Origin: Methanomassiliicoccales archaeon
Lineage (GTDB): Archaea; Thermoplasmatota; Thermoplasmata; SG8-5; JAGLSY01
Reading direction: 5' to 3'
Assembly: GCA_030672365.1 (NCBI GenBank)
Contig: DAOVGM010000012.1
Location: 1-36,570 of the forward strand
Length of the DNA: 36,570 bases
Part shown: piece after piece, positions 1 through 36,570 of the stretch
How the letters are laid out: each line of letters starts with the position of its first letter
Numbering within the stretch: position 1 is the first letter of the stretch
Made by a program: the position numbers and the translations under genes
The notes under the pieces: generated by a model
The model's database searches: none
What the model saw: the letters and a program-made list of their open reading frames with translations, nothing else
What the model was told of the DNA's origin: nothing

Positions 1-61
1 GAAATGAATGGGGCAGGAAAAACGACTAGCTGGGGGGAGTACCAAATGGATGGGGCGGGCC
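1..61 (+). repeat. Fragment of the G-rich hairpin element (copy H)
   Basis: Only the G-tract tail is present: TGGGGGG at 31-37 and TGGGGCGGG at 51-59, with spacing close to that in the full copies. The hairpin half would lie at or before the window edge and is not recognisable here. G-rich strand is plus, as in all other copies. It sits downstream of the minus-strand GTPase gene. Confidence 0.5.
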
Positions 62-78
62 AGCTAAACCAATCATAT

Positions 79-891
79 TTACATTTTGGCCAAAAAGGCC
101 TTCCTCTCGATCTTGTTCTTGTTGGTTTCGAAGGGCGATAACACATCACTCTCGACCTCGGCCAGCCTGTCTATGAACTTGTTCATCGTCTGTACGGTCG
201 GGCTCCGTATGTCTAAGTCGACAACTTCGCACGATTTCCGAATCACGGACATAGCGTAATCAGTGTCCTGATGAAAGTTCTCGCAGAAGTGCGCCACGAT
301 GTTGTCCATCGCCTCCGCGGGGCTGATTTTTTCCACTGCCGGCTTGATGCTGACCTCCGTGTCCTGCGTGCCGGGAACGATCTTGCGCCCCAGCATCTTG
401 AAGGCTGTTTCCACATTTTCTCCGGTCTTCGCGCTGGTGACGAAAAAGTTGGCGTCGTACTTTTTCGCAATTTCCATCATTGCCCGGTTCTCGATTTTCG
501 TGTCGTCAATCAAGTCACATTTATTGGCCAAAAACACTACCGGAACGTTGCCCGCAACCTCTTTCAATGCCTTGAGCCAGTATTCCTCGAGGCTGGAAAG
601 CGTGTCGGGGCGCGTAATGTCGCAAACCATTAGAGCACCGGAAGTGCCTTCGAAGCTCATTGACTGGAGTTTCCTGTACTCCTTCTGGCCCAGTATGTCC
701 CAAATCATGAGGGTCAAGTTGAGTTCCTTGCCGAAATAGTCGACCAGGAGCTCCTTTTTCACCGTTTTGGTGCCTATCGTGGCGATGTACTTGTCGTCAA
801 AGGTGTCGAAAACGTATTTCTTGATGAGCGAGGTCTTGCCTACTGCGTTATCTCCCAGAAGACAAACCTTTTTTATCACCTTTTTCTGCAT
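79..891 (-). CDS. Ras/Rab-like small GTPase with C-terminal extension
   Basis: Predicted GTP-binding switch protein of 270 aa. All G motifs are visible: P-loop GDNAVGKTS (13-21), a switch I threonine in TIGTK (38-42), WDILGQ (64-69), NKCD (123-126) and TSAK (152-155). The GTPase fold ends near residue 170; the remaining 100 residues are mostly helical and charged and I do not recognise them. The frame extends to a TTG at 921, but the ATG at 891 has GGTGG five bases upstream and begins 17 bases after the preceding stop, so I use it. It is the third gene of a minus-strand set with the KaiC-like ATPase and the second GTPase. Its switch I region is almost identical to that of the neighbour, which suggests duplication. 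The partner and process are unknown. Confidence 0.85.
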   Translation of the reverse strand: MQKKVIKKVCLLGDNAVGKTSLIKKYVFDTFDDKYIATIGTKTVKKELLVDYFGKELNLTLMIWDILGQKEYRKLQSMSFEGTSGALMVCDITRPDTLSSLEEYWLKALKEVAGNVPVVFLANKCDLIDDTKIENRAMMEIAKKYDANFFVTSAKTGENVETAFKMLGRKIVPGTQDTEVSIKPAVEKISPAEAMDNIVAHFCENFHQDTDYAMSVIRKSCEVVDLDIRSPTVQTMNKFIDRLAEVESDVLSPFETNKNKIERKAFLAKM

Positions 892-907
892 TCTGGCCAC
901 CCGGGTA

Positions 908-1462
908 TCAGTCTGCTTCAATCATAGTCTTCAAAATCATATTGCCGAGGTCATCAAACGCCTTCTCGACATTTTCGCCGGTCTTCGCGCTGGAGAACAT
1001 AGCCGGCATGTTGTACCTCTTCACCTCTTCGTCGAATGCGGCCTGGTCGAAAACCCGTTGGTCTGTCAGGTCGTTCTTGTTGGCCAGAAATACAATGGGC
1101 ACTTCGCCGATTACGTCCCTGACGGAATCTATCCAGCTGTGAATTTCGGTGAGCGTCTCCTTTCGGGTGACGTCGCACACGGCCAGTATTCCGTGTGCTC
1201 CGTAGAAATAGGCATCCTGAAGAAGCGTCCTGAAACTCGGCTGGCCCATGATGTCCCAGATTATCATGTCCATGTTGGCATCCTGGTCCTCAATCGGGTA
1301 GGTCTTGGATTTCTTGGTGATTTTCGTACCGATGGTGGATATGTACTTGTCGTCGAAGATGTCCAGAACGTACTTCTTGATGAGACTGGTCTTGCCTACG
1401 GCGCTCTCACCCACAAGACATATTTTCGACTTGAACCTCCTGTCCGCCAGCATTACTACCAT
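908..1462 (-). CDS. Ras/Rab-like small GTPase
   Basis: A 184-aa single-domain GTPase. Motifs: P-loop GESAVGKTS (18-26), TIGTK in switch I, WDIMGQ (69-74), NKND (128-131) and SSAK (157-160), so nucleotide binding should be intact. There is no C-terminal cysteine for lipidation. The start codon lies 3 bases beyond the upstream ATPase stop, with an AAGGAG ribosome site inside that gene's end, so the two are translationally linked. It and the next gene are paralogs, differing mainly in the extra C-terminal domain of the latter. The family is known in archaea, but its roles are mostly unassigned; regulation by the adjacent ATPase is only an inference from the operon. Confidence 0.88.
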   Translation of the reverse strand: MVVMLADRRFKSKICLVGESAVGKTSLIKKYVLDIFDDKYISTIGTKITKKSKTYPIEDQDANMDMIIWDIMGQPSFRTLLQDAYFYGAHGILAVCDVTRKETLTEIHSWIDSVRDVIGEVPIVFLANKNDLTDQRVFDQAAFDEEVKRYNMPAMFSSAKTGENVEKAFDDLGNMILKTMIEAD

Positions 1463-1465
1463 TTC

Positions 1466-2191
1466 TCATCGCTCCTTGGCATCGCTTATCATTTTCGTGA
1501 CCTTGAACTTACCGTTATCGAACATCAACGTATAAAAATTCGTATTGTGATTTGTCGAGCGCAACTTCACGCAGCGGATGTGCCTCTCGACGCTCACTCC
1601 ACCCAGCTCCGTCATTCTCAGGTACAGGATTCCGTCGGCCAGGAAGTCCTCGTCGTACTTCGAATAGGACCTTGAATCGGGATTCATCTCCGATACCAGA
1701 ATCGTCGTAATACCGAGGTCGCGAAGCCACTCGAACAGGTGGAACAGTTCTTCACGCGGGTTTTCAAATTTAGCCAGCACGTCCAGGACTGGCAGTGAGT
1801 CGATTACAAGCAGGTCGTAATTGTTGCTATCCTTCAGACTTTTAACGTACATCTTGAATACCTGCATCCAGGTATGGTCCTTCAGGTCCTTCATCTTCTT
1901 GCGGATTAGGCCCATGTCCACTATCTCGACCTTGTCCATGATCTTGTCAAATTCCATGTCCATGGTGCTCATGTGCTGGCTGAGGCTGTTGGTGCTCTGC
2001 TCGAGTGTGATATACAGGCCCTTGGCTTTGTCGTTCACCGCGTTGTGATAAAGGAAGTTGAAGGCGACGGACGACTTCATGGTGCCCGGCTCCCCGACCA
2101 GGAGGACGACCGAGTCCCTCGGGATTCCGCCCTGAAGCTTATCGTCAAATCCTTCGATATAAGTTGCGAATCTCTCCACCATTTGAACCAT
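1466..2191 (-). CDS. RecA-superfamily ATPase, KaiC/RAD55-like
   Basis: A 241-aa single-domain ATPase. The N-terminus reads like KaiC-family proteins (a GFDDKLQGGIP segment), followed by Walker A GEPGTMKSS (33-41) and Walker B DLLVIDSLP (127-135). Families with this fold (COG0467 and relatives) act as signalling or assembly ATPases; no specific function can be assigned. It heads a minus-strand set with two small GTPases. Two ATGs are possible, 2191 and 2182; AGGTG is too close to the first and about 10 bases before the second, while a TTTTAAA box near 2213-2219 would also fit a nearly leaderless transcript from 2191. I keep the longer form. Confidence 0.8.
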   Translation of the reverse strand: MVQMVERFATYIEGFDDKLQGGIPRDSVVLLVGEPGTMKSSVAFNFLYHNAVNDKAKGLYITLEQSTNSLSQHMSTMDMEFDKIMDKVEIVDMGLIRKKMKDLKDHTWMQVFKMYVKSLKDSNNYDLLVIDSLPVLDVLAKFENPREELFHLFEWLRDLGITTILVSEMNPDSRSYSKYDEDFLADGILYLRMTELGGVSVERHIRCVKLRSTNHNTNFYTLMFDNGKFKVTKMISDAKER

Positions 2192-2263
2192 ACACCTATA
2201 AACTGTATGAGTTTAAAATGTTTGTGGGATTAAACAGGTAACAGGCCAGCCAGATGTTCATCC

Positions 2264-2345
2264 CGCTCCGAGCAGGTTTTTGGGGGTTGGGAAAAGCCAG
2301 CGCAGGAGCGAAAGGGTGGGGGGTTTGAAGACTGGCTGGGGTGGG
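2264..2345 (+). repeat. G-rich hairpin element, copy A
   Basis: Outer stem CGCTCC (2264-2269) pairs with GGAGCG (2305-2310). Inside are GAGCAGG (2270-2276) and CCAGCGCA (2297-2304), which can form a helix with two purine mismatches. The inner stem is TTTTT / AAAAG and the loop GGGGGTTGGG. The tail holds GGGTGGGGGG and TGGGGTGGG (ends 2345), and further GGGTGGG and GGGGTGGG tracts follow to about 2430. The 246-base gap between the ATPase gene and the TPR gene is otherwise empty apart from the ATPase promoter. Confidence 0.8.
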
Positions 2346-2437
2346 AAAAATGACATGCTTGGATTGGTAGCACCAGAAGGTAGGGTGGGCTGGGGATTGT
2401 GAATTGAAAGGGGTGGGAAAAATAGGGTGAATGTAAA

Positions 2438-3904
2438 TCAACTGGCAACCAATTTCCTCGCCCTGATATAGCAGGCCTTCGCCTCGTCACGTCTGCCCAA
2501 TTTGGCCAATATCTCACCTTTATTCACCCATGCCGCTGTGTATTTCGGTTTCAGGCGGGTGGCGATGTCCTGGCAGTGCTTCGCCTTGTCCAGATTTCCG
2601 AGCCTGGCCAGTGTTGTCCCTTTGTTATTCCAAGCGATGGCGTACCTCTTGTTGATGTCGATGGCATTATCGTAGCACTCCAGCGCCATCTCCAGCCTCC
2701 CGAGCCTGTAAAGCAGGTCGCCCTTGTTGCACCATGCGACCTCGTTCTTCGGGTCGAGGTTGAGAGCTATGTTGTGGCTCTTCAATGCCGCACCGTATTC
2801 ACCGAGTCGCTTCTGGGCCACTCCCTTGCTTGTCCAGGCGGTGGCCGGTTTGTTGCTGAACCTGACGGCCCGCTCGTATCTGTTAAGCGCATCACCATAG
2901 TTTCCGAGGCGGAACTGCCTGTCTCCAGCGGCGATGGCGGAGGTGCTTATCCTGAACAAAAGGAACGTGGCCAGGAATCCCATGAGCGCGATGCCGAAGA
3001 ACAGTCCGGTGGAAACGGCGGTCATGTTCTCGAATGCCCAGAGTTTGAAGGTGGCGAAAATGACGAGGAGGAGTATGACGGTCACGAGGATGATGATGTC
3101 GACGTACCGCATGCCGAAGAGATGTACCTTCGGCAATTCTTCTTCCGTGATGTCCAGCTTGTCCGGGATCTCGACCTTCTCGCCCTCGACCTCAACGATT
3201 TGGACTTCATGGACCGGCTCCGGCTTGGGTGCTTCGGCAGTCACCTCTTCTTGGATAATTTCCTCGGCTATGCCTTCCAGCTCTGCAAGGCCGTCCTCTA
3301 TGGAATCTGCCAGGCCGTCGATTGCCACCTCTTCCATGAGCTCGCCTGCCTCGTCCAACCGGGCGTTGCAGTTCGTACACATCTGGGTGTCCTTCGGAAG
3401 GGTGGTTCCGCAGAGCGGGCAGTCGAATTCGGTCTCATCTCGCAAAACCAGCGAGTCCATGAGCTCGTCGAGCAGCAGTTCGTCGTCCTCGTCGGACGCG
3501 GGTTTTCGCGGAACCGGCTTGGCCTCTTCCTCCAACTCCAGGGATTCCATGAACTCGTCGAGGAGGGCCTCTTCCTTCGTGTCGGCGGTGAGCTCGATGC
3601 CCAGGTCATCGTCGTCAACCTCGACCTTCGGTGGCTCGCGCTTGAAAAGGTCCTCGAGCACGTCTATTTCATCTTCTACGACCTTTTCTTTTGGTTTCTC
3701 TGCGGAGGCGGGTTTAGGTTGCGCTGCTGGAACCTGCTTTGGCCGGGTAACCGGAGCTGGTTTTACCGCAGGCGCTGGCTCCATGGCCTTGGCCTTTTCC
3801 GCGTCCGCCTTCAGCTTCGCTATGTTCTTGTCGTAAAGCTCCTTGGTTATTTTCCCTTCCTCATAGGATTTCTTCAATCTGGCCAACATCTCTTCGAGTT
3901 CCAT
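2438..3904 (-). CDS. SHOCT / zinc-ribbon / two-TM / TPR protein
   Basis: A 488-aa membrane protein with a modular build. Residues 1-35 resemble a SHOCT domain (short helical oligomerisation segment). A Pro/Ala/Lys and then Glu/Asp-rich linker follows, containing repeated LLDE.MESL-like acidic stretches. A zinc ribbon has Cys162, 165, 176 and 179. Two membrane helices lie at about 267-290 and 298-318, and five TPR repeats occupy about 325-488. TPRs mediate protein-protein contacts. The start has GGAG seven bases upstream. It lies upstream of the ATPase/GTPase set on the same strand but is separated from it by 246 bases with a repeat element, so co-transcription is uncertain. Specific role unknown. 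Confidence 0.82.
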   Translation of the reverse strand: MELEEMLARLKKSYEEGKITKELYDKNIAKLKADAEKAKAMEPAPAVKPAPVTRPKQVPAAQPKPASAEKPKEKVVEDEIDVLEDLFKREPPKVEVDDDDLGIELTADTKEEALLDEFMESLELEEEAKPVPRKPASDEDDELLLDELMDSLVLRDETEFDCPLCGTTLPKDTQMCTNCNARLDEAGELMEEVAIDGLADSIEDGLAELEGIAEEIIQEEVTAEAPKPEPVHEVQIVEVEGEKVEIPDKLDITEEELPKVHLFGMRYVDIIILVTVILLLVIFATFKLWAFENMTAVSTGLFFGIALMGFLATFLLFRISTSAIAAGDRQFRLGNYGDALNRYERAVRFSNKPATAWTSKGVAQKRLGEYGAALKSHNIALNLDPKNEVAWCNKGDLLYRLGRLEMALECYDNAIDINKRYAIAWNNKGTTLARLGNLDKAKHCQDIATRLKPKYTAAWVNKGEILAKLGRRDEAKACYIRARKLVAS

Positions 3905-3994
3905 TCAAAGTCTCCGGACAATACAGCGATTTATCGTGCTTATGGGATATAAACGTTGTGTAAGCGGTAAGAATTTATCCGAAGAGAAGCATGC

Positions 3995-4060
3995 AATGTT
4001 GTGTTAATTGCACAACATTTTACTTCGGGACGCGAAGCGAACCGAAGTAACGCCAGCACG
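3995..4060 (+). repeat. Double-hairpin module P in the leader of a phosphoesterase gene
   Basis: Two adjacent hairpins: AATGTTGTG (3995-4003) pairs perfectly with CACAACATT (4011-4019), and ACTTCGG (4022-4028) pairs with CCGAAGT (4042-4048) around the loop GACGCGAAGCGAA. The second hairpin recurs at 31825-31851 inside element G as ACTTCTG / CAGAAGT with loop GATGCGAAGCTAA, so one base pair has changed on both sides (G-C to T-A). AACGCCAGC follows in both. Here it ends just before the ATG at 4061. Confidence 0.65.
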
Positions 4061-4834
4061 ATGGAGAAGGTTATCAACCTCGGCGAGGGCATTCGGATTT
4101 CATCTGATTTGGCCGTATTTCTGACAGGGCCAGCAGTTCTCGGGCTCTGCGACCTGCACATTGGCTACGAGGCCTCGTTGCAAGCCGAGGCCGTTGCGAT
4201 TCCCGACTTCCAGCTCGAAATCATGATGAAGCGCCTGGAAAAACTGCTCGACAGCTTCGAGCCAGACATCGTGGTCATCAACGGCGACCTGAAGCACGAG
4301 TTCAGCAGGAACAGGGCGCAGGAATGGGTCGAGATAAATACTATCCTGGACATGCTGGCCCGCGACGGCGCGGACGTTCGCGTCGTCCGCGGCAACCACG
4401 ACAATTATCTGAAGACCATTCTGGCGAAGAGGGGCGTCGAGATGGCCGGCTCGTTCGAAGTGGGCGATTTCGTGTTCGTCCACGGCCACAACCCGCTGGA
4501 GCCCGACAATGTCAATCAAGATTCCATTGGGGAGAGATTCAAGATTTATGGGCACGAGCACCCTGTCATCCGCCTGAAAGATGAAATCGGCGCGATTATG
4601 ACCTTGCCGTGCTTCTTGCACGACCCTGCCAACAAGTTCCTCATTATGCCGGCGTTCAGCCCGCTGGCCTCGGGGACGAACGTGACTTCCCCCTCCCGTA
4701 CATTCATGATTAAAGAGTTGCGGGACAAGGAGCTGGCTGATGCGAAAATCTATGCCGTGGGAGACGACGGCATCCTGGACTTCGGGACGGTGGGGGCGCT
4801 CAGGAAGATGCACGAGACAGAGGAATATCGATGA
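4061..4834 (+). CDS. Calcineurin-like metallophosphoesterase (COG1407-like)
   Basis: A 257-aa predicted two-metal phosphoesterase. The full metal-ligand series is present: DLH (31-33), GD in NGDLKH (75-76), GNHD (111-114), HGH (141-143) and GHEH (164-167). The GDxKH form is typical of COG1407 proteins, which in many genomes neighbour Lhr-type helicases; none is seen here. An in-frame GTG at 4001 would extend the protein through the hairpin module, with low-complexity unlikely sequence, so I start at the ATG at 4061. No clear ribosome site precedes it. It overlaps the next gene by ATGA. Substrate unknown. Confidence 0.82.
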   Translation: MEKVINLGEGIRISSDLAVFLTGPAVLGLCDLHIGYEASLQAEAVAIPDFQLEIMMKRLEKLLDSFEPDIVVINGDLKHEFSRNRAQEWVEINTILDMLARDGADVRVVRGNHDNYLKTILAKRGVEMAGSFEVGDFVFVHGHNPLEPDNVNQDSIGERFKIYGHEHPVIRLKDEIGAIMTLPCFLHDPANKFLIMPAFSPLASGTNVTSPSRTFMIKELRDKELADAKIYAVGDDGILDFGTVGALRKMHETEEYR

Positions 4835-5664
4835 ATGTGACCCCGATTCACGACGAATCAGCTCTCTTCATCGAGGAGCTGGCTTCCGACGGTTCGGCTA
4901 CCGGCGGAAGCGCAGCTACCCTAGTGATCGCCGACCTCCACATCGGCATCGAGCACCAGATGTTCGAATCCGGAGCTAAAATGCCCAGCAGGACTGACGA
5001 CATGAAGCACCGCCTCCTGAAACTGCTGGCCGATACAGGGGCGGAAAGACTGGCGATAGCGGGTGACGTGAAGCACTCCGTCCCCCTGTCCAGCTTCCAG
5101 GAGTCGAGGGAGATACCGCGCTTCTTCGATGAGCTGCTGGCTGTTGTAGACAACATCCAGATAGCACCAGGCAACCACGACGGGCACCTGAGCCGGTTTC
5201 TTCCGGAGGGCGTTGTATTGCACTCGTCGAAGGGCTTCGTCCTGGGGGATGCCGGCATCTGGCACGGGCACGCCTGGCCGTCCGCCGAGGTCATGGCCTC
5301 CGAGACGGTGATATTCGCGCACCTGCATCCGGTGGCTTTATTTGTCGACAACCTGGGGACGAAGGGCACTGCGAAGTGCTGGCTACGCGGAAAATGGTCC
5401 AAAAAGAGGTGCGCCGAGAAGTATGAAAAAGTCGGCAAGGAGTTCATCCTCATGCCTGCCTTCAACGACATGTGCGGCGGCACGTACATGAACGAGAAGA
5501 ACGCGCGGCTCTTCGGCGTTGTCGCGCGGAACAAGCTGGCCAATATTCAAAATGCGGAGATGTATCTGCAGGACGGCACTCAGCTCGGCAAGGTGAGGGA
5601 TAACCTTGCCGTAATCGACAGAAAATGGAATGCTGGCTATTGCAAAGGTCAACTGTCAAAATAG
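4831..5664 (+). CDS. Calcineurin-like metallophosphoesterase, tandem paralog
   Basis: A 277-aa relative of the preceding gene and translationally coupled to it (ATGA overlap). Ligand motifs: DLH (35-37), GD in AGDVKH (78-79), GNHD (114-117), HGH (145-147) and AHLH (163-166), where the usual GHxH has Ala in place of Gly but keeps both histidines. Between the last motif and the C-terminus is a basic segment with GKWSKKR that the first paralog lacks. The two copies are well diverged, so this is an old duplication or a pair with different substrates. They could form a heteromer; this is an inference. Confidence 0.8.
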   Translation: MNVTPIHDESALFIEELASDGSATGGSAATLVIADLHIGIEHQMFESGAKMPSRTDDMKHRLLKLLADTGAERLAIAGDVKHSVPLSSFQESREIPRFFDELLAVVDNIQIAPGNHDGHLSRFLPEGVVLHSSKGFVLGDAGIWHGHAWPSAEVMASETVIFAHLHPVALFVDNLGTKGTAKCWLRGKWSKKRCAEKYEKVGKEFILMPAFNDMCGGTYMNEKNARLFGVVARNKLANIQNAEMYLQDGTQLGKVRDNLAVIDRKWNAGYCKGQLSK

Positions 5665-5669
5665 ACAAG

Positions 5670-6194
5670 TTACCGGTCAAAATAGGGGCTCTTGCTGGTC
5701 ACACTTAGGGGGATGCCCATCACAACTTTCGAATCCAGTATATTCAGGTTCCTGGCTGCTACGCCGACGCGGTACATTATCCTGTTGTCGACATTGTGAA
5801 TTTGAGCAGTTTTGGCTGCCGAGCCGAGGGCGATCCCCATGTCCAGAAGCCTTATCATGCAGCTCGGGCCCACGAAGTCGGTGTTGGCACCGGTCTTGCT
5901 GGCCTGCGCAAAGTCCGCACAGGATTCATGACCGCACGCACCGCAGTCCAGGCCAGGGCCGGGATGCTCCCTGACACCGATGAGGACCAGCCCTTCCGAG
6001 TTTTTCAAATTGTTGCCGTCCCTCTCGAAACCGGGGTCGTCCCGCTCCTTCGCGATTCGGAACATTTCTTCGGCTATTTTGGCAATCTCTTCCTTGCTGG
6101 CTACCTTCACATCCACGAAATCTTGGCCCACTCCCTTGGGGGCGGTGGTGGCCGCGACCTTCATCAATTCCGCAACGATGTCGACTCCTTCCAT
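5670..6194 (-). CDS. DUF2148 ferredoxin-domain protein
   Basis: A 174-aa protein of the DUF2148 / COG4739 family, annotated elsewhere as ferredoxin-domain-containing. Cysteines 84, 87, 92 and 112 (in a CGACGHESC context and then PSC) could ligate an Fe-S cluster. The rest is an alpha/beta domain ending in a GIPLS.TSKSPYFDR segment that is typical of the family. Two ATGs are available. GGAGG lies 7 bases before the ATG at 6194 but only 1-2 bases before that at 6200, so 6194 is chosen. It converges on the phosphoesterase gene with 5 bases between. Function unknown; redox or maturation roles are conjecture. Confidence 0.8.
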   Translation of the reverse strand: MEGVDIVAELMKVAATTAPKGVGQDFVDVKVASKEEIAKIAEEMFRIAKERDDPGFERDGNNLKNSEGLVLIGVREHPGPGLDCGACGHESCADFAQASKTGANTDFVGPSCMIRLLDMGIALGSAAKTAQIHNVDNRIMYRVGVAARNLNILDSKVVMGIPLSVTSKSPYFDR

Positions 6195-6240
6195 GCTCAT
6201 TCCTCCAGTTTGATAATATCCCCGGCGCTACTGCCGACAT

Positions 6241-7017
6241 CTATATTCTCACGATGTCGGCGGGACTATGCTGGCTCGCGGGAACTATCATGACCCCATC
6301 AACTTTCTTCGACTTAAGGATTTGTTTGACAGTGCCGAGCGCAACTTCCGGTGAATTATTCTCCTGGCTGAGATGGGCGAGGGTCACGTGTTTCGTGCGT
6401 GCTGAAATCACCTTGGCTAGCACCTCCCCGGTCTCGACGTTCGGCAGGTGCCCCTTCTCGCTCAGAATCCGCTTTTTCAGAAAGGCAGGGTACGGCCCGT
6501 CCTTCAGCATCTGGATGTCATGGTTTGATTCGAGAACGAGCGCATCGCAGTTCTTGAGCTTGTTTTGAACCTTCGCGGGGGCGTGGCCCATGTCTGTCGC
6601 GATTGCCATGCACTTTCCGCCGTTCTCGATGCGGAACCCGACAGTCTGGCTAGCGTCGTGCGGAACCTCGAAAGGCGTTATCTTGAAATCATCGATCTTG
6701 AAGGCCTTGGTGGGCGAGATTCTCTCCTCGTTCTCCAACCTCTGGCCCCTCAAAAAGTGGTTGTCGTGAGTTATGGGTGTTGCATACACTGGCAAGCCGT
6801 ACCTGCGCGACATCACCCCAACCCCCTTGACGTGGTCGCCGTGCTCGTGCGATACTATGACCGCGGTGATCTCCTTCGGGTCGAGGCCTGCCTTCTTCAT
6901 CCTGTTTATTATCTCCTTTCCGCTGAAGCCAGCGTCAAAAAGTAATGTGGTCTCTTTATCTCTCACAATCGTCGCGTTTCCGCTGCTTCCGCTTCCGAGA
7001 ACGCAGAACTCGAGCAT
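6241..7017 (-). CDS. Metallo-beta-lactamase-fold hydrolase, YycJ/PhnP-like
   Basis: A 258-aa MBL-fold enzyme. The N-terminal LGSGSSGNAT segment and HEHGDH at 57-62 match the COG1235 group, which includes YycJ/WalJ and PhnP-type phosphodiesterases. Later ligand candidates are ATDMGH and LESNHD, and LAHLSQ near the C-terminus. It most likely cleaves a phosphodiester, but nucleic acid and small-molecule substrates are both possible. The start ATG (7017) follows GGAGAAG by about 10 bases, inside the end of the upstream dehydrogenase gene, whose stop is 4 bases away, so the two are cotranscribed. Confidence 0.83.
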   Translation of the reverse strand: MLEFCVLGSGSSGNATIVRDKETTLLFDAGFSGKEIINRMKKAGLDPKEITAVIVSHEHGDHVKGVGVMSRRYGLPVYATPITHDNHFLRGQRLENEERISPTKAFKIDDFKITPFEVPHDASQTVGFRIENGGKCMAIATDMGHAPAKVQNKLKNCDALVLESNHDIQMLKDGPYPAFLKKRILSEKGHLPNVETGEVLAKVISARTKHVTLAHLSQENNSPEVALGTVKQILKSKKVDGVMIVPASQHSPADIVRI

Positions 7018-7021
7018 CAAC

Positions 7022-8143
7022 TCACAGCTTCTCCGCTATCGCGTTAGCCACATCCAGCGTCTTCGCGTCCCCGCCCATGTCGTATGTCCTGACCTTGCCC
7101 TCGGCGATGACCTCCGAAACCGCTTTTAGGATGTGCTCCGCCATCTCTGTTTCGCCGAGCCACTCGACCATCAAGCGGGCTGCCTGAATCATCGCAATGG
7201 GGTTGACCTTGTACATGCCGGTGTATTTCGGGGCAGAGCCGTGGGTCGGCTCGAATACCGCGTAGTTGTCGCCGATGTTCGCAGCCGAAGCAAAGCCAAG
7301 GCCGCCGACCAGCTGTGCGCTTAAATCGGAAATAATGTCACCGAACATGTTGCTGGACACCAGCACGGAATAATCCTGCGGGTTCTTCACGAGCCACATG
7401 CACATCGCGTCGACGTTAGTCTCCCAGAGTTGGATGTCCGGATATTCCTCGGCCTGCATTTTCCGGGCCTCGCGGACCATCAGGCCGGATGTCTCGCGGA
7501 TGACGTTCGGCTTTTCTACAATCGTGACAGTCGGGCGCCCGGTCCTCTTCGCGTATTCGAACGCGGAGCGCAGAATCCTCTGGCATCCCTTTCTGGTGAA
7601 AATTCTCGTCGAAATCGCGAGGTCGTTGAGGTCGGTCTCTCCGAATCTGGCCATCTTCTTGTGATGCTGCATCATCGCGGCCCTCAGGCCTTCCGGGACT
7701 GGGTGCCACTCCACTCCCGCGTAAAGCCCCTCGGTGTTCTCCCTGAATACAACCAAATCGATGTCGTCGCGGTAGTTCAGCGGGTTGCCGGAAAACGCGA
7801 TGCATGGCCTCAGGTTCGTGTGCAGATCGAACAGCTGGCGCATTCCGACAATGGGACTCGAATAGACCAAGCCTTTACCTTGTAGTTCCGGGGCCAGCGC
7901 TTTCTGGGCCTCCTCTTTCGGCATCGAGGTTATCGCCCCGAATAGTGCGCAATCGGTGTTCTTCAACAGCTCGATCGTCCTCTCCGGGAAGGGGTCGCCC
8001 TCCGACTTCCAGAACTCCCAGCCGATGTCGCCGTGGACGTATTCGGCGTCCAGCCCGACCTTGTCGAGCACTATTTTCGCAGCTTCCATCACTTCAACCC
8101 CGACACCGTCGCCGGGCAGCCAAGCAATCTTGTATTTTGCCAT
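7022..8143 (-). CDS. Isocitrate/isopropylmalate-type dehydrogenase
   Basis: A 373-aa beta-decarboxylating dehydrogenase. Family marks are the N-terminal LPGDGVG, the NLRP arginine segment, the VFRENTEGLYAG motif, the metal-binding SNMFGDIISDL region and HGSAPKYTG. In the last motif, Lys-Tyr follow Pro, as in NADP-dependent isocitrate dehydrogenase, whereas isopropylmalate dehydrogenases usually have Asp there. The substrate loop (SSPIVGMRQLFDL) is not clearly that of either enzyme. I call the family firmly and isocitrate with NADP as the likeliest reaction. GAGG lies six bases before the ATG. It is divergent from tyrS and precedes the MBL gene. Confidence 0.85.
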   Translation of the reverse strand: MAKYKIAWLPGDGVGVEVMEAAKIVLDKVGLDAEYVHGDIGWEFWKSEGDPFPERTIELLKNTDCALFGAITSMPKEEAQKALAPELQGKGLVYSSPIVGMRQLFDLHTNLRPCIAFSGNPLNYRDDIDLVVFRENTEGLYAGVEWHPVPEGLRAAMMQHHKKMARFGETDLNDLAISTRIFTRKGCQRILRSAFEYAKRTGRPTVTIVEKPNVIRETSGLMVREARKMQAEEYPDIQLWETNVDAMCMWLVKNPQDYSVLVSSNMFGDIISDLSAQLVGGLGFASAANIGDNYAVFEPTHGSAPKYTGMYKVNPIAMIQAARLMVEWLGETEMAEHILKAVSEVIAEGKVRTYDMGGDAKTLDVANAIAEKL

Positions 8144-8226
8144 TTTATCCCTCGCAAATTGTAAATGGGAGGGTGATGTAAATGGGGTAGAAAATACTTA
8201 TTATGGAATATGCTATCCCGCCCACA

Positions 8227-9270
8227 ATGACAGACGAAAAATTCCATAAACTCATGGGCAACTGCGCCGAGGTCGTGACAGAGGACGAAGCCAGGGCACT
8301 TCTGGCTTCGGACAAGGAGCTCATTTCGTATTGGGGAATAGAGCCCTCGGGCCTGATGCATGTCGGCGGTTTGCTGGCCGCGAAGAAGTTGTTGGATGTG
8401 GCAGAGCTGGGTTTTAAAACCACTGTCTTTTTGGCTGACTGGCATGCGATGGTGAACGACAAGTTTGACACAAATATGGACCACATCAAGGTCAGCGGCG
8501 ATTATCTTCGGGACTGCCTGGAAGGGCTGGGCTGCGTCCACCCGAACATAATCTACAGGTACGGGAACGAGCTCGTCGACGACCCGAAATACTGGGAGCG
8601 GGTGCTCAGGATATCGAAGGCGTCCACGGTTGCCAGGATAAAGAGGGCGATGACTATCATGGGCAGGAGCGAGGACGAGGCGGACAGCGACGCCTCGAAG
8701 CTCATCTATCCCGCCATGCAGGTTGCCGACATCTACCATCTGGACGTCGACCTGGCACTCGGCGGAATGGACCAGAGGCACGCGCATATGCTTGCCCGCG
8801 ACGCGGCCGAGAAGCTCGGCGAGAAGAAGCCGGTTGCGTTACACTGGCCGTTGCTCATGGGGCTGCAGGGCGGGGGCCGCATGGACGCCGCGGAGGGTAA
8901 GATGAGCAAGTCGGACCCGAACTCGTGCATCTTCATCCACGATACGCCGGAGGACATCCAGGCGAAGTTCAACAAGGCCTACTGCCCTGCTGGCGAGGTG
9001 GATGAAAACCCGGTGCTCGACCACTGCCGCCTTATCGTATTCCCGTTCGTCGGCCAGATGGAGGTCAAGAGGCCGGAGAAGTTCGGCGGCGATCTGGTGT
9101 TCGAAAGCTATGAAGACCTGGTCGTGGCTTACAGGAACGGCCTCCACCCGGCAGACCTGAAGAACGCGGTTGCAGGTCACATCTCGGACATACTGGCCCC
9201 TGCCCGCGAGCACCTCACTCAGAATTCATCGAATTTTGCGAAATTAAGAGAAATCATCGGAGAGAATTAG
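8227..9270 (+). CDS. tyrS: Tyrosyl-tRNA synthetase, archaeal type
   Basis: A class I synthetase of 347 aa that charges tRNA-Tyr in the cytoplasm. The HIGH-equivalent is HVGG (45-48) after the IEPSG tyrosine-pocket segment; KMSKS is at 225-229. The region MQVADIYHLDVDLALGGMDQ and the YCPAGEVDENP segment match archaeal TyrRS. An in-frame ATG lies at 8203, but the ATG at 8227 gives an N-terminus like that of the Methanocaldococcus enzyme, and an AT-rich box at about 8188-8199 sits the right distance for a start near 8227. No ribosome site is seen, consistent with a leaderless message. The next gene follows immediately. Confidence 0.9.
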   Translation: MTDEKFHKLMGNCAEVVTEDEARALLASDKELISYWGIEPSGLMHVGGLLAAKKLLDVAELGFKTTVFLADWHAMVNDKFDTNMDHIKVSGDYLRDCLEGLGCVHPNIIYRYGNELVDDPKYWERVLRISKASTVARIKRAMTIMGRSEDEADSDASKLIYPAMQVADIYHLDVDLALGGMDQRHAHMLARDAAEKLGEKKPVALHWPLLMGLQGGGRMDAAEGKMSKSDPNSCIFIHDTPEDIQAKFNKAYCPAGEVDENPVLDHCRLIVFPFVGQMEVKRPEKFGGDLVFESYEDLVVAYRNGLHPADLKNAVAGHISDILAPAREHLTQNSSNFAKLREIIGEN

Positions 9271-9705
9271 ATGGGAAAATCCAAGAGAACTGCAAACCAG
9301 AGAGCGTTCTTGATCGGCCTTATCGGCGGTTTCCTGATGCTGATAGCCGGGATAACTGGCTTGTCCACGTGGGCCGCAATGGGCAATGCCGCCATAACGC
9401 TCACCGGCATCGAGGCCCTGAAGTACGTGTTCCTGATACTCATGATCCTGGGCTCGCTCGGCGGACTTCTGGTCATCTTCGGCTCCTGGCTTTTCGTCTC
9501 GAAGGCCAAGATGAAGAGAAAGAACAAAGTATCCTCAGGAAAGACCCTGATATCCATCGGGGCTGGCTTCGGTCTCATCGGCCTGATAATCCTGATCGTT
9601 GTCGGCCTTCTGGAAGACCAGCTCGTGCAGCTCATGACAGGCGTCAACCTGGGACTAATCGGCCTCATCCTGTCAATCATCGCCAGGAAGATAGCGAGAA
9701 AGTAA
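9271..9705 (+). CDS. Small four-helix membrane protein
   Basis: A 144-aa protein with four predicted membrane helices, at about 11-32, 49-76, 89-110 and 113-138, and basic loops (KSKRTANQ at the N-terminus, KAKMKRKNK in the middle, ARKIARK at the end). The ATG follows the tyrS stop directly, with GGAGA inside tyrS, so it is in the same operon. I do not recognise a family. The glycine-rich helices and positively charged loops suggest a cytoplasmic N-terminus. Confidence 0.7.
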   Translation: MGKSKRTANQRAFLIGLIGGFLMLIAGITGLSTWAAMGNAAITLTGIEALKYVFLILMILGSLGGLLVIFGSWLFVSKAKMKRKNKVSSGKTLISIGAGFGLIGLIILIVVGLLEDQLVQLMTGVNLGLIGLILSIIARKIARK

Positions 9706-9733
9706 TTATTCGATACAGGCTAGATATTCCAGT

Positions 9734-9872
9734 CGCTCCGAGCAGGGCATAGGGGGACGGGTATGCCCAGCGCAGGAGCGAAAGGGTGGGGGGCCAACCC
9801 ACCGGATGGGGCGGGCAGCAAAATAGATACTGGTCGGGACGGGAAACAACCCACCCGCAATATGGGGCGGGC
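9734..9872 (+). repeat. G-rich hairpin element, copy B, with extended tail
   Basis: Outer stem CGCTCC (9734-9739) / GGAGCG (9775-9780); GAGCAGG at 9740-9746; inner stem GCATA / TATGC around loop GGGGGACGGG. The tail has GGGTGGGGGG and TGGGGCGGG (ends 9815). A second tail section to 9872 has CCACCCGC pairing with a following GGGGCGGG; copy C has the same section with CCCACC / GGTGGG. It lies between convergent genes (9705 and 9896); nothing else is seen in the gap. Confidence 0.82.
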
Positions 9873-9895
9873 CAAAAGGGTTTTCGACCCTCCAT

Positions 9896-10264
9896 TTAGA
9901 GCAGAGCCAACTGCCCTGTCACCGCGTCCACCAGATTTTCCGGCGCCGGGCCTATTCCCAGGCAGGTCACCGTCCCCGGCGGCAATTCCGTGTGGCCGGC
10001 GTCGGTAATCAGCGAATGAGGTAATTTATTCACCTTGGCCAGATGCTGCAACTCCCTCAGTTCTTCAATGTCGTGTGCTTTGAGCACGACCTTCCGCTGG
10101 CCCTCGTCGTACCACTTCTTGAACCACTTCGGGTTCGACTTTTTGGAGGCGAAAGCGCAGTTCACCGAGGCGTGAGAAACCTGGGCAGCCAGCTTGCCCG
10201 GGCTGAGCTTCAGGTCTATGCGTACCGCGATGACCAGTTTGTTTTCCGTAAGCGGTTTTTTCAT
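9896..10264 (-). CDS. pth2: Peptidyl-tRNA hydrolase, Pth2 type
   Basis: Releases peptides from prematurely dropped peptidyl-tRNA. At 122 aa it has the normal Pth2 size. Diagnostic segments are the KLSPGKLAAQVSHAS helix with its catalytic-region lysine and histidine, VVLKAHDIEEL, and LPHSLITDAGHTELPPGTVTCLGIGPAP. An ATG at 10273 is only one base after GAGGAG, while the ATG at 10264 has it about 10 bases upstream, so I use 10264. The gene lies 28 bases after the membrane protein gene on the same strand and is probably cotranscribed. Confidence 0.93.
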   Translation of the reverse strand: MKKPLTENKLVIAVRIDLKLSPGKLAAQVSHASVNCAFASKKSNPKWFKKWYDEGQRKVVLKAHDIEELRELQHLAKVNKLPHSLITDAGHTELPPGTVTCLGIGPAPENLVDAVTGQLALL

Positions 10265-10292
10265 ACTCTTCATGCTCCTCGATTCTTCATCT

Positions 10293-10883
10293 TCAAACCA
10301 TCCTCTCGCTGTTCTCCATTTCCCAGATCTGGGCCTCGAGGTCTTTCAGCTTCTTCTGGAGGTCAAGCTGCTTTTTCCTGTAATAAGTTTGCATTTCTCC
10401 CGAATGCATCGCCTCCTTCTTCTCCATGTCCTCGATGGCATCCAGCAGCTGGAATTTCTCGTTTACCATGAGGCGGTGGTGGAACGCCTTTTTTCTATCT
10501 CTGATCTCCAGCCCGACAAGGCTTCTTGGGTCCGGCGGCGGGTTGCGGATGAGCACCGGATGCCACTTTCCGAGAATTGGAAAAGCGCCCCTGAGCCAAC
10601 CGATGAGGAAGAAGGAGAATGATATTGATAACAGGGTGAGGACGATGTAGCCAGTGGTGAAATATCCTATTCCCGTGTCGGGATTCGGGCCGAGGAAGTT
10701 CAGGGCGAAGCCGGTCAAAATCGTGATGACGATGCTGAGACCTATCGCGATGGAAATCCGATATAGGGTGTCGAATTCCCTGTCCAGCTCTCCCTTTCGC
10801 GGGAATAATGCCTGGACCAAAAAATATCCCGGAATGAAAAATATCAGGAAAAGGGCGGCTATCGCTCGAAGGATTCCCAGCAT
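10293..10883 (-). CDS. DUF1616-like membrane protein with coiled-coil tail
   Basis: A 196-aa protein. Helices at about 5-26, 44-66 and 75-98 and the FIPGYFLVQALFPRKGELD segment resemble DUF1616 proteins, which often associate with archaeal cell-surface or glycan loci. The C-terminal third (about 140-194) is strongly charged and heptad-like, so a cytoplasmic coiled coil. No good ribosome site; a TTTAAAA box at about 10914-10920 would give a short or absent leader. Divergent from purP, with 91 bases shared between them. Function unknown. Confidence 0.65.
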   Translation of the reverse strand: MLGILRAIAALFLIFFIPGYFLVQALFPRKGELDREFDTLYRISIAIGLSIVITILTGFALNFLGPNPDTGIGYFTTGYIVLTLLSISFSFFLIGWLRGAFPILGKWHPVLIRNPPPDPRSLVGLEIRDRKKAFHHRLMVNEKFQLLDAIEDMEKKEAMHSGEMQTYYRKKQLDLQKKLKDLEAQIWEMENSERMV

Positions 10884-10974
10884 CGAAATTACCGGGGTGA
10901 AATGGTGCTGCGAGTTTTAAAGGTTTAGTAGTTTTATTATACAAGGTTTTCATTGTGGTCGCAAGCGTGATAGC

Positions 10975-12132
10975 ATGATAGACAGGAAGGACATCCGGGA
11001 GATAGCCAGCAACTATGATTTGGATAAGGTGAAGGTCGGGATGGTGGCTTCCCATTCCGCACTCGACGTGTGCGACGGCGCGATCGCCGAAGGGCTTCCC
11101 ACACTGGCCGTCTGCCAGAAAGGCCGCGAGAAGACCTACACCGAGTTCTTCAGGGCGCAGAGGGATGCGTCGGGCAAGGTAATCCGCGGAATGGTCGACG
11201 AGTTCTGGGTGTTCGACAAGTTCAACGAGCTCATGCTGACTGACAATCAGAAACGGCTGATTGATGAGAATGTCCTGTTTGTCCCGAATCGCTCCTTCAC
11301 CTCCTACACCAGCATCGACGCCATAGAGAACGATTTCAGGGTTCCGATGGTGGGCAGCCGCAACATGCTGAGAAGTGAGGAGAGAGGCGAGGTTCAGGAT
11401 TATTACTGGCTGTTGGAGAAAGCGGGCCTGCCGTTTCCGGAAAAACTGGAGAGCCCGAGGGACATCGACTCGCTGGTGATGGTGAAGTTGCCGCATAAAG
11501 TCAAGAAATTGGAGAGGGGATTTTTCACGGTAGCCAGTTATTCGGAATATCAGGAAAAATCATCTGAGTTGCTGAAGAACGACGTTATCACCGAGGAGGC
11601 TTTGGCCCAGGCCAGGATCGAGAGGTACGTCGTCGGGCCGGTCTTCAATCTGGATTTCTTTTATTCGCCAATCGAGACAGAGATGAACCCCATCGAGCTC
11701 ATCGGGATAGACTGGCGGTTCGAGACCTCGCTGGACGGTCACGTGCGATTGCCCAGCCCCCAGCAGATGACATTGGTCGGAGAGCAGCAGATGCCGGAGT
11801 ATACTGTCTGCGGCCACAACTCCGCGACGCTGCGAGAATCCCTGCTCGAAAAGGCCTTCGACCTGGCCGAGAAATTCGTGGCAGCCAGCAAGGAGCATTA
11901 CGCTCCCGGCATCATCGGGCCGTTCTGCCTCCAGACCTGTGTAGACAAGGACCTGAACTTCTACATCTACGACGTGGCTCCGAGGGTCGGCGGCGGGACG
12001 AACGTCCACATGGCAGTCGGGCATCCGTACGGCAATGCCCTGTGGCGCACCGAGATGAGCACCGGCAGACGTCTGGCTCTCGAAATAAGACGCGCAATCG
12101 AAATGGGCAAAATCGAGGAAATCGTTACTTGA
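10975..12132 (+). CDS. purP: FAICAR synthetase PurP (formate-dependent AICAR ligase)
   Basis: An ATP-grasp enzyme of 385 aa that uses formate and ATP to formylate AICAR to FAICAR in archaeal purine synthesis, in place of the folate-dependent bacterial step. The N-terminal VGMVASHSALDVCDGAIAEG domain, the MVGSRNMLRSEER segment and the C-terminal DVAPRVGGGTNVHMAVGHPYG are family marks. Archaea often have two or more PurP paralogs, of which some may not be catalytic, so activity is not certain. Promoter: TTTTATTATA at about 10930-10939. The gene converges with the alcohol dehydrogenase across element C. Confidence 0.88.
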   Translation: MIDRKDIREIASNYDLDKVKVGMVASHSALDVCDGAIAEGLPTLAVCQKGREKTYTEFFRAQRDASGKVIRGMVDEFWVFDKFNELMLTDNQKRLIDENVLFVPNRSFTSYTSIDAIENDFRVPMVGSRNMLRSEERGEVQDYYWLLEKAGLPFPEKLESPRDIDSLVMVKLPHKVKKLERGFFTVASYSEYQEKSSELLKNDVITEEALAQARIERYVVGPVFNLDFFYSPIETEMNPIELIGIDWRFETSLDGHVRLPSPQQMTLVGEQQMPEYTVCGHNSATLRESLLEKAFDLAEKFVAASKEHYAPGIIGPFCLQTCVDKDLNFYIYDVAPRVGGGTNVHMAVGHPYGNALWRTEMSTGRRLALEIRRAIEMGKIEEIVT

Positions 12133-12152
12133 GCCAGCCGGACAGCCCAACC

Positions 12153-12263
12153 CGCGTCGAGCAGGGTGCGGGGGGACGGGTGCACCCGGCGCAGACGCGG
12201 AAGGGTGGGGGGCCTGCCCACGGGATGGGGCGGGAATCGACCCACCAAAAATATGGGGTGGGC
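12153..12263 (+). repeat. G-rich hairpin element, copy C (stem-swapped)
   Basis: The most informative copy. The outer stem is CGCGTC (12153-12158) / GACGCG (12194-12199), changed on both sides relative to copies A, B, D and E. The inner stem is GTGCG / TGCAC around loop GGGGGACGGG. GAGCAGG is at 12159-12165; its partner reads CCGGCGCA. The tail has GGGTGGGGGG, TGGGGCGGG (ends 12234) and the CCCACC ... GGGGTGGG section to 12263. Between convergent genes. Confidence 0.83.
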
Positions 12264-12281
12264 CAAAAAACAAATGACTGG

Positions 12282-13307
12282 CTACTTATGAGGCTCGATA
12301 ATTATCTTGAGGCTGTCCTTCGCCTCGACCATCAATTTGAAGCCCTTGGCAGTCTCGTCCAGCGACAGCTTGTGGGTGATAAGCTGGCGGATGTCCACTT
12401 CCTTCGTTTCGAGGAGTTGTATCGCCTCTTTGATGTCCTCCGGGGCGGCTGCATAACTGGTGGCCAGCGATATGCAGTTCTTCCAGAGTTCCCATATCTC
12501 CACCTCCGTAATCACATCCGGCTTGGTCGGCGCGAAGAAAAGAATGGTGCCGCCTTTTTCCACCGAGGCCAGCGCCTGCTTCATCGCAGACGGCGCGCCC
12601 GCACAAACAATAACCATGTCGGCCAGCTTCCCCTTGTTCCACGTCTTGACCTTCTTCGGAATGTCCTGGCTGGCGTGGAATGTGGCGAAAGCGCCGAGGT
12701 CTTTCGCCATTTTGAGACGGAAGTCCGAGACGTCGGTTGCGAACACCTTCTCCGCTCCTTTTGCACGAGCCAGCAGTAGATGGAGCATGCCGGAAATGCC
12801 GCTTCCGATGATTAGGATTGTCTTCCCTTTCGGGTCGCCAGCGGTCCGCTGTCCCCTGACCACGCAGCCGAGCGGCTCGATGAAGGTGCCGGCAGGGTAC
12901 GACATGTTGTCTGGCAGGATGAAAACCCCGTTCTTCATGTTGACTTCGGGGACTCTCACGTATTCTGCAAATCCGCCTGGGTCGAAATTGGTCGTCCTGA
13001 GCTGCTCGCAGACTGTGTGGTTTCCCTTTTGGCAGTGGTCACAGGTGTCGCACGGGACGTGATGTGATACGAATACGCGGTCGCGAACTTTAAAATCCTT
13101 GACATCCGCTCCCGCCTCGGTTATCTGGCCTGCTATCTCGTGGCCGAGTACCCGCGGAGCCGTTTTAACCCTGTACCATTCCATCAAGTCGCTGCCGCAG
13201 ATACCGCTGGCCTTGACCTTGACCAGTATTTCATTCGGCCCTATCTCCGGCTTAGTGAGCTCCTCGGTTCGGACATCGCTGTTGCTGTAATACATCGCAA
13301 CCTTCAT
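12282..13307 (-). CDS. Zinc-dependent medium-chain alcohol dehydrogenase
   Basis: A 341-aa NAD(P)-dependent dehydrogenase of the MDR family. The catalytic zinc site is Cys37, His56 and Glu57 (GHE); the structural zinc site is Cys86, 89, 92 and 100. The Rossmann motif GSGISG is near 170. The overall layout resembles sorbitol/threonine-dehydrogenase-like members, but the substrate cannot be told. There is no clear ribosome site; a CCTTTAATC box lies about 30 bases upstream, so the leader is short. It is divergent from the TPD nuclease gene. Confidence 0.87.
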   Translation of the reverse strand: MKVAMYYSNSDVRTEELTKPEIGPNEILVKVKASGICGSDLMEWYRVKTAPRVLGHEIAGQITEAGADVKDFKVRDRVFVSHHVPCDTCDHCQKGNHTVCEQLRTTNFDPGGFAEYVRVPEVNMKNGVFILPDNMSYPAGTFIEPLGCVVRGQRTAGDPKGKTILIIGSGISGMLHLLLARAKGAEKVFATDVSDFRLKMAKDLGAFATFHASQDIPKKVKTWNKGKLADMVIVCAGAPSAMKQALASVEKGGTILFFAPTKPDVITEVEIWELWKNCISLATSYAAAPEDIKEAIQLLETKEVDIRQLITHKLSLDETAKGFKLMVEAKDSLKIIIEPHK

Positions 13308-13440
13308 AATTCCATGTACCCAAACCTGAGCTGATTAAAGGATTTTTCGATTGTTGTGCCAGTCAATTCATACAGCCTTGGCCAAAAAAATTATAAAAAA
13401 AATGAAATACCTGTCTAATTATGCATATTATTATAGGAAG

Positions 13441-13477
13441 TTTTATATACTCTTGTCAGAAAGGTTTTTATTAATTA
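13441..13477 (+). promoter_or_regulatory. TATA elements upstream of the TPD nuclease gene
   Basis: TTTTATATAC at 13441-13450, and a second AT-rich box at 13465-13477. The first closely matches the boxes before the ABC exporter (16526) and YhcG (19371) genes. Its distance to the ATG at 13521 implies a leader of several tens of bases, unlike most genes here. The wider gap 13308-13520 is AT-rich and holds nothing else I can identify. Confidence 0.55.
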
Positions 13478-13520
13478 CTGCACTTACGTGGCGATTACCT
13501 CAACTTCAGGATAATTTCAC

Positions 13521-14279
13521 ATGAACACGGACGATTATAAGCGACTAGTTTCGCAACTGCAAAAGCCATCTGACATAAACAGACTGGCCAAAGAGAACGA
13601 GGACATGAAGGAGCTCTTTCTGATTCTCTACACCCACAGGGTCGTCCGCGACGCCACCAAACGTTACTACAGGGTTCAAAACAAGGCCGAAAGACTGCTC
13701 TGGCAATGGAAAAAGGGCACGCAACTTCTCCAGCTGGCCTACAGAGAGGACTTTCCCCCGGTTCTGCTTTCCCTCATTCTGGTCAAGGAGATGGGCTATT
13801 CAAGAAAGGATTACTGGAAGTTCGTCAGAGACCCGAAGAGCATTAAAGATTCAAGGCTGAAAAGAGAGATCCCTGAAGCTGCAAAAGCAGACATCATCTA
13901 TTCACCTGTCGGCATGGATATACAAACCGAGAGGGGCAGAAAGGGCGAAGAGAGGCTGGCCCAGTGGCTGGACAGGAATTACATCACCTATCGCAGAGAG
14001 GACGACCTTAAGGCCGAGTTCAGGAAAACGCCTGATTTTCTCCTCGAAAAGCCATTGTTCGTGGGCACGGAGGAATGCATCTGGATAGAGTCAAAGGCCA
14101 ACTTCGGGGACAGGGTCGAAATCCGGAAAAACATGAAGAAGCAGCTCATTCCCTACACCGAGATTTTCGGAAAGGGCATTGTAGTGTACTGGTTCGGACA
14201 CGTTGATGACTACGAGCCAGTCGAGGGAGTGACAGTCGTCGATGCACATTTTTTCCACAAGGACATAGCGGAGTTATGA
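13521..14279 (+). CDS. TPD-motif PD-(D/E)xK nuclease, CDIN1/C15orf41 homolog
   Basis: A 252-aa protein. An N-terminal helical region (1-120) is followed by a nuclease core: RGRKGEERL (138-146, candidate Glu), KTPDFLL with TPD at 170-172, and IESKANFGD with ExK at 190-192. The TPD and IESKA.FGD motifs are the hallmark of the TPD family that includes human CDIN1 (C15orf41), the codanin-1-interacting nuclease mutated in congenital dyserythropoietic anaemia I. Published work relates that family to archaeal nucleases and Holliday junction resolvases. All expected catalytic residues are present, so it should be active. It is monocistronic, with its own promoter. The natural substrate in archaea is not known. 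Confidence 0.82.
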   Translation: MNTDDYKRLVSQLQKPSDINRLAKENEDMKELFLILYTHRVVRDATKRYYRVQNKAERLLWQWKKGTQLLQLAYREDFPPVLLSLILVKEMGYSRKDYWKFVRDPKSIKDSRLKREIPEAAKADIIYSPVGMDIQTERGRKGEERLAQWLDRNYITYRREDDLKAEFRKTPDFLLEKPLFVGTEECIWIESKANFGDRVEIRKNMKKQLIPYTEIFGKGIVVYWFGHVDDYEPVEGVTVVDAHFFHKDIAEL

Positions 14280-14316
14280 AGGCGTAAACTACCAGCCCTT
14301 CAGTCTGGAAGTTTAC

Positions 14317-14398
14317 ATTCAAGCAGCCATATGCTCAAATGGTCAAAGCCAGATTTTTGCTTTGACCGTTTGAGTGCAATTGGTGGAGCATACGGCGG
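14317..14398 (+). repeat. aspS-flanking structured repeat, left copy (L)
   Basis: GCCATATGCTC (14326-14336) pairs with GAGCATACGGC (14386-14396), with one A-C mismatch. Enclosed is GGTCAAAGC (14341-14349) / GCTTTGACC (14359-14367) around CAGATTTTT, extended by further pairs. ATTCAAGCAGCCATATGCTCA is shared with copy M at 15806-15826. It lies after the nuclease gene and before the aspS promoter. Confidence 0.75.
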
Positions 14399-14422
14399 TC
14401 TCAGCCCGCTCAAAAACGCAGA

Positions 14423-14430
14423 TTTTATTA
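14423..14430 (+). promoter_or_regulatory. TATA box of aspS
   Basis: TTTTATTA about 30 bases before the ATG at 14459. It places transcription start at or just before that codon. Confidence 0.5.
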
Positions 14431-14458
14431 GAGCGTACTGGATGTCAGGTTGATTAGT

Positions 14459-15778
14459 ATGTCGTGCATCACTTTGAAGGACAGGGTGCTCAGCTCGGAT
14501 ATCGCCGTGGGCCATGACATCGTGGTTGCTGGCTGGGTCCAGGACACGCGAAATCTGGGAGGCATAGCTTTCCTCCAGGTCAGGGATAAAACCGGGGTAA
14601 CGCAAGTTACCGCCTTAAAAAAGAAGCTGGGTGACGACGTTTTCAAGGATATCACGAACATACCCAGAGAATCTGTGGTTGCCTTCAAGGGCGAGGTCAA
14701 GGCCAACGAGCAGGCGAAGTCCGGCTACGAGCTTTTGCCAGACTGTTTCGAGATACTCAGCGAGGCCATGACGCCGTTGCCTCTCGGCGTCATCGACAAG
14801 GTAGGGGCAGACCTGGACACGCGGCTGAACAACCGGTTCCTGGACCTGCGGAAGCCGGAGGTTTTTGACATATTCAAGGTGCGCGACGTCGTTCTTCAAG
14901 AGACCAGGCGATTTTTGATAGAGTACGGGTTCATCGAGGTCAGTACGCCCAAGATAGTGGCTGCGGGAGCGGAGGGCGGCTCGACGCTTTTCGAGCTCGA
15001 CTATTTCGGCAAGCCGGCATATCTGGCCCAGTCATCGCAACTGTACAAACAGGCGCTGATGTCCTCCGGTTTCGAGAGAATCTTCGAGATAGCGCCGGCG
15101 TTTCGGGCGGAGGAATCGGATACGGTGCGCCACATAGCCGAATTCGGCTCTCTAGACGTCGAGATGTCGTTTGTAGACACGTCTCACGAGGTCATGGACA
15201 TTTTGGAAGAAATGACCATCAATATTCTGGCCGCACTGGACAGGGAATACGGCGACCTTATCCGGACGCTGAACCCGGACTTCAGGGCTCCGGAGGGGGC
15301 TTTCCCGCGCTTGACCTATGCAGAGGTGAAAGAGATGCTGGCAGCTGAAGGTATCGACCTGAAAGGCGACCTCGACACCGAGGCGGAGAAAGGCCTCGGG
15401 AAGATCATGAAGGAGAAAGGCCACGACCTCTATTTCATCACCGATTTTCCGACCGAACTCAAGGTCGGCACGTTCTACGCGAGGCGTAACGACGACAACC
15501 CTGAACTCACCGGCTACTTCGATCTGGACTATTGCGGGCAGGAGATAGTGTCGGGGGGCATGCGCGAGCACAGGTACGACAAGTTGGTCAGCCAGCTCGA
15601 GGAGGCGGGCCTCAATCCAGACTCGTTCGACTTCTACCTCAAGGCGTTCAAATACGGAATGCCGCCGCACGGCGGCTTCGGCTTCGGGGTTGAGAGATTC
15701 CTGCAGATGATCCTGAACCTGGCTAACATCAGAGAGTGTGTTTTATTCCCGAGGGACATGCACCGCCTCGAACCCTGA
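14459..15778 (+). CDS. aspS: Aspartyl-tRNA synthetase, archaeal type
   Basis: A class II synthetase of 439 aa, short as in archaea, without the bacterial insertion domain. The N-terminal OB fold binds the anticodon (AGWVQDTRNLGGIAFLQVRD). Motif 2 is FRAEESDT followed by RH; motif 3 is GFGFGVERF near the C-terminus. Whether it charges only tRNA-Asp or also tRNA-Asn depends on OB-fold residues; Gln stands after GWV, and I cannot decide from this. An in-frame TTG at 14450 exists, but the ATG at 14459 fits the promoter and has AGGT eight bases upstream. The gene is flanked by two copies of a structured repeat. Confidence 0.92.
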   Translation: MSCITLKDRVLSSDIAVGHDIVVAGWVQDTRNLGGIAFLQVRDKTGVTQVTALKKKLGDDVFKDITNIPRESVVAFKGEVKANEQAKSGYELLPDCFEILSEAMTPLPLGVIDKVGADLDTRLNNRFLDLRKPEVFDIFKVRDVVLQETRRFLIEYGFIEVSTPKIVAAGAEGGSTLFELDYFGKPAYLAQSSQLYKQALMSSGFERIFEIAPAFRAEESDTVRHIAEFGSLDVEMSFVDTSHEVMDILEEMTINILAALDREYGDLIRTLNPDFRAPEGAFPRLTYAEVKEMLAAEGIDLKGDLDTEAEKGLGKIMKEKGHDLYFITDFPTELKVGTFYARRNDDNPELTGYFDLDYCGQEIVSGGMREHRYDKLVSQLEEAGLNPDSFDFYLKAFKYGMPPHGGFGFGVERFLQMILNLANIRECVLFPRDMHRLEP

Positions 15779-15804
15779 AACAATCAGCTTCCGCTGAATG
15801 TTTC

Positions 15805-15889
15805 ATTCAAGCAGCCATATGCTCAACCTCTCGAATCCAGAGTTTTAGATTCGAGTTTCGATAAACTGTTAACGATGAGCATACGGCAG
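15805..15889 (+). repeat. aspS-flanking structured repeat, right copy (M)
   Basis: Same orientation and same outer stem as copy L: GCCATATGCTC (15814-15824) / GAGCATACGGC (15877-15887). The enclosed stem is different in sequence, CTCGAATC (15830-15837) / GATTCGAG (15848-15855), but is again closed by a CAGAGTTTTA loop much like L's CAGATTTTT. The inner sequence has changed while pairing and loop are kept. Confidence 0.75.
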
Positions 15890-15952
15890 TCTTCGCTTGT
15901 CTCTTCGCCTGTCTTTTGAAAAAGTAGGGAGGGTATCAGCAATAACTCTGTG

Positions 15953-16038
15953 TGGCGGGGGGCAGGAAGGCGGGGCAGGAAGGCGGGTAAGGGTGGGTCC
16001 CTACAATGTACTAGCCTGGTGGGGGGCCGGAAGGCGGG
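15953..16038 (+). repeat. G-rich tandem repeat tract
   Basis: Imperfect tandem units of the type GGCGGGGCAGGAA at about 15954-15988, then GGGTGGG, and again GGTGGGGGGCCGGAAGGCGGG at 16018-16038. The G-tracts recall the tails of the hairpin elements, but no GAGCAGG hairpin is present. It separates aspS from a small membrane protein gene and touches the latter's stop codon. Confidence 0.55.
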
Positions 16039-16278
16039 TTAGGAATCACTAATTGGACAAGTCTTCCTCGATAAAAGCCAGCCCCCAAGAAGCAGTCCGC
16101 TGGTGATAGATATAATTACAACGAATCTGCCGATGCTCCACATGTTGAAGATGCCCCAGCTCTCCTCGGCGAGGACGAAAAACGAGAGTACCGTTAATAG
16201 CAGGTAGCACACCAGCCCGATGAGCCCTAGGTAGAACGCGGACATGCCTATGCGATGCCAGTCGATTTTGATTTGCAT
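16039..16278 (-). CDS. Small two-helix membrane protein
   Basis: A 79-aa protein with two predicted membrane helices (about 12-36 and 48-68) and the charged ends expected of a real membrane protein. The start has GGTG six bases upstream. The C-terminus (LSRKTCPISDS) runs to the edge of the G-rich tract. No family is recognised. It stands alone on the minus strand, so it is less certain than its neighbours. Confidence 0.55.
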   Translation of the reverse strand: MQIKIDWHRIGMSAFYLGLIGLVCYLLLTVLSFFVLAEESWGIFNMWSIGRFVVIISITSGLLLGGWLLSRKTCPISDS

Positions 16279-16328
16279 GTTTCACACCGATGAAGAGAAT
16301 GTTCGAACAAGGACTTAAACCTTCCGCT

Positions 16329-16509
16329 CCGAGCCCTATTTCTTCTTTTTATGGACCTCGCTGCGCTGGCTCTAGGTAAATATTTCATGATTGAACTTCG
16401 TCAATCATAAGAAGGACGGCAGGCTGCGCCAGCCATCTAAGAAGGATCACAAGAAAAACTCGGGCAATCCTGCTCGCTCGGTCCCACAAAAAAAGAGAAA
16501 TGGGGCTGG
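16329..16509 (-). repeat. Long inverted-repeat element J, variant of the hairpin family without G-tracts
   Basis: Arms at 16329-16361 and 16476-16509 are complementary over about 30 bases with some G-T pairs and small bulges. On the minus strand the core reads GGACC-GA-GC, then GAGCAGG (16475-16469), a long variable middle, CCAGCGCA, GC-GA-GGTCC (ends 16353). GA opposite GA makes tandem G-A mismatches. The middle contains a perfect hairpin, ATGATTGA / TCAATCAT (16387-16408). GAGCAGG and CCAGCGCA match the G-rich elements. It occupies most of the gap before the ABC exporter promoter. Confidence 0.65.
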
Positions 16510-16523
16510 ACACTTTTTTCCAC

Positions 16524-16537
16524 TTTTTTTATATACT
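16524..16537 (+). promoter_or_regulatory. TATA box of the ABC exporter operon
   Basis: A T-run followed by TATATACT, centred 26 bases before the ATG at 16558; this implies a leaderless message. Confidence 0.7.
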
Positions 16538-16557
16538 CGGGCTGGTATCAGATTGCC

Positions 16558-17601
16558 ATGGCCAAACCCATCATTCAGATTCGCGGCATGTCCAAAACCT
16601 TCAGTTCCAAAGAGCGAAAAGGCGGTGTTTTCAAGGGCAAGAGGAAGAAGGTCCGTGCCCTCATCGATGTCGACCTGGACATCATGGAAGGCGAGATTTT
16701 CGGCATCCTGGGACCGAATGGTGCCGGCAAGACAACCCTCATCAAGTGCCTGACCACACTTCTTCTTCCGACTGCTGGCAAGGCGAAAATTAATGGTTTT
16801 CACCTCGAAAAGGAGGACACCATGGTCAGGGCGTCGCTCGGCTGCATGTTGATGGGCGAGCGCGGGATGTATTGGAAACTGACCGGCCGCGAGAACCTGG
16901 ATTATTTCGGGGCCTTATATCACGTGCCGAAGAAGCTGCGGAAGGAGAAGATAAAAGAATTGGTCGAGCTTCTGAAACTGCACGACTTCATCGACAGGAC
17001 AGTTGAGACCTATTCCAGCGGGCAGAAGATGATACTGGCCTTCGCGAAGGCGCTGGTCAACGAGGCGCCGATAATCATCCTGGACGAGCCGACGGTGACG
17101 ATGGACGTCCACGTTGCGAAGGAACTGCGGGAGATCGTGAAAGGCCTGAACGCCAAGGGCCACACCATCGTTTACACGACCCACATCATGCAGGAGGCAG
17201 AGGAGTTGTGCGACAGGGTGGCTATCATCGACAAGGGCAAGATAATGACAATCGGCACGCCGGATGAACTTCGACAGACCATCGAACAAGAGAGCTCGGT
17301 GGCTATCGAGGGCATTATTCCTCAGAAGGCGATTGACGAGATGAAGGCGCTGGCCGGTGTGAGAGATGCCGTTGTGAAGTCCCAGAAGAACGGGCATATA
17401 ACTCTGTCTGTCATCTGCGAAAACTCGCGGAAGCTCCTGCCCGGCATCATCCAGACGATAACAGCCAACGACGGGCACATCGAGTACATCAGCCCGACGG
17501 ACGTGACACTCGAAGATGTATTTATCAAACTGACCGGCCGCTCACTGAGCGTCGATACCAGGGTAGTGGTGAAGGATGATGCAAAGGACGGGCCTAAGTG
17601 A
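16558..17601 (+). CDS. ABC transporter ATP-binding protein (ABC-2 exporter)
   Basis: A 347-aa ATPase that drives export through the two permeases downstream. Walker A GPNGAGKTT (52-60), signature YSSGQ (152-156, a variant of LSGGQ), Walker B IIILDEP (172-178) and switch His209 are all present. The C-terminal 100 residues form the extension typical of daunorubicin/NatA-like ABC-2 ATPases. The substrate may be a lipid, drug or polysaccharide and cannot be told. First gene of a three-gene operon; it overlaps the next gene by 26 bases. Confidence 0.9.
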   Translation: MAKPIIQIRGMSKTFSSKERKGGVFKGKRKKVRALIDVDLDIMEGEIFGILGPNGAGKTTLIKCLTTLLLPTAGKAKINGFHLEKEDTMVRASLGCMLMGERGMYWKLTGRENLDYFGALYHVPKKLRKEKIKELVELLKLHDFIDRTVETYSSGQKMILAFAKALVNEAPIIILDEPTVTMDVHVAKELREIVKGLNAKGHTIVYTTHIMQEAEELCDRVAIIDKGKIMTIGTPDELRQTIEQESSVAIEGIIPQKAIDEMKALAGVRDAVVKSQKNGHITLSVICENSRKLLPGIIQTITANDGHIEYISPTDVTLEDVFIKLTGRSLSVDTRVVVKDDAKDGPK

Positions 17602-18460
17602 GTTCAACTGGCGGACGAAGCTGGACATCATATGGACGGTGGCTGTCGCCCGCTTCAAGACCCTGGCCAGATACCGCGGCTGGGTATTCATGGACATTAG
17701 TATACCCATCGTTTTCGCGGCGATGCCAGTTCTTCTCGGCATCGCGTTTGCCGGCAGTGTCAGCGCGGCGGGAGAGAACTTCAACACGAACCTGATGAAC
17801 CTGACCGGCGCATCGACCCAGCTGTTCCAGGTCTACATGCTCATCGGGGCCAACGTTTTCATGATAGTGTCCAGCTCTCTGTGGCAGGTGGGTTTCTGGA
17901 TTAGGCGCGAGAGGTTTACGGGAACCCTCGAATCGATATATCTGGCTCCTGCGTCGCGGATGCTGGTATTGGCCGGTATTTCGTTGTATGCGAACATCCG
18001 CTCCATCCTCGCGTTCTTCGTTTCGTTCACAATCGGGTGCCTGATCTTCGGCGTCTGGCCGTTCCAGGGGCAGTTCCTGATCGCCATCCTCTTCCTGCTG
18101 GCCGGCATCATCCCGTTGTGGGGCGTCAGCTTCTTCTTCGGCAGCATAGTCATGAAAATTAGAGAGGCGAATGCGCTGATAAACATCGCCCAGCTCGGTA
18201 TATCCTTCATCATGGGCGTGTACTTCCCGATTCAGATTTTCCCCAAGGCGATGGAGTATCTGGCCCTGTGCTTTCCGCCCACGTGGATGACGAACGGCGT
18301 TAGGTCGTCAATACTCGACCTCAGCTACTTCATGGAGCACTGGTATATCGATTTCGCGGTGCTCTGGCTGTTCGCGCTCGTGTTCCCGCTGATGGGCCTC
18401 TGGGCGTTCCGCAAGATCGAGGACGGCATCAGGAAGAACGAGGGGGTCGGCCAGTTTTGA
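17576..18460 (+). CDS. ABC-2 type permease
   Basis: A 294-aa membrane protein with six predicted helices and the ABC-2 family layout: cytoplasmic N-terminus (about 1-35), helix, then FWIRRERFTGTLESIYLAP, the conserved cytoplasmic coupling segment. The start codon lies inside the ATPase gene (26-base overlap) with GGTG just upstream; the next codon is also ATG and could serve. It should form a heterodimeric channel with the following permease. Confidence 0.87.
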   Translation: MMQRTGLSEFNWRTKLDIIWTVAVARFKTLARYRGWVFMDISIPIVFAAMPVLLGIAFAGSVSAAGENFNTNLMNLTGASTQLFQVYMLIGANVFMIVSSSLWQVGFWIRRERFTGTLESIYLAPASRMLVLAGISLYANIRSILAFFVSFTIGCLIFGVWPFQGQFLIAILFLLAGIIPLWGVSFFFGSIVMKIREANALINIAQLGISFIMGVYFPIQIFPKAMEYLALCFPPTWMTNGVRSSILDLSYFMEHWYIDFAVLWLFALVFPLMGLWAFRKIEDGIRKNEGVGQF

Positions 18461-19296
18461 GCATCCACAGGATCAAGCACCACAGCTGGCGTGACAGCTT
18501 CGCGGCCTTCCTCACAATGTCGAAGAAGCACTTCATCGTCATGACCAGATATCCGATTAACTTCGTCACAAGTTTTGGGACCATACTTCTTTTCACACTT
18601 ATGTTCGTGCTGGCTGCCACGATGTTCGTCGGAGCTGACAGCGACATTACTTTCCTGTCCGGCATAATCGCGTACGGCTTCGTCATGTTCATGTTCCTCA
18701 CGAGCACGCTCTGGGACATCGGCTATACCATTCGGGACGAGCAGATGCAGGGCACGCTGGAGGCATTCTACATGTCGCCTGTCAACAGGTACAGCAACAT
18801 GGTGTCCAGAATCTTTGCTTCATTCCTCTGGACGGCCCTGAATACGGTTGTGGCCCTGGTCATGCTGTATTACGTCCTCGGCGGGATGCCGATCGCCAAT
18901 CTAGCTCTCGGGTTATATATCCTGTTCATCAGCATAATCGGGTTCATCGGGCTGGGCTTCATTTTCTCTGCCATCACCCTGAAATTAAAGGAATCCGCCG
19001 CACTGCTGGCTAACTTCCTCCAGTTCTTCTTCATGATCTTCTGCGCGATGTTCTTTCCGTTCAGCGCGCTGCCGGACGTCATTGTGAACTACATCAGCAA
19101 AATCATTCCTGTTAGTTATTGCGTGGACGGCTTCAGGTCGGTGATGAGCGGCACGGAGCCGGAACTCATGTCGTCGCTTCCCGCAGAACTGGTGGTAATA
19201 ACTCTATTCGGACTGTTGACTCCGTTCATCGGCTGGGCAGTGTACAAAAAAATCGAAAACATGTCCAGGGTTGACGGAAGCCTGTCGGAGTACTAA
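18457..19296 (+). CDS. ABC-2 type permease, second subunit
   Basis: A 279-aa six-helix permease related to the preceding gene; the coupling segment here is YTIRDEQMQGTLEAFYMSP. The likely start is TTG at 18457, which overlaps the previous stop as TTGA, with GAGGGGG ten bases upstream; the first in-frame ATG is at 18517 and would remove the amphipathic N-terminal segment. Two non-identical permeases plus one ATPase is a common archaeal exporter layout. Confidence 0.85.
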   Translation: MSIHRIKHHSWRDSFAAFLTMSKKHFIVMTRYPINFVTSFGTILLFTLMFVLAATMFVGADSDITFLSGIIAYGFVMFMFLTSTLWDIGYTIRDEQMQGTLEAFYMSPVNRYSNMVSRIFASFLWTALNTVVALVMLYYVLGGMPIANLALGLYILFISIIGFIGLGFIFSAITLKLKESAALLANFLQFFFMIFCAMFFPFSALPDVIVNYISKIIPVSYCVDGFRSVMSGTEPELMSSLPAELVVITLFGLLTPFIGWAVYKKIENMSRVDGSLSEY

Positions 19297-19338
19297 AACA
19301 ATCATCTGGAGAGCTTCTAATACCGCCGTATGCGAGTA

Positions 19339-19346
19339 TTTTTTTT
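19339..19346 (+). terminator. T-tract terminator after the ABC operon
   Basis: Eight consecutive T at 19339-19346, about 43 bases after the last stop codon, which fits archaeal U-tract termination. Confidence 0.5.
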
Positions 19347-19370
19347 ACTTTCAGTCACCCTCAAAACGTG

Positions 19371-19380
19371 TTTATATACT
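19371..19380 (+). promoter_or_regulatory. TATA box of the YhcG-like gene
   Basis: TTTATATACT centred about 24 bases before the ATG at 19398, so a leaderless message is likely. Confidence 0.7.
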
Positions 19381-19397
19381 TAGACGAAGATTGGTAA

Positions 19398-20528
19398 ATG
19401 ATGGTTGTGGAAAATGAACATTTTTCCTTTGATGATTTGGTACATACAATCCAACAGGTTCATGACAAGTTGGCGGGGGAGGCTGCCAAGGCCGTGAATG
19501 TCAGCTTGACATTGAGAAACTGGATGATCGGGTTTTACATCAGAGAATATGAACTGGACGGAAGCGACAGAGCGACATATGGTGAACAATTACTAGAAAA
19601 ATTGGCCTATCAATTGCAAAAAACAGGAATAAAACGTGTTGAAACGCGGGAATTACGAAGGTACAGGCAATTTTATCTGGCATATCCACAAATGCGGGAG
19701 ACTCTGAATCCCGAATTTACAGCGATGCTTCCTGCACTGGATCGAGCAAAGCCGAAACGGGAGACGGTGACTCCCGAATTGGCAACAAGCGGAATAACAC
19801 TGATTGAGAAACTTTCCTTTTCACATCTGGCCGAACTGCTCAAATTAGATGACAAATCGAAACGTGCCTTTTACGAAATCGAATGCATGTGTGGTAACTG
19901 GTCGGTGCGGGAATTGAAACGGCAGATTGCATCCCTCTACTACGAGAGGTCTGGCCTGTCAAGGGATAAGGAAAAATTGGCAGTGCTGGTGAGAGCCAGC
20001 GCGGAAGCAGAATCTCCTGCGTTGAACATTCGTGACCCATATGTTTTTGAGTTCCTAGGGCTCAAATCCAAAGAGGTGATGAGCGAGTCAGACTTGGAAA
20101 ATTCATTGCTCGACCGATTGCAGGATTTCCTTCTCGAACTCGGACACGGTTTCTGTTTCGAGGCCAGGCAGAAACGCATCCTCATCGGAGACGAGTATTT
20201 CTTCGTGGATTTGGTGTTTTATCACCGCATCCTCAAATGTCATGTTCTGCTGGAATTGAAAGTCAGCGATTTCGGCCACGAATATATCGGCCAGCTCAAC
20301 ACCTATGTGAACTGGTATATGAAGAACGAGATGTCCGAGGGTGACAATCCTCCTGTGGGAATCCTGTTGTGCACGAGAAAGAACAACACATTGGTGGAAT
20401 ACGCACTGGCAGGCATGGACAATCAATTATTCGTTTCCAAATATCAGCTGGAACTGCCGAAGAAAGAGGAGATGCAGAAGTTTCTGGAAGAGCAGATGAG
20501 GGAGGGGGCGGGGGTCGGAGGAGCATAG
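19398..20528 (+). CDS. YhcG/DUF1016 family nuclease
   Basis: A 376-aa protein with the two-part DUF1016 layout. The N-terminal half (about 10-180) has the RNWMIGFYIREYE and YGEQLLEKLA segments; the C-terminal half is a PD-(D/E)xK nuclease with Asp271 (FFVDLVFYH), Glu286 and Lys288 (LLELKV). The family is widespread on mobile elements and in restriction-modification and defence islands; its precise target is not settled. Two consecutive ATGs open the frame; the first fits the leaderless promoter. GC is lower than in the housekeeping genes on the left, and the next two genes are lower still, so an acquired island probably begins here. Confidence 0.88.
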   Translation: MMVVENEHFSFDDLVHTIQQVHDKLAGEAAKAVNVSLTLRNWMIGFYIREYELDGSDRATYGEQLLEKLAYQLQKTGIKRVETRELRRYRQFYLAYPQMRETLNPEFTAMLPALDRAKPKRETVTPELATSGITLIEKLSFSHLAELLKLDDKSKRAFYEIECMCGNWSVRELKRQIASLYYERSGLSRDKEKLAVLVRASAEAESPALNIRDPYVFEFLGLKSKEVMSESDLENSLLDRLQDFLLELGHGFCFEARQKRILIGDEYFFVDLVFYHRILKCHVLLELKVSDFGHEYIGQLNTYVNWYMKNEMSEGDNPPVGILLCTRKNNTLVEYALAGMDNQLFVSKYQLELPKKEEMQKFLEEQMREGAGVGGA

Positions 20529-20555
20529 GCGAGGATGTTCTCCCTGTGCCTAACG

Positions 20556-20593
20556 TGATTTATTATAGTATAGTATTATCACCTGAGGTAAAC
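20556..20593 (+). promoter_or_regulatory. Promoter and ribosome site of the HEPN-like gene
   Basis: An AT-rich TATA region (TTTATTATAGTATAG, from 20556) is followed by GAGGT at 20585-20589, four bases before the ATG at 20594. This site fixes the start at 20594 although the frame is open for 225 bases upstream through the end of the YhcG gene. Confidence 0.6.
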
Positions 20594-21559
20594 ATGTCAA
20601 AAAAAGATGGCAAGAAAGGACAAAAGAGAAAATTATCTAAAGAAGATATTGAAGTTATGGAAAAAATGAGAAATGTTCCTGGCACTCATGTTTATTTACC
20701 AAAAGAAATCTTGAAAAAACCAAGTAGATATGAGACAATGGATTCATATTATGGCATGATTAATTTTTACAAATGGTCTAAAATTCCAGGTAAGCATGGT
20801 AGTGAATTCTCTCCAATTTTCTTTTATTTGGATGAGTTAAAGAAAGAATATCCTAAAGAAATCGAAATACTAGAGTTGATATGTAGGAAAACAGCTTATC
20901 TCTGTACTTTGAAAGAAGAAATAGATTATATATCGAACAGATTTGAATGGAAAGAGATTGACTGGATTGAAGAAGTATTTTTATCACGGTTCGAAAGCTT
21001 TACAACATCTTTAGTAGAATTGATATTGATTTCCATCAATTTTCACGAAACTGGAGTATTGAAACGAGACAAAGACGAAACTGAAGTGATTAAATTTGAA
21101 GATATATTGTCTTTCCTAAGAAATCCAGAACATAATCTGCCATCTTATTATAACTCGATTAATGAATCTATAAATTTGTGTATATATGCGTATATCAGGA
21201 ACAGCATTGTCCATAATCCAAAAGAATTGGAATATCTTAAAAATAATCAAAACCCTATAATCCAGATAAAGGATATGCCCTTTGTCAAGAGAAAGGAATA
21301 TGGTGTTTTTAATGATTATTTGGAGGAGGTCTTTAAGCTATCGAAATGTAAAAAATCTCAAAACACATATCAGAAATGTATCGATCCGAGATTTCCTTAT
21401 TTGGAATTTGAACTATGGGTAAACAAAAAATCAAGGCTTGGTTTAGAAAAAACAAAGGTCAAATTTAAGATGGATATAATAAAATTGACGGATATGATGT
21501 TAGATGATTTATTCATTTTACAAAAGGACATATTTAAAACAATAATTGATTCAAATTAA
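20594..21559 (+). CDS. HEPN-like putative RNase, AT-rich accessory gene
   Basis: A 321-aa helical protein of unassigned family. Near residue 200, in a long helix, stands YIRNSIVHNPKE: Arg202-Asn203 and His207 form the Rx4-6H motif with a polar residue after Arg that marks HEPN nucleases, common in toxin, abortive-infection and CRISPR-linked RNases. No second domain is recognised; the basic Lys-rich N-terminus (1-17) could bind RNA. The gene is strikingly AT-rich compared with the window average and uses AT-rich codons, so horizontal acquisition is likely. It follows the YhcG gene by 65 bases with its own ribosome site. The HEPN assignment rests on the motif alone. Confidence 0.6.
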   Translation: MSKKDGKKGQKRKLSKEDIEVMEKMRNVPGTHVYLPKEILKKPSRYETMDSYYGMINFYKWSKIPGKHGSEFSPIFFYLDELKKEYPKEIEILELICRKTAYLCTLKEEIDYISNRFEWKEIDWIEEVFLSRFESFTTSLVELILISINFHETGVLKRDKDETEVIKFEDILSFLRNPEHNLPSYYNSINESINLCIYAYIRNSIVHNPKELEYLKNNQNPIIQIKDMPFVKRKEYGVFNDYLEEVFKLSKCKKSQNTYQKCIDPRFPYLEFELWVNKKSRLGLEKTKVKFKMDIIKLTDMMLDDLFILQKDIFKTIIDSN

Positions 21560-21626
21560 CTTATCTGGCTGTCAAGTGAATTAGGTTTCTCCCTCTACAA
21601 TCCCAATCCCCTCTCCATACATTGGT

Positions 21627-22646
21627 TTAGTCCTGTTTCTTCTTGGCCTCTTTTATAACGTCAATTACATCTGACAGTTCATCTGGGTTCTCTATAATAA
21701 TATCACAACTAGGACCCCCCCAGAAATCCTGTACACTACGTGTCAAACTCTTAATCTTTTTATTTTTTATTCTCTTTTTCACTTCATTTTCTGCTAAAAT
21801 CACAACAATTCTAACTTTCTTTTTCCTAATCTGGATAAAAGCAAAATTTTTATTATCTTTGAGAGAAATGTAATATTTCCTTGGATTTATAGTAAGATTT
21901 GGATATGATTCTAACATCTCACTTTTTATTTTATTATATATATCTTTGACCGCCTGGCTAGTTCCTTCAAGATGAAATTCTTCAGTATATTTGATTTGTT
22001 CACCAATATCCTTCTCTTCCATTGTAGGAGCATCGATGAAATCTATTTGTTCAAATGGTGGCATGACTGTTATTACTCCTTTTTTCTTAGTTCCATAATT
22101 TTTAACAACAATTACCTTCACTTTTTTATCCCAGGTATCTGTGTATGTTCTTTGGATTTCATGAAATTCCTTTAGCTCATCATCAATTACTATCAAAATG
22201 TTCTGGCTATCATCAATGGTATCCTTCAAGAACTTATAAATTTCACCCTGGCCGATATTGGTTTTCAAATCAGCCAAAACATTGGTATCTTCATTAAATG
22301 CAGTCCAGACCACATCTACTAAACGGGTTTTGCTCTCTTCACTTCTGAAAAACGCAAGAAATTTGGTTACTTGGGGAAAAATGTGACGATAAAAATCATG
22401 CTTGGCAAGCTCTGCTTCAACAATATAAAATTCTGGATTTTCTTTATCAGATAGATCAAAAAGAAAGCCATCTGGGACTGCTCCGCCCAAAGTTTTGCTT
22501 TTTATTAATTTTTTAGCATCAAGATAAACCGATTTTTTACCAAAGATAACTTTTGAATTATCAATTACCAGAGTCTCAAAATCTTCTTCAATTTTAAACT
22601 CTGTTTCACGTTTTCTTTTTTCTTCAAAATATACTGCTGTTTTCAT
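21627..22646 (-). CDS. Nuclease-like protein with C-terminal DUF5655-type domain
   Basis: A 339-aa AT-rich gene. The N-terminal part has PDGFLFDL (Pro-Asp at 58-59) and FYIVEAELAKHD (Glu77, Glu79), a PD-(D/E)xK-like arrangement in which Glu replaces the usual Lys. The C-terminal part (about 245-335) has the KKYYISLKDNKNFAFI and SVQDFWGG.SCDI features I associate with DUF5655, a domain found on restriction-like proteins. GGGAG lies 4-7 bases before the ATG. It converges with the HEPN-like gene (67-base gap). Probably part of an acquired defence or mobile island; the target is unknown and activity uncertain because of the altered lysine. Confidence 0.65.
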   Translation of the reverse strand: MKTAVYFEEKRKRETEFKIEEDFETLVIDNSKVIFGKKSVYLDAKKLIKSKTLGGAVPDGFLFDLSDKENPEFYIVEAELAKHDFYRHIFPQVTKFLAFFRSEESKTRLVDVVWTAFNEDTNVLADLKTNIGQGEIYKFLKDTIDDSQNILIVIDDELKEFHEIQRTYTDTWDKKVKVIVVKNYGTKKKGVITVMPPFEQIDFIDAPTMEEKDIGEQIKYTEEFHLEGTSQAVKDIYNKIKSEMLESYPNLTINPRKYYISLKDNKNFAFIQIRKKKVRIVVILAENEVKKRIKNKKIKSLTRSVQDFWGGPSCDIIIENPDELSDVIDVIKEAKKKQD

Positions 22647-22821
22647 ATCTCTCCCTCAATTATCTTTATCTCATCTTCACTCAGCCCATAACAGAGTTAC
22701 AATAAATAATGATTTAACGTAATTCAACAATTGATTTTCGTCTAGTCGTGGACGAGCCACGACAGACTTAATGACTCATTTTACTCGTCAATAAGAGCAG
22801 GTGACCAGAGTGTTCTCGATT
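22647..22821. other. Gene-free stretch with small hairpins
   Basis: Left part of the 316-base gap between the DUF5655 gene and the PRC-barrel gene. It holds a perfect hairpin TCGTGG / CCACGA at about 22745-22761 and a wider GACGAG / CTCGTC pair, and a lone GAGCAGG at 22795-22801. No coding sequence is seen. The promoter of the DUF5655 gene should be at its left end. Confidence 0.4.
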
Positions 22822-22904
22822 ACCGAACGAGCAGGCTCTGGCGGGTTTTTCTTATTTTGTCCGTCTTTTTTCTTTTTGGAGCCAGAGCCAGCACAGTGAG
22901 GTCC
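22822..22904 (+). repeat. Hairpin element K, variant without G-tracts
   Basis: Core ACC-GA-AC (22822-22828), GAGCAGG (22829-22835), inner stem CTCTGGC (22836-22842) / GCCAGAG (22881-22887), CCAGCACA (22888-22895), GT-GA-GGT (22896-22902). The tandem GA opposite GA and the pairs beside it correspond to element J, where the flanking pairs are GC / GC instead of AC / GT. The sequence after it (GGTCC, an A-rich run, GGGGCT) also matches J. The loop is T-rich instead of G-rich. Confidence 0.65.
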
Positions 22905-22962
22905 TATAAAAAGAAAAAAGTGGGGCTGATGGAATAAAACATTCATCCAGAGGATGATTGTT

Positions 22963-23397
22963 TTAGAATTTGTGAATCCCACTCTCGAGCTTCTTCTCCG
23001 CGGCCTTGACCTTGTCGACTGCCGAGTGCTCGACAGCCTTGACCTTGTCGATTGCGTGGTGCTCAGCCTCGACGATCTTCTCTTCGGCTGCATGAGCGAA
23101 GTGCTTTACCTCGTCGGCCAGCTTCCTGATTTTCGGTATTCTTTCAGGTGTCGGCTCGGTCTCCACGAACTTAGGGAAATACTTCAAAACGATAACGTCG
23201 CCGACGCTCTGAATCCACCTGTACGGCACGCTGACCGGCCTCGAGTGCTCGACCAAGAGCGGATTAGGGTTTCCGATGAACAGGCCCTCGATCTTCTGGG
23301 TGTCGGTCTCGATAACCAGGTCGTCGATGTTGCCTAGGGCTATGCCCCTGTCAGTATACACTTCCATCCCGATGAAGTCATTGATTTCGCTCAACAT
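22963..23397 (-). CDS. PRC-barrel domain protein with helical Lys/Ala tail
   Basis: A 144-aa protein. Residues 1-80 form a PRC-barrel domain (IGMEVYTDRGIALGNIDDLVIE and a later VPYRWIQSVGDVIVL). The tail is a charged helix with near-repeats of the type HAIDKVKAVE, HSAVDKVKAAE, likely a coiled coil. PRC-barrel proteins occur in archaea near division and RNA-processing genes; several in archaea are division partners (CdpB-like), but this one cannot be placed. AAGGTG lies six bases before the ATG at 23397 and abuts an ATG at 23403, so 23397 is preferred. A TATA-like AAATATAAC lies near 23448-23456. Confidence 0.75.
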   Translation of the reverse strand: MLSEINDFIGMEVYTDRGIALGNIDDLVIETDTQKIEGLFIGNPNPLLVEHSRPVSVPYRWIQSVGDVIVLKYFPKFVETEPTPERIPKIRKLADEVKHFAHAAEEKIVEAEHHAIDKVKAVEHSAVDKVKAAEKKLESGIHKF

Positions 23398-23473
23398 AAT
23401 CATCACCTTCTGCAATACCTGTATACAGCACGGGGATTTTAACCTTGCGTTATATTTGTTAATGTTTGGGTCA

Positions 23474-25261
23474 TCAGTTGAGAGTCCAAGTCGTCGCCGC
23501 AGTTGCATATACCCAGTACGCGTTTCCCGCAGACATTACGGTCGACCCGTCCGACGTTTCGATTATGTCGTACGGCGCCGTATCGTCGTAATAACCGATC
23601 TTCGTCACCGTGGTTCCCCAGCCAGGCAGGGCATCCTGTGCCTGCATCTGTGTATTTGACGGATAGCCGACCAGGTTCCACCCAGCATGCAGTTCAATTT
23701 GGACAATGCCTGATTCGGCACCCTCCCCAGCAGTCAATACTCCGTCCCCATTATTTTCGATAATATGTATCCAGAAACCCATGTGGTTATTGACTAAGTC
23801 TGGCATATCTTGTATGCCACCCCAGTTCTTGTTGTAGGATTTCCAGGGGTCTGTCGCGTCCGTCGGGTCGTACCAGTAGATGATGTCCCAGGCAGTACCT
23901 CCATCACCCCACAGACTATCATCAAACACCGTTAACACATCTGCGTTTACATCTAAGGGAACTGACACAAATTGCCAAATGCCAGATGAACTCGTTATTT
24001 GATCTCCATTACTAATTGATACATCATAGGTATTCCAATTGAATGGGCCTGCCTCAGGAGGTGTTCCATTTGCAGGTACCCCTACATCATCTGTTCCATT
24101 TTGTGCATTTGCAATCCAGTAGAACTTTGATGGTTTTGGGCATGGGTCAGATACTGGCGTCCAGTCATGGCTGCCATCTATTGTGTAATCTGTCCCAAGA
24201 TAGTTCCAAGAACTTCCATTATTCGTGGAATAATAAAGGTCTACTGCAGATGGGGAGTCAGTCCATTCGTAAGTCAAGGATATGATTGGGTCATGGCTGG
24301 CTCCCTGGGGGCCGGTGGCGGTTGCTGTTTTTTGAGCTGGTGGGATTTCCCACGGTTCCATCAATGGGTAATTGTCTTGATTACCGCCTGGTCCTACAAT
24401 ATTTGTGTAAGGCGTGTCGCCCATTCCGTCACTTCCCTGTACGTTTTGCAAGGGTCCAGACATCACATCAGGTCCAAGATAATCAGACCAATAGTTACCC
24501 CCAATTGGATAGGAATCATTCCATACACAATCAAGTGCTATATCATAGGCTTGGTAATCGATATTGTTAATAAAATTGTTATTATAAACCCGAGTATTAA
24601 CGCAACCAACGGAGCGTATTATGATTCCTCGATCATTATTCTCAATTGTGTTAAATCTAATGACATTATTTGAAGTGTAGTAATCTATCCCATAATAATT
24701 TGAATAAATTTCGTTATTCTCTATGATATTATTATGGGAAGCTGATATGACAGAAAGTCCTCTCCAGAGGTTGTCATAGAGGGTATTATTTTGAATGACA
24801 TTGTTATCTGAAAAGGTAAGAAGGATGCCGTCTATGTCATTACTAGAAATAATATTGTTGTAGACGTGGGCATATTGGTGTTCTTGTCCACTATCTCCAA
24901 TACGAATACCATTTCCATCAATTGCACCTGTTATTGTAAATCCTGTTATTGTCACATTATTTGCTTCAATTTCCATAACATCTCCAGCAATAGTCGGTGT
25001 GATAATGGTTGTATTCTTATCTTCTCCAATAATTGTCAATTCCTTATCCACAACCACATTCTCATAATATGTCCCAGCCGCAACCTCAATCGTGTGCCCA
25101 TTCAAAGTATCTGGGTCGTCAATCGCAGATTGAATTGTAGTAAAGTATTCATCTGTGTCGATGTTGTGAACAGAACCAATGCCTTCTACAGTGCCAATGA
25201 TAATTATAGCATTTGCGAAAACCAATAGGCAAGACAGCCAGACCACACCCACTTTCCTCAT
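23474..25261 (-). CDS. Secreted right-handed beta-helix (NosD-like) surface protein
   Basis: A 595-aa exported protein. Residues 1-27 are a signal peptide (RKVGVVWLSCLLVFANAIIII). About 35-265 are parallel beta-helix repeats rich in NNIIENN/GIxI units (NosD/pectate-lyase-like), with the usual lead-in TIQSAIDDPDTLNGHTIEVAAGTYYENV. The middle (about 290-400) resembles a beta-sandwich, and the last 170 residues form a domain with WQFVSVPLD and GWNLVGYPSN segments that recurs in archaeal surface proteins. There is no C-terminal anchor. GGAGG lies five bases before the ATG at 25261. The beta-helix part is AT-rich while the end is GC-rich, so it may be a mosaic. Confidence 0.78.
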   Translation of the reverse strand: MRKVGVVWLSCLLVFANAIIIIGTVEGIGSVHNIDTDEYFTTIQSAIDDPDTLNGHTIEVAAGTYYENVVVDKELTIIGEDKNTTIITPTIAGDVMEIEANNVTITGFTITGAIDGNGIRIGDSGQEHQYAHVYNNIISSNDIDGILLTFSDNNVIQNNTLYDNLWRGLSVISASHNNIIENNEIYSNYYGIDYYTSNNVIRFNTIENNDRGIIIRSVGCVNTRVYNNNFINNIDYQAYDIALDCVWNDSYPIGGNYWSDYLGPDVMSGPLQNVQGSDGMGDTPYTNIVGPGGNQDNYPLMEPWEIPPAQKTATATGPQGASHDPIISLTYEWTDSPSAVDLYYSTNNGSSWNYLGTDYTIDGSHDWTPVSDPCPKPSKFYWIANAQNGTDDVGVPANGTPPEAGPFNWNTYDVSISNGDQITSSSGIWQFVSVPLDVNADVLTVFDDSLWGDGGTAWDIIYWYDPTDATDPWKSYNKNWGGIQDMPDLVNNHMGFWIHIIENNGDGVLTAGEGAESGIVQIELHAGWNLVGYPSNTQMQAQDALPGWGTTVTKIGYYDDTAPYDIIETSDGSTVMSAGNAYWVYATAATTWTLN

Positions 25262-25321
25262 TCTTCCTCCTTCGTATATTGAATATATGTTTAATCTCAC
25301 ACTTATAAGTTTCTATTCTCG

Positions 25322-25401
25322 CGCTCCGAGCAGGCTTTTGGGGGTTTGGGAAAAGCCAGCGCAGGAGCGGGGTGGGGGGAGAAGAGATTGGATGGGGTGG
25401 G
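25322..25401 (+). repeat. G-rich hairpin element, copy D
   Basis: Outer stem CGCTCC (25322-25327) / GGAGCG (25364-25369); GAGCAGG at 25328-25334; inner stem CTTTT / AAAAG; loop GGGGGTTTGGG. Tail GGGTGGGG and TGGGGTGGG (ends 25401), then a GGGAAAAATGAC segment shared with copy A. Unlike the others it sits between divergent genes. Confidence 0.82.
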
Positions 25402-25454
25402 CAGCAGAAATAAACTGAGCGGGAAAAATGACGACTGGCCAAACATACATAGCA

Positions 25455-25464
25455 ATGTTTATCA
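25455..25464 (+). promoter_or_regulatory. TATA box of the Memo-like gene
   Basis: ATGTTTATCA, centred about 29 bases before the ATG at 25489; a short or absent leader is implied. Confidence 0.5.
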
Positions 25465-25488
25465 ACCCCGACGAACATATACATCACT

Positions 25489-26304
25489 ATGAGATATCCC
25501 GCTGTCGCCGGACAATTCTACGCAGGCACCGAGGAAAGCCTCAGGAAACAGGTGGAGGCATGCTTCAGAAGCCCGTTGGGGCCCGGCAAAATCCCGGAGC
25601 TGGCTGTTTCTGGTGAGCGGAAAATTAAAGGGATGGTGTCTCCGCATGCCGGGTTCATGTTCTCCGGGCCTGTTGCCGCGCACGGGTTCGGAGCGCTGGC
25701 CAAGGACGGTTTCCCGGATGTCTTTATCATCATCGGGCCGAACCATACAGGCATGGGAAGCGGAGTGGCGCTGACGACCGAGGACTTCGACATGCCGATG
25801 GGCGTGATGGAGGTCGACAAGGAGCTGGCTGGCAAGATTCACACCGGTATCATCGACGACACCATAAATTCACACAGGAACGAGCACTCCGCCGAGGTGC
25901 AGCTTCCGTTCATCCAGTACTTCGAGAAGACAAAAAAATTCGTGCCGATTTCCATGAAGATGCAGGACTACAACACCGCGGTCGAGGTCGGGCATATTGT
26001 GCGCGAGGCGATTGCGGGTCTGGATGCCGTTGTTATCGCGTCCTCCGACTTCAGCCACTACGTACCGCCTGATGTCGCCAAGCAGAAGGACATGCTGGCT
26101 GTCGATAAAATCCTGGAACTGGACTCTAAGGGGCTGTATCAGACCGTAGCTAAGCACAGGATTTCGGCGTGCGGCTACGGACCCATCATGGCTATGCTGG
26201 AGGCGGTGGGCGGCCAGTCTGCCGAACTTCTGAAATATGCGACATCAGGGGACGTGCGCCCGATGGACGAGGTCGTGGGATATGCCAGTATTATCATCAA
26301 GTGA
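25489..26304 (+). CDS. MEMO1 family protein
   Basis: A 271-aa protein of the Memo family (AmmeMemoRadiSam system protein B). Recognisable segments: RYPAVAGQFYAG at the N-terminus, SPHAGFMFSG, IIGPNHTG, EHSAEVQLPF and ASSDFSHY; the histidines correspond to the metal-site residues of the dioxygenase-related fold. In prokaryotes it commonly occurs with an AMMECR1 protein and a radical SAM enzyme; neither is adjacent here, although the next gene, elp3, is a radical SAM enzyme of another class. Biochemical role not established. Confidence 0.9.
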   Translation: MRYPAVAGQFYAGTEESLRKQVEACFRSPLGPGKIPELAVSGERKIKGMVSPHAGFMFSGPVAAHGFGALAKDGFPDVFIIIGPNHTGMGSGVALTTEDFDMPMGVMEVDKELAGKIHTGIIDDTINSHRNEHSAEVQLPFIQYFEKTKKFVPISMKMQDYNTAVEVGHIVREAIAGLDAVVIASSDFSHYVPPDVAKQKDMLAVDKILELDSKGLYQTVAKHRISACGYGPIMAMLEAVGGQSAELLKYATSGDVRPMDEVVGYASIIIK

Positions 26305-26316
26305 ACTTGCTGCTCA

Positions 26317-27894
26317 TCAAGTAATCTTTTTACCCATATACGGCCCGACCCTCTCGAACCCTAGTTTTCGATAATAACCGCGGACGCCGACGCCGCTCAT
26401 GACCAGTAAATTCTCCAGGCCAGCATTTTGGATTACAGATTTGCACTCGTCGATGAGAAGTTCACCGTAGCCCTTGTGCTGCCAGGCATCCTCCTTCCGC
26501 TCTCCGAAAGGCACGGCCTCGCCGAGAACTCGTAACTCGCGGATGATTCCCGATTTTTTCATTTCCGGGCGGTGGGCCAGCTTAGACGGAATCCGCAATC
26601 TGACGAAGGCGACGAGGATGTCGTTCTCAACATCCTCGTACGACATGAATATTTCTCTCCCTCCGGAGGCCGGATACTCGGTTGTTTTGAGTTGGACGTT
26701 CTCCGGTTCCTGCCCTGTCTTCAACTTGGCGTGGCCGGCCTCCCGACACCTGATGCAACTGCATTTTTGGCCTCGGCTGGCCAGTTCTTTTTGGACAAGT
26801 TCCCTGAGGTGACTTTTTTTGGCCCCGGCATCGATTAACTGGACAGGGATATCCCTCTGGATTCGCTGGATTCTAACCCACGGCGGAAGGTTGGATTTTA
26901 CATCGGCCAGCAGTTGGACGAGCTGGTCTATCGAATAGGGCTCGTAGTCTCCCGATTTCCACATTTGATGGAGCCCGGTACCCTCGATGACCAGCGTGGG
27001 ATATATCTTCAGCATGTCCGGCTTGAATTTCTCGTCCTCGAACAGCCGACCGAAGGTCTCGAGGTCGCTAGCCGGTGTTTCACCGGGCAGGCCGGGCATC
27101 ATGTGGTAGCCGACCTTCATGCCGGCGTCCCGGGCCAACTGGCTGGCTCTCGCGCTTTCGCTTGCCCCGTGCCCCCTTTTCATCGCCTTCAGAGCCTCAT
27201 CGTTCAACGTCTGGACGCCAAGCTCGACCCTCGTCGCGCCCAATATGAGCGAGTTGTCGATTTGCTGCTCGAAGAAGAAGTCGGGGCGGGTCTCGACCGT
27301 CATCCCGATGCATCTCGCGGGTGCGCCCTCGTTCATGGAATGCGCCTCCTCCAGAGTTGAACTGGATGACTTGTTCATCGCATCGAAACAGCCCTTGACA
27401 AACTCTTCTTGGTAGGCCTCGTCCCTGGCCGTGAAAGTGCCCCCCATGATTATCAAATCGACCTTGTCGGTCTTGTGGCCGATTGCCTTCAGCTGCTCCA
27501 ATCGGGAGCTGACCTGCCGATTCGGGTCGAAGTCGTTATGAGCCGCCCGAAGGGCCGCCGGCTCGCGGCCAGTATAGGACTGCGCCGTGCCTTTTTCAAC
27601 ACCCCCTGGGCAATAGAAACACTTTCCATGGGGGCAGTCGTGGGGCGAAGTCATGACAGCCACGACAGCCACGCCGCTGATCGTACGAACAGGCTTGATT
27701 TGAAGAATCGGCTCGATAATATCGTATTGGCACTCATCAGCACTAGCCAGTATCTCGGAATTGGAGGGCACTCTGTCTATCCCATATTTCCGACAGAGTT
27801 CGATTTTCTTGCGCTGTATTTCGTCGTTGGTTGAAACGCTGCCCGACAATATGGCCTCGATGAACTCCTTGTAATAACCTGATAAATCGTCCAC
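26317..27894 (-). CDS. elp3: Elp3, tRNA U34 modification enzyme (radical SAM + acetyltransferase)
   Basis: A 525-aa enzyme that makes the carboxymethyl (cm5) group on wobble uridine of tRNA from acetyl-CoA and SAM. The radical SAM cluster motif is CPHGKCFYC (CX4CX2C), followed by the PGG segment and, centrally, VETRPDFF. Basic and cysteine-containing segments (CSCIRCREAG) lie in the zinc region. The C-terminal GNAT domain has GKGYGELLIDE and GVRGYYRKLGF. The start is GTG with no ribosome site, but a TATA box sits 24 bases upstream. Converges with the Memo gene, 12 bases apart. Confidence 0.93.
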   Translation of the reverse strand: MDDLSGYYKEFIEAILSGSVSTNDEIQRKKIELCRKYGIDRVPSNSEILASADECQYDIIEPILQIKPVRTISGVAVVAVMTSPHDCPHGKCFYCPGGVEKGTAQSYTGREPAALRAAHNDFDPNRQVSSRLEQLKAIGHKTDKVDLIIMGGTFTARDEAYQEEFVKGCFDAMNKSSSSTLEEAHSMNEGAPARCIGMTVETRPDFFFEQQIDNSLILGATRVELGVQTLNDEALKAMKRGHGASESARASQLARDAGMKVGYHMMPGLPGETPASDLETFGRLFEDEKFKPDMLKIYPTLVIEGTGLHQMWKSGDYEPYSIDQLVQLLADVKSNLPPWVRIQRIQRDIPVQLIDAGAKKSHLRELVQKELASRGQKCSCIRCREAGHAKLKTGQEPENVQLKTTEYPASGGREIFMSYEDVENDILVAFVRLRIPSKLAHRPEMKKSGIIRELRVLGEAVPFGERKEDAWQHKGYGELLIDECKSVIQNAGLENLLVMSGVGVRGYYRKLGFERVGPYMGKKIT

Positions 27895-27913
27895 GAAAAG
27901 ACAAATGCCATGA

Positions 27914-27923
27914 TGTATAAAAG
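27914..27923 (-). promoter_or_regulatory. TATA box of elp3
   Basis: CTTTTATACA on the minus strand, centred 24 bases before the GTG start; supports a leaderless message and the GTG choice. Confidence 0.6.
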
Positions 27924-27928
27924 CCGAC

Positions 27929-28007
27929 CGCTCCGAGCAGGCGAGGGGGGGATGGGGCGAGCCGGCGCAGGAGCGGGGTGGGGGGATGGCCCACTGGATG
28001 GGGCGGG
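27929..28007 (+). repeat. G-rich hairpin element, copy E (tandem G-A inner stem)
   Basis: Outer stem CGCTCC (27929-27934) / GGAGCG (27970-27975); GAGCAGG at 27935-27941; partner CCGGCGCA as in copy C. The inner stem is CGAG facing CGAG, i.e. C-G, G-A, A-G, G-C, a tandem G-A arrangement known to be stable in RNA. Loop GGGGGG-AT-GGGG. Tail to TGGGGCGGG at 28007, with further G-tracts to about 28026. Lies upstream of the elp3 promoter; nothing else is seen in the gap to 28079. Confidence 0.8.
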
Positions 28008-28078
28008 AAAAAGGGTGGCTGGGCGGGTCAAAATGAGGCCGGAGCTGGACAAAAGGTGTGGATAGTAGGGGTTGGCGC

Positions 28079-28387
28079 TCAGTAGTAGTAGAAGTTGATT
28101 CTATCCAGGCCCTTGAGCGCGACCTGGTCGTCGGGGTCTTCGGCCAGCACCATTGCGAAGCACTCCTTCGCCTGGTGAACCAGAAAGTCCTGGCCAGTCA
28201 TTCTTCCGATTTTATAAAGGCAGTCGCCCTTGAAGTCCAAAATTATCTGGACAAAAGCCGGGTCAGGGTCGTGTTCCATGACCTTGTCGCACATCTGAAT
28301 TGCTCTACCGTACTTTCTCATGCGTCTCATGTCACCGATGCGCCTGACGTACATTTTGACTTCTGGCTTGAGTTTTCTCCGCTCCAT
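28079..28387 (-). CDS. Small TPR-like helical protein
   Basis: A 102-aa protein with two TPR-like helical pairs: RRMRKYGRAIQMCDKVMEHDPD and, later, AKECFAMVLAEDPDDQVALKGLDRI. It is basic at the N-terminus (MERRKLKPEVK). AGGGTT lies a few bases before the ATG and a CCTTAATAATC box lies some 30-40 bases upstream. It is flanked by two G-rich elements, E downstream and F upstream, so is probably transcribed alone. Function unknown; TPRs suggest a protein partner. Confidence 0.7.
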   Translation of the reverse strand: MERRKLKPEVKMYVRRIGDMRRMRKYGRAIQMCDKVMEHDPDPAFVQIILDFKGDCLYKIGRMTGQDFLVHQAKECFAMVLAEDPDDQVALKGLDRINFYYY

Positions 28388-28440
28388 TTTAACCCTGATT
28401 GAGCATGGTGACGGGGATTATTAAGGTTTCGGGAAAAGGC

Positions 28441-28519
28441 CGCTCCGAGCAGGACGCGGGGGGACGGGCGCGTCCAGCGCAGGAGTTGGGTGGGGGGATT
28501 CTCGAAAACATGGGGTGGG
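28441..28519 (+). repeat. G-rich hairpin element, copy F
   Basis: Outer stem CGCTCC (28441-28446) / GGAGTT (28482-28487), with weaker pairing at its base; GAGCAGG at 28447-28453; inner stem ACGCG / CGCGT; loop GGGGGACGGG. Tail GGGTGGGGGG and TGGGGTGGG (ends 28519). Lies between two minus-strand genes and is therefore antisense to their direction. Confidence 0.8.
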
Positions 28520-28541
28520 AAAATGAGAAACTTTCGGCACT

Positions 28542-29768
28542 CTAAGCCAACTCTATCGGCTCGCCTTCCATCGGCATCAGAACCTCGAAGTCCTGCAAAT
28601 CGTCTGCCAGCGGCTGGCGGTCGTCTCCATGGCAGAGAATTACGGTTTCCGGATTGCAGTCCTTGATGAACTGCACCAGCTCGTTGTGGTCTGCGTGCGC
28701 CGAGAAGTCGAAAAAGCCGACCTCGCAATTGACTCTGGTCGGCACCTCGTGGAGCTTTATCGTTCCGGCTTCGAGAAGCATGCGGCCGTTGGTATTCTCC
28801 ACCTGGAAGCCAGTAAGTAAAATAGCGCTTCTCTCATCGTCCTTCAAAAATCTCAGATAATCGAGTATAGGGCCGCCGTCCAGCATGCCACTCGTCGTGA
28901 CTATCACTTCGGAGCGGGCCGCGACCTTTCTCTCGTCGCGGTTTCTCACGATGCGGGTGTTGCCCATCGCCTTGCTGAGGTTTTCGGCTGAAGTGAGATA
29001 ATCCGGCATCTTCAGGAATTCTGAGTTCACGGCGCGTCCCATTCCGTCGAGCCAGACGTCGAAACCGGAGTCCTTCAAAATCATCAGCATCTCCTGCGTT
29101 CTGCCCACTGCGAAAGAGGGAATAATCGCAACGCCGCCCCTATCGACCACTTCCTCGACCTTGCCCAGAAATTCGTATTCTGTTTTTGACCTTGGCGGGT
29201 GGTTCCTTCCGGAATACGTGCTCTCGATTACGAGAACGTCACAGTCATGGGCGTTGGCACCGGGCACGAGCTTGGTATCCAACGTGTTGATGTCTGCAGT
29301 AATCAAAACCCGTTTTTCTCCGGAGATCTCGAACATAGTAGCCCCTGGAATGTGGCCGGCCGAATGAAGCTTGACCTCGATGTCGCCGATTTCGACTATG
29401 TCGCCGAATGTCGAGTGCTGGAAGTACCGCCTGAGGTCGCGGACATCCCTCTTCTCGTAGGGAACCGGATACCCCTCCGATGCAGACACTTTGACCGTAT
29501 CTTCGAGAAGCATCGTGCCGACTGTGGTCGTCGGTGGAGTTGCCACCACGTCGACACCGTATTCCGCGGTCAGCCAGGGTATCATTCCCGAATGGTCGAT
29601 GTGCGCGTGGCTGAGAAATGCCAGGTCTATCGGCGAGGCCTTCATCGGATACTTGGGCGGTTTGGACGGTGTAAGGCCATTGTCGAAGAGCATTCTGATT
29701 CCGTGCTCTTCCAGATATACGGAAAAACTGCCGACCTCGCTTGCGCCTCCCATGATTTTCAGCATCAT
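28542..29768 (-). CDS. Beta-CASP metallo-beta-lactamase RNase, archaeal CPSF-like
   Basis: A 408-aa predicted RNase. Motif 2 is HAHIDH (54-59) in the CPSF-like LSHAHIDHSG context; SAGHIPGATM and ITADIN supply motifs 3 and 4. The beta-CASP part has VIESTYSG (motif A), FSAHADHNEL (motif B) and VILCHGD (motif C). No KH domains precede it, which fits aCPSF2 rather than aCPSF1. Upstream ATGs at 29831 and 29816 exist, but family members begin close to MLKIMGGASEVG, and TTTTACATA lies about 25 bases before 29768, so I start there. Likely acts in RNA 3' processing or decay. Confidence 0.87.
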   Translation of the reverse strand: MMLKIMGGASEVGSFSVYLEEHGIRMLFDNGLTPSKPPKYPMKASPIDLAFLSHAHIDHSGMIPWLTAEYGVDVVATPPTTTVGTMLLEDTVKVSASEGYPVPYEKRDVRDLRRYFQHSTFGDIVEIGDIEVKLHSAGHIPGATMFEISGEKRVLITADINTLDTKLVPGANAHDCDVLVIESTYSGRNHPPRSKTEYEFLGKVEEVVDRGGVAIIPSFAVGRTQEMLMILKDSGFDVWLDGMGRAVNSEFLKMPDYLTSAENLSKAMGNTRIVRNRDERKVAARSEVIVTTSGMLDGGPILDYLRFLKDDERSAILLTGFQVENTNGRMLLEAGTIKLHEVPTRVNCEVGFFDFSAHADHNELVQFIKDCNPETVILCHGDDRQPLADDLQDFEVLMPMEGEPIELA

Positions 29769-29937
29769 CGGGGCTGGGATAGGGTCAATATGTAAAAGAT
29801 TTATGGAGGTTGTCATGATTGACAAACACATTTACCCACCCACCACCACCACCGATTCGGAGAAATCACGGTTGGTTCGCGGGGGGTTACCACAAATTTT
29901 ATAGAGGCTCTTTCGTTCATCTGCAGATGGTGGACGC

Positions 29938-31233
29938 ATGTTCGAGCCAGATATTGAAAAAATGAGCCTTTCAGACATCCGGGAACTGCAACGGGAGAGG
30001 CTCGCCAAGATGGTCAAATATTCTTACGAAAACGTGCCGATGTACAAGAAGAGATTCGACGATGCCGGCATCTCACCCGACTCCATAAAATCGCTGGATG
30101 ACGTTTCGAAGATTCCATTCGCGGTCAAGGACGATCTGCGCCAGCACTACCCCTACGGAATACTGGCTGTTCCCCTGGAACGCATTGTAAGGCTTCACGC
30201 ATCGTCCGGAACGACAGGCAAGCCCACCGTGGTGACCTACACTCAGAAGGACATGGACACCTGGAACCGCTTGATGGCCAGAAGTTATGCGGCGGCGGGT
30301 GTGACCAGCGGTGACATCGTCCAGAACGCATACGGTTACGGACTTTTCACCGGCGGTCTGGGCTTTCATTACGGCGCCGAATTACTGGGTGCGATGGTCA
30401 TACCGACGAGCACCGGCAACACCAAAAAGCAACTTATGATGCTCAAGGACATGCAATCCACAGTGCTGGCCTGCACGCCTTCTTATGCTCTTTATCTAAC
30501 CGAAGCCGCGGCCAATGAGGGCTACGACCCCCTCAACGACTTCAACCTCAAGGTCGGGATGTTCGGCGCGGAGCCGTGGTCCGACGAGGTCAGAAAGCGA
30601 ATTCAGGAAGGTCTGGGCATTCGCGCCCACGACGTATTCGGAATGAGCGAACTGTACGGGCCCGGCGTGGCGATAGAGTGCACCGAGCAGAACGGCCTGC
30701 ACATCTGGAGCGACGAATTTTTGGTGGAAACCATCGACCCGGAAACCGGAGAGGTCCTTCCTGAGGGAGAGCGCGGTGAGCTTGTCTTCACAATGCTCAC
30801 GCGGGAGGCGATGCCGTTGCTCAGGTACCGAACGCGAGACCTGGCTGTCGTGAACTATGAAGAATGCGGGTGCGGAAGATGCCATCCCAGGATAATGCGT
30901 ATCAGGGGGCGGAGCGACGACATGCTGATAGTCGGCGGGGTCAACGTTTTCCCGAGCCAGATTGAACATGTTTTGATGAACATCGACGGTGTCGGCGACC
31001 AGTATTTGATTGTTGTGGACAGGGCGATCCTGGACGTTCTGCAGGTGCGGGTCGAGGTCGCCCCGGACTTCTTTAAATCGGCGGATTACGACGCAGCCAG
31101 ATTCGCGAAGTTGATGGAATCGGAACTGCAGGCAGTGCTGACGATCCGGGCGAGGGTGGAGTTGATGGAGCCGGGCGCCCTGCCGAGAAGCGAGGGAAAA
31201 GCCCAACGGGTTCTCGACCTCCGTAAACAATAG
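29938..31233 (+). CDS. Phenylacetate-CoA ligase family (PaaK-like) enzyme
   Basis: A 431-aa adenylate-forming enzyme. It activates a carboxylic acid with ATP and joins it to CoA. AMP-binding motif LHASSGTTGKP; FGMSELYGPG; RYRTRDL; and DDMLIVGGVNVFPSQIE near the hinge to the C-terminal domain. ECGCGRCHPRI may bind zinc. Archaeal homologs often serve aryl-acid activation, but the real substrate (phenylacetate, indoleacetate, other) cannot be told. TTTTATAG at 29897-29904 is the likely TATA box, and GGTGG lies a few bases before the ATG. Confidence 0.9.
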   Translation: MFEPDIEKMSLSDIRELQRERLAKMVKYSYENVPMYKKRFDDAGISPDSIKSLDDVSKIPFAVKDDLRQHYPYGILAVPLERIVRLHASSGTTGKPTVVTYTQKDMDTWNRLMARSYAAAGVTSGDIVQNAYGYGLFTGGLGFHYGAELLGAMVIPTSTGNTKKQLMMLKDMQSTVLACTPSYALYLTEAAANEGYDPLNDFNLKVGMFGAEPWSDEVRKRIQEGLGIRAHDVFGMSELYGPGVAIECTEQNGLHIWSDEFLVETIDPETGEVLPEGERGELVFTMLTREAMPLLRYRTRDLAVVNYEECGCGRCHPRIMRIRGRSDDMLIVGGVNVFPSQIEHVLMNIDGVGDQYLIVVDRAILDVLQVRVEVAPDFFKSADYDAARFAKLMESELQAVLTIRARVELMEPGALPRSEGKAQRVLDLRKQ

Positions 31234-31271
31234 GGAAATAGTTATCTACAGTTTAGACAATGTGGTATCAG

Positions 31272-31742
31272 ATGAAAATCGAGGACATAATGACAGGAGA
31301 GATTATCAAGCTGGCTCCGGATGAGACAGTGCGCGATGCAGTTCAGAAATTCGCCGATCACAAGATATCTGGCTCGCCGGTCCTCGATACGGAAGGCAAC
31401 CTTTTGGGGATAGTCAGCGAGACCGACATACTGAACGCGGTGAAAACGAAATGCAAGCGCCTGGAGATGGTCTATCCCTCACTGTCGCTGGTCAGCGTCT
31501 CGTTTATCGAGGGTTTTGATAAAAAGGAAGTGGAGGAAGCGTTTCAGGAGATCTCCGCCACGCCTGTCGCCGAAATCATGACGAAGGACCCGATAACAGT
31601 CAACCTGGAGGGGGAGCTGGGAGAGGCGATCGACATAATGAACAAGAGCGGGATAAACAGGATACCAGTCACAAGCAACAATGATGTCGTCGGAATAATA
31701 ACCAGGCGGGACATAATCAAAGGTCTGGCCAAGGAAGGATAA
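31272..31742 (+). CDS. Tandem CBS-domain protein
   Basis: A 156-aa protein made of two CBS repeats: VEDIM-type start KIEDIMTGEI, then GSPVLDTEGNLLGIVSETDIL; and EIMTKDPITV then NRIPVTSNNDVVGIITRRDII. Such pairs bind adenosine nucleotides or SAM and regulate partner proteins; no partner domain is fused. An ATG at 31260 adds four residues, but MKIEDIM is the typical start and GTTATCTA at about 31240-31247 is well placed for a leaderless start at 31272. It follows the PaaK-like gene by 38 bases and could be linked to it. Confidence 0.82.
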   Translation: MKIEDIMTGEIIKLAPDETVRDAVQKFADHKISGSPVLDTEGNLLGIVSETDILNAVKTKCKRLEMVYPSLSLVSVSFIEGFDKKEVEEAFQEISATPVAEIMTKDPITVNLEGELGEAIDIMNKSGINRIPVTSNNDVVGIITRRDIIKGLAKEG

Positions 31743-31766
31743 GATTATTTAGCAAGCTAAAAACCA

Positions 31767-31902
31767 GCGCCACGAGCAGGTCTGCGGGGGAAGGGCTAAT
31801 GTGGTTTAAAATGCAAAACATTTTACTTCTGGATGCGAAGCTAACAGAAGTAACGCCAGCGCAGTGGCGCAGGGTGGGGGGCAACCCTACTGGCGGGGCG
31901 GG
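31767..31902 (+). repeat. Composite G-rich element, copy G, with nested hairpin module
   Basis: Outer stem GCGCCAC (31767-31773) / GTGGCGC (31864-31870), again different in sequence from the other copies yet fully paired. GAGCAGG is at 31774-31780 and CCAGCGCA at 31856-31863. After GGGGGAAGGG the inner stem is replaced by about 55 bases that match module P at 3995-4060: AATGT ... ACATT, then ACTTCTG (31825-31831) / CAGAAGT (31845-31851). Tail GGGTGGGGGG and GGGGCGGG (ends 31902). Between two plus-strand genes. Confidence 0.78.
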
Positions 31903-31944
31903 TCCATCTGTTATACAACGGCCATAATCCACAACTAGCCAATC

Positions 31945-31953
31945 CTTTTATCA
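31945..31953 (+). promoter_or_regulatory. TATA box of the bud32 operon
   Basis: CTTTTATCA centred 26 bases before the ATG at 31975; leaderless. Confidence 0.65.
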
Positions 31954-31974
31954 TATGACGTTTTTCCACATTCA

Positions 31975-32583
31975 ATGGAAGTCATCAAGCGCGGTGCAGA
32001 GGCCGTCATTTCAAAAGGCCAGTGGCACGGCAGGAGCGTTGTTGTGAAAGAGCGGGTCCCGAAGAACTATCGGAACCCGGAACTCGACGGACTGCTCAGG
32101 CGAACCCGCATAAAACGGGAGTGCCAGTTAATCGTCGAAGCCCGTAATTTTGGAGTCATGACGCCCATAATCTACGATGTCGATGTCCGCAATTCCAAAA
32201 TAGTTATGCAGAATATAGAGGGCACGACTGCCAAGGAAATGCTGCAAGCCAGTAATGACAGGATGGAGCACGCGAAGGCCGTCGGCAGAAGCACCGGCCT
32301 TCTTCACGCGAACGACATCGTGCACGGCGATTTGACGACCTCCAACATGATTTTTGCTGGTGAGGGGCTGTACTTCATCGACTTCGGGCTAGGGGAGAAG
32401 AGCGCCGAGGATGAGAATAAAGGGGTCGATCTGCACCTCCTGAAAGAGGCTGTGGACAGCGCGCACTCCGAGTTCCCGGGGCTCTATGAAGCGATGGTCG
32501 AGGGATATCTGGCTGCGTATCCGGAGGGCCAGAAAATCGTGAGTCTTGTTGACGAAATCGAGAAGCGGGGGCGGTATTCATGA
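31975..32583 (+). CDS. bud32: Kae1-associated kinase/ATPase Bud32
   Basis: A 202-aa small kinase-fold ATPase, a KEOPS subunit that supports Kae1 in making t6A37 on tRNAs. It has Lys25 (VVVKERVPKNYRNPELD), Glu49, the catalytic loop HGDLTTSN (117-124) and DFGLG (136-140), so all the usual Bud32 residues are present. In some archaea it is fused to or adjacent to kae1; here it stands alone, so kae1 must lie outside the window. Overlaps rdgB by ATGA. Confidence 0.94.
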   Translation: MEVIKRGAEAVISKGQWHGRSVVVKERVPKNYRNPELDGLLRRTRIKRECQLIVEARNFGVMTPIIYDVDVRNSKIVMQNIEGTTAKEMLQASNDRMEHAKAVGRSTGLLHANDIVHGDLTTSNMIFAGEGLYFIDFGLGEKSAEDENKGVDLHLLKEAVDSAHSEFPGLYEAMVEGYLAAYPEGQKIVSLVDEIEKRGRYS

Positions 32584-33131
32584 AAATCCTGTTCGCAACC
32601 GGCAATCCCGGTAAATTGAAGGAAGTCAAGAGGCGTTTTGAGAGGGAGGGCATCGAGGTCGAACAGCTGGACGCTCCGTATCCGGAGATCCAGTCGGATT
32701 CGCTGCGGGAGGTCGTCGAGCACGGCCTGAAATGGCTTGGCCAGCAGCATCCTGGAAAAGCCATCATGATTGACGATTCAGGTCTCTTTATCGATGCCCT
32801 GAACGGATTTCCGGGTGTTTTCTCGGCCTACGCGCTGAAGTCTATGGGATGCGCCGGCATTTTGAAACTGCTGGATGGGGTGGAAAATCGCGGTGCGATT
32901 TTCCAATGCTGCGCCGGATTCGTGGATTCCGGGGGAAAAATTAGGACAGCCAGTGGTGTCGTCGAGGGCGAGATAATTTATGAAGAGCGGGGGTCGGAGG
33001 GCTTCGGCTACGACCCTATCTTCAAACCTACTGGCCATGACCTGACGTTCGCCGAGATGCCGCTCGATGAGAAAAATAAAATATCGCACAGGGGCAAGGC
33101 CTTCTCGCAACTGGCCAGTATGATAAAATGA
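32580..33131 (+). CDS. rdgB: XTP/dITP pyrophosphatase (RdgB/HAM1)
   Basis: A 183-aa nucleotide-pool cleaner that hydrolyses XTP, ITP and dITP to monophosphates. Family marks: FATGNPGKLKEVKRRF at the N-terminus, IDDSGLFIDALNGFPGVFSA, and YEERGSEGFGYDPIFKP. It overlaps bud32 (ATGA) and the next gene (ATGA), so translation is coupled through all three. The bud32-rdgB neighbourhood is seen in several archaea. Confidence 0.94.
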   Translation: MKILFATGNPGKLKEVKRRFEREGIEVEQLDAPYPEIQSDSLREVVEHGLKWLGQQHPGKAIMIDDSGLFIDALNGFPGVFSAYALKSMGCAGILKLLDGVENRGAIFQCCAGFVDSGGKIRTASGVVEGEIIYEERGSEGFGYDPIFKPTGHDLTFAEMPLDEKNKISHRGKAFSQLASMIK

Positions 33132-33817
33132 AGGAAGGATTATCTACTCGGCTGACGCTCTTTTTCGTACCCATCATTATCAGCACGGCGGTCGTGATGG
33201 CCCTGTTTTTCTGGCTGTCAGAGGGCATGTTCCTCATCATAGGGGCGCTCCTTCTCGGCTATTTTATCTCACCATTCGGCCGCGAGGTCCTCATACCTCT
33301 GGCCATCATCGCCGTAATAGACCTGAAAGGGCTGATTTCGGTCCCCGACCTCATTCTCATAGCCATTACCGTGGTCTTCGTCGACGTCATGTGCTCGCTT
33401 TTCATTATCTGGAACTTGGAGCTGCTGAACAAACTGCCGAGAATCGGCAATCTCATCCGGAAATTCGCGAAGGCGGGGCGTAGCCGTCTCGAAAAGAGCC
33501 GGCGCTCGAAAATCGCGACCCTGAGTCTCACCCTTTACGTCGCCCTCCCGTTCCAGGGAAGCGGCGGCGTGGCCTCCTCCATTTTCGGAATGATGGGTGG
33601 CATGCGGAAGCGGAATGTGCTGGCCGCTGTGGTGGCCGGCTCCGCAATCGGCTCGTTCACGATTGCGGTTGCCGGATGGTACGTGGCCGAAGCCCTCGTC
33701 GACATCTTCGGCTCCGCGGTTTACCTGATATTCGGACTTCTTGTTCTTATTGCCGTGATTGCGTTTCTCGTGTTCCGTTTTTTCAAAAACAAGCAGGAAA
33801 TCGCCAACAGCCAGTGA
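33128..33817 (+). CDS. COG2426 membrane protein (putative small multidrug exporter)
   Basis: A 229-aa membrane protein with about six helices. Conserved stretches are FGREVLIPLAII and YVALPFQGSGGVASSIFG, which mark COG2426 (Sm_multidrug_ex), a family named as exporters on slim evidence. A basic amphipathic segment (about 103-135) separates the two halves. Third gene of the coupled bud32 operon. Transport substrate unknown. Confidence 0.83.
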   Translation: MKEGLSTRLTLFFVPIIISTAVVMALFFWLSEGMFLIIGALLLGYFISPFGREVLIPLAIIAVIDLKGLISVPDLILIAITVVFVDVMCSLFIIWNLELLNKLPRIGNLIRKFAKAGRSRLEKSRRSKIATLSLTLYVALPFQGSGGVASSIFGMMGGMRKRNVLAAVVAGSAIGSFTIAVAGWYVAEALVDIFGSAVYLIFGLLVLIAVIAFLVFRFFKNKQEIANSQ

Positions 33818-33869
33818 GGGCTACCCAAGGCTAAAGCCAGGGGCATCCCTTACATAATTCACACCTATC

Positions 33870-33923
33870 GCCATCAATTTGATGGCTGTCGCCCCTTATC
33901 CACATATCTGGCTATCGGGGCGA
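33870..33923. other. Hairpins between convergent genes
   Basis: GCCATCA (33870-33876) / TGATGGC (33880-33886) with a three-base loop, and TCGCCCC (33889-33895) / GGGGCGA (33917-33923). Both are perfect 7-bp stems in the 126-base gap between convergent genes; a termination role for both is possible. Confidence 0.4.
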
Positions 33924-33943
33924 GGTGCAAATTCAGTAATTAA

Positions 33944-35290
33944 TTATTCTGGCGGAGCCTGGGGTGGGATCGGCGGTGGTGGTGGAAGGCCCTCCTGTTC
34001 ATCCGGATAAGCCAGAATTTGGTCCTCGTCGGGTTCGTGGCCGGCCGGCTTCTCCGCTGGCTTGCTCAAAAGATTGCCTATCAGCAAAATCCCGAACAGG
34101 AATACGATACCGAGCCAGAACAACGGTTTGTACAAGAACAACTGGCTCGAGGGTCGGGCTGTCACGTCGATTCCTATGACCGCGCTGGTCTCGTTGAACG
34201 TCCAGTCCCATCCGGCATTGAATTCGGTCGGAACCGCGCTCACCGACAACCCCCCGAAATGAAACGAGCCCAGCGGGTCGGCGATGACCCAGTAGCCCAT
34301 GTCGTCGCGGATGGCGTGCACCTCGACGTGGGTATCGTACCAGCTGACAATGCTCTGGCTCACGTTCTGGAAGTCCTCGCTGTTGTTGCCGATATAAACC
34401 GCCGCGAAGGCATGGCCGTCGATCAGGTACATTCTGGGCGTGCCACCGATCTCCCTCACCATCGCCGCTATGAGCATGGAAAAATCCTCGCAATCCCCGG
34501 ACTTGGTGCTTAGACACTCTTCCGGCGACTGCCAGATGTCCTCGCCCTCCTGCTCCAGGTCGTAGCTGATGTTCGACAGCACGAAATCGAAAATCGCGCA
34601 GAGCTTGTCGACCCCGTAGCCGATGCCCAGCGGGACTGTCGCATAGGCTGCCACATTCTCCACCGAAGCGGATTCCAGGGTCACGAGGGTGTTGACCCTG
34701 TCATAATATGCCTTTTCGTTCACGCTGTAAGAATAGGTGCTGGCAGAGCCCAGCGGGTCTACATGAAGGGCGTCGGGCTCGAAGCGAATCCAGTTGCTGT
34801 TGCCGTCCATGAGCTGGACCCAGGTGCCTGCCCTGTGCTGGAGAACGTCGACCGAAATCCTGTAATTTGTGAGGCCGGATGTATCGGGCCCGGTGATTGC
34901 CAGAATGCCGACATTCACCGTCTCACCTCGCGGAATCATGAGAAATACATCTTTCTCGAAGCGGTGGCCAGTATCTGTCCATTCGAAGGCAATCCTATTC
35001 AGAAAAAGGTTGAAGTTGCCGATATTGTTCGCGAAAACGTCGATTGCACCCCCGTACCCCTCGTAAAGCGAGCCGACGGAGAACTGCACGGTCATGTCCG
35101 GCTCGTCGTGAATCGTGGCGGTTGAGGTGATCGGGCTGTGCGCCGGACCCGTCGTCGTAGGCACTGGCTTGACGTAATCCGAGGCAGAATATCCCTCGAT
35201 GTTCCCCTTGTAGTTCATCGACCAGGAGGCACCGGCCATGCTGATGATGAACATAATTGTCAAAATCACCGTCGGCAATCGATTTTTCAT
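33944..35290 (-). CDS. Membrane-anchored transglutaminase-like protein
   Basis: A 448-aa exported protein. A signal or anchor helix is at about 5-24, an extracellular beta-rich domain at 55-180, and a transglutaminase-like domain with the triad Cys267 (KSGDCEDFS), His293 (DGHAFAAVYI) and Asp338 (IADPLG). A second membrane helix at about 388-408 precedes a short, Pro-rich cytoplasmic tail (poly-Pro near the end). Such domains in archaea are usually proteases or amidases rather than cross-linkers. The ATG at 35290 is chosen because of the signal peptide and a TATA box 28 bases upstream; the frame is open to 35365. Substrate unknown. Confidence 0.82.
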   Translation of the reverse strand: MKNRLPTVILTIMFIISMAGASWSMNYKGNIEGYSASDYVKPVPTTTGPAHSPITSTATIHDEPDMTVQFSVGSLYEGYGGAIDVFANNIGNFNLFLNRIAFEWTDTGHRFEKDVFLMIPRGETVNVGILAITGPDTSGLTNYRISVDVLQHRAGTWVQLMDGNSNWIRFEPDALHVDPLGSASTYSYSVNEKAYYDRVNTLVTLESASVENVAAYATVPLGIGYGVDKLCAIFDFVLSNISYDLEQEGEDIWQSPEECLSTKSGDCEDFSMLIAAMVREIGGTPRMYLIDGHAFAAVYIGNNSEDFQNVSQSIVSWYDTHVEVHAIRDDMGYWVIADPLGSFHFGGLSVSAVPTEFNAGWDWTFNETSAVIGIDVTARPSSQLFLYKPLFWLGIVFLFGILLIGNLLSKPAEKPAGHEPDEDQILAYPDEQEGLPPPPPIPPQAPPE

Positions 35291-35312
35291 TAGATGAGGA
35301 TAAGCTGGGTAT

Positions 35313-35322
35313 GAAATAAAGT
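35313..35322 (-). promoter_or_regulatory. TATA box of the transglutaminase gene
   Basis: ACTTTATTTC on the minus strand, centred about 28 bases before the ATG at 35290. Confidence 0.55.
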
Positions 35323-35386
35323 TTTTGCCGAAATGGTGGGTCGGGCAAGGGCTAACTTTGCTCACTGATGTTCACAAAGTTGGCCA

Positions 35387-35409
35387 ACTCGCTTACAAAA
35401 ATAGCGAGT
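35387..35409 (-). terminator. Hairpin at the 3' end of tRNA-Pro
   Basis: ACTCGCT and AGCGAGT pair over 7 bases, with a run of five T in the loop on the minus strand, directly after the tRNA. It could stop transcription or guide 3'-end processing. A second hairpin, AACTTTG / CAAAGTT, lies at 35354-35381. Confidence 0.4.
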
Positions 35410-35482
35410 GGGCCCGCCCAGATTTGAACTGGAGGCTATAGCTCCCAAAGCTACAAGTCTAACCAAGCTAACCCACGGGCCC
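35409..35482 (-). tRNA. tRNA-Pro (anticodon UGG)
   Basis: A 74-base cloverleaf. The acceptor is GGGCCCG / CGGGCCC with discriminator A. The anticodon stem GTAGC / GCTAT encloses TTTGGGA, giving anticodon TGG. The T arm is TCCAG-TTCAAAT-CTGGG; the D stem uses G-T pairs. CCA is not encoded and no intron is present. A TATA-like TTTTTTATCG lies upstream in the region shared with tRNA-Val. Confidence 0.95.
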
Positions 35483-35532
35483 TATTTGATTGTGGCTCGG
35501 AATGGCTGGAACGATAAAAAACTTTTGCAAAA

Positions 35533-35541
35533 CATTTTAAT
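35533..35541 (+). promoter_or_regulatory. TATA box of tRNA-Val
   Basis: CATTTTAAT, about 28 bases before the first base of the tRNA. It shares an 83-base region with the divergent tRNA-Pro promoter. Confidence 0.6.
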
Positions 35542-35565
35542 GGATTTCGCCTATCCAGTGGTCAA

Positions 35566-35675
35566 GGGCCTATGGTCTAGTCGGTTTCATTGGTGGACCT
35601 CGGCAATCCGCCAATGCCGAAAATGACGTCGCCTTCACACGGCGAAGATCTCCGGTTCGAATCCGGATAGGCCCA
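35566..35675 (+). tRNA. tRNA-Val (anticodon CAC), split by a D-loop intron
   Basis: Exons at 35566-35586 and 35623-35675 join to a 74-base tRNA. The acceptor is GGGCCTA / TAGGCCC with discriminator A; CCA follows at 35676-35678 and may be encoded. The anticodon stem TCGCC / GGCGA encloses TTCACAC, giving anticodon CAC. The T arm is TCCGG-TTCGAAT-CCGGA. After removal of 36 bases the D region reads GTCTAGTCGGTTATGAC, as in other archaeal tRNA-Val. Without removal the D-loop would be far too long. Confidence 0.9.
35587..35622 (+). other. Predicted tRNA-Val intron in the D-loop
   Basis: A bulge-helix-bulge fold: TCGG (exon, 35581-35584 with its first T) pairs with CCGA (35617-35620); the bulges are TTT (35585-35587) and AAA (35621-35623). 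The intron itself forms a 10-bp hairpin, CATTGGTGGA / TCCGCCAATG, with one T-G pair and a nine-base loop. Cutting after the second base of each bulge, as archaeal splicing endonuclease does, regenerates the normal D-loop. The outer helix is the D stem itself and is separated by a few unpaired bases, a relaxed form. Confidence 0.8.
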
Positions 35676-35688
35676 CCACCCATCAATC

Positions 35689-35697
35689 TTTTTTATC
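35689..35697 (+). promoter_or_regulatory. T-tract: tRNA-Val terminator and carS TATA box
   Basis: A run of six T followed by ATC. It ends the tRNA transcript 14 bases after the tRNA, and as a TATA box lies 25 bases before the carS ATG at 35718, so one sequence can do both jobs. Confidence 0.5.
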
Positions 35698-35717
35698 TGA
35701 AAGCCATTCCCGACCCG

Positions 35718-36287
35718 ATGGGATTGCTCGTAATTCTCGCTCAGGCGGTCTGGTTCATACTTCCGGCGCTGGCCCCGAGTTCCGGGGCAGTGCTCGTGGG
35801 CGGAGGGTCGCCTATCGATTTCGGAAAGAAAACGAAGGATGGCTCCCGTGTTCTCGGCGGCGGAAAGACCTGGCGGGGACTGGCCGGCGGAACACTCACC
35901 GGCATGGTCTTGGGCACGATTCAGAACTATCTGGCTCTCAATGTTTTCAACGAGCCGAACTGGGCGTTCAGCACCTCTTGGACCTCCACATTCTTGATTC
36001 TCTTTCTCCTTGCATTCGGCTCTATGATGGGCGACATGCTGGGGAGTTTCTGCAAACGGCGATGCGGCAAGAAAAAAGGAGATAAATTCCCGGTTATGGA
36101 CCAGTACGACCTAATCATCGGCGCCTTCATCTTCGTGATACCCCTGCAATGGGCCTGGTTCAACGCCCACTACGTAGAGGGCCAGCACATATTCGGATTG
36201 GTTTTTATACTGATACTCATACCCCTTCTCCATCGAATCACGAACATAATCGGATTCAAGATGGGCAAAAAGGAGGTGCCGTGGTGA
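35718..36287 (+). CDS. carS: CDP-archaeol synthase
   Basis: An integral membrane enzyme of 189 aa that joins CTP and unsaturated archaetidic acid (DGGGP) to CDP-archaeol, the branch point of archaeal phospholipid synthesis. It has the family's VGGGSPIDFGKK and GGGKTWRGLAGG segments, the cytidylyltransferase-like loop KKGDKFPVMDQYD, and about five membrane helices. Standard length. It overlaps pyrE by GTGA, and AGGAGG near its end serves as the pyrE ribosome site. Confidence 0.93.
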   Translation: MGLLVILAQAVWFILPALAPSSGAVLVGGGSPIDFGKKTKDGSRVLGGGKTWRGLAGGTLTGMVLGTIQNYLALNVFNEPNWAFSTSWTSTFLILFLLAFGSMMGDMLGSFCKRRCGKKKGDKFPVMDQYDLIIGAFIFVIPLQWAWFNAHYVEGQHIFGLVFILILIPLLHRITNIIGFKMGKKEVPW

Positions 36288-36570
36288 GCGAAACACTCGA
36301 AACCATGATTCTGAAACTCGGGGCGTTCAGGACAGGCGATTTCACGCTGGCTTCCGGAAAGAAGAGCGATTATTACGTCGACCTGAGGGTCGCGATTACC
36401 AAGCCAGACTTTTTGAAGGCAGTCACCAGAGCCATGCTACCGCACACCGAGAACGTCGACATTATTGCAGGAGTGGAGCTTAGTGCAATACCACTGGCCA
36501 CGGCCCTTTCTCTCGAATCCGGGAAGCCTTACATCATGGTCCGCAAAAAGCAGAAGGAGCATGGCACCGG
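36284..36570 (+). CDS. pyrE: Orotate phosphoribosyltransferase, 5' part (cut by window end)
   Basis: The first 95 codons of an enzyme that makes OMP from orotate and PRPP in pyrimidine synthesis. It starts with GTG overlapping the carS stop, with AGGAGGTG six bases upstream. The N-terminus has the GAFRTGDFTLASGKKSDYYVDLR pattern, i.e. LASGKKSDYYVD, typical of OPRT, then ELSAIPLATALSLESGKPYIMVRK. The PRPP loop lies beyond the window. Confidence 0.93.
   Translation, partial: MSETLETMILKLGAFRTGDFTLASGKKSDYYVDLRVAITKPDFLKAVTRAMLPHTENVDIIAGVELSAIPLATALSLESGKPYIMVRKKQKEHGT

What the first reader, a model, noticed from the sequence alone, without database searches (positions are those of the whole stretch)
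31767..31902. Nested element: module P inside the loop of copy G
Copy G keeps its outer stem (GCGCCAC/GTGGCGC) but its inner stem is replaced by a double-hairpin module found alone at 3995-4060. Either one mobile unit inserted into another or the elements are modular with swappable inner domains. The shared hairpin has a compensatory change (ACTTCGG/CCGAAGT versus ACTTCTG/CAGAAGT) and a conserved GA-Y-GCGAAGC-K-AA loop.
Basis: seen in the sequence. Interest (0 to 1): 0.55.

Follow-up and report, generated by a model that had tools for sequence, protein, structure and literature searches.

The report
Nested hairpin repeat elements in archaea
The nested hairpin unit is real and belongs to a large family of mosaic, DNA-hairpin-forming repeats, about 90 copies in this archaeal genome, that follow a genome-wide strand rule which flips at the probable replication origin and that look like small mobile elements with no known enzyme.

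Summary
Copy G (31767-31902) is one of about 90 copies in this 1.26 Mb Thermoplasmata genome of a hairpin element: covarying outer stem, invariant GAGCA/AGCGCA internal loop, covarying inner stem, G5NNG3 loop, G-rich tail. P is a two-hairpin domain with about 45 model hits genome-wide. It sits in the inner stem of this element, in a second element class, and beside or inside unrelated CCCCGTCTG..GGGCGGG hairpins. The solo copy at 3995 looks like a 5'-truncated element, not a free unit. Both domains covary strongly. Within contigs all copies share one strand (21 contigs, 66 copies, no exception). The one contig with a switch carries orc1/cdc6 with an ORB-like site between the switched copies, and base composition flips there too. 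Compared with a same-family genome (JAGLSY01), sites are gained and lost, with two plausible shared sites. Relatives occur across Thermoplasmata; in CP070751 larger versions separate about 15 toxin-antitoxin and defence cassettes in an integron-like array without attC boxes. No REP/RAYT, IS110, integrase or intron-type RT gene was found in the genome. Best reading: a modular, non-autonomous ssDNA-hairpin mobile repeat family whose domains shuffle between copies. The mobilising enzyme is unknown.

The parts
31767..31902 (+). Copy G: G-class element carrying the P domain (outer stem, GAGCA/AGCGCA internal loop, G-loop, P, G-rich tail)
   Evidence: model R2 match 31784-31861
31767..31773 (+). outer stem 5' arm GCGCCAC, pairs with 31864-31870
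   Evidence: sequence; covariation of this helix in 46 copies
31774..31778 (+). invariant internal-loop strand GAGCA
   Evidence: invariant in A1
31786..31795 (+). G-loop GGGGGAAGGG (G5NNG3)
   Evidence: conserved in A1
31798..31822 (+). P hairpin A (decayed in this copy)
   Evidence: alignment A2 and pair counts
31823..31853 (+). P hairpin B with GATGCGAAGCTAA head (GAA triloop)
31858..31863 (+). internal-loop strand AGCGCA
31864..31870 (+). outer stem 3' arm GTGGCGC
   Evidence: sequence
31872..31902 (+). G-rich tail GGGTGGGGGG-N13-GGGGCGGG
   Evidence: repeat families D4, D7
3995..4057 (+). solo P: hairpins A and B plus CGCCAGC, probably a 5'-truncated element just upstream of the ATG at 4061
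2264..2345 (+). plain G-class element
9734..9815 (+). plain G-class element with extra tail repeats to about 9872; site empty in a same-family genome
12153..12234 (+). plain G-class element
25322..25405 (+). plain G-class element
27928..28011 (+). plain G-class element
28440..28523 (+). plain G-class element

Best explanation
Copy G belongs to a high-copy family of small, non-autonomous, hairpin-forming DNA repeats in Thermoplasmata archaea. Each element is an imperfect hairpin built from swappable domains: a core hairpin with an invariant internal loop and a G-loop, a G-rich tail, and optional two-hairpin domains such as P. The elements spread slowly into intergenic DNA while one strand is exposed during replication, which gives them one orientation relative to the origin. 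P reached copy G by exchange between copies at the conserved G-loop, not as a separate transposon with its own ends. Shown: the family, its structure and covariation, nesting and mosaic copies, the strand rule with a switch bracketing orc1/cdc6, and empty sites. Inferred: that single-stranded DNA rather than RNA is the working form, and that replication-coupled insertion (not selection after insertion) makes the strand rule. Unknown: the enzyme.
For: 90 copies inventoried; 97.2% of stem cells paired against 72% when shuffled, and 159 double changes; P: 98.4% paired, 10 of 21 pairs with double changes. Wobble pairs about 2.4% of paired cells, and 39 of 40 scored hairpin-B heads are R-N-A triloops closed by C-G, as in the very stable DNA mini-hairpin GCGAAGC (titles). 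Strand: 21 contigs with two or more copies, 66 copies, none mixed. In C78 a copy at 5.6 kb is + and copies at 29-33 kb are -, with Orc1/Cdc6 at 8.9 kb and TTTCCAATGGAAATAAAGGGG just upstream; AT skew flips there. A second orc1/cdc6 in C65 shows no switch (copies + on both sides). Empty sites in both directions against JAGLSY01. Mosaic copies: CTAATG-type P with unrelated 5' arms, and C77:7253 with mismatched outer-stem halves.
Against: No candidate mobilising enzyme: no Y1 transposase, tyrosine recombinase or IS110 in the genome, and its only RT is a defence DRT8, though the MAG is 84% complete. Nearly every copy keeps paired stems, which is unusual for dead mobile copies and fits an in-place function as well. 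No target duplications seen. Only one copy lies left of orc1 in C78. Elements point towards the origin, so the G-rich strand would be the leading-strand template rather than the exposed lagging template, unless the C-rich strand is the active one.
Confidence: 0.55

Rival explanations
1. The elements are functional polar sites kept in place by selection (like KOPS, Chi or a G-quadruplex fork site) that help replication, repair or segregation; hairpin plus G tracts are read by a host protein.
For: Strand rule relative to the probable origin; 20 invariant columns of 49 and paired stems in nearly all copies; two sites plausibly shared with another genus.
Against: Most compared sites are gained or lost between same-family genomes; nesting and domain swapping are typical of mobile repeats; many Thermoplasmata lack the family (19 of 150 positive).
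Confidence: 0.2
2. The elements are structured RNAs (3' or 5' UTR elements, terminators or small RNAs).
For: G.T wobble in the element strand far exceeds A.C (18 to 1), so one strand is the folded one; copies lie in intergenic DNA.
Against: Orientation follows the chromosome, not the genes (coding DNA 101 kb co-oriented, 118 kb anti); wobble is rare for an RNA family; no Rfam match.
Confidence: 0.13
3. The core is a recombination site of an integron-like cassette system; in this genome the sites are scattered, in CP070751 they form cassette arrays.
For: About 15 large versions in 17 kb of CP070751, all one strand; 19 of 20 array genes co-oriented; cargo ParE, MazE/PIN, VapB/PIN, AbiV.
Against: attC boxes absent; no intact integrase found in CP070751 or in this genome; here the neighbours are housekeeping genes.
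Confidence: 0.1

Closest known systems
REP / BIME / REPIN sequences mobilised by TnpA-REP (RAYT) in bacteria
   Same: High-copy intergenic hairpins in composite mosaics, non-autonomous, thought to move as single-stranded DNA (PMC6006769, PMC3116915)
   Different: No GT[AG]G foot; no Y1 transposase in this genome; longer, multi-hairpin, G-rich; one strand per contig; archaeal
IS200/IS605 family and their non-autonomous derivatives
   Same: Subterminal DNA hairpins, lagging-strand targeting (PMC6006769)
   Different: No TnpA in this genome, no TnpB seen in the stretches read, no defined left and right ends, nesting of many domains
Integron attC sites and archaeal integrons (PMC9668308)
   Same: Hairpin sites with variable stems, same orientation in arrays, toxin-antitoxin and defence cassettes in CP070751
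   Different: No RYYYAAC/GTTRRRY boxes, no intact IntI found, dispersed among housekeeping genes in this genome, 300-nt sites in the arrays
Polar chromosome motifs such as KOPS or Chi
   Same: Orientation tied to the replichore
   Different: Long, structured, covarying, gained and lost between genomes

Membership tests
REP/RAYT system | Y1 (PF01797) transposase gene in the genome, flanked by the repeats | tested here: not met
   None in G000 or G002; in relatives the Y1 genes show no consistent element flanks; MAG incomplete
REP/RAYT system | GT[AG]G tetranucleotide at the hairpin foot | tested here: not met
   Column listing of 46 copies shows no such foot
REP/RAYT system | High-copy intergenic hairpins in mosaic arrangements | tested here: met
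Integron attC | R''/R' boxes (RYYYAAC ... GTTRRRY) | tested here: not met
   0 of 10 CP070751 elements; 4 and 1 of 90 in G000, not above background
Integron attC | IntI-type tyrosine recombinase | tested here: not met
   PF00589 absent in G000; only fragments in CP070751
Integron attC | Array of co-oriented small gene cassettes separated by the site | tested here: inconclusive
   Met in CP070751, not in the window
IS200/IS605 | Orientation bias relative to replication | tested here: met
   but elements point towards the probable origin
IS200/IS605 | Cleavage of ssDNA at defined ends by TnpA | not testable with these tools
   needs biochemistry
Known RNA family (Rfam) | Match to any of 4227 models | tested here: not met
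   (only tRNAs)

The most novel reading that the evidence does not exclude
The core hairpin is the recombination site of an undescribed single-strand DNA recombination system of Thermoplasmata that works without any known recombinase family, spreads short modular elements into one strand of each replichore, and in some species assembles integron-like arrays of toxin-antitoxin and defence cassettes.
Probability: 0.2. Interest if true: 0.88.

Novelty: new variant of a known kind. Interest (0 to 1): 0.62.

Why it matters
High-copy hairpin repeats with a mobilising enzyme are known from bacteria (REP/RAYT). This is an archaeal family of comparable density with near-perfect stem covariation, visible domain exchange and an orientation rule that switches at the probable origin. 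It gives a sequence-only marker of replication direction in uncultured Thermoplasmata, and a testable case of replication-coupled repeat spread without a recognised transposase. The link to cassette arrays in CP070751 raises the possibility of an integron-like platform outside the IntI/attC world.

Tried and rejected
An outermost stem joining upstream flank and tail: real versus permuted flanks gave no excess. Y1/RAYT transposase as mobiliser: absent here and not correlated with copy number in relatives. IS110 bridge RNA: IS110 only in two of 12 genomes, and in CP070751 it looks like cassette cargo. Group II intron or retron RT: the only RT is DRT8. TnpB near the CCCCGTCTG..GGGCGGG hairpins that hold P: none found in the stretches read. 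attC: boxes absent. Viral carriage: two specific patterns, no hit in IMG/VR; a looser pattern returned too many chance hits to use. Sites conserved in place: only two plausible shared sites.

Full report
What is there. The window is contig C20 of an unnamed archaeal MAG (G000, 1.26 Mb in 92 contigs, 84% complete). Its near relatives are Thermoplasmata MAGs. A BLAST search of the genome with copy G gave 51 matches. A pattern search on the core gave 75 matches, most of them with the family layout. A curated pass over stretches around them listed 90 elements. That list is a lower bound, since later model hits added more, and it includes a few overlapping or nested entries.

Anatomy. The plain element is: outer stem (6-7 bp, e.g. 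CGCTCC/GGAGCG, CGCGTC/GACGCG, GCGCCAC/GTGGCGC), internal loop GAGCA opposite AGCG(C/G)A, inner stem GG plus five variable pairs, loop GGGGGNNGGG, then a tail GGGTGGGGGG - about 11 nt - GGGGYGGG. In 46 aligned copies 97.2% of stem cells pair, against 72% when partners are shuffled, with 159 cells changed on both sides and covariation score 0.68 against 0.18. In a count over 53 copies, G.T wobble exceeds A.C by 18 to 1, so the G-rich strand is the folded one. Wobble is still only about 2.4% of paired cells in the 46-copy table.

P. P is hairpin A (e.g. AATGTTGTGTCAAATGCACAACATT) followed by hairpin B (e.g. TTACTTCGGGATGCGAAGCGAACCGAAGTAA). In 15 copies 98.4% of cells pair and 10 of 21 pairs change on both sides. 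A model of P finds about 45 places in the genome and a few in G001, G002, G011 and G012. Contexts: inside G-class elements after the G-loop; in a second element class (GAGCGAGCAGG with a pyrimidine-rich run, holding the related hairpin pair ATCTGTCG.. and CATGTCGG..); beside or inside CCCCGTCTG..GGGCGGG hairpins (C91, C69, C35 and L246); and inside another P (C90). Larger elements carry both hairpin pairs (C11:28516, C35:1957, C36:5150, C65:10275), and whole second-class elements sit inside G-class ones (C92:11773; C3 probably). Of 40 hairpin-B heads that the script could score, 39 are three-base loops of the form purine-N-A closed by C-G (20 rows were not scored). GCGAAGC is known as an extraordinarily stable DNA mini-hairpin (own knowledge; papers listed). 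Short triloops and rare wobbles point to DNA, not RNA, as the folded form. This is an inference.

Exchange between copies. One version of P (CTAATG..AACGCC) occurs with at least six unrelated 5' inner arms, so the inner stem is broken there, while other P copies keep matching arms. C77:7253 has a GCGCCAC-type 5' outer arm and a CGCTCC-type 3' arm. A 107-nt inner module differs by one base between G000:C28 and G012:C40. G000 and G012 share one whole 46,715-bp contig (G000:C58 = G012:C69), so binning overlap could explain that last case.

Strand rule. In 21 contigs with two or more listed copies (66 copies) no contig is mixed. Gene direction does not explain it: coding DNA is 101 kb co-oriented and 118 kb anti. 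At fourfold sites the element strand is slightly G- and T-rich (GC +0.035, sd 0.010; AT -0.038, sd 0.016). The model search later found one + copy at C78:5624, whereas the C78 copies at 29-33 kb are -. Between them lies Orc1/Cdc6 (8939-10183; Cdc6_C E 7e-27) with TTTCCAATGGAAATAAAGGGG just upstream, which resembles an archaeal origin recognition box (own knowledge; PMC4010727 describes ORBs next to initiator genes). AT skew by strand flips across it as well. A second Orc1/Cdc6 at C65:7281-8369 lies between + copies, with no switch. So the switch coincides with a probable origin. Elements point towards it, which would place the C-rich strand on the lagging-strand template. This rests on one copy on the left side and needs a complete genome. 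The second class and some solo P copies do not obey the rule strictly (for example C50:1064).

Mobility. Syntenic comparison with JAGLSY01 (G002, same family): the G000 element at 9734 is absent between the same two genes in G002, and G002 elements next to the orthologues of 10293-10883 and between the orthologues of 28542 and 29938 are absent in G000. Two intergenic places hold an element in both genomes, with different stem sequences. So sites turn over, though some may persist with compensatory change.

Distribution. A model of the plain core finds matches at E 1e-4 or better in 19 of 150 Thermoplasmata genomes over several families, and two specific patterns have no match in viral contigs. 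In CP070751 (G036) larger versions of about 300 nt separate about 15 cassettes in 17 kb, all on one strand, with 19 of 20 genes co-oriented and cargo including ParE, MazE/PIN, VapB/PIN and AbiV. attC boxes are absent and no intact integrase was found in that genome.

Mechanism. The best reading is a non-autonomous, modular, single-strand DNA hairpin repeat that spreads coupled to replication and exchanges domains with other copies. Shown: structure, mosaicism, strand rule, turnover. Inferred: DNA as the working form, replication-coupled insertion. Not identified: the enzyme, since PF01797, PF00589 and PF02371 are absent here and the only RT is DRT8. The main rival is a selected polar chromosome site; the near-universal stem pairing is as well explained by that.

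Literature. Searches for archaeal REP-like or cassette-associated structured repeats in Thermoplasmata found no description. The archaeal integron paper (PMC9668308) does not mention Thermoplasmata in the text searched. Only open-licence papers could be searched.

Noticed in passing
L181 (CP070751.1 1222500-1242400), also L182, L183: About 15 large (300-nt) versions of the core separate small cassettes (toxin-antitoxin, AbiV, small membrane proteins) in an integron-like, co-oriented array without attC boxes.
   Followed up: partly
G000:C78:8178-10183 (L443): Orc1/Cdc6 with an ORB-like site upstream; both element strand and AT skew switch across it, a probable replication origin.
   Followed up: yes
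G000:C69:13745-14179 (L193): A DRT8-type defence reverse transcriptase in this archaeon.
   Followed up: partly
G000:C58 and G012:C69: The same 46,715-bp contig is present in two MAGs of different families, so binning of one of them is wrong.
   Followed up: no
L431, L434, L435, L158: A second element class (GAGCGAGCAGG..TTTTTCTT, then AAAAAGAAGAA outside the outer stem) that may form a pseudoknot and does not always follow the strand rule.
   Followed up: partly
L240 and L242 (G011): Tandem G-class elements about 100 bp apart, each following an AT-rich spacer.
   Followed up: no
window 79-1462: Two adjacent, related small Ras-like GTPase genes (repeat D8, 81% identical over 100 nt).
   Followed up: no
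window 15950-16045: Cluster of GGGGCAGGAAGGCGGG repeats without the hairpin core, perhaps an eroded element tail.
   Followed up: no
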